64,000 bases of DNA from Henricia sp. BOLD:AAB3569 (lineage: Eukaryota; Echinodermata; Asteroidea; Spinulosida; Echinasteridae). Position numbers and translations under genes: made by a program. Position 1 is the first letter of the stretch. Every line of letters begins with the position of its first letter. Of this stretch, positions 1 to 64,000 are shown in pieces. The notes beneath the pieces were generated by a model. That model was given only the letters and a program-made list of their open reading frames with translations, searched no databases and was not told where the DNA came from. Where the stretch lies: positions 372,001-436,000 of the forward strand of contig JBBELK010000372.1 of NCBI GenBank assembly GCA_037783545.1. Reading direction: 5' to 3'.

Positions 1-456
1 TGTTTCTTTTGGAAAATGTAACCTCCAATTTCTTGAGCACATGATGAATTTAGCATACATTTAGCACAAAAATACAATGGCTAGCATCCGATTTGGCTTG
101 CTAAGGTTTATTAAGAGACTGTTCCGTTTAGCACACTGCTGAAGCAGAAATTGCGTGCTGATGTATTAAAGTGAGCTTTTTACCAGATAAATAAGAGTGG
201 AACCTTATCAGGTTCGTGCAGTAGTACTTTACTCACCTTTCACCTCTGTGGCCCTAGTTCGAATCCCATCTAGGTCAATATGTGGATTGGGTTTTCAGTA
301 CCTGTTTGATTCTGTGGGTTTCCTCCTAGGCCTACATGTGTGTGTAAAAACACGGCTGCGTGTGTATTTGCCTCCAATCGTGGACCTTCATAGCAATAAA
401 CACATTCAAACCGTGGACCCTCAACGAACGTGGACCGTCCACGGTTGTAAAACTGT

Positions 457-622
457 GGTTCTCAAACCTATATTTAGGTTTGAGAACCAATTATAATTAT
501 TATTGGTTCTCAAACCTATATAGGTTTGAGAACCAATTATAATTGGTTCTCAAACCTATATTTATAACCAATTATAATTATAGTTGGTTCTCAAACCTAT
601 ATAGGTTTGAGAATCAATTATA
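457..622. repeat. AT-rich tandem palindrome array
   Basis: Several units alternating GGTTCTCAAACCTA and TAGGTTTGAGAACC, separated by AATTATAATT. Every unit is self-complementary, so the array can form a series of hairpins or cruciforms. Confidence 0.9.
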
Positions 623-836
623 GGAAAAGATTTCTTCAATGACACCTAACTTAATTTTACCTTTATAAATAGGTTTCACAAACCATTACAGGTTAGGTCA
701 CAAACCATTTACGTTTAAATTTCATCTCTCTAGCTTTAGGTAAAATTAAGTTGGGTGTCATTTAAGAAATTCTTCCCTACAGTAAGGTAAAATTGAGTTA
801 GGCGTCATTAAAGGAATTCTTCCCTACAGTGAGGTC
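618..836. repeat. Direct and inverted copies of a ~45-bp motif
   Basis: Two direct copies (about 738-786 and 785-834), each holding GGTAAAATT(A/G)AGTT and TTCTTCCCTACAGT, and one inverted copy at about 621-668. The set resembles arms of a decayed inverted-repeat element. Confidence 0.7.
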
Positions 837-1041
837 CACGATTGCCGGTGAATACAAGTATAAGTGTGTGTGTGTAGGGGTTTTCCCTCCCACATCTAAG
901 ACTGAGCATTTCATCATCTTTTCTGCACAGGTTTCTTCAGGCTTACAAACTACAGTGCCATGGGCACTTTTGAGGAGTCCTTGGTTTCAGTACCAGAAGG
1001 AATTACATGTAACAACAATAATAATGAAAGCAATAACTCAC

Positions 1042-1125
1042 CGATTGTGCCTTCGATTTCTTGAAGCGACAACTGAATGGCCTTACGAAAATCCTCATCA
1101 AAAGAACTTAAAGACTCTCCTTCAT
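1042..1125 (-). CDS. ANKIB1: ANKIB1 candidate exon 19: second ubiquitin-interacting motif
   Basis: Acceptor TTCGGATACAG, donor GTGAGTTA; 84 nt, phase 1 to 1. It encodes [20 protein letters not shown] then QEIEGTI, a close match to the UIM region of vertebrate ANKIB1 (SLDED...AIQLSLQE). It joins exon 17 directly in frame. The acceptor lies 46 bp past a foldback transposon at 1,172-1,312. No following exon is evident in the first 1 kb, so the C terminus is probably outside the window. Confidence 0.75.
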
Positions 1126-4100
1126 CTGTATCCGAAAGAACAGAAAAATAAGTTTTATCTTAAAGAAATGATTAAAGGCACAGGCTCGTCAGCAATGCGC
1201 GCGCGCCAAATTCATTCCACGAAATACGCAGCTCCATGCCTTTGCTATGGAGCTGCGTATTTCGTGGCACGATTTTGGCCTCACCCGTGCATTGACAAAC
1301 CTGTGCCTTTAAACATCAACAATTTCAATTAAAATTTAACCAAACATGGGTTGAGAAAAAAAATTATACAGGCCTCATTTGGATTTGAACCGGAGACCTC
1401 TCACTCAAGGGTAGATGCTCTACCAGCTGAGCTCTGAGGCACAGTAGTCCCGGTTACGAGCGTATATTGGAAATCTGTACACAGGGTTTTTAGAAAGGCA
1501 TGTTGTCGCACTATTTGTAACCCTTTTTGGGCCTAAGTTATCTCTTCAGAACAACTAAAACTTAATCTTTTATTTTGAGACCAGACACAGGTATTTTCTG
1601 GAAAATATGGTCTGTGATGCCAAAATACCCCATTTACCGTGGAAAGATTCATACATGTATGCCCCCAAAATACTGAATTTTTGATAGCATCTACTCAACA
1701 TGTTCACGCACACATAGAATATATAATTTACAAATTTCTGAATTATTGGGCAATGGAAAGAGAGTTGTTGCTTTAATATCAAAAGAAAAATAACCCTTTT
1801 TGATGAAAAGAAATTGCATCTGCGTGGGCATCTGTATTTGCATTAACACGAGAAACTTCCAAGGATACGAGAAAGCAATTAATGGGCAAACACGTTGATA
1901 AATACATAGACACACTTGTTCAGCTGTTTGTGCGTCCGCAGACAAACACGAACGTGGGACTTTTATGAACGTAAAATTGGTAAGACTCATATTTAAATTT
2001 AAGACTCAAATGTCAAATTTAAATATGTCAAGTATGAAAATTTGCAAAATATGCAAATGTAATATGTCAAATATGAAAATTAAATATGCAAATTAAAATA
2101 TGCAAATGTTATGCAAATTAAAATATGCAAATTTAATATGTCAAATATTCTTTGATATTTTTGGGTGAAACCGATCTGTAATGGAGACTCCTGGAACTGG
2201 GAAAAACTTGCCACTTTTTATAAACGGGCGGCGCTTTAAAAAAGTAGTATGACTAAAGATAGGTTGCCAGTTTAAAGGTAGTCTACTTGTTTGGTAATTA
2301 CCCTCCAAAAACAATTCTGAATTATTATCTAAAAGCTTACTTGTTATTATCAAGATGGTAATGGTAGTAATCATCCTGTGAAATTATTTCGTCTGAAGTG
2401 CACCTAAAATGACAAAACTATTTGAATCTCCAAAAATCGCCTGTAGGCGATCTTTGGAGCCATTCATTCATGTACAAAACCGTGATTGGATTTTTAAAAA
2501 GGTTTTCTGAAGTATTCAATTACCAGTGGAAATCACGCCGTTTTTAACAGTTTACCAAACAAGTATACTATCTTTAAGCAGGTGGCCCTAATTAATCCAG
2601 TGGTCACTATAAATAAGCTGGACTAATATGCAAATATTGACCCCGTTCGAACACGTGCAAATACGCCATTTTGGGAGTCAAATAATGCTGAGTCATTGTG
2701 TAAGCGATGTGCATGCGTGCGCGCTGTGTGTCTCTCTAGTGGGCGTAACGCGGTTTAATTCCCCAATGGGAGCCTTAGCATTGCGCGTTACGCGCGCTAT
2801 GGACACACACAACGCGCACGCACATTGCTTCCACAACGACGCGGCATTATTTGACTCCCAAAATGACGTCATTGGTACGAGGTCAATACATAGATCTTTC
2901 CACGGTAATGGGGTACATTTGAAAAATAAGTCAATAGTTCTGTTCAGAAATTTGTTTATGCTGTTCTAAGGAGATAACTTTTGCCCCAAATGGTCCCAAA
3001 AGGTAATTTCTGAAAAACCCATGTACAAATTTTCCAATAACGTATGTAACATGGACAGACCAAACTGAACTTGTCTATCGATCAGGCCTGGATGAGGAGC
3101 TTTATTTCTTCTTCTTTCCAACACCTTTGTCCACTTCTTTTTGTTTTTTGCAAAAATGTGTACATACGTATATTATGTATGCCAGCGCAGCGAGTGCTTA
3201 CCCCGAGATTGCCTGTGAACACTTAGCCCTGCTTGGTTTCCCACTATAATGCTAACCCCGGGGTTTGGCCGTTATAACCCCGAGATTGCCATCCTTAACC
3301 CTGGTCGCTGGCAGGGTTAACGAACCCCGGGATAACAGCCAAATTTGTTGTTTTAACCCGGAGCGGAAAAAGAGTAGTGGAAACGCTCGCACTTCTCCGG
3401 GGTATCTCGGGGTTAAAGCTTGCCGTTACCCCTAAGTTAACCTGGAGATCTCGTATTGGGAAAGGGGTAAAAGTATGTCTTTGTTATGTACGTAATATGG
3501 GAAATTTTGACAGACTTTTAAAAAGGTTATGTTGTCACACTATTTGTGATTCCGATTATCCCCAGTACTGTGGACACACAGGTTGTATTCAATGCCACAC
3601 AGAACCAAATTGTTTCCACTCTGATATTATTATACTGACTTGCATTATTTCCAGAAACTGGCAATATTGATAAAGATTGCTCAAATTACAATGTGCTGAT
3701 GCACATAGCTCCTACTTTAAATTGCCTTCAAAACGCAGAGTTACAGACCAAAATCATGCTTGACATTAGGATTTGATATTACACTTTCCAGCCAAATTGG
3801 CACTGTCAAATTGCCTTTTCAGTTGAAGAAAGGTTTAATTTGAACGTGAAAGGTTGGACTTTCCCCCTCAATTCTAGACAGTTTTATATTTGCACACCAA
3901 GGACACAATCAACAGTACTAGAAATATAACATGAAGCTTTTAGGGATACATGTACTGCGCATTTCTGATACTGTACAATAGAGAGCCCCAATCTGTACAT
4001 GTACATGTACATGTACACCAAACTAGGTGCACTGAAAGACATGCAAACTTGGGCGTATTGTATTCTGCACAATGCTTTTGCTACTAAAATGTATTTGTAA

Positions 4101-7100
4101 ATTCAAATGTGCATTTTCGTTTAGTAATTTTGATACTGATCAGTACTGATTGAATTCATAAAAGGGAAAATCTATTATTATATAAAATGAAGGTTTTGCG
4201 GATACCGTGGATTTCTGATACTGTGCAGCAGAGCCCCAATCCGATGTGCGTCCACACTGGGCGCAGCAAGGCACACGCGCGTCTTACATCGAGTGAATGC
4301 ACTGTGCGTGTGCGCGCAACACGCGCGTGAGTACAGTAACAAACAATACTGTACAACAGTAACAAAAGAAATAAAGTCTTCAACACCAAAAAAAAAAAAT
4401 CTTGCAGAAATCTTTCAAAACAAAGCTTCATTTTATATAACAATAATAATATTGGATGTCTTTATGGGTGATATGAGAATATACCGCACTCGTCATGAAA
4501 ATACCGTATTTTCATGACTCGTGCGGTATATTCTCATATCACCCATAAAGACATCCAATATTATATAATTCCCTCGAGGGCAAGTGCGTCCACACAGCGC
4601 AAACACCCGAGTTCGTTTGAAGGTTCGTCGAGGGATTCACGAATCCTCCAAGTTTTTTTAGGGGGAAAATCGTCGGGGGGAAACTTGGAGGTATACTCGA
4701 GGGATAACCCCCGAATGCGTCCACACGGACACAAACATCCAAGTTTCCCTCGAAGGTTTGAAACCTCCAAGTTTCCCTCGAGGGAACGGCCTCCATGTGG
4801 ACATGGCTACTACTTATCAACATTTTTTTGTCACTACCATGAACTGTCAACATTTTACAGTGCATACATGTCCTACACGGCCCTCGACACCCCTCCCCCT
4901 TCCTACGCTTTGTAGAACCGTGAAAATGTTGACAATTTTGGACGGCCCCAAACTTAATTTCACAACTGTATTTTAATTTTTACATATATTGCGGACTCTA
5001 GATTTTCTAGTCTTTTGACTACGCTTGAATCAAGTCTAATAAGGGAGAGTTGAGTCGAAGAGTCATGTGCAGTGACTTTAAGTCATTTACCTGCAGGGAC
5101 TCGAGCTGAGTGGAGCTGCAAAAAATTGTGACTCAAGTTGGACTCAAGTTGGACTCGAGATGGACTCGAGATGGACTCGAGTTGGGACATTTTATTGATT
5201 CATTAAAACTACAGGGTGTCCCCAAAAAAAAGTCAACTTCAGAATTTAGGTTGCCCTGGATCCTGATAGGGAATCTTCTTACATGGAAAAGTCGTCTTTA
5301 TTTTCATCAAAATCAGGCTGAAATTGAGTAAGACTGCCTCTTGACTTATCCTAAACTGGGCAGCCAGTTCATGAATTGGTGTGTGATTTTGCAAAAACAA
5401 TGAACTAACTTGATTGATTAGCTTGATTATCTTGGTTCAGCTTGATTATCTTGGTTTATCTCATGCAAAAAGATCCAGGGAAACTTCGATTCCGAGGTTG
5501 CTTGGTTTGGCGTTGCCTGGTTTGGCCTAGACTGGTTTGGCCTAGACATTTTGGAGACACCATGTACATATCGTCGCATAGCTGACGAAGTGATGAATGT
5601 GCATGCAGTGGCTTTAAAGCCGCATATTCCTCACTTCGTCAGCTATGCGACAATATCTTTGGTCAATAAATGGCAAGGTCATGTACAGGACTCACCTGTT
5701 TGGGTTGGCTGTGTTTGTGAGCTGCTCAACTTGAATGGTTTTACACTCGACACTGGTGCAGAGGAACTTCTAAGAAAACAAAAATCCATGAAAATTAACA
5801 CAACTTTCACTTTCAAATATAAACTCCTCAGAAAAAGTTCGGAAAGTCAAGTTTGACTGACGATTTCTCTCTTGTTACTAAATCATTTCCCTTAAATTTG
5901 GTATCATTGGAAAGCCCTGTTATTCCTTTTTACAGTGATGTGTCATTTGTTATGATTAATCAATTGGGGTATGTGCAGTATAGCCGAATGCAGTGCATTC
6001 CCCTTTTGCTTGGAGGATGGGAATGTGTCAATGCACTTTTTGACAATAGCAATGCATTTTGTGACATTTCACTTTACACCCGCCCCCGTATTCAGCTGTG
6101 CTGCACATCCCCCAATTGCTTAATCATAACAAATGACACATCATCGTAAAGAGGAATAACAGGGCTTTCCAATGATATAAAATTCAAGGAAAATTATTTT
6201 GCAACAAGAGAGAAATCGTCAGTCAAACTTGACTTTCCGAACTTTTTTTGAGGAGTTTATTTCTTTTTAATACTGAGTTGGTAGGTTATCAAACAGACAT
6301 CAACACTTTCTGACAAGTTTGTTTGTTCACTCAAGCACAGATGTACATTGTGGAGCTGTAAACTGTTGTCGAGTCCATTACAAGTCCATCACAAATCCGG
6401 TGATGATAACATTACGAGTCCATTTATTATATTTTCCATCGACTTGTGTGTAATTTAAATTTTCAAGCTACAGACTCCATAGAATGAAATCTTAAAAAGT
6501 CAAGAGATTCCCCTCAAGTTATAAAAATGCTAAATACAAAACTGAAAAGCTGAAAGCAAGCAGCAGTTAATTAATATCCTCGCTCAATTAATATTCCTAG
6601 CAAATGCCGGTAATTAAGTAAAGCTAATTTGGGCATGACACTTTACGGGTCTGAAATCAAGCACGCTAAAACCACCGCCCCTTCCCCACCTCACCTCCGC
6701 CCCGCCCCCCAACCCCGACCTGTATATATAGCTAAATTCCCTTTCAAATAAACACTTTCCACGATCACTTTCACAAACCACTAAAAGTAAACCGCTACAT
6801 CTTTTTAATTGTCATGGGAGTGCAATCACTCTCCTATGTCTGAGTGTCAGACACTTAGCTAAATTGCAATCTCGCACCAAGACGCTACATTTAATCATTT
6901 GACCTCATTTATCACACACAGCAAAGCGGAAAGGGAAACAGAAGCTCATGCCCCGTAGCTCCACAGTGGTTTCCGAACAAACAAACAAACACCGCAAAAA
7001 CAGATGCTATTTATATTCTGCGCTTGGGGTGACATCGGCGCAATCAACTTTGTACAAATGCGGCTCTGTGAAGATGCGATTCTGTGGAACTCCGGTGTAA

Positions 7101-10100
7101 GGAATTTAATTTAGACATTTTTTCTCAAATGGGAGTTTTGGGGGCACAGAAATGAAAACGAGACAAAGGCCTACTGATGCACGGAAAACAAATTTTATGA
7201 TTACTGCTTGTGGGACCCGTTACTGAAACTCAGTTTTTTCTAAATTACTTTACTTTGTGCACCAAAATAAAGAAAATCGATTCCTCTGAAAAACGTAGTT
7301 GCAATTTCCGATTCCCAACTTGTCCAGATTTCTCAGGAAAATAGATTTCGTTCGGACCTAAAAATACCTCCCCAAAAAAATATCCATGGGAAGACGACAG
7401 GAAATTTGTCATCTCCAATTTTGATGTGGAAGCAAAAAGGTTAGTGATCACTGCACTGCTCTTAAATATGTAACTGGATAAATTAGTTTACGAAACATGT
7501 GTTTTTTTAACGATATTCTTGGGAAAGAGAGCAAAAAATTTCAAAATGGAAATGAGAAAATATGACAAATTTATGATATGGTATCAAAATCTCAACATCC
7601 ACAGGAATAATAGGGCTCTCAATTTTTTCAGAATTTAGAAATTACATACAATCACAGGGACATGCATTTGAAAAGGCCGTATAAAAGACAGCTAACTAAT
7701 AACAGAGAAAACTAACCAACACGTAATTACTACAGAAAAAAAGTGCTATTAACTTACCATCAACAGTTAAAATTTTTAAAAACCAGAACTGATGTCTTAT
7801 GTTGATGAATTCATCTCGAAAGATTCAAATAAATCTGACATTTAAATAGGTGATTACAGACCCTGATCATATTCTACATGTACTAAAACATGTTTACAAA
7901 GCATGTTGCCATGTACACATGTTTAATACAGGGCTCACATTTTGCAGTCTTCATATGGAATTTAGCATAAAAAATGCCCCCTTTAGTGTGGAAAGACCCA
8001 TTTTCGTACTTGTTTAATACAGTTTCCAATTGTCACAGTTTGACTCGTTTGCTAACCGAATTATCCTGAATCCGCAAGGGCATGTTTCACTATTTCAATC
8101 CCAGACAAAAGTGATCCTTACAAGAAAACCTGCCACAGAACCCGAGGCAAATGGACGCAGAAAAGATCAATTTATCCAATTCATCACGGAAAGTGACCAA
8201 ACGGGGAAACCGTTTTGTTTCCATGACAACGATCACGGCATCGGAACCAAAATGCATGGATGGGGAAAGTTTAGATTTCTACACCGGTAATTGGTAAAGA
8301 CAATTTGAGACAGTATGTTGACTGGCCATAAATAAATGTTACTACACGTACGTTATATTGATTTGTGCGGAAACAGACTGAAGTGTTGCTTTCAAGCTGA
8401 GACGTTTTTGATGTCCCATTCCAATCCGATGAGTACATGACTCGACTAGCAACTAAGATGTACGTGTGCTTTCATAGCATTGACAATTTGCCCTATGTAT
8501 CATTTGCAAGATAAAACTTTTTACAGATTCGTGTAATAAGGAAGAATGTTGGTAAACTAACCTGAAGAAATTTTAGATGCATCAATGCTTCAGAAAACCT
8601 TGAAAATCTATGTATGGATTTTTTGTACAAGTGAGTGGTAAAAAAGTCCTACGCACGGGACTTTTTTAGAAAACCACCTTCGGTCGTCAATTTCCAGCAT
8701 GAAATACCATTTTGGACGGAAAAAAATTCATGTGGTGTTTGTTACCACTGCTATCAACACTTGGAGTTAAGTTTTCTTGTCAACTTATGAAAAACAAAAT
8801 TGGGTCATTGCAAATGATACAATAGGCCTATAAGTGCACTACTTCCTGGAGTAAATATTCGCCCATCTAAGAATTATTAGAGAAACGGCTACAATAATTA
8901 CAATGTATATTTTCTACAAGTGCTCTCCAAATATTGCTGTTTTTTTGTGTGACTGTTAAAGAAGCGTGTTCAGATCACATTTTTTAGCTGCCCATTTGTT
9001 TTCATCGGTGTTGAGATTTTGATACCATATAATTTGTCATATTTTTCTTATTACCATTCTGAAATTGTGCATTCTCAATCCGTATATTTTGAAGGATAAT
9101 GTAAAAAAAACACCAATGTTTTTTTGTAAACTAATTTATAAATCCGGTTCCATAAAGCAGTGCAATAATTACACCAACCTTTTTGTTCTCGCATCCAAAT
9201 TGGATATTGCAAATTTCCTGTTTTCTTCCCATGGATAGTATTTTGAGGAGGTCTTTTATATGATTGTTAGGTCAGAACGAAATATATTTTCCGAAGAAAT
9301 CTGGACAAGATCCTATAAGTTGGGAATCGGAAATTGCGACTCCGTCTTTCAGAGAAATTGATTCTCATTATCTTGGTGATTTCATAGTGGCACTTTAGAG
9401 GCTTAGATCCTGTTAAAATGAGTGTGAACAGATCAAGACCATGTCATTGATAGACCTCTTTAGGACCTGATCCAGATTAAGTGTGAACACAGCAATTATT
9501 ATCATGATAATGTATTTCAGAAAGTCGGTTAATTTTCATCAGTTAAAGATAGTATACATGATTGGTAAACTGGTACAATAGTTTTATCCCCCTGTGTGAT
9601 TGAAGATATGCATGACTAAAACCAACCTGAGCGAAAACCAGCTCCGTACTTCGTCTAACTTTTGAGAAAACAGTCAAAAAAGGGTTTGCAGTCATTTCGC
9701 CCCAAAACCATTTTGCCATGAACCTCGGCCTGTGCACAAAGTGGTTTGGGGGAGAAGTAGCAATTGGGCGATGTAGTATTTGGAGGTGAAATGGCACTCG
9801 GGCGAAGTGGTTTGGGTGCGAAATGGCACTTGGGCGAAATGGTTTTGGGGCGAATTAAATTTTCGTCTCATGAGACGAAATATAATTATTTTACTCATTT
9901 CTCAAAGACTGTAGCACTTCAGACAAAAAAAATTCAGGGGAAGTTTTGTGTAAGTTAGGCGTAAATCTGTGAACATTTCCGATTTTCGAGATTACCAATC
10001 ATGTATACTGTCTTTAAACACAGACTGCAAAGAGACTTTGAACCAAAACCATAGACGAAGGTAAATATATGCTTTTCCGCACTGTTTTGATTGCAAGAGC

Positions 10101-13100
10101 GTGTACCCGGCCGTTTAATGAACCGGACACTGGAAATGATTGACACTTTCCAGTACAGGAATATTAAAGAGTTAATTTCAGGTGCAAATTAATTGCTGAA
10201 GACATGGGAAATTGACAATCAGACGACGGGCCATGTTAATTTCAGTTTTTGAACTCTGTTCAACTCTGATAACAACTGGTACTGCTTTCCAGTAGTGCTT
10301 TCCTTAGCTTGAGGCATGTCAAGTCTATGGAATATATGAAGAGTTCAGGCGCAAAAGCCGCCACCTGGGGACTATTACGTTTCTATGTTCAAGTTTGCTG
10401 ATTTCACCTTTATTATAATGAAATTTACTGTTATTCATCACTGAATGAAATATCACTTTTTCAAGAATCTAACTTTTTTTTCCAATTAATTAATAATTAT
10501 CAAATTTGACTGCCTCTTGATGCAAAACCCTCTCCGGGGAAAGAGCAATCGCGTGGTGGCTCGGAGGCGAGAATTAAGTGGGAAACGAGGCTTATTTTCA
10601 CCCCCGCATCGCCCCGGGGGCCACCCCCGAGATTTGGACTAGTGGAAAAGGGCCTTCAGAAATTCTTTAAAAAAAAAAAATGTTTGTCTTGGCCTTTGAA
10701 ACATTTGTCATGCTGTCATTATCTGACCTATAATTAATCTGAGGAGACTCCTTAACAGCAAGGCCAAAAGACTCATGCTTTTCCGTGTCCTTAATGGTGG
10801 GAGGATAATTACAAGTACATACATGTACGTGAGTGACGTTTATTATTGAATTTAAAAAAAAACCTTCAAGATAATTCTTTCAGGCTTTCTAATTTTCTAT
10901 CAGGAATGGCCCTCAAAATGCTTTTGGGAACATCCCTCTGGGGGGAAAAAATTAATTGATAAATCGTACGAGTTGTGCACTGATGACAGCTCTGTGCAGA
11001 ATCAGCTCGAGATGTGTTTAATGTAAAAACATTAACATTTCCATGCTGTATGACTTTTGGCAATTTGGGACAGGTTAATGGTATTGGCAGCAAACACGGC
11101 ATGATTTTTTTTCCCGTGCAAAATAGTGCCTCTGTGGGAGAAATTCCCAACTGAAGGCAAAAAGGACGTGTGAAATAGGGTTTTTATTAAATATAAAAAT
11201 AGTAGAGGGTGTGTTTTACACATTTCGGTCAATTTCAGAATTTACTTGATTGTTCCGTTCCGTTCCGTTCAATTTTTATGCTAATGAAATTTCCATATTC
11301 ATGAGCAAATCCGTGATGTCATCTCAGGACAACAGAGGAAATCTCCATTGACTTGTGTACAACATTTTTTGTCATTTTCAGTGACTTCTTGGTGTTATGA
11401 TCTGTAACAGTTTACTGAGTTTGTTTAGTATGTCATTTGCAACAATCCCAACAAGTTTGTTTGGGTCAGAAATAGATCAGTGGCTACTGTTACTGTTTGA
11501 AATGTAATGTTCTTTCTTAGTTTTTCAACTGTGGGTTCCCTCCACGACTAGCAATAAACAGCGCCTTCGTCTGTCAAGAACATTTTGGAGTAGCGAAAAG
11601 GTTCAGTTTGCCTCTTTGTCTGCAACACTTTGATCTTCTGATTTGTGTATAAAAACAAATGGTTGATAATCTTCACTTCACTAAACTTTTCAATAAAAAA
11701 TTGTTTGCTACCATTCATTCAACACAAAAACCATGCATAGGTTTTTCAGGTTTTCTAAAGTATGACTGCCTTTATGTGGCTGAAATTTCTACAAGGCAGT
11801 TTATCAACATTATCCTTTGCTCTTCAATTTCGTAACAAAGGTTTCATCTGCAAATAATATAATAAGCATTTAATATTCTCATGCCAAACAAAATAAATGG
11901 TGTGTTTACGGTAACCCGACCTACCTGGAATTTTTGAGGCCAAATTGCCGACCTCAAACTTTTTATTGCCAATTTTCAAGTTGATAATTTTAAATGAGCA
12001 CTATTTGCAATAATTTCCAACGAACATAACATTCTCTGCACTTGTACATGAACATGGTTAATAGTGTTAATAGTGAGTTTCAAACATTGCAAAACGACAC
12101 GCAAATGCATGAAATGAAATGAAAAAAAAATTACAAAATAAAATTATTTTCCTACCTACCTGGATTTTTTTTAGGCCGTTACCGTAAACGCACCATTTAC
12201 TTTGTTTGGCCTCATGAAGAAAAAAGCAGAGTGAATTTTTCTCTTCACAAACACTTTTAGCTGTGTTTTAATAATCTGGGCTTCAAAAATTAATTTACTT
12301 AATTCTCTAATCAGTCATTTGGTTTCAAATCTAATCTGAATTGTCTGTGCAATAAATAAATGTTGGAAATAATTGAGAAGTTGAACACGATTTCAGACCT
12401 TGTGTGCAAAACATATGGGACAGGCTGACAAAATTATAATTTTCCTCACAAAATCTTAAATTTTTCCCACTCGTAAATTAAGGCATTTCTATCAAATCTG
12501 CACATTCCAATGCTAGCTGAGTCATTTTAAAGAAAAAAATTCTGATCAACTTCTCAACTCTTACCTAAATGTCTGCGCAATAAAGTCAAACACTGGTGGG
12601 GCAGTGTATTGTCACATTATTCATCTACATCTGGTTAATGTTTGGGAATACAGGTATTAAACTCAATTTGCCCAATCACGAAAAAAAAGGGGGAAAACAG
12701 GTTTTTGAAATGTTAAAATTTTGAACACCCTGCTTTCAGGAACGATTATTCCAACACTATGGGGCACTTCCTGTGGTGACAATTCAGAGTCTGTTCTATC
12801 AGCCTTATTATTAGCTCTAGTATAGACTTACATCACGGACCTGGGGGTGTTATATTACAAGAGGATTTTTGATTAAAACTCAGCATTTTCAAACACACCT
12901 GATAAAACAATCAACTGCAGATGAGTAATTTGCCAAGCGTGTTTCATTTTCCCTGTAAAAGTATGGTTTACAGGTTTAAAGATAGTATACATGATTGGTA
13001 AACTGTTACTGTGTGATTGAAGATATGCATGATTAAAACCAACCTGAGCAAAAACCAGCTCCGTACTTCGTCTAACTTATGAGAAAACTGTCAAAAAAAG

Positions 13101-16100
13101 GTTTGCAGTCATTTCGCCCCAAAACCACTTCGCCCTGAACCATTTTATTTATTTATTTATTTTATTTATTTATATACCACATCCAACAGCGGAGGGACCG
13201 CCAATTACAGGAATGGGAGCAAGTATGGTTGAGTGCCTTGCTTAAGGGCACAGGTGCCACAACCTGTAACGGCCAGGAATCGAACCTACATTCTAGTACT
13301 AGCACAGGAACTTAAGTTCGACGCACTAGACCGCTCGGCCATAACACCCCATTTTGCCCTGAACCACGGCCTGTGGGGGCGAAGTAGCATTTGGGAGATG
13401 TATTGTTTGGACAATATAAACATGATGACCGTAGAAAACTTCCCCTGAAATGGTTTTGTCTGAAGTGTTATAGTCTTTGAGAAATTAGTTTAATCTCATG
13501 AGACGAAAATTCAATTCGCCCCAAAACCATTTCGCCCAAGTTTCCATTTCGCCCCCAAACCACTTCGCCCGAGTGCCATTTGGCCCCAAATCACTTCGTC
13601 CAAACACTACATCACCCAAATGCCACTTCGCCCCAAAAGCACTTCGTGCACAGGCCGTGGTTTAGGGCGAAATGGTTCAGGGCGAAGTGGTTTTGGGGCG
13701 AAAAGACTGCAAACTCGGAGCTGGTTTTTGCTCAGGTTGGTTTTAATCATGCATATCTTCAATCACACAGGGAGATAAAACCATTCTCTAACAGTTTACC
13801 AATCATGTATACTATCTTTAATCCAAAATGTTATGAAATTGGCCACAGATTGGGTTACAAATATTGGTAGCAGAGTGCAACTTGCATCAAATCAGGGACG
13901 CGAGTCACCAGCATTTCAGCAATGTACAATTATTTCCTGATCAACTTACCCCACGGTTGTCTCGCTGTTGCTAGGTGCTGCCACTGCGCTGTAACTGCTG
14001 CTGTTGCTACTAGCTGCAGTAGTGCTGCTGCTGTTAGGATCGTGTGGTTGTAGTTGCTCTGTCTGTTGCATCAGTAGTAGCTGTGACATCTCTAGAGCTC
14101 GGAGAAGACCTTCTGTCATGCTTCCAGGATCTGGAATGGTACACAGAAAAATAAAACCAATCCTTGATTTGGAGTTAAGCCAAATATATACGAATTTTAC
14201 TTATAAGAATTTTTGGTTGAAACAAAATTCTTAGCCAAAATCAGTATTCATTTCGGTAAGTTTTTTTAATTCAGGGAAGCACATTTAAGCAAATTTTACG
14301 AACATCACACGCACACTGTAACAGGTTTTGGATGGTTTTGTTTGGGTGCGCGTAAAGTGCGTTTTGCGTAAGAATTATGCTCATGAGAAGGCGCAATATT
14401 TTGCACCAGTGACGGGAGAAAGGTTGTCATCAGTTGTGACTCAAGTCAGACTTGAGCTGAGTTATTATAACCGTGGTAGGCCAACCACACAGTAAACTCT
14501 CAGTGCATCTCTGTGAGTATGTACATACCTCTGTTTCCCTGTCCATGACGTTTCCTGTTGGGTTTGAGGTGAAGGTCAAGGAACGCCAGGGGTGAGTCGT
14601 CCTGCTGGTCGGTGGATGATTCAGCTTGGGCTACGGCTTCTTGCAGTGATGCCTCAATAGCCTGGCGGAATGCCTCATCCTAAAACACAATCAATCATTG
14701 TACAAATATGACATGGTTTGAGGGTCGATAGTCAACATTAGTTCCCCTCAGTATTGGATGTTGACAAACTAGTTCCCAAGGCGAAGGCCAAGAGAACTAG
14801 TTTGTCAACTTCCTATATAGGGCTCGAATTTCATGAACAAATCTGCTAGACCACAGGGTTAGTAGCTTAAATCATTTACTGGACCGACGCTATTTTTACA
14901 AGACCAAAGCCACAAGGAACGTGATTTACTGTTCGTTAGTTTAAAAATGCACTGGACCAGTACGGTGGAGAAAGCACTAGACCGAGGCTTAAATTACTGG
15001 CCTCGGTCCACCGGTCCAGTGGGTATTTCGAGCCCTGAATTACACTTTGTTTAAAGGCAGGGGCTCGTCAGCAATACGCGCGCCAAATTCGTGCCACGAA
15101 ATACGCAGCTCCATGGAGCAAAGGCACGGAGCTAGCTGCGTACTTCGCGGCACAAATTTTACGTGCATGCATTGCTGACGAGCCTGTGCCTTTAAACAGG
15201 TTCTCTTGGATCTGGAGGAAATGACTAAAGTGGAACAGTCTCGAAAGCGATTCCAAAGAGATTACTCGATCAGTGCCTTGTTATCCACAAGTTCACTGTA
15301 TTCAACAGACTTCTGTTCTGATCAAGAATTGATATTTTAATAAGAAATCTGCATTTCGTTTTTTAAGAGCATATTCTCTGTCAAGCCTGAAGAGACCCAG
15401 ACACTTTGCTCAAAGACAGATTAAATGATTGGAAAACTTTTAAAAACAGGAACAACAGCATTATATAACTTAAGAAGAATGTTGTTAAACTGCCTTGTAG
15501 AAATTTCAGCCACATAGATGCAGTAATACTTCAGAAAACCTTTAAATCCATGCATGGTTTTTGTGTTGAATGAATTGTAAAAAAAATTTTTTTTTTTAAA
15601 GCACCTTTAGTTGGCAATTTCTCCCACAAAAGGAAAAAATCATGTGGTGTTTGTTACCATTACTATCAACACTTTTAGTCAGGGTTTTTCTTGTCAACTC
15701 GTGAAGTAAAATTTTGGGTAACTGCAAATGATGTATTGGGGGTTTTAGATGAAAAAACATAAAATCTACCACACCTCCTCATCCGAGTCACTATCCCAGC
15801 TTGGCTGTCGGTGGCTGGACGGACGTCGTGGGAGCCTGGGCGGCGTGTCGGGGGGAACAAGGCCCTTACCGACTGCCGACAGGAACTCGTGGCGTTTGCG
15901 TAGCACCAATTGCGCTGCCTGGATGATCTTATGTCGTGGGGTACGTAGATAATGGCGCGCCACCATCTGCGATAATGTCTCGGTGGCCTCCTCCAGCTCA
16001 TTCTGGTGTAAAGCAAATGAAATATTAGATTCAAATATTGGATACAAAAAAATTCAATTTTCCTCACAAAAATGGAGAGGTTTCGCATAGAAATACGGGC

Positions 16101-19100
16101 CTTTCCATAAAAACGAGAGCCAAATTATTACATCTCGATGTATTTCTAAACATCGCTGTTCGAAGTTACCTTAATTTAAAGCAATTTAGGTACAAACAGT
16201 GTTCTAAACATACAGTTGAAGTCAGAAGTATAAATACAACTGTATACAACCAAGTGTTAAAACTGGTGTGCTTACACCATTTTTGTAACAGTCTTTACTA
16301 AATTCTTGATTTTGTGGAATTCCTCACGTGCATGCAGTACTTAAAACATAGCTTGTACACCTTGCAATGGTTCGGGTAGTCCTGTTTATTATTTTTGGTG
16401 ATGTGGTAGTGGTGTACATGTATTTATACTTCTGACTTCAACTGTATTTTTAACAATTTACAGACATGTCTTAGCGTTGTGGTTTTGATATATTCAAGAG
16501 AATTGTTCAATGAAGTTTGTCTGGGGGGTGGGGGAGAGGTAGTTGGGAGGGGGTGGGGGAATTTTTCAACTTTTGTGATTACATTTTAAGGGGCATCCAA
16601 AGTTGTCAACATTTTCACGGTTCTACAAAGTGTAAGAAGGGGGTCGAAGGCTGCGTAGGACTTTACATGCACTGTAAAATGTTGACTTTTCATGGTAGTG
16701 ACAATTGTTGATAAGTAGTATTGCATTTAAAAGACTGCACCATTTTATTTAATAATTTTGTCATGTTTTGGGTAATATAAACGGGTAAAGGTGTTGTTCA
16801 ATCCACTTGAGTTCAGTGCACTAGACCTACAAGGCCAGACCTGTTGATACAGTTGGCACATACCTGCATGAATTCAAATATCTGTTTACTGCCGCCCCTG
16901 TCTTCTAAGTAGTAACCGTAAGGATAAGAGAAGCGTAGAATGCGTCGAGCCCGAAGTAACTCTGTGATGGATTCCTTGATGAACTTGGTTTCTTCTAGTG
17001 CTGCAGAAATTAGACTATACATGTATCTCCATGGCAATAAACAGATGTATCAATATCAAAAGCTCACTGGGGAAAATACTCTCTCCAAACTAATCACTTG
17101 GCGGCACTCTGTACAGTGGAAGGTACCGTGGCCAATAGACCGATCCAGTAAGCTCCGCCCATTTAGAAATTACCTAGCAACATGCCACACATGTGAAGCA
17201 CGTGTGCAGTAGAGTCGCGTGGCCGCGCCGTGCGTCAGCGTCCACGCCCTGGTCAGCGCGTATTGAAACACGCACACGCACACAGAAACTGCACGCTCGA
17301 AAGCAAAATGTGCACTTAAGTATCCGGTTGTGTGCGTGCACGTACAACACGCCTGCATTACGCGTAACGCGAGCGATCAAACAAAAACATCTCGACACAC
17401 ATCTAGAACGCAGTGAATGCAAAACATAGCAAAACGACCAGCTAATTTGGGTGAGTTTTTCCCGTTTACACAAAAACACATTTATGAAGGAATTAAAAGT
17501 AGGTTAGGATAGTCTTATACAATCCGTTTTAAATCGGCTAGGGTCCTCTGCGCTGATAAAAATTATGTTTATGGTGTTTTTGCGACACTCGTGCTGCATT
17601 TGAGGACTCGGGTAACCAAACATTTTGGTTACCTGAACCTGAGGCTGTGATTGGTCAATTCCAAAATGGGCGGAGCTTACTGGATCGGTCTATTGGTTTG
17701 AGTCGTTTAGTCACAACACATTTAAAAACAAATTTAGTCTGGTCTTTTGGATACAAACTGTGCATATTAAAGTAAGTACGTCAGTAGATTCATTTGATTA
17801 AAACTCAGCATTTTCAAACACACCTGATAAAACAATCAACTGCAGATAAGTAATTTGCCAAGCGTGTTTCATTTTCCCTGTAAAAGTATGGTTTAAAGGT
17901 TCAAGGAAAACATGTTCTAAATCTGTACAAACCCTGCCAAAATTAGCAGGTGGATTTTAATCTTCGTCAGATGAAGAACAATGCATTCACATTAGAAAAT
18001 CTCTTTGTCAGATGAAGCAATTCAAGTATATCAATTCAAGTCGAATCACGCAAGAGGCTAATTATAATAATATAATAATAATAATGAATATTTATATAGC
18101 GCAACGTTTCCACCCTCAAGGGCGCTCAAGGCACTGAAATACAAATTACACACTATTAAAGAAAACTACATTGGTGGGTTTTGAGACATGATTTGAAAGA
18201 GGATAGTGTATCACTTGATCTGATCTGAAAGGGCAATTCATTCCAAAATCGGGGTGCTGCCACTGAGAAGGATCGACTTCCCCACGTGCGACGTGATCTT
18301 GGTTGAAGGAGCAAGAGTTGACTACTAGAGCGTAAAGTGCGTGATGGTTTGTGATAAGAGTGCAGATCCGAGATGTATAATGGAGCCATGCCATTCAATG
18401 CCTTAAAAACAATGAGCATCATCTTGAAGATGATCCGATAATGTACCGGAAGCCAATGGAGCTTGTTTAGGACAGGTGAAATGTGGGAGAATTTTCTAGT
18501 TCGTGTAATCAGACGTGCCGCCGTGTTCTGAATGCGTTGTAAACGTGAAATTTGAACCTGTTGAATTACCTGACGGCCCTGATCGAGAACCTAGTTTCCT
18601 CATTTTAGCCGGTGCCCTACGTAGGAGTGGTTCCTCTAGACTGTGGCTCAGGCCGTGATTCTTGAAGCGCGTGTAGAAATGAATGAAACGATTCAACTCT
18701 TGCATATCGCGATGTTTCTTGTCGGCCTAATGTCAAACCAAAGGATGGGAAAAGGATGACTAAGGGGTTGTCCAAAGTTGTCAACATTTTCACGGTTCTA
18801 CAGAGCGTAGTATTTTTTAACTCCCTCTCCCCGAAATACTACTTTTTTGTCACTACCATGAAATGTCAACATTTTACAGTGCATGTAAAGTCCTACGCTG
18901 CCCTCGACCACCCCCACCCCCAACGCTTTGTAGAACTGTGAAAATGTTGAAAACTGGACGGCCCCTTAAAAAGGAAATTCTACAAATGAAGGATTTTTAT
19001 TTTAAATATACTTAACAAAAACAGAAATGCGCATTTTTGCAACTGCCAATATTTTGCAAATTAGCCACCACAGAGCAGAGTGGCAAATTTTCAAGTGAAA

Positions 19101-22100
19101 TAACCATTTCTCTACAGATTTTAAACCAATGTACACCCTACCTTTTGAAAAGTAGCAATGTTATAAAGTACTTTTCAGCAGGTTCATTAATTGTTTCAGT
19201 TAATAGACATCAAAGTGACAAATCAGCAAAATTGGCGTTACCAATTGGACACCCTTCAGTTGACGTAAAAAAGCATTACGCATGGGACACACAGAATGAA
19301 ATTTGTTGGTTCACATAATGCCCAACAAAACTGATAGTTATTGCAGAGCAGCCCGTTACAGGGCATGAATTTGAATATTCATGTTATTCTGAAACACCCC
19401 CCTGTGTTCTCCACTGGTCGACAATCTGTCAGGGTGCGCTGAGCAGCGCCCTCACATGGCAAACACTGACCAACCTGTGTTCCGTGTGAGGGTGATGTTC
19501 AAAACAGATGCATGCAACTGTCACGGCTGTTATCGGCCCCGGATTAGGTAGCCGATGCGATAGATATGCGTGTTATGTCTAGGCGGCAAATTTTTTATCC
19601 GGGTGCTAATGCTACCTCTGATGTCCGGGTGACACACCCAGACAAAACAGCTAGTGGAGAACCCTGGGGCGGTATTCACAAATCTCAATCTGAGCAGGGT
19701 ACTTAAGTCTGTCTTAAATCTAAGCACCCCGCTAAGATAAGTGGAGCACTCAACTTCGTATTCACAAAAGATTTAAGCGCCCCGCTTACCTTAGTGGTGT
19801 ACTTAATCAATCAGTGCACGCTTAACTCTGTCGCGTCATAATGTCTCTGCTATCAAAGCAGCGCAGACCACGCGCGGACGTTTCAAAAACATTCTATTAC
19901 TACGCGCGTGCATCATACGCGCACATTATGCGCGTGTCGTGCACACATACGCGTGCACGTACCACAAGTAGATGACGTACGTTGTGCTTTGCGGTAGTCA
20001 ATGGTCAGTGGCGAACAAGGACGGAAACGAAGGCTTGCTAAGGTCAGTAAGAATAGAAATTGAAATATGTGTATTCTCCCAATGTCTAAATTATATAGGC
20101 GTTCTCTAATCAATCTTATATACCTCATGCGTAGATTCCTGTCATCTGATTGGTTAAAAGTGGGGGCATTGAATCGGCTAGACCCGGCTCGTATATGCCC
20201 ACCGGGCAATAGTCTTTGCCATGCCCCGGGCATAGTCAATGGCGGAATCTCGACGTCTGTCGTAGATGATGAAGTCCTTAAGAAAGTAAGAGAAGTGGCC
20301 TACAGTGAAAACTGTGTCAGGTGAAATGTGCTATACTAAAGTGCCAGGTGATTATGCTACAAATGTTTGCTGTAAATTATACAACTTTTCCGCCGTAGAC
20401 CAGCTTCCGAAATCGAAACTAGAAGGACCACTGTCATGACTGTCATGACTGTATGATGTATCGTTACTTTTAACCAACCAGATGACAAAAATCTACACAT
20501 TCGGTATATAAAACAAATATTGACTGCTGTTTATTCGGGTCATGGTTAAGATTATATGCCCTCGGTGATCTCGAAGCCATGACTATGCCCCTCGGCGGCT
20601 TCGAGATCACCTTGGGCCTATAATCTTAACCATGCCCCTCATTGCAGTCAATATTTGTATAATATAGCCATTTTTCGATAACACACTAGGCAGAAAAATA
20701 CTGCAATTGCAGACGGTTGACCCAGCGTTAAATGCACTTAAGACAGGTCAGACCACACTTAAGTTTAAGTCTCAAAAATAAGTGGGGCACTAAAAGTAAA
20801 CGCGCTGTGAATACCACTTAACTTTATGATTTGACTTAAGTCTAGAATTTAAGCGGGGCGTTTAAATTTCATGACTTAAGTCGTTTTGTGAATACCGCTC
20901 CTGACCCAAGAGGGGAATTTGAGTCGGTGAATCCCTTACATCAGTTAGCAGCGACTCTGCTTTCTCATCCACTTTAGTGACAACCTCAAAGCGATTACAG
21001 CGGAAGTAGCCTCCTGTCTCTGAACTGTGCTTACTCCATGGCTCTTGGCAGACCCAGCAGAAGTCGTGTTTACACTGTCAAGAAAATGCAAAAACATTCT
21101 TAAGACAGGCACTACACAAATGACTGCTGGGAATTAGGATATGGGTCATCACATCTCAAAACATACCTCTTTAATCAAGCATTTCACATGTAATCCTATA
21201 TGCCATAGCGCGGCGAATAGCTAGATGCTTGCGCTTTACAAGATTTATTATTATTATTATTATTATTCCATGAAAATAAGACACACAGTGTGACGTTTCT
21301 TTATTTCCACAAAATGATTAATAAGGGAGCAATGAGTCCTATGTATGATGTTGCATGATCAATTTTGAATTTTTCAGTCTTACCCTTGTGCCGCTATTTT
21401 TTTAAATGGTGTTTCTCGAACTGGAAAACCAAAATGTTTTTGTGCTGAAATTAACACAGTTCTCAAACTAAACAATCCTCTTCAATTTGAATTTGGAGGA
21501 TTATAGCTTGCATTTCTGCATGGTTCAAGACACTCTGTTGAAAAACATCAAATGTCACAAAATTCCATTTAGTTGACGTCTGCTTGTGAATTTCGTGACA
21601 ATTAATGAAGGTTCAAATTTGTCTCATTCAACAAATTGAATTTATGAATACTATTCATTCATGGGGTTATGAGGGCAAAAGAATACGTCAACAGTGATTT
21701 CAGATATAACAGGTAAATCATTCCTTCACTTCATGGAATGACCCATATGGGCAATTCCTTATTAAGGTAGATGTGATCTTTAAAGCTGTATTTATATTTT
21801 TGAGTGTAAATTGGATTTAAGTGATACAGGTAAGCATATGTCTAAAACTTCTGGGGAAAAAGAAAAGAATGTCTGATGTCCTTGGTATATTGTACAATTT
21901 TATTTTGGTGTGGGAAGTACCACAAATTACATGGGCATAAACAAACTGTAACGTAACTAACCTAACCATTAAACATCTCTTTTTATGATAATATGAATTC
22001 AAGAATGAATGTACATGTACTTTTTAGGGACATACCTTTGTGCATTTCATGTGGTTACATCCGTCGTTCTTCTGAATGGGAGCCATACACTTGGGGCATG

Positions 22101-25100
22101 GTTTGGAGTTTGTTACTAGCCATAGGCAGTTTGCTGCCAGCTCCGTTTCGTTGTCAGTACTGGCCACTACAGTCGAAGGACAAACGTAAAAGGAATAATT
22201 CCATGTTATGGGTGTACATTTGGCAAATGAGACAAATGAGACAAATGCCTTTGAAATGACTTTAATGAAAAGCCCGACGGCTTTATTAAAATTGCTGTGA
22301 AAGGTTTTGAAAGATTTTAATTACTCAGACTTGAGTCAACTTGAGTCCCGATTTGTACCGACTTGACTCGAGTCTCCAACTTCAAATGACTCGACTTGAC
22401 TCGAGTCACAAACAGAAATCACATGACTTAACTCAGACTTGAGTCTGCCAAAAAAGCGAATTAATATTTTTTTTGGTAATAAAATTGCAAATGTAGTATC
22501 TAACGTTTGCCATTTTAGTAACAGAAACATGAGAATGGTTTTAACATGGAACAAGTCTGGCCAGAAGTAGAAAAATATCCTACAGGACTGCCATTTCCTG
22601 TGGTTAGAGTAATTTTGAAATTAGTATGAACAATTTACTGCTGCGACTACTTAAATACTTGACTTGACCAACGTGCCTGTGTACTTCAGAAGGATAACTC
22701 ATGGCAGCCAATTATGCATCAGTACAAGGGTTTTTCCACAGTAAAAGGGGCATTTTGGCAACACAGACCATATTTTCAAGGAAATACCTTTGTCTAGTCT
22801 CAAAATATAAGAAATAAGTTTCAGTTGTTCTGAAGAGATAACTTTGGCCCAAAAAGGGTTACAAATAGTGTGACAACATGCCTTTCTAAAAACCCTGTGT
22901 ACAAATTTTTAATATACGCTCGTGACCGGGATGGACACTTGTGTTACATTTTAGGCCATCCTAGTTACGAGCGTATATTACAAAATGTGTACACAGGGTT
23001 TTTAGAAAGGCATGTTGTCACACTATTTGTAACTCTTTTTGGGCCTAAGTTATCTCTTCAGAACAAGTGAAACTTTTATTTTGAGACCAGACAAAGGTAT
23101 TTTCTGGAAATATGGTCAGTGTTGCCAAAATGCCCCCTTTATCGTGGAAAGACTCCAACCGTGCCTACTTTGTTATGCGTAGATCGAGTGGATAACCTGT
23201 TGCAAATAATCCACAGTTTGGCCTATAGACCGTGGGTTACATCGAAATATTAAACAACATGACCGACGATGCACCAATCAAATGACAGGGAATTATTCAT
23301 GTTTTTATAATGTTGGATCTTACACTCTTCAGGTTTAATCTCAGAAATCTTGTCCATCCATTTCTTCCAGTTTTCACAGCTACACGGCTCGTGAGCATCG
23401 CCGCTACAGTCCCTGGAGGTTGGAGAAATTAAGATTATCACACAATGTAACCGACAAAACATGACATATCACCACAAAAGGGATGTAAAAGTAGCCCCCA
23501 TCAATATAAGGATTTTATACTGAACTGAGATTTTTATTTTTTATGTAAGTCGCCCATTACAAGGCCCACGGGGAAAGGCCACTCGAGGTAAGGGCTACCG
23601 AAGTCGATTACGGAGAAACCAGCGCTTCACGCCGAAACAAGACCAGAATTATCAGTCTCTTTACTACATGAGTGGGGCTGGGAGGGGTAACTAGTCCGAA
23701 TCGAGACAACCAAGTTGCCTCTACCTCTATTATGAGCAAGCATGGTAAAGTGCCTTTCTCAAGGGCACAAGTGCCACAACCTGTCGCGGCCAGGATTCGA
23801 ACCTACATTCTAGTACTGGCACAGGAACATGAGTTCGATGCACCAGATCGCTAGGCCATAACACCCACAAATAAGCTTAAAAACAGGGTTCAAGTAGCTG
23901 AATTAGTTGTGTAGTTCTAGAATTACATCAATTTTAACACCGAGCTGGCCGGTGTTGAGTAGCCGGTTTGAATCATTAAGCAATGGTGACCGCAACTGAC
24001 GAGAGAATGTAATTGATATTTATTCTTCCCCGACACAAGTCAATTAAATTACATTTCTAATACGTTTTATACACATTGACGGGAAACAAACATTCTGGAT
24101 ATTAAGACAGTTTTTAGACTTTGCAAAATGTAAGTTTAAGGTTTTAACTTTTTGATAGGGTACTTGTAATAATTTGATGCCCATGTTATTTCCTCAAAAC
24201 AACATTTTTCGTATATTTTTAGAGAGGATACATGTATTTGTATGAAAAACAATCGTCTCAGTCATCTTTCCTTTACTGTGGAAAGACGCATCCACTATTA
24301 GTTTACTTACCAACAGAAAATGTGTCCCTGTCCACAGTCGACAGCGTGCGATATCGATGGCGGAGTGGAAGGAGTGCTTGCATTACTGGGCCGATGGCCG
24401 TTACTGGAACCAAACGACTTGGAGGGATCCTGCAGTGGCATCTGGACAGCGCGGCCGCAGCCGGCCACAGGACACCACTTGAGCTTGGGGTTGCTCTCTA
24501 CGAATGCCTGAAATCAGATTAATAGACAGAATGTCATGCATTACTGGGCTGATGGCCGTTACTTGAGTCAAACGACTTGAAAGGATCCTGCAGTGGCATC
24601 TGGACAGCGCGGCCGCAGCCGGCCACAGGACACCACTTTAGCTTGGGGTTGCTCTCCACGAAGGCCTGAGATCAGATTAATAGATAGAATGTCATGCATT
24701 ACTGGGGCGATGGCCGTTACTGGAACCAAATGACGTGGAGGGATCCTGCAGTGGCATCTGGACAGCGCGGCCGCAGCCGGCCACAGGACACCACTTGAGC
24801 TTGGGGTTGCTCTCCACGAATGCCTGAAATCAGATTAATATGAATAAGTGATTTTTTTGTTTAGGGATTGTATCGAATAAGATTAATAGATAGAATTCCT
24901 CTGATGTCATGTTTTTTGTCGTTTTGTGTGGTATCATAACTAAAATAGAGAGGTTTTGCAAACCGACGGATACACTTATGCATACGTTCAGCTATCCATA
25001 ACTGTTAGTGGATATTTCTGTGGTTTCGCCAATGCTGTAGGACTCGGGTCCGGTCTGAGTCCGGACTCGAGTCCCGATTTTCAAAAATTGGACTCGGACT

Positions 25101-28100
25101 CGGCTAGTCAGGACTCGGACTCAGGCGGTAAGGACTTGGAGATTTGGGCCGAGTCCATCCGAGTCCAATGAAAAAAAAAATATATACAATATTTTACAAA
25201 AATTACATTATACAGGCGCCGAAAATTATTTGAAGTGTCTATTGTAATATATTTTGGGACCGAAAGTATTTCGAACATGTAAAATAGAAATATGAGAATG
25301 TAAAATAAATCATTTCTACTTGCAAAACCTCTCTATTATCAAGGTGTGACGGTATCAACTGTAAAATTTCAACTTACATTGATATCAAATTGTAGATAGC
25401 GCCGTGCCATCTCACGGGATACCAGGTTTTCAATGGTCTCCACAGGAACCAGCCTGTCGCAGTCATAGCCAGGGCAGATGATGCTGTGGGCATGTCCCTC
25501 TTTGATTTTACCACTGAGGTACCTGAACGGAAGTAAAAATAAATCACAAAATAATGCATTATTATTATTATTAATTTTAAAGCTTAGAATTTGTTCTTTA
25601 TGAACGGAAAAACACCAAATTGACTTCGGGCAGATGCTACAGCCAATTTGTGGTGGATGGTCCACATATTTTTTTCACAAATTTCATATGTCTAGTCCTT
25701 TGACAATGAGTGGATAGAGGCGGTGCCATATTGAATTTCTTTTAACAATTTTAAAATGTGAATAAGGACGCGTCAAATGTAAAATTGTTATCCTGCTAAA
25801 GAATGTTTATTAAAGTCCATTTTGAAAGGAAATGTGAAACCTAGGGGCTTTTCCAAATATCGGCTTAGTCTCCGGCTCCATCTCTATGTGGTTTACATGG
25901 AGCCGGAGCCTGAGCCCAAGTCGAGATTTGGAAAAAGGCCCTAGTCGTTGTGTTGTTCATTACTCATACACTACTAACAATAATTTAGGGATATCGGTAT
26001 TTTGTAAATTTTGGATTTTTTTTCTTCTTTCAAATAACTGTTTTCACCTATTTCTTGTGATAAGGTCGTTTGTCATGCAGATACAATTGTCTAATCATAT
26101 ACAAAATCATTCAAGCAGAATGCATGCCCTCAATGAAATATCTGCGCAGACCCCACAATATCTCTAACTTACAGACTACTAAAGTGTGATGTCAGTTGCC
26201 ATGGTAATTGGTCTAAACATTCGCTGGTAATCAGAAACGCCCATTGGTAAAGCGCAGGGAAACAGTTCACTGGTTTTAGTGTAGACCCCAAAACAATGGC
26301 AACATACAAAGGGTGACGTTCTGTCTCTGGTCAGTGCGCGTGTCGATTTTGGGTTTGCGCGTCAATTTCTTTTTTTTTCTGCGGCAGTTAAAACAGCGCC
26401 TTCTATTGCCACAGCGCCTCACATTTTCTAGACTGATCACCAATCCTGTAGACTACGTAGGGAATGGGAACAATTCTATGTATTTTCCCGGGCAGCTCAA
26501 CCTCGTACTCAAGGCAATAGATTCGGACGATGCTGAAATCTAATGAGAACGAATTATAGCGAGTACGAGGTTGTTTAATCAGCTGCAACAATGGCGGCTA
26601 GTTCTCACGCGACACAACAAGGAATTGCGATTGTGAATTAGAGCGTGTCTGAGCTGAGCTGAATACTGAAATATGCCATTTATTTCCGTGTCCATTGTTT
26701 GCGGAGTGAAAACTCTCAGAACATTGTGTGTTGTGACGGCTCTGCAAGTTTACTATAGGCCTTATTGTGTACGAATCTGTGTGAGATGGAGGGGGTTGGG
26801 GGAAGAGGGGGTGGGGGGGGGGGGAAGAGGGGGAGGGGGAAAGAGGGGGGTGGGGGGTGGGGGGGTGGGGGGTTGGGGGTTGGGGGGTGGGAAGAGGAAA
26901 AACAAAAACCTGCGTCGCCGCATCAATTCCGGAACTTTGGTCTGACCAGAGACAAAATACTTTTTGGGGGGCCTTAGTGCTCTATTGTGAGTTGTGTAGT
27001 ATGCAGTAATTGTTATTTAACCCCAGCTCAGTCAAACACATCCTGAGATCTCAGGGAATTTCCACTCTGCAAAGCAACGTAACAATACCCTGAGGAAATC
27101 CACGCAAATCTGTGAAGTGAGCCGGCTGTTGTCTTGAGCCAACTCACGCCCGAGTCATTTTGATGTAATTTAATCAATTCGGTCATGTTATGCCGAAAAG
27201 AAACAATTTCTATACTTTCCAGAAATTGTATTGGGTTCCGTTCCTTATGACTGTCCAATTCCTACCAAACGTTCAAACGACGATCTTAATTTATTCCGCA
27301 GTTTTTCAAATTAATAACAGGGATGCATGCTGACGAATGTAATGGAACGGATTCCCCAGTATGCTTTAAATAGCAGCCAATCCCCGACGCGGACAACGGC
27401 CAGCATTACCGAGTACATGTATCACATGCATGCACGGTGTTTACAATCTGCGCGCGTTACATTTGAATGCCTGCAATCATGCTGCAATGCACTGCCAAGC
27501 GTCCTGATTGGTCCAGCAGAGGCGACAAGATTTCTGTCGCTTGTCCCACCGCGAAATGGGGCCTGTTTCAACAGGGCCACTGTACGCAGGAGTTAGGGAG
27601 TGCGTTAAAGGGGCACTGTTGCAAGAGGATGAGTCAAACAATGATTACTCGTGAAGCATTTATTACAGGATTACCATTTTTTGACACACCCTGCAGCCAG
27701 AGGTGTGTCAATGTGTCAGTGTAATTTGGTAAAGCTATGTGAGAAAGTACTTTTAAAAAATAACTACATGTACCACAAATTGCAGGATTTCTGCAGTACA
27801 TTTTTTTATCAGTATGAATACCGGCAGACCGTCCAGTGCAAAGCCAAATATTTACAAAAGCATTGTGTTTTAATGTCTATGCTGAAAATTCATCATATTG
27901 TGTTTCGGTTTTTACAGTACATATACCAGCAACAAAAAAAAAGGCACTTTTTTAATGCCTACGGTATACTGAAAACACAAGTTTAAATATCACATGTGTG
28001 TCTTTCTTTTAGTTATCCTCTGGGCAAATCACAATTCATTGTGTTTTTACTGTACCAGCCAAAACAGAAACAAACATACAACTTGCACAATAAGTGACCA

Positions 28101-31100
28101 TTCAATAAAATTGTTTTCACTCCATAAAAAGCACTGCTCCAGAACAAATAAAACCTTGCATCTTGCATGGATGAACTACTTGGAACCGTCATGTATTTAT
28201 AACACAAAACACAGTATACAGCATACTGAGAGCTCAGAGTATTTCCACTCTGCTATTAAATTAAGCGCGTTACAATCCCCCCCGAGGAAATACGTGCAAA
28301 ACTTTGAAGTTAAAGGCACAGGCTCGTCAGCAATGCGCGCGCGCCAAATTCGTGCCACGAAATATGCAGCTCCATGTCTTTGCTACGGAGCTGCGTATTT
28401 TGTGGCATGAAAGATGACGAGCCTGTGCCTTTAAGCGGCTGTTACGTTTAGCAAACGCACACATAAGTCATTAGGATGCAAATTAATCAAATTTGTCATT
28501 TTATGCTGAAAAGAAACAATTTTATACTTTTCCCGAAATTGGATTGAGTTTTTGTTTTTTATGACTATCCCTTCCTACCTAAATTTCCGATGACGTTTTT
28601 ATTTACTGCACAATTTTTCAAATTAAATAAGAGGGATGCAAAATGACAAACACAATGGAATGCAATGCCCTGTAGGATTGAAATTGCAGCCAATCGCCAG
28701 GCGTGCGCGGACATACACCGTGTTTACAATCTGTGTATTTATGAAAACCTTTCTATGAGGACATTGACCAGTTACTCACTGCTGGTATGGGGACTCAAAA
28801 TTGTTGTAGGGACATTTTTAATTACTCTAAAAGAGTGAAAAATCAATCTTACTAAAATCACTCCAAATAGAGTAGAAATTATATTAGGCCAAACAAAATA
28901 AATGGTGTGTTTATGGTAACCCGACCTACCTGGAATTTTTGAGGCCAAATTGCCGACCTCAAAACTTGTTATTGCCAATTTTCAAGTTGAAAATTTTAAA
29001 TGAGCACTATTTGCAATAATTTCCAACGAACATAACATTTTCTACACTTGTACATGAACATGGTTAATAGTGTTAATAGTGAGTTTCAAACATTGCAAAA
29101 CAGCATGCAAATGCATGAACTGAAATGTAAAAAGACAAAATAAAATTATTTTCCTACCTACCTACCTGGATTTTGTTTAGGCCGTTACCATAAATGCACC
29201 ATTTATCTTGTTTGGCCTTAGGGTTAGGTATATAATGATTTGCACTTTATTTAGAGTGCTTTTAGAGTGATTTTCACTTTATTTAAAATAATTGTAGAGT
29301 GATTTTTTACTCTTATTTAGAGTGATTTTCACTCTATTTAGGGTGATGTCCCCACAACTCTGTATTTACTAGTGGAATGCACGTGTAGTGAAATTAGACA
29401 CGCCCCAGTTACAAGCTCCTGATTGGCCCAGAGCGGCAACAAAATTTCAAATTTCAACAGGGGCTCGGATGTGCCAGTAGAGTGCGTTAAAGAGGCTTTG
29501 TCGCAAGAGGATGACTATACTGTTAATGTATAAGATATGTAGACAGTTTGTAGTTTGTAGATATTAACAAAGCGGTATTACAGTGAAAGGATTTTACTCG
29601 CCCCATTGAACAGTGTTTTGAGTATGAGCACTTGCTGTAATGCACAAATTTAGATTACCTTTTAAACATAGTATACACGATTGGTAAACAGTTACAAATA
29701 GTTTTATCCCCCTGTGTGATTGAATATATGCATGATTAAAACCAACCGGAGCAAAAACCAGCTCCGTACTTCGTCTAACTTTTGAGAAAACAGTCAAAAA
29801 AGGGTTTGCAGTCATTTTGCCCCAAAACCACTTCACCTTGAACCATTTTGCCCTGAACCATGGCCTGTGCACGAAGTGGTTTTGGGGCGAAGTAGCATTT
29901 GGGCGATGTAGTGTTTGGACGAAGTGATTTGGGGCGAAATGGCACTCGGGTGGAGTGGTTTAAGGGCGAAACGGCACTTGGGCGTAATGGTTTTGGGGCA
30001 AATTGAATTTTCGTCTCATGAGACGAAAACTAATTGTTTTACTCATTTCTTAAAGACTATAGCACTTTAAACAAAACCAGTTCAGGGGAAGTTTTCTACA
30101 GTCATCATGTTTATATTATGTACGTTAGGCGTAAATCTGTGCACATTTCTGATTTTCGAGATACCAATCATGTATACTGCCTTTAAGTATCGTTGAAGAC
30201 TATTGGATTGTGAAGTTTTTCTTACCTCTCCCAGCATTCTCGACAAAACTGATGTGAACACAATGTATCGCTGCTGATTTCCTCTGCTGGCACAGTGGAC
30301 GTGCATATATCACACTGGTAATGAATCAAGATGAAACAAGATGAAAGTATTTATCAAGCTCAAAGGGGAATTGAACCCAAGAAGCAAGTGATGGTACAAA
30401 TCATACATTGATCCACCAAGAACATGGTATGAACTTGTAAAAGTATGGTAATTGCAGCCTTGTTTGCTAGCATGGGCTATGCCATGCTGTCCAGAAAATA
30501 GTATAACCCCGGCCAATGCCCACCTCACATAAAAAATAACAAAAATAAATTAAGTGTTTCATTAAACTCAGTTTTGCAGTTCTATGCTCTAGATGTTCAC
30601 TAAACATGTACATGTAGGTTTAATGATCATATGAATACGTAGGACAAAATAGCCATGAGGGAGAATGTTTCCCCCTCCCCTTGCTCCCCTTCCCACCAGA
30701 AAAAGAGTCACGTCACTGTCCCCAAAATGTGTAAGCTGCTGTGTAAGCATTAGTATGCCCCCTTCAAAGTGTTGTGTCATCCCTTTTCCTCCACACACCC
30801 GCCCCCATTTTAAAAGGTCTGGCGATACCACTGTCAAATCAAGATTAATTTGTCACACCACACACACCTCTGACAGGAAAATTTCCAAATTACACCAGAA
30901 CCCTTTTAAAACCCGACATTTAGAGCTTTGCATTTTACAATTATATAACAATACTGATCGAAAATGGTTAAAAAATATAAATTGTATTATTTCACCAAAA
31001 TCATCAACGTTGATATCTACGCAAATGGCAGAGGTACAGGGCGGGAGACCTTAGTTAGTAAATAGGTCTATACATATTCTTGATACCCCTACCATAATTG

Positions 31101-34100
31101 GTTCTTCCTGCGGCGTGGCAGGCTTTGGTTCCAGTGAGGTCAGTTTGTGTTCCTCAACGAAGCTGTCTAGATTCTCCGGTGGTTTCACACCGCACTTTTC
31201 ACAGCACTCCTCTGGGTTTTGAATCCACGACTCCAGGAGGGACTCTCTGGACCACTCTGTAGATAATGAAATGAAATGGCCGAGTGTTCAGTCAGTCTTA
31301 AGAGAGATGTATGTATTTCTTCAGGCTAAAAAGTAAAAACACGTTTGTTTTTACCAGCCGACTACATGCTCAATAAATTTGAACGTATCACAAATGCTCT
31401 ATTTCTTCCAGAAGAGTTCCTTCGCACGTACCAAAGTTCCTGAGCAAGGCTTCGGCTGTGAAGAGAGGAACTCGGAGCATGTCGGCCGTTTCTACAACCA
31501 CAAGATCTTTAGCTTCTTGGAGCTCTTGAACACGTAAACCAGAGTAACCCTAAAAAGGAAGAAATGGACAATGAAATTACAGTGCCAACGCAAATATGTA
31601 AAATGAACAAAAACCACAAGAACAAAAAAAATACAAAGAGATCTTGTTATGGAAATGAAAGTCACTTGATATCGTTACAGCATAGGCATGGTGCTAGTGG
31701 ATCGAGAGTCAGACTTTTGAACGATAAGCCTGGGGTGTATTTCACTAACGCCTTGCAAATTTCGCAAATGCCCAAACCGATCGCTAAACTCAAATCCCAT
31801 CGCAAGTTAGTGACTGATTTTAAAGATTGATTTCACGAACATTTTTTCATCGCAAAGCGTCTGTTTTGTGATGGATTATTTGTGATCAGTAGTCAGTAGC
31901 GTATCAAGGGGTGAGGGGGGCGGGGATGGCATGTCTCCTACCACGCCCCCCAAACACCGCCCCCCATTTTTTTTTTTTAGTATACCTGTAAGTGACAGAT
32001 ATCTGCTGTAATCAAACACAATGCCCTGATTAAAATATATGCCAAATTGCAACAAATTTCTGCAGTAATACTGCAGAAAACCATAACAATCTATGCATGG
32101 TTTTGGTGTTGAATAAATGGTAAAAACAATTGTCTGCAGATAATTTTTCTTTTTAAAGCACCTTTAATTGGCAGTTTTTCCCCACAAAGGTACAATTTTA
32201 CACAAAAAAAAAAATCATGTGGTATTTGTTACCATTGCTATCAACACTTTTAGTCACTGCAAATGATGTATTGGGGCTTTAATTTGCCAAGTCCCAAGGA
32301 CTTTTCTTTAACGAGGTTCGACTGCATACCTCTTCATACTGCAGAGATCCTACTTCATCGACCACTTCATCATCATTGATAGGCTGCAGAGAGAAAAATA
32401 CATGACATTGATAATACATTGATATATAATAATATTATTTGTATATCGTACACAAATTTAATAAAAAAAGCAAGGTCAGCAAAGTAGTTTTATCAAAATT
32501 GACCCTGGTAAGCGAGAGGATGTAGTTGGTTATAAAGGAAACAATAATTACAGTTAACTCTCATTATAGTGCTCTTCAATGTCCAGAGAGCCCTATAACC
32601 AATGCATATGAACAGAATAATGGCTGGGACTTAGAGGCCTTTATATCAGGGGCCGTTATAACGAGAGTTTATTGTAGGTATAAGAGATAAGGGATAAGGG
32701 ATGAGTCGATATGATGACAAAAGAAACATTTGTATAATATTTTGAGGGTGATATGAAAATATACCGCACGAGTCATGAAAATATTTGGCAAGTTCGGTAT
32801 TTTCGTGACGAGAATAAGATGATGCTCAATATACATATAAAATGAAGTTTACCTTCCTGATTTTGTAAGATTTCCACAAGAGTTTTGTTTGTTGTTGAAA
32901 ACAGTTTTTCTTTTACTACGTTTACAATGTCATTCTGCATGGCTTTTGTTATTGTATTATTTGATACTTGTGCATGTGTGTCACGTACATGGGTAATTCC
33001 CAAAATTAGGGGTCCAAAAGTGTGACATGCTTTTTAAGATTTTCAAGTGTTTTTAATGATTGAAAGTGGTTTCCCAGTAGAAAATAATTATTTTTATTTG
33101 AACAAATGTTTGTGTGTAGATATGGCAGCAAGGTTAATGCAAATTCATTCTACAGCCAATTTTCATTGGCGTAGGTAACCCGGCACACTAAACTCCTATC
33201 CAATACCATGGAACAAATTATAAGCCTTTATGGTCTTTTGTTTTTAATATTTTTCAGGAATCAGAAAACAAAACATTGAAGAAAAATTATGCTGCCCCCT
33301 ATAATCACAGGCCAGTCCATTACTGAGAATTTGTGGTCATAAGTGGTGATTTTTGAAGCAGAGAGTGTCGTACGTAACTGGGACACCAAACATTTTGGAC
33401 CCCTAATCCTCACCAAGTCAAGTTGCTTCTGTCAATGACTCAATTCAAGTCAGTAAAAATTGAGACTCGAGTTGACTTTAGTCCCGAGTACTTACAGATG
33501 AGAAGACCATTTTGGATTCTAGAAGTTGTGCAATGTCAACGTGTTGATGTCTCTCAGCACAGTCGCATGGTGTCTCTTTGTCTGCATTCTCAATGAACAT
33601 GGATGCATTGTGCTCCAAAAGCATCTGGTGGGAAAACACAGAATGGGACGCAAGCTGATTACTAGTTTTCCTGATAGATTTTACCGATATGATTGGTAGA
33701 CAATATTGTGTTTAATTGTGCAGTCTTGAATTTATTTGATGCAGTTAATTACACCGTGTTTACACGAGAAAAGGAAAAGGCGGATACAGATTCAGTATTG
33801 TTATTGCGACCACAAATATAAACACTTGCCACACCCACACTAAATCTCCATTCAGGTTCAATCCATCTTTCAAACCGGTAGTACTATTTACCGGAAAACA
33901 CCAAAAACAAAAAAGAAAACACTGGAAAACACAAACTAAATACCGAAAAACACTCGAATAACTCCCCAAAACATACCCAGAAACACCTGAAAATATAGGC
34001 GAAAAACAACCCCAAAACATACAGGAAAACGATTGTTTTCCGGTATTTAGTGTGTTTTCTGGTATTTATTATGTTTTCCGGTATTTAGTGTTTTCTCCGG

Positions 34101-36383
34101 GATTTAGTGTGTTTTCCGGTATTTTGTGTTTTCCGGTATTTAGTATGTTTTCCGGTGTTTTCCGGTATTTAGTGTGTTTTCCGGTATTTAGTGTGTTTTC
34201 CGGTATTTAGTGTGTTTTCCGGTATTTTGTGTTTTCCGGTATTTAGTCACTGCTGAATTGTGCATTCTGTGCATGTGTGGGTGTTTTGCATTTTGCGCTT
34301 GCACTAGATTCGTTGGTTGAATGCTGCCACACATTGCGCATGCACAAGCTTCACACCAAGGACAATTAAATTGCTGAATTTGCATTCGGTAGCGTTTACA
34401 CTTGAGTTGTTAAACAATCGAAGAACAATCAGTGGATTAAAAAAGGTAAATTAAAAAGGTGAATCAGACCCGAGTTTCATCCACCTTTTAATCTACTTTT
34501 TGTGTTCAGACTGAGCGCCTTCCCAGTTTCAACTTGCCTTTTTGAAAAAAATTCAGGGTCCAATTCAGCAAAACCAGGTTGAGAGTAAGTTTACGGGTCT
34601 TTTGATGCATTTACTTTTTTCATCAGCAATTTTGCTGTCACATAAGCAGAATATCAAGGCCATTCAAGCAACTTTAATAATGCCAAGATAAATTTCAAAC
34701 ATTCAGTATGTGAATAGTTGGGAATTGTTGTAATACTACTCATTCATTTTACCTCTACTAGGGAGAGATAGCCGGAGCCTGCAGCATAATGTAAGGCAGT
34801 GTTTCCATCCTGAAATATGACAAAAGTGAAAGTGATACTTTAATCAATAATGCAAAGATGTGAAACTGGTTCTTTGTCGGGTCTAGAGCCCGTTTTGTCA
34901 ATCAGATATAAATTTTCCACAAATAATTTTATCTTCTCTCAGAATAGAAGAAAAAACTTTAACCCAAAAAGGGTAACGAATAGTCTGAAAATATTATCTT
35001 TTTAAAGCGTCCCTGCACAAATATCCCTTAAAGGAGTAGGTCCAGATCACATTTTGGAGGCCCCCATTTTTTTCCATGGGTATTGAGATTTTGATACCAT
35101 ATCATTTGTCATATTTTTCTCATTACCATTCTGAAATTTCGCTTTCAATCCGTATTTTGAAGTATATCGTCAAAAAACCACCGATGTTTTGTAAACTAAT
35201 TTATCCGTTCAATAAAACAGTGCAGTGATCACGTTTTTGCTTCCACATCCAATTTGGAAATTACAAATTTCCTGTTTTCTTCCGATGGATAGTATTTTGG
35301 GGAGGTTTCTTCCCCCATGGCACCCCCATGGCACTCCCATTGCACTTCCACAGAACCCACCCAACTACACACACCTCATCTTCAGCATCTATCTGTATCT
35401 GTTCCCGTTCCCCATCCCCCATGACGATGCCTCGCCACGCTAGGACCAGCCGGACGCACTCTTGACGTTTCTTCTCGGGCGGTTGTGAGTAGTAGTACTG
35501 CGAGTAGCTGTAGGTGGAGGACGGTGGCCGGATCTGCTCCTCCATGCATACGCAGTGCAGTGACGTCTGGTTGTCGCTGTTGCGTTTGTTAGGGTTGCCA
35601 TTGTGCCGCTGTATAAAAATCCTGCCATGAAACCACCAAGACCAGATCAAACTCTAAATTGTGTTATTTTATTTTATTTTTTTGGACAGGTTGTGGACAT
35701 ACGTCCTTTGGGTCTTTCCACATTAAAGGGGGCATTTTGGCAACACAGACCATATTTTCGAGGAATTACCTTTGTCTGGTCTCAAAATAACAGAAATAAG
35801 TTTGTTGTTCTGAAGGGATAACTTAGACCGAAAAAGGGTTACAAATAGTGTGACAACATGCCTTTCTAAAAACCCTGTGTACAAATTTCCAATATACACT
35901 CATAACCGGGACGGACACTTGCGTTACATTTGTTGCCTGGCAACAACCTTTGACCTGTGTTCACAGAATTGCATCTTCTGGTGTAAACCACGTGTCACAC
36001 TGTGTAAGCATTTCGAACGCCCCTGTAGTCACCGTGTATCAGGCAGGAGTAGGCACTTTGTAGATCTATTGTCATATCATTTAAATGCGAAAACCTGCCC
36101 CCTGTCATGGCTGCCTGTGCAGTGATTCTATTGGTGGAGTCACTGTAAGTTTTACCAAAAATATCCAATGCGAACACAGCTAAAGTCACACCTACCTAAC
36201 TAATCTATGCATTCCATGTCTGCTTGCATAGTGCAGGGGAGTATTGTGATTGTAGTTTTCTCCGTACGAAGTGTTCGGATCGAAGACTTTCTGGAACTCC
36301 ATGCTGCCATGGTACACCTCCTCTGCCGTTTTCTCATCCCCAACGTAAAGTGCCTTGCGGAACTTTGATGAAGTACTCCCCAT
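1042..36383 (-). CDS. ANKIB1: ANKIB1-like RBR E3 ubiquitin ligase, 19 coding exons spread over 35 kb
   Basis: Gene-level entry; each exon is listed separately. The joined exons 1-18 give residues 1-865: a Met-Gly N terminus with Ser at position 6 (N-myristoylation type), ankyrin repeats (about 45-205), RING1 (320-370), IBR (409-475), RING2 (516-545, catalytic Cys529), a helical region, and a ubiquitin-interacting motif (756-771). RBR ligases take ubiquitin from an E2 via RING1, carry it as a thioester on the RING2 cysteine, then pass it to substrate; this follows from the family, not from the window. All junctions from exon 1 to exon 18 have GT-AG ends and matching phase. Vertebrate ANKIB1 is about 1,090 residues, so the C terminus is missing and probably lies left of the window. 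Introns range from about 320 bp to 4.7 kb up to exon 18 and are rich in transposons. Confidence 0.93.
1172..1312. mobile_element. TTAA-flanked foldback element, family 1 (copy 1)
   Basis: TTAAAGGCACAGGCTCG at the left end mirrors the right end CTGTGCCTTTAA. The centre is a second palindrome (ACGCAGCTCCAT / ATGGAGCTGCGT). Other copies: 15,051-15,195, 28,310-28,434 and a half copy at 60,735. It has no coding capacity. Confidence 0.85.
1371..1442 (-). mobile_element. tRNA-like sequence, probably a SINE head
   Basis: Minus strand: GAGCTCAGCTGGTAGAGC D-arm/A box and CCGGTTCAAATCC T-arm/B box, with a six-pair acceptor stem (GCCTCA/TGAGGC). The anticodon stem has two mismatches and one base is missing between acceptor and D stem, so a functional tRNA is unlikely. 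The B-box end resembles the element at 57.0 kb. Confidence 0.55.
1447..1650. mobile_element. Foldback family 6, right half
   Basis: CCCGGTTACGAGCGTATATT through CACAGGGTTTTTAGAAAGGC to CCCATTTACCGTGGAAAGA. It lies in the interval left of ANKIB1 exon 18. Confidence 0.8.
2045..2150 (+). repeat. AT-rich repeat with five ATGCAAAT octamers
   Basis: Perfect octamers start at 2,051, 2,086, 2,100, 2,111 and 2,125, with AATATGTCAA in between. ATGCAAAT is the POU/Oct-factor consensus. The array also fits a decayed AT-rich tandem repeat. Confidence 0.85.
2272..2577. mobile_element. Foldback family 2 relative with a different interior
   Basis: Ends TTAAAGGTAGTCTACTTG and AAGTATACTATCTTTAA resemble family 2 ends, but the interior lacks the GGGCGAA modules and holds a small CGCCTGTAGGCG hairpin instead. 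Confidence 0.75.
2635..2890. mobile_element. Foldback element with ~110-bp GC-rich arms
   Basis: TATTGACCCCGTTCGAAC and TTTTGGGAGTCAAATAATGC on the left mirror GCATTATTTGACTCCCAAAA and GAGGTCAATA on the right. Alternating GCGCGTTACGCGCGC lies near the centre. Confidence 0.8.
2893..3042. mobile_element. Foldback family 6, diverged copy
   Basis: GATCTTTCCACGGTAATGGG and AAACCCATGTACAAATTT correspond to family 6 blocks, with many differences. Confidence 0.55.
3180..3440. repeat. CCCCGAGATTGCC / CCCCGGGG-rich stretch
   Basis: Repeats of AACCCCGAGATTGCC, AACCCCGGGGTTTGGCC and the inverted TATCTCGGGGTTAA. It looks like a decayed foldback element. Confidence 0.6.
4447..4563. repeat. Near-perfect ~117-bp palindrome (family 7)
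   Basis: The arm ATATTGGATGTCTTTATGGG through ATATACCGCACTCGTCATG is mirrored almost base for base around about 4,506. Related, less perfect copies lie at about 32,743-32,850 and 58,153-58,305. Confidence 0.9.
4567..4800. repeat. CCCTCGAGGG-containing inverted-repeat stretch
   Basis: Repeated CCCTCGAGGG palindromes and inverted CTTGGAGG/CCTCCAAG blocks with GTCCACACG motifs, between palindrome family 7 and family 8. It looks like a decayed inverted-repeat element. Confidence 0.55.
4805..4965. mobile_element. Inverted-repeat family 8, partial copy
   Basis: TTTGTCACTACCATGAACTG, ACATTTTACAGTGCATACAT and AACCGTGAAAATGTTGACAA: the right part of family 8. Confidence 0.7.
5100..5185. repeat. GGACTCGAG-type short tandem repeat
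   Basis: Repeated TTGGACTCGAGATGGACTCGAG. Similar GACTCGAGTC-rich bursts occur at 22,325-22,450, 25,030-25,170 and 33,412-33,490. Confidence 0.75.
5567..5665. repeat. Short palindrome
   Basis: TCGCATAGCTGACGAAGTG and CACTTCGTCAGCTATGCGA flank a 50-bp spacer. Confidence 0.85.
5823..6258. mobile_element. ~435-bp foldback with ~150-bp arms
   Basis: AACTCCTCAGAAAAAGTTCG, GGAAAGCCCTGTTATTCC and ATGATTAATCAATTGGGG are mirrored by CCCCAATTGCTTAATCAT, GGAATAACAGGGCTTTCC and TTTTTTTGAGGAGTTT. Confidence 0.85.
7245..7610. mobile_element. TTAA family 5, inverted copy
   Basis: Contains the reverse complements of the family blocks (ATCCATGGGAAGA, TATGGTATCAAAATCTC). Both ends are decayed. Confidence 0.6.
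8540..8840. mobile_element. Dispersed CATGTGGT-GTTTGTTACCA repeat, copy 1
   Basis: AATGCTTCAGAAAACCTTGA, TTCATGTGGTGTTTGTTACC, CTATCAACACTTGGAGTTAA and GGGTCATTGCAAATGATACA. Other copies: 11,690-11,850 (inverted), 15,470-15,745, 32,040-32,285. The right end resembles TTAA family 3. Confidence 0.65.
8956..9365. mobile_element. TTAA family 5, diverged copy
   Basis: TTAAAGAAGCGTGTTCAGAT, then GAGATTTTGATACCATATAA and TTTCCTGTTTTCTTCCCATG as in the other copies. The right end is lost. Confidence 0.65.
9543..10017. mobile_element. TTAA-flanked foldback element, family 2 (copy A)
   Basis: Ends TTAAAGATAGTATACATG and CATGTATACTGTCTTTAA. The interior is packed with direct and inverted GGGCGAAATGG / CCAAAACCATTTCGCCC modules, giving extensive self-pairing. 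Accidental ORFs through it carry no recognised domain. Confidence 0.88.
11883..12211. mobile_element. Inverted-repeat element, family 9 (copy 1)
   Basis: GCCAAACAAAATAAATGGTG at the left mirrors CACCATTTACTTTGTTTGGC at the right, with CGGTAACC and CTACCTGGA subterminal blocks. Confidence 0.85.
12871..12974. repeat. Dispersed ~104-bp repeat, copy 1
   Basis: GATTAAAACTCAGCATTTTC through GTGTTTCATTTTCCCTGTAA; over 95% identical by eye to 17,796-17,899. It directly precedes foldback family 2 copy B. Confidence 0.85.
12976..13821. mobile_element. Foldback family 2 (copy B), split by a SINE
   Basis: Ends TTAAAGATAGTATACATG and ATGTATACTATCTTTAA. The same GGGCGAA modules flank a SINE at 13,147-13,348. 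Removing the SINE and one target duplication restores the colinear family 2 structure. Confidence 0.88.
13147..13348 (-). mobile_element. tRNA-derived SINE inserted in a foldback element
   Basis: Minus-strand order: tRNA-like head with A box TGGCCGAGCGGTCTAGTG and B box GGTTCGATTCC, a body block CTGTGCCCTTAAGCAAGGCA, then a TATATAAATAAAT tail. Perfect 7-bp target duplications CCATTTT flank it at 13,140-13,146 and 13,349-13,355. It interrupts the foldback element at 12,976-13,821. Confidence 0.85.
13950..14130 (-). CDS. ANKIB1: ANKIB1 candidate exon 18, Ser/Gln-rich (residues 806-865)
   Basis: Acceptor ACCATTCCAG and donor GTAAGTTG are both strong; phase 1 to 2. It encodes [20 protein letters not shown] then a Gln/Ser/Thr-rich run driven by AGC/CAG triplets. 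Its phase-2 end does not fit the next recognised exon (1,042-1,125): joining them gives an immediate TGA. Either another exon lies between, an internal donor is used, or exon 18 is a cassette or poison exon. Confidence 0.7.
14529..14679 (-). CDS. ANKIB1: ANKIB1 coding exon 17: first ubiquitin-interacting motif (residues 756-806)
   Basis: Acceptor TTGTGTTTTAG, donor GTATGTAC; phase 0 to 1. It opens with [15 protein letters not shown], a good UIM (acidic start, central Ala and Ser, Leu, Glu), a helix that binds ubiquitin. A polar linker follows ([18 protein letters not shown]). Vertebrate ANKIB1, as I recall it, has a single UIM, better matched by the exon at 1,042-1,125. Confidence 0.88.
15051..15195. 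mobile_element. TTAA-flanked foldback element, family 1 (copy 2)
   Basis: Ends TTAAAGGCAGGGGCTCGTC and GACGAGCCTGTGCCTTTAA. The inner GGAGC palindrome is degenerate. It lies in ANKIB1 intron 16. Confidence 0.85.
15470..15745. mobile_element. Dispersed CATGTGGT repeat, copy 2
   Basis: GTTGTTAAACTGCCTTGTAG, ATCATGTGGTGTTTGTTACC, ATCAACACTTTTAGTCAGGG. It directly follows ANKIB1 exon 16 in transcription order. Confidence 0.65.
15775..16002 (-). CDS. ANKIB1: ANKIB1 coding exon 16 (residues 680-755)
   Basis: Acceptor TTTACACCAG, donor GTGTGGTAG; phase 0/0, 76 codons. It encodes [20 protein letters not shown] and [20 protein letters not shown], matching the family's [23 protein letters not shown], then a Pro/Arg-rich linker ending in an acidic DSDSDEE. 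The donor could shift by a few bases; phase 0 makes it join exon 17 in frame. Confidence 0.93.
16211..16446. mobile_element. Tc1/mariner-type MITE with Sleeping-Beauty-like ends (copy 1)
   Basis: TA, then CAGTTGAAGTCAGAAGTA, mirrored by ATACTTCTGACTTCAACTG and TA. The ends closely resemble known Tc1-group inverted repeats of the Sleeping Beauty type, and TA is the expected target duplication. At 236 bp it has no transposase. Confidence 0.85.
16518..16562 (+). repeat. Short G-rich tract
   Basis: GGGGGGTGGGGGAGAGG and GGGAGGGGGTGGGGG, a potential G-quadruplex on the strand opposite to ANKIB1. Confidence 0.8.
16588..16720. mobile_element. Inverted-repeat family 8, partial copy
   Basis: AGTTGTCAACATTTTCACGG, TTTACATGCACTGTAAAATG and CATGGTAGTGACAATTGTTG. 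It lies in ANKIB1 intron 15. Confidence 0.7.
16864..17000 (-). CDS. ANKIB1: ANKIB1 coding exon 15 (residues 634-679)
   Basis: Acceptor TTTCTGCAG, donor GTATGTGCC; phase 1 to 0. It encodes [20 protein letters not shown] and [20 protein letters not shown] then IFEFMQ, matching the conserved RRILKCSYPYGFFLE block. This belongs to the helical region following RING2. Confidence 0.95.
17133..17695. mobile_element. ~560-bp inverted-repeat element, family 11 (copy 1)
   Basis: CAATAGACCGATCCAGTAAG at the left mirrors CTTACTGGATCGGTCTATTG at the right. The interior has GCACACG runs and GCGTAACGCG. It starts about 130 bp upstream of ANKIB1 exon 15. Confidence 0.87.
17796..17899. repeat. Dispersed ~104-bp repeat, copy 2
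   Basis: Same sequence as 12,871-12,974 with about two substitutions. It lies in ANKIB1 intron 14. Confidence 0.85.
18061..18569 (-). mobile_element. 5'-truncated non-LTR retrotransposon (LINE) 3' end
   Basis: An open frame on the minus strand from about 18,569 to a stop near 18,156 encodes the C-terminal end of a LINE reverse transcriptase: [13 protein letters not shown], then [43 protein letters not shown] 3' UTR with the GCGCTATATAAATATTC tail and (ATT)n follows at about 18,061-18,120. It looks like the CR1/L2-type group; the clade is inferred. It lies on the ANKIB1 sense strand and starts at the exon 14 donor. It is a fragment, not capable of movement. Confidence 0.85.
18570..18726 (-). 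CDS. ANKIB1: ANKIB1 coding exon 14: Ariadne-like helical region (residues 582-634)
   Basis: Acceptor TGACATTAG, donor GTAATTCA; phase 0 to 1. It encodes [20 protein letters not shown] and [12 protein letters not shown], matching the family's RFMHYYTRFKNHEHS. The last residues (SRSGPS) have no counterpart that I recall in vertebrate ANKIB1, and a LINE fragment on the same strand begins at or within a few bases of the donor. Confidence 0.92.
18762..18968. mobile_element. Inverted-repeat element, family 8
   Basis: TCCAAAGTTGTCAACATTTT and CACGGTTCTACAGAGCGTAG on the left mirror CGCTTTGTAGAACTGTG and GACGGCCCCTT on the right. Partial copies: 4,805-4,965, 16,588-16,720, 49,473-49,582. It lies 36 bp past the ANKIB1 exon 14 acceptor. 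Confidence 0.8.
19672..20904. mobile_element. ~1.2-kb foldback element with nested palindrome
   Basis: GGGCGGTATTCACAAATCTC and repeated CTTAAGT/TTAAGCGCCCCGCTTA blocks at the left mirror GACTTAAGTCGTTTTGTGAATACCGCTCC at the right (quoted in part: TTTTGTGAATACCGCTCC). A second palindrome (20,540-20,640; CTTCGAGATCACC) lies inside. The ends resemble Harbinger-type MITEs; no transposase domain is seen in the short ORF at 20,067-20,324. Confidence 0.75.
20940..21074 (-). CDS. ANKIB1: ANKIB1 coding exon 13: end of RING2 (residues 537-581)
   Basis: Acceptor TTTCTTGACAG, donor GTAAGGGA; phase 0/0, 45 codons. It encodes [20 protein letters not shown], completing RING2 (Cys537, Cys542, Cys545), then [20 protein letters not shown]. 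The donor lies only about 36 bp from a 1.2-kb foldback element (19,672-20,904). Confidence 0.95.
21180..21268 (+). mobile_element. LINE/SINE 3' tail remnant with (TTA)n
   Basis: ATAGCGCGGCGAAT, then GCGCTTTACAAGATTTATT and about eight TTA units. This resembles the conserved 3' tail of retroposons sharing the GCGCT..(ATT)n end. No body is recognisable. Confidence 0.5.
22036..22166 (-). CDS. ANKIB1: ANKIB1 coding exon 12: RING2 catalytic segment (residues 493-536)
   Basis: Acceptor TCGACTGTAG, donor GTATGTCC; phase 1 to 0. It encodes [19 protein letters not shown] and [17 protein letters not shown]. Cys529 in the GCNHM motif sits at the position of the RBR catalytic cysteine that carries the ubiquitin thioester, so the enzyme looks catalytically competent. 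Confidence 0.96.
22325..22450. repeat. GACTTGACTCGAGTC short repeat
   Basis: ACTTGAGTCAACTTGAGTCC, CGACTTGACTCGAGTCTCC, and further variants; lies in ANKIB1 intron 11. Confidence 0.7.
22733..23154. mobile_element. ~420-bp near-perfect foldback (family 6)
   Basis: Left arm TTTTCCACAGTAAAAGGGGC through AGGCATGTTGTCACACT is mirrored by a right arm ending GCCCCCTTTATCGTGGAAA. Arms are about 190 bp around a short centre near 22,940. Related copies lie at 1,447, 2,893, 35,711 and 37,057. Confidence 0.88.
23324..23412 (-). CDS. ANKIB1: ANKIB1 coding exon 11: IBR, second half (residues 463-493)
   Basis: Acceptor CAACCTCCAG, donor GTAAGATC; phase 2 to 1. It encodes [20 protein letters not shown] (Cys465, His470, Cys473, Cys475) followed by [10 protein letters not shown]. 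These close the IBR zinc sites and match the family's GEAHEPCDC and ITEMKPEE blocks. Confidence 0.95.
23560..23870 (-). mobile_element. tRNA-derived SINE, same family as at 13.1 kb
   Basis: Minus strand: GTTATGGCCTAGCGATCTGG head, GGTTCGAATCCTGGCCGCG B box, and a body with TGCCCTTGAGAAAGGCACTT. It is longer at its 3' side than the 13.1-kb copy. It lies in ANKIB1 intron 10. Confidence 0.75.
24311..24507 (-). CDS. ANKIB1: ANKIB1 coding exon 10: IBR, first half (residues 398-463)
   Basis: Acceptor CTGATTTCAG, donor GTAAGTAAAC; phase 0 to 2. It encodes [20 protein letters not shown] (Cys409, Cys414), a Ser/Pro-rich loop ([14 protein letters not shown]) and CGQGHIFC (Cys455, Cys462), the first IBR zinc ligands. 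The first 127 nt plus about 31 nt of upstream intron are repeated twice more upstream (24,539-24,840), each with its own acceptor, but only this copy continues into the complete exon. Confidence 0.95.
24539..24840 (-). repeat. Two extra tandem copies of the ANKIB1 exon 10 acceptor and partial exon
   Basis: With the real exon end (24,381-24,538) these make three 158-bp units starting at 24,381, 24,539 and 24,697. Each holds intron 3' end, an acceptor (exon starts at 24,507, 24,665 and 24,823) and 127 nt of coding sequence. The extra copies run from exon straight into the next unit's intron remnant and meet an in-frame TGA (AAT GCA TGA). The copies differ at several bases, so they are not a simple assembly echo. 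Confidence 0.9.
25030..25175. repeat. GGACTCGGACTC short tandem repeat
   Basis: AGTCCGGACTCGAGTCCCGA, GGACTCGGACTCGGCTAGTC, GGACTCGGACTCAGG. It lies in ANKIB1 intron 9. Confidence 0.75.
25378..25522 (-). CDS. ANKIB1: ANKIB1 coding exon 9: RING1, second half (residues 349-397)
   Basis: Acceptor CCGTTCAG, donor GTAAGTTG; phase 2 to 0. It encodes [20 protein letters not shown] with the last RING1 ligands Cys365 and Cys370 (CPGYDC), then [20 protein letters not shown] and QFDIN, matching the family's KRYLQFDI. The preceding intron, 4.7 kb, is the longest between exons 1 and 18. Confidence 0.95.
25841..25946. mobile_element. Short hairpin element with CTAG flanks
   Basis: GGGGCTTTTCCAAAT and CGGCTCCAT mirror ATGGAGCCG and ATTTGGAAAAAGGCCC, with CTAG on both sides. 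It lies in ANKIB1 intron 8. Confidence 0.75.
26169..26315. repeat. Dispersed ~150-bp repeat, family 10 (copy 1)
   Basis: AGACTACTAAAGTGTGATGT, AGTTGCCATGGTAATTGG and ACTGGTTTTAGTGTAGACCC. Copies at 45,895-46,062 (direct) and 47,503-47,668 (inverted). Confidence 0.8.
26785..26892 (+). repeat. G-rich low-complexity tract
   Basis: About 105 nt of GGGGG runs separated by A or T. It contains many four-run G-quadruplex candidates on the plus strand, which means C-rich in the ANKIB1 transcript. Confidence 0.9.
28310..28434. mobile_element. TTAA-flanked foldback element, family 1 (copy 3)
   Basis: Ends TTAAAGGCACAGGCTCGTC and GACGAGCCTGTGCCTTTAA, near-identical to copy 1 through the left arm. It lies in ANKIB1 intron 8. 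Confidence 0.85.
28886..29218. mobile_element. Inverted-repeat element, family 9 (copy 2)
   Basis: AGGCCAAACAAAATAAATGG to ACCATTTATCTTGTTTGGCC; highly similar to copy 1 across its length. It lies in ANKIB1 intron 8. Confidence 0.85.
29662..30186. mobile_element. Foldback family 2 (copy C)
   Basis: Ends TTAAACATAGTATACACG and ATGTATACTGCCTTTAA, with the GGGCGAA/TTCGCCC module interior. It ends 39 bp downstream of the ANKIB1 exon 8 donor. Confidence 0.88.
30226..30314 (-). CDS. ANKIB1: ANKIB1 coding exon 8: RING1, first half (residues 320-349)
   Basis: Acceptor TTCATTACCAG, donor GTAAGAAA; phase 0 to 2. It starts exactly at the first zinc ligand: CDIC (320, 323), then CSHQFCREC (Cys338, His340, Cys343, Cys346). 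RING1 recruits the E2-ubiquitin conjugate in RBR ligases. The acceptor lies 39 bp past the end of a foldback element at 29,662-30,186, within the same intron-exon neighbourhood. Confidence 0.95.
31093..31256 (-). CDS. ANKIB1: ANKIB1 coding exon 7 (residues 265-319)
   Basis: Acceptor TTATCTACAG, donor GTAGGGGT; phase 1 to 0. It encodes [20 protein letters not shown], matching the family's LLEAWMSNPENCC, then a Pro/Glu-rich linker ([17 protein letters not shown]) leading into RING1. Confidence 0.94.
31432..31549 (-). CDS. ANKIB1: ANKIB1 coding exon 6 (residues 226-265)
   Basis: Acceptor CCTTTTTAG, donor GTACGTGC; enters in phase 0 and leaves in phase 1. It encodes [20 protein letters not shown] then [19 protein letters not shown], strongly matching the conserved [16 protein letters not shown] segment between the ankyrin repeats and the RING of ANKIB1. 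Confidence 0.95.
32040..32285. mobile_element. Dispersed CATGTGGT repeat, copy 3
   Basis: TACTGCAGAAAACCATAACA, AATCATGTGGTATTTGTTAC, ATCAACACTTTTAGTCACTG. It lies in ANKIB1 intron 5. Confidence 0.65.
32330..32383 (-). CDS. ANKIB1: ANKIB1 coding exon 5 (residues 208-225)
   Basis: An 18-codon exon, phase 0/0, between TTTCTCTCTGCAG and GTATGCAGT. The product [18 protein letters not shown] is an acidic linker, corresponding to the acidic segment before the GLRPQDL block of vertebrate ANKIB1. Sequence similarity is weak; the call rests on good splice sites, position and phase. Confidence 0.85.
32553..32675. mobile_element. CAGTAAACTCTTG element, inverted diverged copy
   Basis: AGTTAACTCTCATTATAGTG, AGCCCTATAACCAATGCATA and TATAACGAGAGTTTATTGTA. 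It lies in ANKIB1 intron 4. Confidence 0.65.
32743..32850. mobile_element. Palindrome family 7, second copy
   Basis: GGGTGATATGAAAATATACC with ACGAGTCATGAAAATA, and a mirrored arm degenerating after CGGTATTTTCGTGACGAG. It lies in ANKIB1 intron 4. Confidence 0.7.
32993..33410. mobile_element. Inverted-repeat element, ATTAGGGGTCC ends (copy 2)
   Basis: TTCCCAAAATTAGGGGTCCA at the left, TTTTGGACCCCTAAT at the right; the interior is shared (inverted) with 61,586-62,045. It ends 85 bp from ANKIB1 exon 4. Confidence 0.83.
33496..33624 (-). CDS. ANKIB1: ANKIB1 coding exon 4 (residues 165-207)
   Basis: Between TTCCCACCAG and GTAAGTACT, phase 0/0, 43 codons. It encodes [20 protein letters not shown] and then [20 protein letters not shown], the last ankyrin repeat and its cap, closely matching the KDTPCDCAE and LESQMVFS blocks of vertebrate ANKIB1. 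Confidence 0.93.
33752..34560. mobile_element. CACCGTGTTTACAC element (copy 1), split by the CCGG array
   Basis: CACCGTGTTTACACGAGAAA and TATTGCGACCACAAATATAA at the left; TCGGTAGCGTTTACACTT and ACCTTTTAATCTACTTTTTG at the right. These match 52,558-52,975, where no array intervenes. It lies in ANKIB1 intron 3. Confidence 0.7.
33884..34246. repeat. CCGGAAAACAC/TTTTCCGGTATTTAG tandem array (copy 1)
   Basis: The left part has ACCGGAAAACACC units; from about 34,027 the sequence turns into the reverse complement (TTTTCCGGTATTTAGTGTG) repeated about ten times. The whole array folds back. It begins at GTAGTACTATTTACCGGAAA. Confidence 0.88.
34753..34809 (-). CDS. ANKIB1: ANKIB1 coding exon 3 (residues 146-164)
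   Basis: A 57-nt exon between ATATTTCAG and GTAAAATG, phase 0 at both ends. It encodes [19 protein letters not shown], the core of an ankyrin repeat (TALHYAA). It was too short for simple ORF detection and was placed by reading phase and family similarity. Confidence 0.92.
35028..35308. mobile_element. TTAA family 5, right-truncated copy
   Basis: TTAAAGGAGTAGGTCCAGAT, then blocks shared with 7.25-7.6, 8.96-9.37 and 57.55-57.91 kb (GAGATTTTGATACCATAT, TTCCTGTTTTCTTCC). It ends next to ANKIB1 exon 2. Confidence 0.75.
35375..35621 (-). CDS. ANKIB1: ANKIB1 coding exon 2 (residues 63-145)
   Basis: Acceptor CATGGCAG precedes the exon. Its first G completes the Arg codon left by exon 1, giving [20 protein letters not shown], which matches the ankyrin/NPNKRN block of ANKIB1. 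The middle is a lineage-specific Ser/Tyr-rich insert (SYSQYYYSQ, about residues 93-105) followed by an amphipathic stretch, [10 protein letters not shown]. It ends in phase 0 with QIQIDAEDE at donor GTGTGTG. Confidence 0.93.
35711..35931. mobile_element. Foldback family 6, left half
   Basis: GGTCTTTCCACATTAAAGGG through the AAAAACCCTGTGTACAAA block to ACACTTGCGTTACATTTG. No mirrored half follows. It lies in ANKIB1 intron 1. Confidence 0.8.
36196..36383 (-). CDS. ANKIB1: ANKIB1 coding exon 1 (residues 1-63)
   Basis: The ATG has A at -3 and G at +4. The product begins [12 protein letters not shown], close to the vertebrate ANKIB1 start; Gly2 with Ser6 fits an N-myristoylation signal, which could anchor the ligase to membranes. 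It then contains [19 protein letters not shown], the first ankyrin repeat. The exon ends after AG of an Arg codon at donor GTAGGTGTG. An acceptor (CCCTGCAG) ends at 36402, so this exon probably carries only 18 nt of 5' leader and a further non-coding exon should lie upstream. Confidence 0.95.
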
Positions 36384-36401
36384 AATGTTGTCTTGGTCTA
36401 G
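36384..36401 (-). other. ANKIB1: Short 5' UTR segment and upstream acceptor of ANKIB1 exon 1
   Basis: On the minus strand CCCTGCAG ends at 36402, followed by 18 nt and the start codon. A pyrimidine-rich acceptor so close to the ATG implies a separate upstream non-coding exon. If the acceptor is not used, the leader would continue through it. Confidence 0.5.
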
Positions 36402-36484
36402 CTGCAGGGGCGAATCTCCAATTGGATGATCAAATTCTCAAACTGGAAGTATTTGACAAAAAGAAGAAAAAAAAATCATAAATA

Positions 36485-36890
36485 TTTAATAAAATAATAA
36501 AAGTGGGCTTGGCCAGTCTTAAACGATATGTTTAAAACCGGCTAGGGGGCACCTTTTTTTGTAAATTAGTACAACTCACCAAAATTTGCTTGCCGTTTTG
36601 CCATATTTTGCATTGTATTTTTGTAAACATCGCGTTCGTTCAAACTGCTAGCTGTGCGTAGAGTTGTTTTTGTTCGATCACGTGCGTTACCCGTAATGCA
36701 GGCGTGTTGTACGCGGACATACACATCGGGTATACAATGTACTTTGCACATTTTGCTTTCGGATGCGTGTAGTTTCTGGGTGTGCGGGTGTGTGCAGTTT
36801 GTGCGTGTTCCATACGCACCGACTTGGGCGCGGGAACGCGGGCCAGGCCGCTATGAGTTTTCGCATGTTCTCGGGAAACGCACTTAGTAT
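36485..36890. mobile_element. Inverted-repeat family 11, diverged inverted relative
   Basis: AAAACCGGCTAGGG, TTTTGCCATATTTTGCAT, GCGTTACCCGTAATGCAGGC and ACATTTTGCTTTCGG match family 11 interior blocks on the opposite strand. It lies just upstream of ANKIB1 exon 1. Confidence 0.6.
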
Positions 36891-37056
36891 AATGCATATA
36901 CTGCATCATGTATTGGCAAATTATTAAGTCTTGGAAGTAGACTTGGATCCTTAATTCCTCCATGATCATACAATGTATTCTGGTCCACATAAAAGTATAA
37001 AAAGGTCAGTGGTTTGATGTACATGTACATAATATTACATGTACCTACACAGCTGG

Positions 37057-37314
37057 GTCTTTCCACAGTAAAGGGGGCATTTTGGGACGGCCTAAAATGT
37101 AACACAAGTGCCTGTCCCGGTTACGAGCGTATATTAGAAATTTGTACACAGGGTTTTTAGAAAGGCATGTTGTCACACTATTTGTAACCCTTTTTGGGCC
37201 TAAGTTATCTCTTCAGAACAACTGAAACTTATTTCGTTTTATATTTTGAGACCAGACAAAGGTATTTTCTGGAAAATATGGTCCCAAAATGCCCCCTTTA
37301 CCGTGGAAAGACTC
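37057..37314. mobile_element. Foldback family 6, short left arm
   Basis: GTCTTTCCACAGTAAAGGGG at the left and CCCCCTTTACCGTGGAAAGA at the right, with most of the left arm deleted. It lies upstream of ANKIB1 exon 1. Confidence 0.82.
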
Positions 37315-37849
37315 AGCTACATGTAGATGCATCCATTTCTTAAACTGATAGCAAAAACCAATAATGCATACTAACGTACATATTAATATTATAGTAAATA
37401 TTAATTTGATTCAGCAATGCCAACACTACATGTACAGTTTTAGGAAATTATTGTAAAGTGCAAAAATTCATTAGACGTCTAGGAACAATTACCTTCAAGA
37501 AGAACACAATAGAATCTACCACTGCACAACCACCAGATAATATCTGCATTGGCTTCAGTGCTCACTAAACAAATTATCCAGCTGATGGTCTGTTATTTAT
37601 ATGGCAGTCGTCTAGACAACCACCTAGAGGGATTGCTAATTATAAATGTACACCTGTAAGCAGTAGCAGTGCCATGGGCTGCACTCCACATGTAATTGGT
37701 CGACTAAATATAAACAAATATGCTTTTTATTAGTCCTGTTTACATTCAACTTGGCTTTAACGAATCAAACCTCGTAATTTCCAAAATAGCGACTTGAATG
37801 CAACAGTAAACACAAGAGGTGGATTGAAAACGGCGGATCAGACCTGCGT

Positions 37850-38130
37850 CTGATTTAACACAAAATGGATATCATCATACAAATAGCGCATTTGATTACG
37901 TTCCCCAAGCCTACTCGCGCTAACATGAACATCGTTTGATTTATGTTTGACGTCATCATTCGCGCTTACTCGTGCCAGGCCGAAGTGAGCGACTCGCCCT
38001 GTCGGTTAGTTTGAGAAGTATCCCACGGTGCTCTGCAATATCATGGCGGCTAAAATGTGACTTGGGCCTGGCGCGTCGACTTAGGTTGTTGTGTTTTGAA
38101 GTTTTTGGTTAATGTTTTGAGTTGGCGGTC
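37850..38130 (-). promoter_or_regulatory. Candidate ANKIB1 upstream promoter region
   Basis: A locally CpG-rich stretch about 1.6 kb upstream of ANKIB1 coding exon 1, with TGACGTCA at 37,948-37,955 and an ATGGCGGC (YY1-like) block at about 38,043. The exon 1 acceptor implies a non-coding exon upstream, and this is the nearest promoter-like sequence. The YY1-like block reads on the plus strand, which weakens the case. Confidence 0.3.
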
Positions 38131-38569
38131 GGCAGCGAGGCGGTAGGCCATCAAAGTAGATGGCTTGGTTTTATTTATTTATTTATTTTTCGGGTGCAAT
38201 TTCATGCTATAGCAAGATAATTCAGATACAGCCTTGAGATCGTCATCTGCCTACCGCCTACAGCTCGATTCAGCACGAGACTCTTGGATGTAGGCCAAAT
38301 TTGTCACGAACTGCTAATAACAGGGTCTTTTTCATCGCGACAAAAACTCGGAAGCACAGTACGGTTACCGTTCATTTAATTTAGAGCTCACTGCGGTTGC
38401 TTGCTTCCTCCGTCTTAATCATCCTTCGCACGAAACCTTGATGTTTCCCCAAAATCAGAGTATTTTTGCCAAAGGTCAAGGTTCTCCAAGTCCTGACTAA
38501 AGCATTCTTTTTTTTGCCCCACTGCGCAGGTCCAACATCACCTGACAAGTAAGCACAGGTAAGCTTGGA

Positions 38570-38852
38570 GAACGGTAGTACTATTTACCGGAAAACACCG
38601 AAAAACACCGGAAAATACCAAAAAACACAGGAAAACATACTAAATACCGGAAAACACCAAAGAGAAAACACCAAAAAGAAAACACTAAATACCGGAAACA
38701 CCGGAATAACTCCCCAAAACATACCGAGAAAACAACAGAAAATATAGGCGAAAAACAACCCGGTATTTTTCTGGTGTTTGTTTTCCAGTGTTTTCCGGGT
38801 GTTTTCCAGTATTTAGTGTGTTTTCCGGTATTTAGTATGTTTTCCGGTATCA
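38570..38852. repeat. CCGGAAAACAC tandem array (copy 2)
   Basis: Starts with the same GTAGTACTATTTACCGGAAA and ends with TTTTCCGGTATTTAGTATG units; fewer inverted units than copy 1. It lies between the two genes. Confidence 0.88.
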
Positions 38853-39351
38853 CCCCTTGGAGAATGTAATCGAATGCACTGAAAGTTCTTTCAAAATACA
38901 CATGTACTTGTAGTCACAACTCCTCATGATTATTATTTCTTCTAAAACTTGTGCTTGAAATGTGGGTTTAACTTGGTTTTATCCCACAATAAATTACAAC
39001 ACACATCTATCAAATAACACAAAATCCAGTCTCACTCCTTCACAATTGTATTTTGAGCATGTATGTATATATAGAAAATATTCTGATGGAATTTCTGACA
39101 AATGGTTTAATAGCTATTTCTGGGTTCAAATGAGTCAGCAAACAAATGGGACACAGTACGGGCCAAGCTTATCTGATCATAATCCATGATTTCAAAGAAC
39201 ATGTACTGGGAAAAACCGATTAATATTTGGCTGCCATAGGATTTCATACAATAACCTTTTGTCTGCAAACCAGACAGATGTAATGTGTACATTGTGTGCA
39301 GTTTACAATGCTGAACAATAAATACAGAATGTACACAATGTCAACTACGGC

Positions 39352-39692
39352 CTGTCCGCATTGGACTTTTTTGGGGAAAACTTACCGAGACAATGGGTAC
39401 TTTTCCTATTTTAAATCCAGTGCGAACAGCCTAGGACGTTTTCCTCTCAGTAACTTTTCCCCCCCGAGTCTAGCGGTTACTTTTCCTGGCCAACTGCTGC
39501 CCACGAAAATTGACCAGGTAACTTTTCCCCAGACGATAAGTCCAATGCGGACACATCGATCCGGTAAAAGCGCTCTGGAAGCGTACGTCCGGGCTGTGAA
39601 GGTCATCCCGCTAAGGGACACTGCGCATGCTCTCCCATGGTCTCGGTAAATTTTCCCGTGTCAAAAAGTCCAAATGTCCAATGCGGACACAG
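39352..39692. mobile_element. Inverted-repeat element, TGTCCGCATTGGACT ends (copy 1)
   Basis: CTGTCCGCATTGGACTTTTT at the left; AAATGTCCAATGCGGACACA at the right. A second member with the same ends lies at 61,216-61,562. Confidence 0.85.
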
Positions 39693-40189
39693 CTTTATTG
39701 AGCCTGTGAAATAACTGAAATGTTGCCCATTATTTTTAATCAGGAAATAAAGGCAATTTTTTCAAAGTATTTCATGTATGTGTGAAGATGTTTTATATTC
39801 CATGTACGCATGTTCATATGTATGGATGTAAGACCCTTGCATAAAACTGTGCATTTTGCTTTTGGCTGGCTGCCCATCTCATCAAGCACAATTCCGTACT
39901 TGTGTAACAAACATCCGCAATTGCTGTACCTACATGAAGCAAGATAAAGGGCTTTCCGTGTATTTATAAAAGAAAATGGACAGGAAGTATAAATTTCCTG
40001 GAATTTTATCCCCATTACATTGTTATTCCTGCACAAATTCTAATTTTAAACTGCCTGATAATATGCACGATCATCCCATGCATGTATTTACTCATTCACT
40101 CCATGTTCCTAACTGGCATAAGAAAGATGTATGCTACATGCATTAGAAAATTCTAAGAAAGTTGTTTAGGACTAAACAAATCTATAGAC

Positions 40190-40678
40190 TTTTTAGCTCC
40201 GTCAAATACACTACGTTTTCCAAAAACAAAAAAAATCCATACGCATTTTACCGCTCTTGACGAGGTGTTTCAACACGACTTATTCTACATATGTAAATTC
40301 GTCTCGTCGTTCTCAGTCGGTCGTGTACGTACATGCACTCTATGGCTTGCGTTAAACTTTACTGGTTGTGCGCGCGACCAGTCCAGATGCACAGCATAAC
40401 CTATCTACGGGAAGTGTGCGAAGCCTGAATCATGCAGCCATGTAAACAGCACCTGTTTTGGACCGCCCAGATGCGAGCCAACTAAGTAAATCATTTGCAA
40501 ACGATCTATATAATTATATCTTCATGGATTATTTTCTGGTAATGTTCTGTCCTCTCGGGCGCAAACATTTTATTAGATAGTTGCTACCCATTCAATCTTT
40601 ACTTTGAAGAATGTTTTACTATTAACTCGTTGACTGACATATAATTGGGCCCTTGCAAATGATACAGTGGGCCTTTAA
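40190..40678. mobile_element. TTAA family 3, 5'-truncated neighbour copy
   Basis: Same interior blocks and right end (GTGGGCCTTTAA) as 40,805-41,334, in the same orientation about 130 bp away. Their divergence suggests an old tandem duplication or two insertions. Confidence 0.75.
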
Positions 40679-40804
40679 TTCTTTCAAAAAAACAACTTGC
40701 TCAACCAATTTGCCTTTTAGACATAAAAAGCTGTGTATAGCAGTAGATAAACATTATGCATGCAAAATATGGCATCCTTTGTACACATAAGTTACGTTGT
40801 GCCC

Positions 40805-41334
40805 TTAAAGGCCCTGTAGATGATCTGTTTTTGAGCGATTCTGCGAATAAAACCATTATAAATCAAAAGAAAGACATCAACAAACTCATCCTAAGAAATT
40901 TCAGCTTTGTTAAATGTACCACGTTTAAAAAAACCATGAAAATCCATATGCATTTTCCTGGTCTTGGCGGGGTGTTTCAAATATTCGTTCTCAGTTGATC
41001 GGGTACTATGTGGCTTGCGTCATGCACTCTGTGGCGCACATACTGCGTGTGCGCGCGATCCATAAAAATGCATCGAGTTGGAACACGCACACGGAGTACA
41101 CAGCGCCCATGCATTTTGGACCGCGTAGATGCGAACCAAAAATAAGTAAATCGTTTGCAAACGATCTAAATAATTTCATCTTTACGGATTATTTTCTGGT
41201 AAAATTATATCATTTTGAGCGAAAACCTTTCATTGGATAGTTGCTATTAATTCAATCTTTACTTTCAGAACTTTTCCCCTGTAAACTCGTCGATTACTTT
41301 TTGGGTCATTGCAAATGATCCACTGGGCCTTTAA
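40805..41334. mobile_element. TTAA-flanked element, family 3 (full copy)
   Basis: Ends TTAAAGGCCC and GGGCCTTTAA, 530 bp. The interior is shared with the adjacent 5'-truncated copy at about 40,190-40,678, for example GCAAACGATCTA and GGATTATTTTCTGGTAA. Confidence 0.8.
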
Positions 41335-43104
41335 GGTACGTTATGTATAATATGCATCATGTTTGTGTAATAGCATTTTGTGTATAACATGCTATGTAAG
41401 AATTCTACTTGGTATGACTCAGTGTGAGTGTGTATGTAAATGCATAATATGTACTGGTCAACTGTATGGTACATCTGCACAATTTAAATACACATGTAGA
41501 CTCTTTGCACCAGCGGCCATGACAGGGGGCAGGTCTTCATATTTAAATGATATGACAACAGATCCACAAAGTGCCTACGCATGCATGACACACGGTGACA
41601 ATGTGCCCGTCGGCATCAAATTAGTCAGCGATTATTTTTGAGACCCGTGTGTAGCTCTGATGACATTACAACCAAATAAATGAAAGTTGCATGAGAAGAA
41701 CATGTTAAAACTTGCAAAGTAATCCCGACTGTCACAGCCAACTTGAATGAAATAAAACTGAATGCGACACACATGTTATTTTTTCTTTAGCTAATCAGCG
41801 TGGAGCGTGATCGAATTCCATCCCTCACGCGTAATCAAGAGACAAATGCCTTTCCTTAATCAACAACAAATGAAAACTAAAGTGAACCTGTTTGTTTACC
41901 TTCTACTGATGTTAATACACACACCCAGTTTATCACATGTTGAAATTGACTTTACAGTTTTATGCGGAGGTTGTTTTCATGCGCGAGGGACAGATAATCA
42001 ATAAAATTGACAAAAAAATCCATTTTTTTTCATGCATTTTCAACTATTTCTAGAAAATTTGATGGCACAGTATGGCCAGTTAAATTTATTCTGTTAATTT
42101 TTGTAATATGATTGTAAAATATGGACATTTCTTTACAGATTGAGGTATTATTTTGATTAATTTAAGAAATTTTGGATCACGCTCTGTGCTAAATAATCAT
42201 GCCATGGTGTCATCATCTCATCGAATCATGCGTGACATGAGCATGGTTGCCACATTCTTGTGTGGAGTTTCCGCTTGTTTAGCGATACTCGCACAACTTG
42301 TTCAGTTTTGTGACCTGAGCGTTACTCTTCTGCGTGACGCAGTGTGTTTTGTCGCAGCGCATAGCGAGCACACCCTCTTATTCGTAGTTATTCCACTGTA
42401 CTGCGGCATGACGTCATGTCTAATCACTGATAGACAAATTCTCCGTACAAAATCTAACTAAAAATAAATGTCTGACAATTTTTCTTCTGTTTCGAAGATT
42501 CATCGGGGAAAAACTGATCATTGCACAGAATTATTGAGAGGAGAACGACCTCCATGGTATGTTTTTCAAAGTTTGATTTTGACTTTAACGCGAGATTTCT
42601 GACACGTGTAAACCAACTAAAGTAGAGAAGCCAACACTGATGTGATGGTCAGCGGCTATTTTTTTCAAAGGACTTAAAGTGACGTCTTCCCAGTCCAAAA
42701 GTTACCGTAAAGGAGTCACCTTTAGCCTTCTTCTTAAAGTAGGCCTTCAGCAGAGGTACTTTTGAAATATGTTGGAATTTAATGATCTGCTAAAATATTT
42801 ATTCGGGAACTTCGATCATTACGTGCGTGTCACGCTAGAAATTCGTAACGGTCTCAAAATCAGACAGAAAATTGCACTTTTTCCAAAAAGGTAAGTAAGT
42901 TATTACACCTCGGCTTGAACTTCAATACCTATTTGTTCCTCAGATGTCGTGTCAAGTGTATTTGTGGCCATTTTGAGGGTAAAAACTGTTGCTTTTTTGG
43001 GGCGTGTGAGAGCTGGAAATTAATAAATACTTTTTAACCCAGATTCCCTTGTACCCTACGATATTTGTAGGCGTCCAAGTTACTCGGACTACTTGAAAAG
43101 ACGG

Positions 43105-43492
43105 TATTTTTTCGTATACATTGAACAAAGATATTAAGGACATTACCTCCTGGAATCAACAGATTAAATCCAATTCTAATAATATACTTTCCACATGCAC
43201 TTTTGTCGCAAATGTTGTTTTCTTAAAGAAAAATCACATTTTCTCCTTGAATTGCATTCAGTTAGTGCACAAGATGAACAATTTACGAGTGCATGCAGCG
43301 CCCTCTATTGTCGCGCTTACGCACGAAGCACTCGCATCTTGATTTTTTCCATTACTCTCTGCAGTAATTTTATCAATTATTTATCTCAGAAATGTAACAT
43401 TTCCGACAGAAGTGCAAATGGGAAGTACAATTGGATGATCTGTTGATTCCAGGAGATAATTTCCTTAAAATCTTTGTTCAATGTATATGTTG
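43105..43492. mobile_element. Foldback element with ~100-bp arms
   Basis: ATTGAACAAAGATATTAAGG and CTGGAATCAACAGAT mirror ATCTGTTGATTCCAG and CCTTAAAATCTTTGTTCAAT. Confidence 0.82.
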
Positions 43493-44149
43493 GGCGCAAT
43501 CTTCATGCTCACGCAAATTTTGAATTTGCGCAAGCAGATCTATTTAAAACCTGCGCGCAAATTTTGAGCTGGAGGTACTGAATCAGACAGATTGCGCGCC
43601 GAAATTAAAACTGCGCTTGGGCATTCGCTTACGTCACGTGCTCTCTGACAGTTAGACTGGTTCCCGCTCCACATATTTCACATACTAAATATGAGGACCG
43701 GCTACTGTGGTGTTTAAAATAGCACTGAGCATTACGTCATGCATTTATTTTGAGGAGCGCATAACCGTTAATTTTCAAAGCGCTACGGCACGAGTGTATA
43801 ACAATTTGAAAAGGTGTTATTCCATATTTGGCAAATAAAACATAGCATCAAAAATCGAATTCAAACCTTGTCTGCATATCATCGTAAAATAAACACGCTG
43901 CGAAACACTGACGAATCGTACCCGACGATTAACGATAATGTCCGGACGTGCATTTGGGTACCTTCGGAAAAAGGAGGAAAACTTCGGAAAAAGGAGGAAT
44001 TCCTCCTGTTTCAATATGGCGGACTAATATGTATACTGGATATGATGCAGGATTGCACCGACAATCACCAAGAGAGGGCGCCATACATGGAGAATCGTCT
44101 CGCACCGGACAACGGGGAAAAAACGTGCTACTCACTCTATTTATCGTCC

Positions 44150-44640
44150 TGCTGGATTCTTTACTTGTCTGTTGTATTTCAGTAGTCAATGAAGAAAGAA
44201 GCACATATAAATGAATTTTTTGCACAAAACTTCTGATCTCAACCAAATCTTAACCATTCGCGGACGTTAGGTGGCACACTAGCCTTTGTCTGGTTCCCAG
44301 ACCTAAAGTTTCTGATTATTCAGTCACCGCTACCAACTCGACCGTTTACCATTACCAACTCGACTCAAACTAACTCGACCGCTGTGCGTACTCAATGCAC
44401 AACGATCGAGTTGGTTTAACGGTGAGTTGGGATACGGCCCTTACGGGAACCCGTCTAGGCCTAGCCTAGGCCCCTAATTATGAGTTCACAAATTTTATAA
44501 GCTTTGTGCGGGAGGAGAGTGCGAGGCAGATCAGCCCAAGATTTGGCCGAGATCGGAAGATGTGTGCAAAAAAATTCATTTGGATGTGCTTCTTTCTTCG
44601 TGGTTGACTACTGAAATACAACAGACAAGTAAAGAAATTA
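44150..44640. repeat. Inverted pair of ~75-bp sequences
   Basis: GGATTCTTTACTTGTCTGTT and ATGAAGAAAGAAGCACAT (44,150-44,226) are mirrored at 44,563-44,640 (ATGTGCTTCTTTCTTCGT, AACAGACAAGTAAAGAAA), with about 340 bp between. Confidence 0.8.
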
Positions 44641-45289
44641 AGAATGCATTCGAAAATTAATATTACTTGTGATGTACCGTCCGGCTGCTTACCTGCTCAA
44701 AAGAAGTAGATGATCACAACACAACACAGCAGCAACGCCGTGTGCTAAACAGCTGCAGACAACAAAGGAAATGTGCCCGGTATGTGGCGTGCAGGTTTTG
44801 AGTTACATTAAAACCCACCTGGCGATGTTTTGATTCGTCATTTCATTGTTCTCTTCCGCAGCTGAACCTTAACCAAAACATTACCCCCTGCTCTGTAAAT
44901 ATAATTTGCCATGACCTTAAACCCCGCTGGTAATCAAAACCCAGACGAGTGTAATAGAATGGGCTTTGCCGAAATGATGACGGAAACCAGTTAAAGTAGG
45001 TCACTCGGTCAAGGCATTGAAGGTATATTGAGGGCGCTATTTACATTTACTGGTCGAATGTTTTTGAGGGGCGGGGCGCCATATTTTTTTCCGTACCGCT
45101 GTTTAGCGAACATTGCTTCTGATTGGTTTAACCCCCATGCATATGTTGCATACTGATGTGTTTCGTTGATTAACAACCTCAACATAACCCCACACCATAC
45201 CACACTCTTTCCTCAATTAATAGTGAAAAAAATTAATACGACTCTAAGGAGATTCGATCCTGCCATCTCTCGATTGATAGCACTACGTC

Positions 45290-45447
45290 TTAAGCGGGCC
45301 TCCCACTGTGCGATTTTGGCCACGAATTAGGTTCGATTAGCTACGATTTGGTACGACTGTCCATAGACTCTACACACAATCGTAGCAAATCGTAGCTAAT
45401 CGTACCCAATTCGTGGTAAAACTCGCACAGTGGGAGGCCTGCTTTAA
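45290..45447. mobile_element. TTAA-flanked short palindrome, family 4
   Basis: Ends TTAAGCGGGCCTCCCACTG and CAGTGGGAGGCCTGCTTTAA around an ACGATTTG/CAAATCGT inverted core. A 158-bp near-palindrome with TTAA at both ends. Confidence 0.85.
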
Positions 45448-45894
45448 CCACTAGACTACCAAACGACTCGACAAATCCTTAAATATGAATATTCATTTAC
45501 AATGCACCAATCAAACGCCTCGATGAAGCCCCATAGCCAATATGTGGTACGAAAAAAAATATCGCGGGCGGGGCATGTTCGTGGGGCGGGGTCGCCATAT
45601 TACGATGCCCCGAGCAAGACACAGAGACGTAGCAACCGAGAGGTATGAAGTATGAAAATATAATACGTTGTTCACCATGCTTCTTATGAAACCGATTTCA
45701 GAAACGCGATTTTTGTTATGGGTGTCAAAATATATAGGTTTTCACTGTTTTCTGACATTCTGGGGAGCCATAATGTGATCCAGAAAAGTATTTGGGGCGG
45801 GGCGTACTCTGGCTCTGGGCGGGACGGTGTGTACTACATGGTGTCATTACTTCTCTCTAAAGCTTTTTTTATGACGTCATTGTAAAGGGGAAAT

Positions 45895-46062
45895 AGACTA
45901 CTAAAGTGTGACGTCAGTTGCCATGGTAATTGGGTCTAAACATTCGCTGGTAATCTGAAACGTCCATTGCTAAAGCGCAGGGAAACAGTCTACTGGTTTT
46001 AGTGTAGACCCCCAAACCATGGCAACACACAAAGGGTGACGTTTTCACTTTAGTGCTCTATT
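45895..46062. repeat. Dispersed repeat family 10 (copy 2)
   Basis: AGACTACTAAAGTGTGACGT through GGGTGACGTTTTCACTTTAG. The ends AGACTACTAAAGTGTGACGT and ACGTTTTCACTTTAGTG are imperfect inverted repeats. Confidence 0.8.
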
Positions 46063-46107
46063 GGCCCACCTTTTGGGCGGGGTAGGGGTGAGATAAAGAG
46101 TTCTAAA

Positions 46108-46320
46108 GAAGGATCACCGTGGCCGAGCGGTGTGTATGGTTCACTGACTCGCAACGGTAAGGTGAAAATTGGTCTTGCGGGTTCGATACCCGGTCGTGGT
46201 AGCTATACCCTTGAGCAAGGAATTTAACTACAATTGATTCATCCTTCGGAGGGGATGAAATCCAGCAGTACATAGTCACGGATCACGGCACACGTCGGCT
46301 CCCCATATTAAAAACATGAA
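46108..46320 (+). mobile_element. tRNA-derived SINE (Leu/Ser-type head)
   Basis: ACCGTGGCCGAGCGG with TTGCGGGTTCGATACCCGG form tRNA A and B boxes. They are followed by TATACCCTTGAGCAAGGAAT and the CCATCCTTCGGA-like block shared with the copies at 52.1 and 63.6 kb. It lies in the intergenic interval. Confidence 0.7.
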
Positions 46321-46379
46321 CACATTACGTAATCACCGTTTATGTGAGAGGGTAGTGTTGTTTAGTGGTTGAATTAATT

Positions 46380-46815
46380 AACCGTCCTGAGATTTAGCCG
46401 GCTGCTATTCGTCCATGTACAAATTTAAGTCGTATCCTTGTCCTATGCATAAACTTTCTGGCAGGAAATTTAGCCGGCTACTAACTACACGCGCAGTTAT
46501 GGGCTGGGTGATTTAGCCGGCTGCCACTGACTCGTGTACAAATTTAAGCCGTACCATTTTATATGCAGCCATAAACCTTTACATAAACCATATGACAGGA
46601 AATTTAGCCGGCTATCTAAATTAACTATACGTCACCACGCGTCGTCCAACGATGAGCTAGGCGATTTAGCCGGCTACCTAAATCAACTACGTCACCACGC
46701 GTCGTCCAACGATGAGCTAGGCGATTTAGCCGGCTACCATTGACTCGTGTACAAATTTAAGCCGTGTCCTTGTCTTATGCACAAAGCTTAATGCAGGAGA
46801 TTTAGCCGACTACCT
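46380..46815. repeat. Tandem array around GATTTAGCCGGCTACC
   Basis: About eight copies of (G)ATTTAGCCGGCTRCC alternating with GTACAAATTTAAGCCGTA and GTCACCACGCGTCGTCCAAC spacers, giving higher-order units of about 60-110 bp. One unit is duplicated exactly at about 46,625-46,740. Confidence 0.88.
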
Positions 46816-46852
46816 AATACGTCATCACGCGCCGTCTTCATCGATATCACTT

Positions 46853-47315
46853 GGGCTGCGTTCGGGCGTGTTAACACGAGTATACTCCTGCGCGCGCGAA
46901 CGGCAAGAATAACGACACTCGAGTCGGGGAGAGTATGCTCTCGCCACTCCCCGACAAATGGGGAGTGTGCTCGTACTCCTGACGAGTGTCATGTGATTTG
47001 TATGAAGATGGCGGAATATGGGTGTGTTTTGTTGGTGAATTTGCTCAACGTGTCAACTCGATAACTAAAACAACAACTTACTAAGGTTTGTTTTGGACGG
47101 CATCAACTTTCTCAAGACTTACGGCCTGTATTTCCTCAGTTTCTTGCGAGCAGTGAAACGGATTTTTTTGTGCAGTGATGGCAAGAGACGGCCATCTTCA
47201 ATGATTGCCATTCGCGCACGCGGACTGCGGATTTGGCGTTCGCATGATATGACCCGAGTGCAATGCGCACGCATTACTCCCGAGTAACGAGAACTGCACG
47301 CCCGAACGCAGCCCT
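46853..47315. mobile_element. ~460-bp element with GGGCTGCGTTCGGGCGTG ends
   Basis: GGGCTGCGTTCGGGCGTG at the left, CACGCCCGAACGCAGCCC at the right: perfect 18-bp terminal inverted repeats. The interior has a CTCCCCGACAAATGGGGAG hairpin and ACTCGAGTCG/ACTCCTGACGAGTG blocks. Confidence 0.88.
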
Positions 47316-47351
47316 GGATGCGGCAACGACCTCTAAATTTGAAGCCACCGT

Positions 47352-47465
47352 CCGCAAACACAACGCCTTGCCTAGACTGGTCATACTGTCTTCACTAGTC
47401 TACATGTGTTAAGTGGAATGCAAGTGATCGCATTGATCGGGGAGCAGTCTAGGCAAAGCATTGTT
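47352..47465. mobile_element. Short inverted-repeat element
   Basis: ACAACGCCTTGCCTAGACTG mirrors CAGTCTAGGCAAAGCATTGT. Confidence 0.75.
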
Positions 47466-47502
47466 TGGGAGTACAATGGCGGCCGGCGCATGGCTTCAAT
47501 AG

Positions 47503-47668
47503 ACTTCTAATAGTGAAAACGTCATCCTTTGTGTGTTACCAAGGTTACTGGGTCTACACTAAAACCAGTGAACTGATTCCCCGCGCTTTACCAACGGTCG
47601 TTTCAGATTACCAGCGAATGTTTAGACCCAATTACCATGGCAACGACGTCACACTTTAGTAGTCTAAA
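47503..47668. repeat. Dispersed repeat family 10 (copy 3, inverted)
   Basis: ATAGTGAAAACGTCATCCTT through GACGTCACACTTTAGTAGTC. Confidence 0.8.
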
Positions 47669-47732
47669 TAGCCAACTTGCTATTGTATATTCATCAAGTG
47701 ATTTATATATCGATGGCTGTCCTACGTTGGGC

Positions 47733-47840
47733 TGGGCGATTTAGCCGGCTACCATTGACGCATGTGCATATTTAAGCCGTATCCTTATCTTATGCACAAA
47801 ATATATGGCAGGAAATTTAGCTGGCTACCATACTAAGTCA
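47733..47840. repeat. Detached part of the GATTTAGCCGGCTACC array
   Basis: GATTTAGCCGGCTACCATTG, then TTTAAGCCGTATCCTTATCT and GGAAATTTAGCTGGCTACC. It is separated from the main array by two or three inserted elements (46,853-47,668). Confidence 0.85.
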
Positions 47841-48224
47841 TAACGTGTCTCTAAAACATGATCGCGAAAATACGGCCCAAGACGTGACGTGATACAGTTA
47901 ATCTAAAGCGACGTGATACAGTTAATCTAAATGCATGAGCTTGAAACGGTCATTCAAGATTGTTGATAATAACTTAAAGCCACAGTTTTTCTTTTGTTTT
48001 GTTTTGTGGCGGGTTTTCTGTTTAAAATGTTTAGAGTTAGCAGTGTTTTCGTCGTTTGCGGTGAAACTTTATGCACGACGTTTTTTACTTGTCTTTAGAT
48101 GTATTTCAATACGATCCCTCCAAGGAACCGCTGCAGTGTCGCACCTGCCGTAAAACAGCATAGCGCCCCCTATCGCAGCCGCCGTTCTTCCATCGGTCAC
48201 CCCGCCCTCTGCGTTAAGCAGTCC

Positions 48225-48275
48225 ACACGGCGGCGTGACGTCAAGCCACGGAATATCTTCACTATATATGGGAAT
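48225..48275 (+). promoter_or_regulatory. CRE-like site next to a TATA-like sequence
   Basis: TGACGTCA at about 48,237 is followed about 20 bp downstream by CACTATATATGGG in a GC-rich setting. It resembles a core promoter, but no recognisable coding exon follows on either strand. Confidence 0.2.
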
Positions 48276-49472
48276 GGAATTGGAGGAGGCCCTGGTCGGC
48301 TTGGCCTGACACTGTAGCACGGAACAGCTGTGTGCCCCTGGATCGGGCCTGCCAAATATGGCCGATGGTTATGATGATTACAAGCTTTTGGATGTCCCGA
48401 ACTTACTCCCTTGACTTTGGATGACACACGTCTCGTCTGTTATCTAATGACCGAGTCACCTAACCAGTATACTAAATTTATTTTCTGACGCATTGAGTAA
48501 AATAACCCACTGCAGCATCCAGTAGAGTAGCGGTTGAACGCGAGGAGGCATGTGTAACTTCTTTCCATCCAGCAATCGGCACTGCACAAGCTCTCTGAAA
48601 AAAAGTCATTGAAATAAATTTTCACTCGATGTCTTTTTGTACCGTACCAATAATCAGATAATCTATCGGCCAAAATGCATGGTTGACCCGGCCCTATTCG
48701 CCCTTCTAAAGCCACGCCCATTTACGCCCATTCCGATCAAAGCTGAAGAAAACTTACAGATGACTAAAAAGATTTTCAGAAGTCTAAACACACTCGAATC
48801 TTGCCAAACTTCAAGTGGTACATAACTTTGCAAGTGATTCTTTACCGATCGGAGCTGACTCGCAAAACGTTACTGGCGATTTTCTCTTTGCAAGTATATT
48901 TTTTTTCGGGATGTGGCATTGCACCACTGAAATAATTACCAAACATGGTGTGAAGGAAACATCTAAAACATGACAATATTCATATCGTTTTTAAATTGGT
49001 CTCATTTTGTGTGACGTGCGACTAGTGTCACCTTATCTTTATAAGGATGCCGTATAGAAGTAAATTACGCTGCTTTTCTATCCGGAGATTGCATATACGG
49101 CATAACCAATGTGACATAGCACATCTTCAGTCATTACCTTAAACAAAATCTATATCTAAAAATAACTCCACGGGAATCGGTCACCAATGCAGGGAATACC
49201 CTCCCAAGGGGCTCAAGCCATTTTTAGACGGACCAAAGCCATATAATCCCGAAATAGCTCAAACGGAATCAACCACGTGACCACTAAGCCACCAAGCCTC
49301 GTCGGCGGTTGAATTACTACACCACTGTTGCGATTTTGGGATTTTGTCGAATTTTATAGTTGTCGTGATTTCACTCACATTTATTAAGTTGTCTCAAAAT
49401 TAGCTATTTTTGGGCTGGTCCTGAAAGCAGAGGAAGTTACATATTGCGAACGAATTGCAGATTATGTATCTC

Positions 49473-49582
49473 AGGGGCCGTCCAAAGTTGTCAACATTTT
49501 CACGGTTCTGCAGAGCGTAGTTTTTCAAGACCCAATCCCCCGAAAAGTTTTGTCACTACCGTGCAATGTCAACATTTTACAA
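49473..49582. mobile_element. Inverted-repeat family 8, partial copy
   Basis: GGGGCCGTCCAAAGTTGTCA, then TTTTGTCACTACCGTGCAAT and ACATTTTACAATGCA. Confidence 0.7.
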
Positions 49583-49984
49583 TGCAATTGATAGGTGCAT
49601 TAGCAAATATCTTAGGCAAGCTTTTCGAGGGCGCATTTCAACACAAAATGTTGAGGTTTTATTTATTCCGAATGAAGTTTTTAAGTGATGAACTGTTTGG
49701 TACTTTTAAATTTCCATATTAATCATTCTGAGTGTTCCGTAACAAACACCCGCTCCCTTCCCCGGAGTGGGAATTCACTGACCTGATTGGGTAGTCAGAA
49801 ATTAAAGTGATAGACTTAGACGTACGTACGTACGGGGGCGCGCCGGGCACAATTCTTTAATTTTCTTGTTTTTGTAAGAAACTATGTAATATAAAATGTC
49901 GCTTTTAATAATGTGTTGCAAGAAATAAACTTTGCTTGTAAAACTAGCTATTTATATATATATTTTTTTGATTTGAGCATCTCA

Positions 49985-50347
49985 CGCAAGTGCCCCACCC
50001 CCGCCACGCCCCATCCTCGCGCCTCGGATTTTATTGGCGACAGACCTCCGTCACACCACAGTGATCAGACGTCAGCTGGGCTCTGATAGTGAAACCAGCT
50101 CCGCCAACGTCGCGCTTCGTTTTCCACATTTGGATTTACACCACTGCCAGACATTTTCGTCACCGAAGATACAATTTCAGATCGCTCCCAGCCTTCGGGG
50201 AGGAACGGCCGTCACTGGACTCGCACAAAATAAAAGGCTGACGTCATCCGTTGTCAGGGCAACTACAGCCCCACGTGCCGAGAAATTTTTTGAGTGATCG
50301 GAACGAGGTGCCGCAAAGCCTCATGGGTAGGTGAGGAATAAGCAAAG
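49985..50347 (+). promoter_or_regulatory. GC-rich promoter/5' UTR region of the MYPT gene
   Basis: CpG-rich stretch directly upstream of the MYPT start codon. It has CCCGCCACGCCCC GC-box-like sequence (about 49,995), an inverted CCAAT (ATTGG, about 50,033), a perfect CRE palindrome TGACGTCA at 50,239-50,246, and a YY1-type AAGATGGCGG overlapping the ATG. No TATA box is obvious. This fits a housekeeping, CpG-type promoter; the start site is not known. Confidence 0.6.
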
Positions 50348-50617
50348 ATGGCGGACACTGGCGATGTTTCGTCCGTTGGTTCCAGGCCGAAATCGGCCCT
50401 AATGCGACGGCATGAACAATTGCAGCGCTGGAAAGGCTCAGAACTCGACAACGAGAAAAATTACATCGATCCTAAGAGAATAAAAGTGAAATTTCATCAA
50501 GGATGTGTGTTTTTGGCGGCTTGTGCGACTGGCGACACGGACGAAGTGAAGAAAATGTTGGGAAAGGGAGCCGATATAAATTATGCAAATGTGGATGGCT
50601 TGACCGCCCTCCATCAA
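50348..50617 (+). CDS. PPP1R12A: Myosin phosphatase targeting subunit (PPP1R12/MYPT family), coding exon 1 (residues 1-90)
   Basis: The ATG lies in AAAGATGGCGG (A at -3, G at +4). After a Ser-rich lead come RRHEQLQRWKGSE, KVKF at residues 46-49 (the RVxF-type PP1 catalytic-subunit docking motif) and VFLAACATGDTDEVKKMLGK then GADINYANVDGLTALHQ, the first ankyrin repeat. The protein targets PP1 to myosin light chain. The exon ends in phase 0 at CAA|GTAAGTAA, the same point as I recall for vertebrate PPP1R12A. No second exon is visible, so intron 1 exceeds 13.4 kb. Invertebrates usually have one MYPT gene, so the A/B/C paralogue assignment is nominal. Confidence 0.93.
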
Positions 50618-51507
50618 GTAAGTAAATGCACTTTACTGCGGCACTGTGATGTGCTTGTGCCCTTGGTAAACTAACCAGAGGGTCTCCCCAGGCATGCATT
50701 AGTGGTTAGATAGGAATTTGCTTTGCGCGTTTTTGATTTTGAGATTTGACCTGCTGCTCATTTGCATAGAGACCACTTCAACATTGAACATGACTGCCCG
50801 TGACAGTTGTGTGCATATCTTATGACATGTATTTAGTGTATGTCATCAACAAGCTGTAACATTTATGTTTACCATGTTTACCAACATAGTAAGAATAATG
50901 GGAATTTCATTTCGGTTTCGTACTTACATGTATTGCCTATGGTATGCCTATTTTGTTTTTCAAGAATAGGCAAAAAAACAATTTTATACGTCATATACGT
51001 ATCCTCGATCCTCCATAATCTGCGCACCTAACGCTTATGCACGCGCGAGCATTGGCCGGCAAATATTAAGGTGAGTGCGTAGAAATAGGACCACGTGGAT
51101 TTAGGAGTACTGACGATACATGTACAAATTGAATAGATGAAGTTACAGTTTGTAAACTTTGTTTACATCAGTGCTTTTCTATAGAACTGAGGGCCGTGTC
51201 CCCCACCTTCAGTAAACCGTGATGTCATTATCCATCAATTGGTTTTTGTTGTTGTTTTCGTTTATTTATTTAATTTACTTATTCATTAATTTTTTCTGAC
51301 TAGCTTTGAAGCAGAATTGCAGAATATCCCGCAACTCCCAGTCTGAGTAACATTCGGTGAACTTCAGTGCTTCGGAGGATTGTTTTATAAAAGGAAGTAC
51401 AGTCCAAGAACCAGTTGATGGACAGCGAAGCATGCACAATAAGTTCATTTTCGAGTTGTGGGGTATTCTGCAATTGCTCCATTTTGACTCAACATCACTA
51501 CTTTTTG

Positions 51508-51575
51508 GGGGGGGGGGGGGGGGGGGGGCGGGGGGTTAGGGGTGGGGGTTAGGGGTGGACAAGGGGTGGGACAGG
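51508..51575 (+). repeat. Poly-G tract followed by GGGGTTAGGGG repeats
   Basis: A run of over 20 G, then GGGGTTAGGGGTGGGGGTTA. Telomere-like G-quadruplex sequence on the sense strand of MYPT intron 1. Confidence 0.9.
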
Positions 51576-52054
51576 AGATACATACACGACATAACCTTGG
51601 GAAGTAGAGTCCAGTCGATACTTAACTAAAAATGCAGTCGACTGCTTAGATAATTTTAAGATACCTTTCTCACATGCACTCCCTCACTTTGATGCAAATC
51701 TTACCATTGCATACCATATGTGTGCTACTGCGAAATGCCAACTTCAACACATCAACAAAGTTCCAAGTTAAAAATACCTTTTTCTGTCCAAATAACTTTT
51801 GGGGAACATGACATTGGATTTGTCCACTTACATGAGTGCACAGAAGTGCACAAAAACAAGTGCGCATTACACAAGCTTCGTCTCAAAAATGCTCAAATTG
51901 CCGAATCTGTATTTTGGGTAGCATTTACAAATAAAAAGGCGGATTAGTCCTCCATTTTAAATCTATGATTTGTGTAAATTTAGCATCTACCCCGTTTCCA
52001 CACGCCTTTTTGGAAAATGCCGGAGGACTGATTCGGCAAAGCCGGATTGAGTGA

Positions 52055-52500
52055 AAACTCAACCGTGGCCAAGTAGTTTTTGTTACGGACTCTCAACACG
52101 CAGGTGAACACTTGGTGTTGCGGGTTCGACACCCAGCCGTGGTACCTGTGCCCTTGAGCAAGGCACTTAACCGCAATTGCTCCATCCTTCGGAAGGAATG
52201 TAAAGCCGTTAGTCCAGTGTGTTGTGTAACTCATTTAAAAGATCCAGAGCACTCTTTCGTGAAGAGTTAGGGGATTCCCTAGTGTCTCTGGCTGTCGGCT
52301 GCCAATGGCGCCACCCACCTATGTATCTCGATGTTTACAGATGGAAGAAACTTAGCTTCATAAAACCCATTATATTTTGTGCAGCGCACGTGAACAATTT
52401 CATAATGGCAACAATACTTTGACACTTTGTTGACAAAGCGATATGAACAGCTGTTATTAAGGAAGTGCGCTATATAAATGCAATAATCATTAATTAAAAT
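52055..52500 (+). mobile_element. Full-length tRNA-derived SINE with retroposon tail
   Basis: Head AACCGTGGCCAAGTAG with B box GTTGCGGGTTCGACACCC; body CCCTTGAGCAAGGCACTTAA; a long 3' part including GATCCAGAGCACTC and CTGCCAATGGCGCCACCCAC; tail GCGCTATATAAATGCAAT. It is nearly colinear with the copy at 63.6 kb. The tail matches the LINE at 18.1 kb, suggesting LINE-driven movement. Confidence 0.8.
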
Positions 52501-52557
52501 AATAAATTAATTAAGCCAAGTATTACTAGGTTCTGGCTGTCAGTTGCCCCTGTAGCT

Positions 52558-52975
52558 TGCACCGTGTTTACACTCGAATCGGCAAAGGTGGATACAGATC
52601 CAGCATTTTTATTGCGACCACAAAACTGAACATTGCCGCGTTTACACTAAATGTAACTGCAGCGCATGCGTGAGCTGTTAGGTGTTGCTGCACTTGTGCC
52701 AGCCCAAGGACACTCAAATTGCCAAATCTGTATTCGGGTAGCGTTTACACTACAAGCGACCTTGACGATTGCAGGGTTCAACCCCGCAATTGCGGGGTTC
52801 AACCCTACCCCAAAAGTGACTTGAAAAAGGCGAATCAGACCCGGGTCTGATCCGCCTTTTTCAATTCACCTTTTGCGTTTACACTTAGTGCCTACCCGGC
52901 TTCAACTCCCCTTTTTAAAAATTGCGGAGTTCGATTCGGCAAAGGCGAATCGGCTATAAAGTGGTGTTCACATTA
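52558..52975. mobile_element. CACCGTGTTTACAC element (copy 2), uninterrupted
   Basis: CACCGTGTTTACACTCGAAT, TATTGCGACCACAAAACTGA, GGGTAGCGTTTACACTACAA and a near-perfect AAGGCGAATCAGACCCGGGT / GGGTCTGATCCGCCTTTTTC palindrome. Confidence 0.75.
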
Positions 52976-53499
52976 TCATGGAAAATGGTTTTGGGCGCCC
53001 CCGTGCCATTTGTTTGCATTGGAGCTAATCATGGACGGCATTTCGCGACATGAAATGCACAGAGTGCTGTACTGAAAGTTCAAATTTTTTTAACTTAAGT
53101 CTTTGACCACGATGCGCTTGACCTTTCCAACTGGCAGCCAATAAGGTATTTAAGTGACCAAAGTCAAATTTTCCATTTTAGGCCGAGTAAAAAATAAAAC
53201 ATGTTTCTCGTCCGGGTTTTCAAAAAAAAGGAGGAAGAGGGGCTTTTTATTTTTTATTTTTTATTTTTCAAGATGGCCGCCATTAGAGATTTCCGGCAAT
53301 CCCTGGTGTGTTCGCTATTGAAATGTTACAAATAAAAGGGACAATTGTTAGCCACACACGAACTGAACATATTTCCATTGTTTTAAAGCATTTCTGATGG
53401 GCCTGGGTTAACCTCTACATCGCCACAACGCTGAAGCAAACTAGCTCCCAAAGTAGAAAGTAGAACAACGACAATGAATGTACGACTACCGATGCCAAG

Positions 53500-53748
53500 T
53501 CACCATGATCCTTCTGCAAAATATACTTTGCAGGACCCAGAGGAACGAGTGGCTTTAGACCCTGGGCACCTGTATTTTCCAATCCGTTGACGCCATATTT
53601 CGAGTGACACACCCACGGTGAAAAGCAGTCCCCAGAAAAGGCGAATCTGAAATAAAAAAAAGAAAAATGCACCTTGAATAACAATTTTGGGTATAGGTTT
53701 CCCCCTCTCGGCACTGGCCAGCAAATTGATTAATGCATGACACGTCAT
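53500..53748 (-). other. Unassigned open frame with a good acceptor (possible exon or pseudo-exon)
   Basis: On the minus strand TTTTTTTTATTTCAG is followed by a frame reading IRLFWGLLFTVGVSLEI then WRQRIGKY, a possible membrane segment after a basic residue. It faintly recalls the first transmembrane segment of DEG/ENaC channels. It lies antisense in MYPT intron 1 with no supporting exons nearby. Treat as unassigned. Confidence 0.15.
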
Positions 53749-53804
53749 CCGATGAAGGAAAACCTGTCACCATGATCACTGCCATGATCAACCACAAAGG
53801 ATAT

Positions 53805-53872
53805 TAAAAATAATAATAATAATAATAATAATTTTTTTATTTTTATTATTATAAATAATAATTAGGCCTAAC
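53805..53872. repeat. (AAT)n microsatellite
   Basis: About eight AAT units followed by T-rich and ATT sequence, which can fold back. No retroposon tail motif is evident beside it. Confidence 0.7.
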
Positions 53873-54727
53873 AAAATTCAAATGAATAGCCTACATTAAT
53901 CACATATTTTTTTTAGGTATTAAGCTTCCATTCATTAAGGTATGTTTTGTTTTTGTACACCAACTAAAGTTTCGCGTCGGCTCACGCCCCCTGAATCGAC
54001 CGATCATGCTTTATCCATTCCGCATATCGCATAGGCCTACATGCATAAAGTTGGCTTGCGCTGAAATGTGCGACCACTACAGCGACCAAAGTCAACTTTT
54101 TAAACCTTTTTAACGATCGTACTTTCCATTTATGACATGCTTTTCGACATTCCTAAACCCCCTATACCTTAAACATTGATTTAAAGTTGCTTACCTTTTG
54201 CAAAAACAGCGATTTTCAATCAGCTTCTGAGGAATTTTCTTGATCAATTGTTTTCTTTTTCGAACGCAAAAAATTACGACTGCTCAAATATCATCTCTTC
54301 TACTGGCCTAGAGAGGGCGCAATCACAATAGAAGCGATAGCAGGAAGATAAGAGCACCCATCGCGCGCGATCGCGTCGAGCGATTTTTTGCGACGCGCCC
54401 GAAACGAAGGTTTTGTGCATGGAATTGTCGGATGCGCAGTAGGGAAAAAAGATGCGCAGAAGCGCCGCGTGCGGTCCCTAACTGGAGAATTAGAAGACTT
54501 CGAACTCGCAAGTATTTATTTTCCGACGGATTTGTTGTAGTTTTTAATATTTTTTTCTAATTTTTTTGAAATAAAAAATAAAAAATAAATCCAGGCGGCC
54601 TCAAAAAAGGAAGCGGGCGGGGACGCGAAACATGTTTGTTTTTTTATTTCGCCTTAGAAAAAACGGTTATTCGGACATCATGCAAAGTGGTGAGCGCAGC
54701 TCATGAACAGTGATATTGTGAATGACT

Positions 54728-55231
54728 ACAGTAAACTCTTGTTATAACAGCCCCTGATATAAAGCTCTTCTCGATATAAAGCTCCTTTTTCTAAGTCCCA
54801 GCCATTATTCTCTGCATTGTGTATGCACTGGTTATAGTGCTCTCTGGATATAAAGCTCAAATTATTTCGGTCTCTTGAAGAGCGCTATAATAAGAGTTTA
54901 CTGTATAATACTCGACAGTTGGTGAGAATGAAAATGGACTTCTAAAACACAGTGTAAAAAGTGATCTGCAAAAATATGCATGGTTGCATGTACATATGTG
55001 TACATACATACATGGCTATTTTTGTAGGCTGTACCAGATATCTGTACCAGATACCCTATACAGTAAACTTAGCGTTCTTCAAGGGACCAAAATAATTTGA
55101 GCTTTATATCCAGAGAGCGCTATAACCAATGCATACACAATGCAGAGAATAATGGCCGGGACTTAGAAAAAGGAGCTTTATATCGAGAAGAGCTTTATAT
55201 CAGCGGGTATTATAACGAGAGTTTACTGTAT
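54728..55231. mobile_element. ~500-bp hairpin with CAGTAAACTCTNGTTATAA ends
   Basis: Left arm 54,728-54,904: CAGTAAACTCTTGTTATAAC, CTCTTCTCGATATAAAGCTC. The right arm 55,061-55,231 is its inverse, ending TATAACGAGAGTTTACTG. TA flanks and the end motif resemble pogo/Tigger-type elements; this is inference. The left arm itself also has inverted ends. Confidence 0.75.
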
Positions 55232-55809
55232 TACAATTCAGAGGGCATTCGTAACACATTTTTATTCGCCTATTCAAACAGACCGGTTACTGTTGTCTGA
55301 ACATATAATGTACCTGTAGGGCACTCATACACGTATACATGTACTGTACACAAAATATTGAAAAGATGAGTGTGAAATTTAACTCATTGTTGACTTTTGC
55401 AATGATGCATAAAGTTGCTGTTATTGACTTGTGGAATTTAAGTGGAAACCTCACTAATGCTTTATTCCCTCCGAGTTCTGTAGTTTATAAAGGGGAGGTG
55501 TACATGTGCACGAACCGAGAAATGAATTAATGGCGGATTGACCCAGACAGAGTGCAAATTTAAATGCATTTTGGTTCAGCCCCATTGAGCAGCAGTAGCA
55601 GTCCACTGGCTGCATGAAATTTTAATTTACCGGTATGGTGGATTTTTCCCTGTTAAACATGGGCCCATATGAAATGAGCAAGGTTCAGTTTGCACAGAAA
55701 TAGGACTATGAGAAGTTTTTTTAAAACATGGTTCCGTAATTTCCTTATAATAGAGACATTTACATACTGTACATGTATATCGGTGGAGAGAGGCAATTTA
55801 TGGGTCTTT

Positions 55810-55905
55810 CTAATAATAATAATAATAATACCTCAAACGTATATAGCGCATATAGCTACGGCCTCAATGCGCTTAACATCACTAAAAATACAAAGTGCAT
55901 AAAAA
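55810..55905 (-). mobile_element. LINE/SINE 3' tail remnant
   Basis: (AATAAT)n followed by CGTATATAGCGCATATAGC and AATGCGCTTAAC, the minus-strand version of the (ATT)n retroposon tail. It lies in MYPT intron 1. Confidence 0.5.
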
Positions 55906-55947
55906 CCAAGATTAAAAAGTTAAAAATACAGCCAGGCATTACCATAA

Positions 55948-56167
55948 AAATTAGGGGTCCAGCTTTGGTGTCCCCCGTTACATTTTACATCTTGTTTTTG
56001 TAAATTCAGGACACATTCTTTAAATACTTTCCATCTCAAAGAGTGTGTACATAAAGTACAATTCATACAAAATGGTTTAAAAGCCATTTTAATGATTTTT
56101 GTACGAAAAATAACACATATCAGGTGTAACGGGGGACACCAAATGTCACACTTTTGGACCCCTAATG
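55948..56167. mobile_element. Inverted-repeat element, ATTAGGGGTCC ends (short copy)
   Basis: AAATTAGGGGTCCAGCTTTG and GTGTCCCCCGTTACA mirror TGTAACGGGGGACACC and TTTTGGACCCCTAAT. Confidence 0.8.
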
Positions 56168-56727
56168 TATAGAAAGACCCTTATGGCAAATTTGGCCATT
56201 TGTCCATGATACAACCTCATGATTTCCTTATGGCCTCCCTACAATTTAAGGCCTTCTGAGATGAACTTAAAAAGTACCGGTACATAGTTATCTTTTTCAG
56301 TAATAAACAAGTGATTAAGCACTGGGGTTGAAAGTACCAGTGGTCCTGTGGCCCAAGACCTTTAGAAAAACAGGCGGACCTTTAGATCTGTCAAAACATT
56401 TGCTGACCGCTCGCTGTAAATCCAATCCAATTCACAACAAACATTTCCTCCTCAATGCAAAGAATTCCGGATCGTCACAAACAATTCCATCGCTGCAGAC
56501 ATTTCCAGATTATAGTGCAATTCTTTCTCTGATCTCTCCAGGCATGGCCCACTCCCAGTCATCTTACTCAAAGAGTCGGAGAAACGAAATAACCCAATAT
56601 GGGATCAGAAAACAACCTCATCTATTTTGTAACACACCTCTAAATGAGGTTAGAGAGTTGCAGTATCTCAGTGCCATTTTAAAAAGCTCTGGTGAACCAC
56701 CAAGTTTTCAGCAGGACCATTTAGGTA

Positions 56728-56815
56728 TTCATGTAGCTCAGTTGGTACATGTAGAGCATCTCTCCAGTGAGTCGGAGGTCTCGGGTTCGAATCCTGATAA
56801 GGACCATATGGTTTT
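56728..56815 (+). mobile_element. tRNA-like SINE head
   Basis: GTAGCTCAGTTGGTACATG and GGTCTCGGGTTCGAATCC are A and B boxes, followed by GGACCATATGG...TTTCTTTCATC. The TACATG insertion disrupts the D loop. Family member with the copy at 56.97 kb. Confidence 0.55.
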
Positions 56816-56967
56816 TCTTTCATCTTCAAGATTGGTTATTTCCTTCTAGTGGTGATTAGGCACAATACCAGATATTGCATTTGTTACTTTGCTCAGTTGC
56901 ACTCCCATGTAACACCGAGTAAACAAAATTGGGTTTGTAGGGAAAGCCTGATGGAGTATACCACTGT

Positions 56968-57062
56968 GCCTTATAGCTCAGCTGGTAGAGCCTCTGCCTG
57001 GTGTGTAAAAGGTCTCGGGTTCAAATCCAAATCAGGCCATATAATATTTCTCTCATCCCAAG
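56968..57062 (+). mobile_element. tRNA-like SINE head, second copy
   Basis: GCCTTATAGCTCAGCTGGTA with GTCTCGGGTTCAAATCC, followed by AGGCCATATAATATTTCTCT. Acceptor ends GCCTTAT/AATCAGGC do not pair well, so it reads as a SINE rather than an active tRNA gene. Confidence 0.55.
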
Positions 57063-57544
57063 TAAGGACGGCTAATTCTGCGGACCAGAATGAAATCGAG
57101 GTTACTGTGACTTCAGCTTTTAAAAGTCTTGCTTTTCGTGGAGGGAGTTTGTACCTGGTGTGGTAACCTCACTGATAGTTATGCAATGGAAATCCTATTA
57201 CTTCATAGCTACACGGATGGTTTAACCTTCTAGGGAGATGAACCCTAATATATGCACGAAGATGGACAGAGAACATGCACAAGGCACATATTCAAAGGAC
57301 ACATTACTACTTGACCTGTCTGGTATTTCAAATATGAAACAAACGTCGAGGGACAGCACCAAAAACCATCTCAGAAGAAACCAGGGTCTCTCTCTCTCTT
57401 TCTCTTGTATACTCGTCACTTTTTATTTCTTTTCACTACAGTATTCTCTGTTTTTAATCACAGGAAATTAAATGCATGTTACATGTTTATTTGGTACAGT
57501 ACATGTATGTGTAAAAATATATGGATAAGATCGGTGTTAATGTT

Positions 57545-57910
57545 ACAGGAGCGTGACCAGATCACATTTTTGACACCCACATTTTTCCCACGGGTGTTGA
57601 GATTTTGATACCATATCATGTGTCATATTTTCCCCAGTAACATTCTGAAATTTCACGCCCTTAAAATCCGTATCTTTCCAGGGATATCGTAAAAAATGCA
57701 CCAAAGTTTAGTAAACTAATTGATCCGTTCCATAAAGCAGTGCAGTAATTACACCAACCTTTTTGCTTCCTCATCCAAATTGAGATTGCAAATTTCCTGT
57801 TTTCTTCCCATGGATAGTATTTTGGGGAGGTATTTTATTTTTATATGACTGTTAGGTTAGAACGAAATCCGTTAAAAAAACCAAAACAAAAACTGGTCAC
57901 ACTCCTTTAA
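57545..57910. mobile_element. TTAA family 5, copy with right end
   Basis: GGAGCGTGACCAGATCACA at the left mirrors CTGGTCACACTCCTTTAA at the right; the interior is as in 35,028-35,308. The left TTAA is degenerate. Confidence 0.75.
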
Positions 57911-58152
57911 CTTGAAAGCAATTGCTGTAGTCGGTTGTGATACAAATTCTTCATTCAGTATTGGACGTATTCTACTTAAAGCTTATTGCATTGCATGTAC
58001 ATGCCTCTCGCGCGTGTGAGTACCGTATCAATAAATTCTGTACAACAGCCACAAGCGTATACGGTTGTACCGGTAAATGTGGGAAAATAAACTGTAGGTT
58101 TAACATCAAATCTTACAAAATAAAGAAAGTAAGCTTGATTTCATAACACTAA

Positions 58153-58305
58153 TATTGGATGTCTTTTTTAGTGATAGGAGAATATACCACACTTGTCGTG
58201 AAAATACCGAACTTGCCATCAGCTTGTTCAGTATTTTCATGACTCGTACTGCACAGTACTGTATTGTATTCTCATATCACTCTTAAAGTCATCAAATATT
58301 ACACT
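58153..58305. mobile_element. Palindrome family 7, third copy
   Basis: TATTGGATGTCTTTTTTAGT and AGAATATACCACACTTGTCG, mirrored by TATTCTCATATCACTCTTAA, with a longer spacer. Confidence 0.7.
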
Positions 58306-59364
58306 ATATTGTTCATTGTGTTACACATTTGTGTACCAGTATTCCTAAACCATACCGTACCGGTACTTGTATGTCTTCGAGTCATTCATGCAGCTTCCTA
58401 CAATACATGTAGGGCCTACACGTACATGTACTATGTAGCGTATTGGTCCTTCCCCAGTTTGCGTGGGCAGTAGAACAAAATTTGAAAGGTCACCCTGGAA
58501 ATTTATCACTTGTAAACGTCTTCAAGATGCCTGGCACTTTATTCTACAAACAAGCTGGTAAAAAAAGAAAATTTAAATTTAAATTGTGAGTGGCAGTGAT
58601 TTTGAGGGGTGGGGTACAACCTGGGCTGCATTGTTCCACTTATGCAAATGTTACCAACGTTCGCCACTGGTTATACTGCTTTTGTGCACTCGTCTGTGGT
58701 AAGCTGGGTACCAGCTGTTGGCAAACATTGCAAATGTTTGCAGTTTTCGCGTATTTGGAACGCAGCCAATGAGACAACTATTGAATGTTGCACTTTGTAG
58801 AAATATTTACCGGTAATACATGTAAGAATGGTCATTCAGGTGCGGATCCAGAGGGGGTGTTTTTTTATTTTTGTTACTGCATTTTGTGCGTCGGCCTGAA
58901 CTTAATACGCCGATACGACTGGCTACCCTCCCTCCAAATTGAAACTAAAATGGGGTTTTGGGGGGAGGGGGTTGGGGGAAGGCACCCAGCCCCCCTCAAG
59001 TTTCTTGAATTCGCAACTCTTAAAGCTCGTTCCAAGTTCCAACTCATGCTAGAGATTTTCCGTGTGTGAGAGTACTACGTTAAGATTACAGGAAGAAATG
59101 TTACAATGGCAGTAACTTCATGTGAGGTTGTGAAAGAAAATGTCCAAGAGGGACGGAGATTTACATTACGTGTACATGTATGACAATGAGGGTAAGGGCA
59201 TAGTGTTAGTGATGCATCATCATTAGAGAATGTGCTGGTTTCAGTTTATTGAACTACATGTACATGTACCGGTATGCTCATAAAAACTGAATAATGATTC
59301 CAAGAATTAACCAACTTACAATGTATTCATATTCAGAAAAAATGTGCAACTTGATTCACAAAAC

Positions 59365-59921
59365 CAATAGACCGATCCAGTAAGCTCCGCCCATTTAGAA
59401 ATTGCCTAGCAACATGAAACACATGTGAGGCACGTGTGCAGTAGAGTCGCGTGGCCGCGGATTAAAACACGCACACGCACACAGAAACTGCACACTCGAA
59501 AGCAAAATGTGCACTTAAGTATCCGGTTGTGTGCGTGCAACACGTACAACACGTCTGCAATACGCGTAACGCGCGCGGTCGAAAAAAAAACATCTCTACA
59601 CACATCTAGAATGCAGTGAATGCACAACATAGCAAAACGACAAGCTAATTTTGGTGAGTTTTTCCCGTTTACACGAAAACACATTTATGAAGGGATTAAA
59701 AGTAGGTTTGGATAGTACAATCCGTTTTAAACCGGCTATGGTCCTCTGCGCTTATTGCGATGTTTATGGTGTTTATGGTGTTTTTGCGTCACTCGTGCTG
59801 CATTTGCCGTAGCTCTGTGCAAAATGGTAACCAAAATGGAGATCCACTTTTTGGTTACCTGAACCTGAGGCTGTGATTGGTCAATTCCAAAATGGGCGGA
59901 GCTTACTGGATCGGTCTATTG
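59365..59921. mobile_element. ~560-bp inverted-repeat element, family 11 (copy 2)
   Basis: CAATAGACCGATCCAGTAAG to CTTACTGGATCGGTCTATTG, colinear with copy 1 apart from a small deletion near GTGGCCGCG. Confidence 0.87.
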
Positions 59922-59996
59922 TTTAGCAGTTGAAAGATTTCTTGAAAGCACTAGAGTGCCTGCACTACGGTACCATAGAGCAAGGAAATACTGCAC

Positions 59997-60162
59997 AGTA
60001 AACTCTTGTCCCCTGACATTATAAAGCACTTTCTGATATGAAGCTCCTTTTTTCTACATACCGGTATGTGCAAGTCCCAGCGATTAGTCTATTTATTGTG
60101 TACATGTACATGTACTGTATGCATGCATTGGTTATTGTGCTCTCTTGATATACGGGTCATTC
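59997..60162. mobile_element. CAGTAAACTCTTG element, single diverged copy
   Basis: CAGTAAACTCTTGTCCCCTG, GATATGAAGCTCCTTTTTTC and TTGGTTATTGTGCTCTCTTG correspond to the 54.7-kb left arm. Its right side is cut by the element at 60,163. Confidence 0.65.
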
Positions 60163-60714
60163 CATTAAGTTGAGGAACACAGTTTCTGTGTTACATCCAC
60201 AACTATTTTTACTTCTTTTTTTGCCCTTGATAACCCCATGAATCAATACCGGTACTATTCAGAAATTCAAGGATAAGATCAATTTAAAACATTCATTACT
60301 TAAATTTATATGTCGACTAAATAGAATTTTTTTCAAATGTAGGTGTGACATTTGGTGTTTTTTAGCAGATTTTCTTGAATCACAAAGAAATTTAAGCTAG
60401 AATCCTTCAAATTCAAATTAAAAAGGATTGTTTAGTTTGAGAAGTGTTAATTTCATATTCAACATGAAAACATTTGTAGTTGGAGTGAAAGCAGTTGAAC
60501 TGTATTGGTTTCTAAGTTACATCCACAACCACCACTTTGTTAAATAACTCAAAATGGCGGCACTTTGTCAACACTGAAGACTCCATAATTACCCCCAAAC
60601 AGTGTAAGCCGCAACATCGTTATACAAATGATGACTCATTGTTCCCCTATAAACCATTTTTGTGGAAATGAAGAAATGTCACACTTTGTTCCTCAACTTC
60701 ATGGGATGACCCAT
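60163..60714. mobile_element. ~550-bp element with GGGTCATNCCAT ends
   Basis: GGGTCATTCCATTAAGTTGA at the left, TCAACTTCATGGGATGACCC at the right. The subterminal GTTACATCCACAAC is repeated inside. A fragment of the same end (TTCATGGAATGACCCA) occurs at about 21,731. Confidence 0.83.
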
Positions 60715-60734
60715 AGGGCTTACTATAATGAGAG

Positions 60735-60818
60735 TTAAAGGCACAGGCTCGTCAGCAATGTGCGCGCGCCAAATTCGTGCCACGAAATACGCAGCTCCAT
60801 GGCCTTTGCTATGGAGGT
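60735..60818. mobile_element. Foldback family 1, left half only (copy 4)
   Basis: TTAAAGGCACAGGCTCGTC, then the left arm to the GCAGCTCCAT centre, after which it stops: a truncated copy in MYPT intron 1. Confidence 0.8.
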
Positions 60819-60862
60819 TTAGTGCAGTGAGATTTCTGCTGTAGGGCCTACATGTATACATG

Positions 60863-61108
60863 TACAGTTGAAGTCAGAAGTATAAATGCAACCAAGTGTT
60901 AAAACTGGTGTGCTTACACCATTTTTGTAACAGTATTTACTAAAGTCTTGATTTTGTGGAATTCCTCACTTGCATGCAGTACATGTACTTAAAAACATAG
61001 CTTGTACACCTTGCAATGGTTCGGGTAGTCCTGTTTACCATTTCGGGTGATGATGGTACTGGTAGTGGTGTACATGTACATGTATTTATAGATCTGATTT
61101 CAACTGTA
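60863..61108. mobile_element. Tc1/mariner-type MITE (copy 2)
   Basis: TACAGTTGAAGTCAGAAGTA at the left, GATTTCAACTGTA at the right; the interior is shared with copy 1, for example GGAATTCCTCAC and CCTTGCAATGGTTCGGGTAG. It differs from copy 1 by several GTACAT insertions. Confidence 0.85.
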
Positions 61109-61215
61109 TGTACGTCATGTACATGTAGGTACTACACACATGGCGTATTAAAGTGTTCAGTACTGTCCCAAAATGGTACTGTCTTCAAAAGCCAAGTTGA
61201 CTTTTCCCTCAAAAT

Positions 61216-61562
61216 CCCTGTCCGCATTGGACTAATTTTTGTAAAACTGACGGAGATCGTTGTTACATGTAATTTGACAACATTTGCGGTAGTCCTTTGC
61301 GGATGGCGGGAAAATGCCTAAAATTGTAAAGTGTCGACTGTCGATTGTAATTTTTATGCTAGTACATGTATGTTATGCTAGCTGGCTCGCATAAGAATTA
61401 CATTGCCAGTTTTACATCGCTGGCAGACGGGCAGTATAATGTATCGTACATGTAAAACCATGCTAGAACACACATTGTGGTCATGTAACTTCTGTGTGGA
61501 ACTGAATGATGAGGTGACGCGTTATAGGTTTTATCAAAATTAGTCCAATGCGGACACGGCTA
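61216..61562. mobile_element. Inverted-repeat element, TGTCCGCATTGGACT ends (copy 2)
   Basis: CTGTCCGCATTGGACTAATT at the left, AATTAGTCCAATGCGGACAC at the right. The interior is mostly unlike copy 1. Confidence 0.85.
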
Positions 61563-62045
61563 AAGATGCATACCGTACCTGTGGGTAATTCCCAAAATTA
61601 GGGGTCCAAAATGTTTGGTGTCCCAGTTACGTACGACACTCTCTGCTTCAAAAATCACCACTTACATGTATGACCACAAATTCTCAGTAATGGACTGTGG
61701 CCTGTGATTATAGGGGGCAGCATCATTTTTTTCAATATTTTGTTTTCTGATTCCTGAAAAATATTAAAAACCAAAGACCATAAAGGCTTATAATTTACTC
61801 CATGGTATTGAATAGGAGGTTCGTGTCTCGGGTTACCTACGCCAATGAAGATTTGCTGTAGAATGAGTTTGCATTAACCTTGGTGCCATACATGTACAAT
61901 GTATCTACACACAAACATTAAATTTGAGTGGCATTTGTACAAATAAAAATAATTATTTTCTACTGGGAAACCACTTTCAATCATTAAAAACACATGGAAA
62001 TCTTAAAAAGCATGTCACACTTTTGGACCACTAATTTTGGGAATT

Positions 62046-63032
62046 CAGGCCTCAAATTTCGCAGTTTTTAGGGCAAGGCCACTTTGGCCTTGCATGAAGG
62101 CAAATTAGAAAGGGCACCGAGGCCACAAGGCGGGGCACTAAGGCCAACTTTAGTTTTGAAAAAGGGCAACAAGGCCACAAGGAAAAAACAATGAAAACAA
62201 ATGTTTGTTTGGAGTCGAGTAGGTCTGGTGGCAAAGTCTATACACAAAGGAATTGGGGCCGAGTCGGTCTGGGGCCGAGTTTATACACAAATGAATTGGG
62301 GCCGAGTCGGTCTGGGGCCGAGTTTATACACAAAGGAATTGGGGCCGAGTCGGTCTGGGGCCGAGTTTGTACACAAGGCAATTCGGGCCGAGTTGGTCTG
62401 GGGCCGAGTTTGTACACAAGGCAATTGGGGCCGAGTTGGTCTGGGGCCGAGTTTGTACACAAGGCAATTGGTGCCGAGTTTGTTTGGACAAAACGTTTTC
62501 GCCACGCACGCCACGCCGGTAAAACTGGGCGGTATACCCAGTACATGTACATGTACCTGACGAATACCAGTGAAAGCATAATGCAAATACTGGCTTATGT
62601 ACTTTTTTCCTTCCATGCGCTGGTGTACATACCCACCATAGACGATGTATGAGCTGTGCATGTGGCTTATCAGTGCAGTACATGTACATGTACATTACTG
62701 TACGTGTACCGTACATGCATTGACGACCGACTGCGTGCCATAGTCGAGTCACGGGGCGCGCGCGCTGTGCTCTCGCTTGTTGATATGATGTTCGTTCAGT
62801 TTCTAGGAATTTTGGCAGAGTTTATACCCGTGGCCGTACGCGTACCGCGGTACACTTCGAGTGTCGTTTATCACCCATTTTATCTTGATGCAAAAAAGGG
62901 GCACGACGGCCATCGGCGAAAAAAGGCAGGGCATTTTTGGCCGTGAAAGGGCAACATTTTTGAGGGGCATCAAGGTCAGTAAGAGGGGCATCGGCGGCCA
63001 TGGCCGTCGTGGCCGCCGTGAAATTTGAGCCC
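62046..63032. mobile_element. hAT-like non-autonomous element nested in an older repeat
   Basis: CAGGCCTCAAATTTCGCAG at the left, GTGAAATTTGAGCCC at the right, flanked by 8-bp duplications TGGGAATT (62,038-62,045 and 63,033-63,040). An 8-bp duplication with CAGG.. ends fits the hAT superfamily. It carries a 43-bp minisatellite, GTACAT runs and inverted AAGGCCAC / GGCCGTC blocks. No transposase is seen. Confidence 0.8.
62205..62495. repeat. 43-bp minisatellite, about 6.5 units
   Basis: Unit: GGGGCCGAGTCGGTCTGGGG, CCGAGTTTATACACAAAGGA, ATT. Later units change TATACACAAAGG to TGTACACAAGGC. It lies inside the hAT-like element. 43 is not a multiple of 3, so the long ORFs across it are not evidence of protein coding. 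Confidence 0.9.
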
Positions 63033-63629
63033 TGGGAATTACCCATGTACATTTGCAAACTTGACCACATGTATACATGTACGGTAGGCTATGCATTTTG
63101 TACATGGTATTTACATGCTACATGTAGCCTTGACTGCAGACACATGGCACAATGTCAAAAAATTAATGCAGTCTCGTTCTGTTTACTGTCTTTTTAGGAA
63201 GCAATTGCATGACCATTGTGGGTGCTGCCTTGCCCCATTGTGTACTTGAAGTGATACGTAAATTCTGTTCTTTGCACTTTACATGCACCATTGGGGTCAA
63301 GCATGTAAGGGCTTGGGATATGTGTGGCTAATTCCACACAAATTGAGGTTTAGCTACAGTAGATGTATTTGTGCATGTGCAATACCAAATTATAAAGTGG
63401 GGCTTTATAAGTGGATCATAGGGATTTTTGTGCTTCAAAAGTACCGTATAGTGTACTGTATATACAGTGTACATGTAATTGCCCCACTTTTCTGTGGCTG
63501 CACCACGCAAAGTGAATGTTCATTGGACCAAAATCACACAAAAAACAGGCTAGGCCTAAATAAAAATTGTCTGCACTCTCAAGATTAAACTTTTTTTTCC
63601 CTTTAAATCATTTTTGCCAAGAAATATTA

Positions 63630-64000
63630 AGGTACTGTGGCCGAGTGGTTTGGGTTGTTGGCATGCAACACTCGGTTAAAAACTTGGGGTTGTGGGTTCG
63701 ACACCCGGCCGTGGTACCTGTGCCCTTAAAGACCATTGCTCTATCCTTAGGAAGGGATGTACAGCCGTTGGTCCAGTGTGTTGTGTAATGCATAAGATCC
63801 AGAGCACGCTTTTGTAAAGAGTAAAGAGATTCCCCAGTGTCTCTGGCCATTGGCTGCCAATGGTGCCACCCACAGGTCTGCATATTGTACACACGGTATC
63901 TCGATGTTTAGGTGGGAGACACATGTACATACATGTATGTAGCTTCACAAAACCCATTATAATGTGCATTGCACGTGAACATATCCATCATGTGGAATAT
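63630..64000 (+). mobile_element. tRNA-derived SINE, truncated by the window edge
   Basis: CTGTGGCCGAGTGGTTTGGG head and TGTGGGTTCGACACCCGGCC B box, then the same body as the 52.1-kb copy, including GATCCAGAGCACGC and CTGCCAATGGTGCCACCCAC. It lacks the GAGCAAGGCACTTAA block, an internal deletion. Confidence 0.8.

Follow-up and report, generated by a model that had tools for sequence, protein, structure and literature searches.

The window analysed here is a stretch of 64,000 nucleotides from the sea star Henricia sp., corresponding to positions 372001-436000 of contig C372 in an assembly of 740.7 Mb and 2104 contigs that was searched as a whole. The minus strand of the window carries, from 36383 to 13951, the gene for an ankyrin-repeat Ariadne-type RBR ligase. 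Seventeen exons (e1 and e3-e18) were placed by hand, with numbering matched to exons 9 and 10 of an earlier, sequence-only reading of the same DNA. Exons e4-e18 form a single open frame of 701 codons when the last of three candidate acceptors of exon 10 is used, and an exon is probably missing between e3 and e4. The N-terminal ankyrin repeats are recognized by Pfam (Ank, 2.7e-9; Ank_2, 2.4e-9; Ank_4, 9.6e-10) in a query that joins the translations of e1, e3, e4, e5, e6 and the start of e7 despite the probable missing exon. The remaining protein matches IBR in two stretches (3.9e-18), IBR_1 (1.1e-13) and Ariadne (3.8e-12), while RING1 is weak in Pfam, its match to zf-C3HC4_2 (7.1e-4) being under the cut-off. 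The nearest solved structures in the PDB are chains of ARIH1 (1.4e-31) and ARIH2 (1.1e-29). With ankyrin, IBR and Ariadne regions all present, the predicted protein fits an ANKIB1-type RBR E3 ligase. The name ANKIB1 itself, that of the human protein, is putative and agrees with the domain order.

Exon 9 (25378-25522, minus strand, 145 nt) ends in the donor AAT/GTAAGT, which is common to all the candidate acceptors downstream. The full exon 10 (24311-24507, minus strand, 197 nt, donor TTG/GTAAGT) encodes the start of the IBR domain followed, in mid-exon, by a low-complexity linker that does not align with ARIH1. From the exon coordinates, the introns flanking exon 10 are 554-870 nt and 898 nt long. 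Three other features of the window may be mentioned here. An open frame at 18159-18590 on the minus strand adjoins exon e14 and resembles the end of a non-LTR retrotransposon reverse transcriptase. On the plus strand, an ankyrin-type open frame at 50348-50674 resembles exon 1 of a gene for a myosin phosphatase targeting subunit. The sole match of an Rfam search is a tRNA-Thr-like sequence at 56967-57039, plus strand (30.5 bits against a cut-off of 29); since its surroundings recur at 1344-1448 with 81% identity, it is probably not a tRNA gene but a repeat of tRNA origin.

The end of intron 9 and the start of exon 10 are present three times in a row. Three head-to-tail units of 158 nt occupy 24379-24852 on the minus strand, with start-to-start distances of 158 and 158, each made up of the end of intron 9 with its acceptor and of 129 nt from the start of exon 10. 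Aligned in register, the other two units share 93% and 92% identity with the reference copy, and the blastn pair at an offset of 158 has an E value of 4.8e-125, so the array is not a product of chance. The first exon bases of the copies, named C1, C2 and C3 from upstream to downstream, are 24823, 24665 and 24507, exactly 158 apart, and CAG precedes each of them. The repeat and its spacing are thus as the sequence-only reading described them; its unit of 127 plus 31 nt is equivalent to the 129 plus 29 nt used here, because both sides of the join carry CA.

Each copy has its own distinctive features. C1 has the long form of the intron tail (24824-24909, minus strand), 86 nt from TGACAT to CAG, followed by a 129-nt exon part (24695-24823, minus strand) that has no donor of its own and runs into an in-frame TGA at 24692-24694, 381 nt before the exon 10/11 junction. 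C2 (24537-24694, minus strand) consists of a 29-nt tail, the acceptor and 129 nt of exon 10 (24665-24537) with eight private changes, and it meets its in-frame TGA at 24534-24536, 223 nt before the same junction. C3 (24379-24536, minus strand) also has a 29-nt tail; its acceptor leads into the real exon 10, of which the unit includes the first 129 nt (24507-24379), with one private change, which is synonymous. The tails of C2 and C3 are 57 nt shorter than that of C1; a gap of 9 nt follows TGACAT, and another of 48 nt lies between two TATTAATCT repeats. The join between units reads AGTAATGCA/TGACAT, with AATGCA on the exon side, AAAACA on the intron side and a 2-nt microhomology, CA. The breakpoint of the duplication falls inside the low-complexity linker of exon 10.

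These differences determine what each acceptor would yield. C1 and C2 both finish with GCA and then an in-frame TGA, as had been read from the sequence before, and this stop lies 43 codons after exon 9. C3 alone continues, through 68 further nt of exon 10, to the donor, so that the ligase can be made only via the last copy. Exon 10 would be 513 nt long from C1, 355 nt from C2 and 197 nt from C3. The earlier description of the productive copy as the one nearest the donor holds for the donor of exon 10, but C3 is the copy farthest from the donor of exon 9. A product truncated by the use of C1 or C2 would be predicted to retain RING1 and the first IBR cysteines and to lose RING2. Donor-like GT dinucleotides inside the array score 1.0 at best, and the remainder of exon 10 reaches 1.3, whereas 16 real donors score 1.9-11.8 by leave-one-out, which makes it unlikely that C1 and C2 are extra exons. 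A role for them as extra or mutually exclusive exons was rejected on this score together with the in-frame TGA after each. Skipping of exon 10 was likewise rejected, as it brings a stop at the third codon past exon 9. Since no usable donor is found in the array, it would extend intron 9 and not form a separate new intron.

The acceptors themselves were scored with a matrix built from the 15 other acceptors of the same gene, with leave-one-out; such a matrix is small, depends on hand-placed exons, and ranks sites without predicting their use. C1 scores 9.7 and C3 9.8, each above 11 of the 15 leave-one-out scores, while C2 scores 6.2, above five of the 15. Among 3268 other AG dinucleotides on the strand, 0.4% reach the score of C1 or C3 and 3.0% that of C2. 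The limit of the matrix is apparent from the lowest real acceptor, that of e17, which scores -3.9, and from one AG inside the exon part of each copy that also scores high (9.1, 8.3 and 7.3). The branch-site-like motif TTAAT begins 15 nt before the exon in all three copies. The view that all three acceptors look usable is upheld, with C2 the weaker one.

A DNA search of the whole genome with the array finds two places only, the array itself and C353:838612-838769 on a second contig. In C353, exon 10 is single and runs straight into the rest of the exon, and its intron tail is long and C1-like, with 50 further nt inside. When the exon-10 protein was searched against the genome (740 Mb, all 11 candidates scored), four matches were obtained, namely C1, C2, C3 and the C353 exon, with one TGA in each of the C1 and C2 matches. 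Neither search reveals, anywhere in the genome, a third locus as the source of the differences between copies.

C372 and C353 overlap by about 550 kb. Base 1 of C372 corresponds to C353:414561, and C372:549702 corresponds to C353:1004146, the last base of C353. The overlap is judged from sampled stretches and not from the whole 550 kb; these comprise the contig ends, C372:10001-13000, parts of three 10-kb samples and positions 2345-55803 of the window, and all are collinear, with unaligned insertions within them. Identity is 97.2% over 2461 nt at the start of C372, 95 and 91% in C372:10001-13000, and 99.5% in C372:15450-18525. In the window, collinear hits of at least 500 nt have a mean identity of 92.1% over 40,709 nt, some of them overlapping because C353 has a private tandem duplication of 5.8 kb. 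Identity per hit ranges from 79.6% to 99.96%, in a mosaic. One stretch, C372:187218-190000, is 99.96% identical to C353:622949-625731 and has stretches of 92-97% next to it, a pattern that recombining haplotypes should show. The 5.8-kb duplication (C353:859150-870766, copies 99.8% identical) has no counterpart pair in the first 56 kb of the window haplotype, so haplotype-private tandem duplications do occur in this region.

Between the contigs, exon 9 has no differences in 145 positions and exon 10 has 10, and e4-e18 are open in both, with differences at 48 of 2104 compared positions (42 synonymous and six nonsynonymous). Exon e17 is 3 nt longer in C353. For the exons placed, the splice dinucleotides are intact in both contigs, the e18 donor lying one base beyond the cut used. 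Since the overlap is a dovetail that starts and ends at contig ends, and since identity is a mosaic, the simplest reading of the two contigs is that they would be the haplotypes of a single animal in which the triplication is heterozygous. The other way to account for two loci in the assembly, a recent segmental duplication that gave rise to C353 and so to a second such gene, is highly improbable. A 3-kb probe from outside the overlap (C372:800001) has no long partner among the 40 candidates scored, a list filled by a repeat; it agrees with two genes in so far as the assembly may not keep both haplotypes throughout. However, an overlap bounded exactly by contig ends is expected of haplotype contigs and not of a duplication, and stretches of 99.96% and about 92% identity alternate within it.

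The single copy in C353 might also suggest that the assembler over-expanded a repeat in C372. This is very unlikely, since 12 exon positions distinguish the copies and every copy has private changes; base differences had rightly been taken by the sequence-only reading to speak against a plain assembly error. Moreover, the tails of C2 and C3 have two deletions that are absent from C1 and C353, and the new junction is identical in the two joins; a mis-join of haplotypes would not yield a tail-deleted unit that is found in neither flank. At the DNA level the tandem triplication is real, and it is most likely heterozygous.

The same contig bears on what kind of element the array can be. Three usable-looking acceptors, two of which lead to stops, have an anatomy that permits a regulated on/off switch, in which the choice of acceptor sets the output of ligase, and such a switch was one of two options offered by the sequence-only reading. 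The collinear C353, best read as the other haplotype, lacks the array, so the array is not a fixed part of the gene, which exists without it, and C1 and C2 carry amino acid changes absent from C3. A fixed switch is thus not supported, and a regulated one seems very improbable; the other option then offered, that the copies are simply tolerated, is the one favoured here.

The copies and C353 together vary at 17 positions of the 129-nt exon part, five of which separate C353 from all three copies. C1 has three private changes, C2 eight and C3 one; one of those in C1 and three of those in C2 are nonsynonymous. Pairwise differences over the 129 nt are six for C353 and C3, four for C1 and C3, nine for C2 and C3, and 11 for C1 and C2. 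Since the difference between C353 and C3 lies within the range found among the copies, the differences may predate the duplication, and their use as a clock was rejected for the same reason. The share of C3, one of 12 private changes, is borderline (p 0.054) and weak evidence. In C1 and C2 together, four of 11 private changes are nonsynonymous, where about eight would be expected if there were no constraint (p 0.005-0.011 across the transition biases assumed). That is a strange result for copies that have always been junk; both tests depend on about a dozen changes. Our reading is that the differences may have arisen between working alleles that were then joined by unequal exchange, although a former role of C2 as the working last copy would account for the constraint as well. 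Copy differences appear concentrated in the last 46 nt (Fisher p 0.008); this result was discarded, as the boundary was picked after looking and the flexible linker provides a plain reason.

At the 12 exon sites where the copies differ, C353 carries the base of the two-copy majority in all 12. These sites also bear on the direction of change. An old triplication, from which the single copy reverted by recombination between C1 and C3, would produce exactly the single-copy layout, with the tail of C1 and the exon of C3, and the five sites that part the single copy from all three copies are unpolarised. Nevertheless, the single copy is the plain layout of the gene and needs no extra event, and no trace of C1 or C3 variants is seen in it. 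Such a reversion is barely credible, and the single-copy state is presumably ancestral.

Starting from a single copy, the likeliest order of events would have three steps. A tandem duplication at the CA microhomology would have come first, taking in the last part of intron 9 and 129 nt from the start of exon 10. The tail of the downstream unit would then have lost 9 and 48 nt, the latter between the two TATTAATCT repeats, and the shortened 158-bp unit would have been doubled again to give three copies. The short tail common to C2 and C3 suggests that shortening came after the first duplication and before the doubling.

How the three acceptors would compete may depend partly on the shape of intron 9. 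Most of this intron is enclosed by an 18-bp perfect inverted repeat, with its 5′ arm at 25320-25337 and its 3′ arm at 24944-24961 on the minus strand, and its arms resemble the ends of a small DNA transposon. The predicted fold of the intron (z -5.5, 20 shuffles) places most of the stretch from the donor to C1 in a loop; the stem would cut this distance from 554 to about 160 nt and bring the donor nearer to C1. Intron 9 of C353 has its own versions of the arms (fold z -5.0, 20 shuffles); judged by eye, these have two mismatches and extra interior sequence. Among competing human 3′ splice sites at least 20 nt apart, the upstream site is reported to be favoured, strongly so with short flanking introns (PMC9225289). 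The bias is significantly weaker where the flanking introns are long, no reversal being reported in the findings given there, and the abstract of the paper gives the exon-side rule in a more general form (PMC9225289). The acceptors here are like those human pairs, as outlined there, in that near-equal acceptors compete for one donor and are spaced enough for a first-step choice. The paper deals with pairs in the human transcriptome, and its minigenes tested 5′ splice sites (PMC9225289); the Henricia gene is a natural one with three successive acceptors. Acceptor use is expected to be a mixture. Since C1 is as strong as C3, the human data show an upstream bias and the folded intron would bring the donor near C1, C3 could be the minority product.

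If C1 were used for most messages, the triplicated haplotype would make little or no ligase and be a null or strongly hypomorphic allele, with survival depending on the intact other haplotype. The level scores of C1 and C3 (9.7 and 9.8), the upstream preference in human genes (PMC9225289) and the predicted shortening of the donor-C1 distance by the stem all point in this direction. Against it, the 42 synonymous and six nonsynonymous differences between haplotypes indicate strong coding constraint, though a very recent loss would be invisible to constraint, and no second lesion of the triplicated haplotype is seen in e1 and e3-e18, the exons placed. Use of C1 would also need a 513-nt exon, whereas exon lengths elsewhere in the model run from 54 to 247 nt and C3 is the sole acceptor that gives an exon within this range. 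On balance, a null allele appears unlikely.

The explanation we favour, and regard as probable, is a structural variant on one of the two haplotypes, that is, a segregating tandem triplication that is tolerated and spliced as a mixture. Since each copy retains TTAAT and CAG, intron 9 has three complete-looking acceptors at its end. Use of C3 would turn the two other copies into added intron and yield the normal ligase. With C1 or C2, the reading frame would reach TGA after 43 codons of exon 10, long before the next junction, and the message would be expected to undergo nonsense-mediated decay or to yield a protein that lacks RING2 and the remainder of IBR. The variant would be tolerated because some normal message is made and the other haplotype has a single copy. 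The array, its stops and its single-copy counterpart are present in the DNA as described; the status of the contigs as haplotypes of one animal, the order of events, the splicing mixture and the decay of messages are what we infer from them. A further proposal, put forward with more reserve but still a serious possibility, is that the array is a step of intron growth caught while heterozygous, in which pre-existing allelic copies of the boundary were joined by unequal exchange, three competing acceptors on one haplotype share a nucleus with the single one on the other, decay erases the wrong choices and the variant drifts without being purged.

The closest precedents would be two, a boundary duplication in potato (PMC4974935), which is the nearest, and a scheme in which decay acts as a shelter for new introns (PMC2809761). 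In the potato RdRp gene, as described, a tandem duplication over an intron-exon boundary and a cryptic GTAAG donor made a separate new intron, which is found in two potato species with RNA reads in support (PMC4974935). The Henricia array resembles it in that the duplicated segment takes in the 3′ end of one intron together with the opening (5′) part of the exon after it, that branch site, pyrimidine tract and acceptor are inherited, and that the copies have point differences. It differs in having three copies and no usable donor in them, and in the absence of the copies from the other haplotype, so that an existing intron would only grow. Of what extension of an intron by tandem duplication would entail, adjacent copies spanning the boundary and a known single-copy state are found here, and a new donor is lacking.

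In Drosophila, introns reported to come from tandem duplication start from an AG/GY proto-splice site within an exon, differ between species and include a youngest one judged to be 5-10 million years old; a premature stop is given for 18 of 18 sequences (PMC2891723). Partial duplication of an exon, with removal of the extra copy as intron, is common to these and, as predicted, to Henricia, whose copies, unlike those of exon-internal AG/GY origin, span the intron-exon boundary and seem to be confined to one haplotype. A comparison of Drosophila species led to the proposal that decay of mis-spliced messages lets new introns segregate as neutral polymorphisms (PMC2809761). Stop-bearing products of the array would be removed in the same way, and the variant could drift neutrally. 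The polymorphic stage is a proposal in that work, whereas the Henricia variant, known from DNA alone, appears to be heterozygous. By analogy, the array would fit the scheme at its segregating stage, as an extension of an existing intron. Newly gained introns are reported to segregate in Daphnia populations (PMC4202315), and they are likewise young intron differences within a species; unlike the array, they are whole new introns surveyed across populations. A literature search on duplicated acceptors gave no matching papers, and the titles and abstract openings searched contain no tandem acceptors in ANKIB1.

Tandem duplication over a splice site is one proposed route for the birth or growth of introns. 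The potato and Drosophila cases are differences between species, while in Henricia the duplicated and plain versions seem to be together in one animal. If C3 alone is used, the array is an ordinary tolerated duplication. As both versions would be under the same trans-acting factors, the locus may allow an allelic readout of acceptor choice and of how decay hides its failures.
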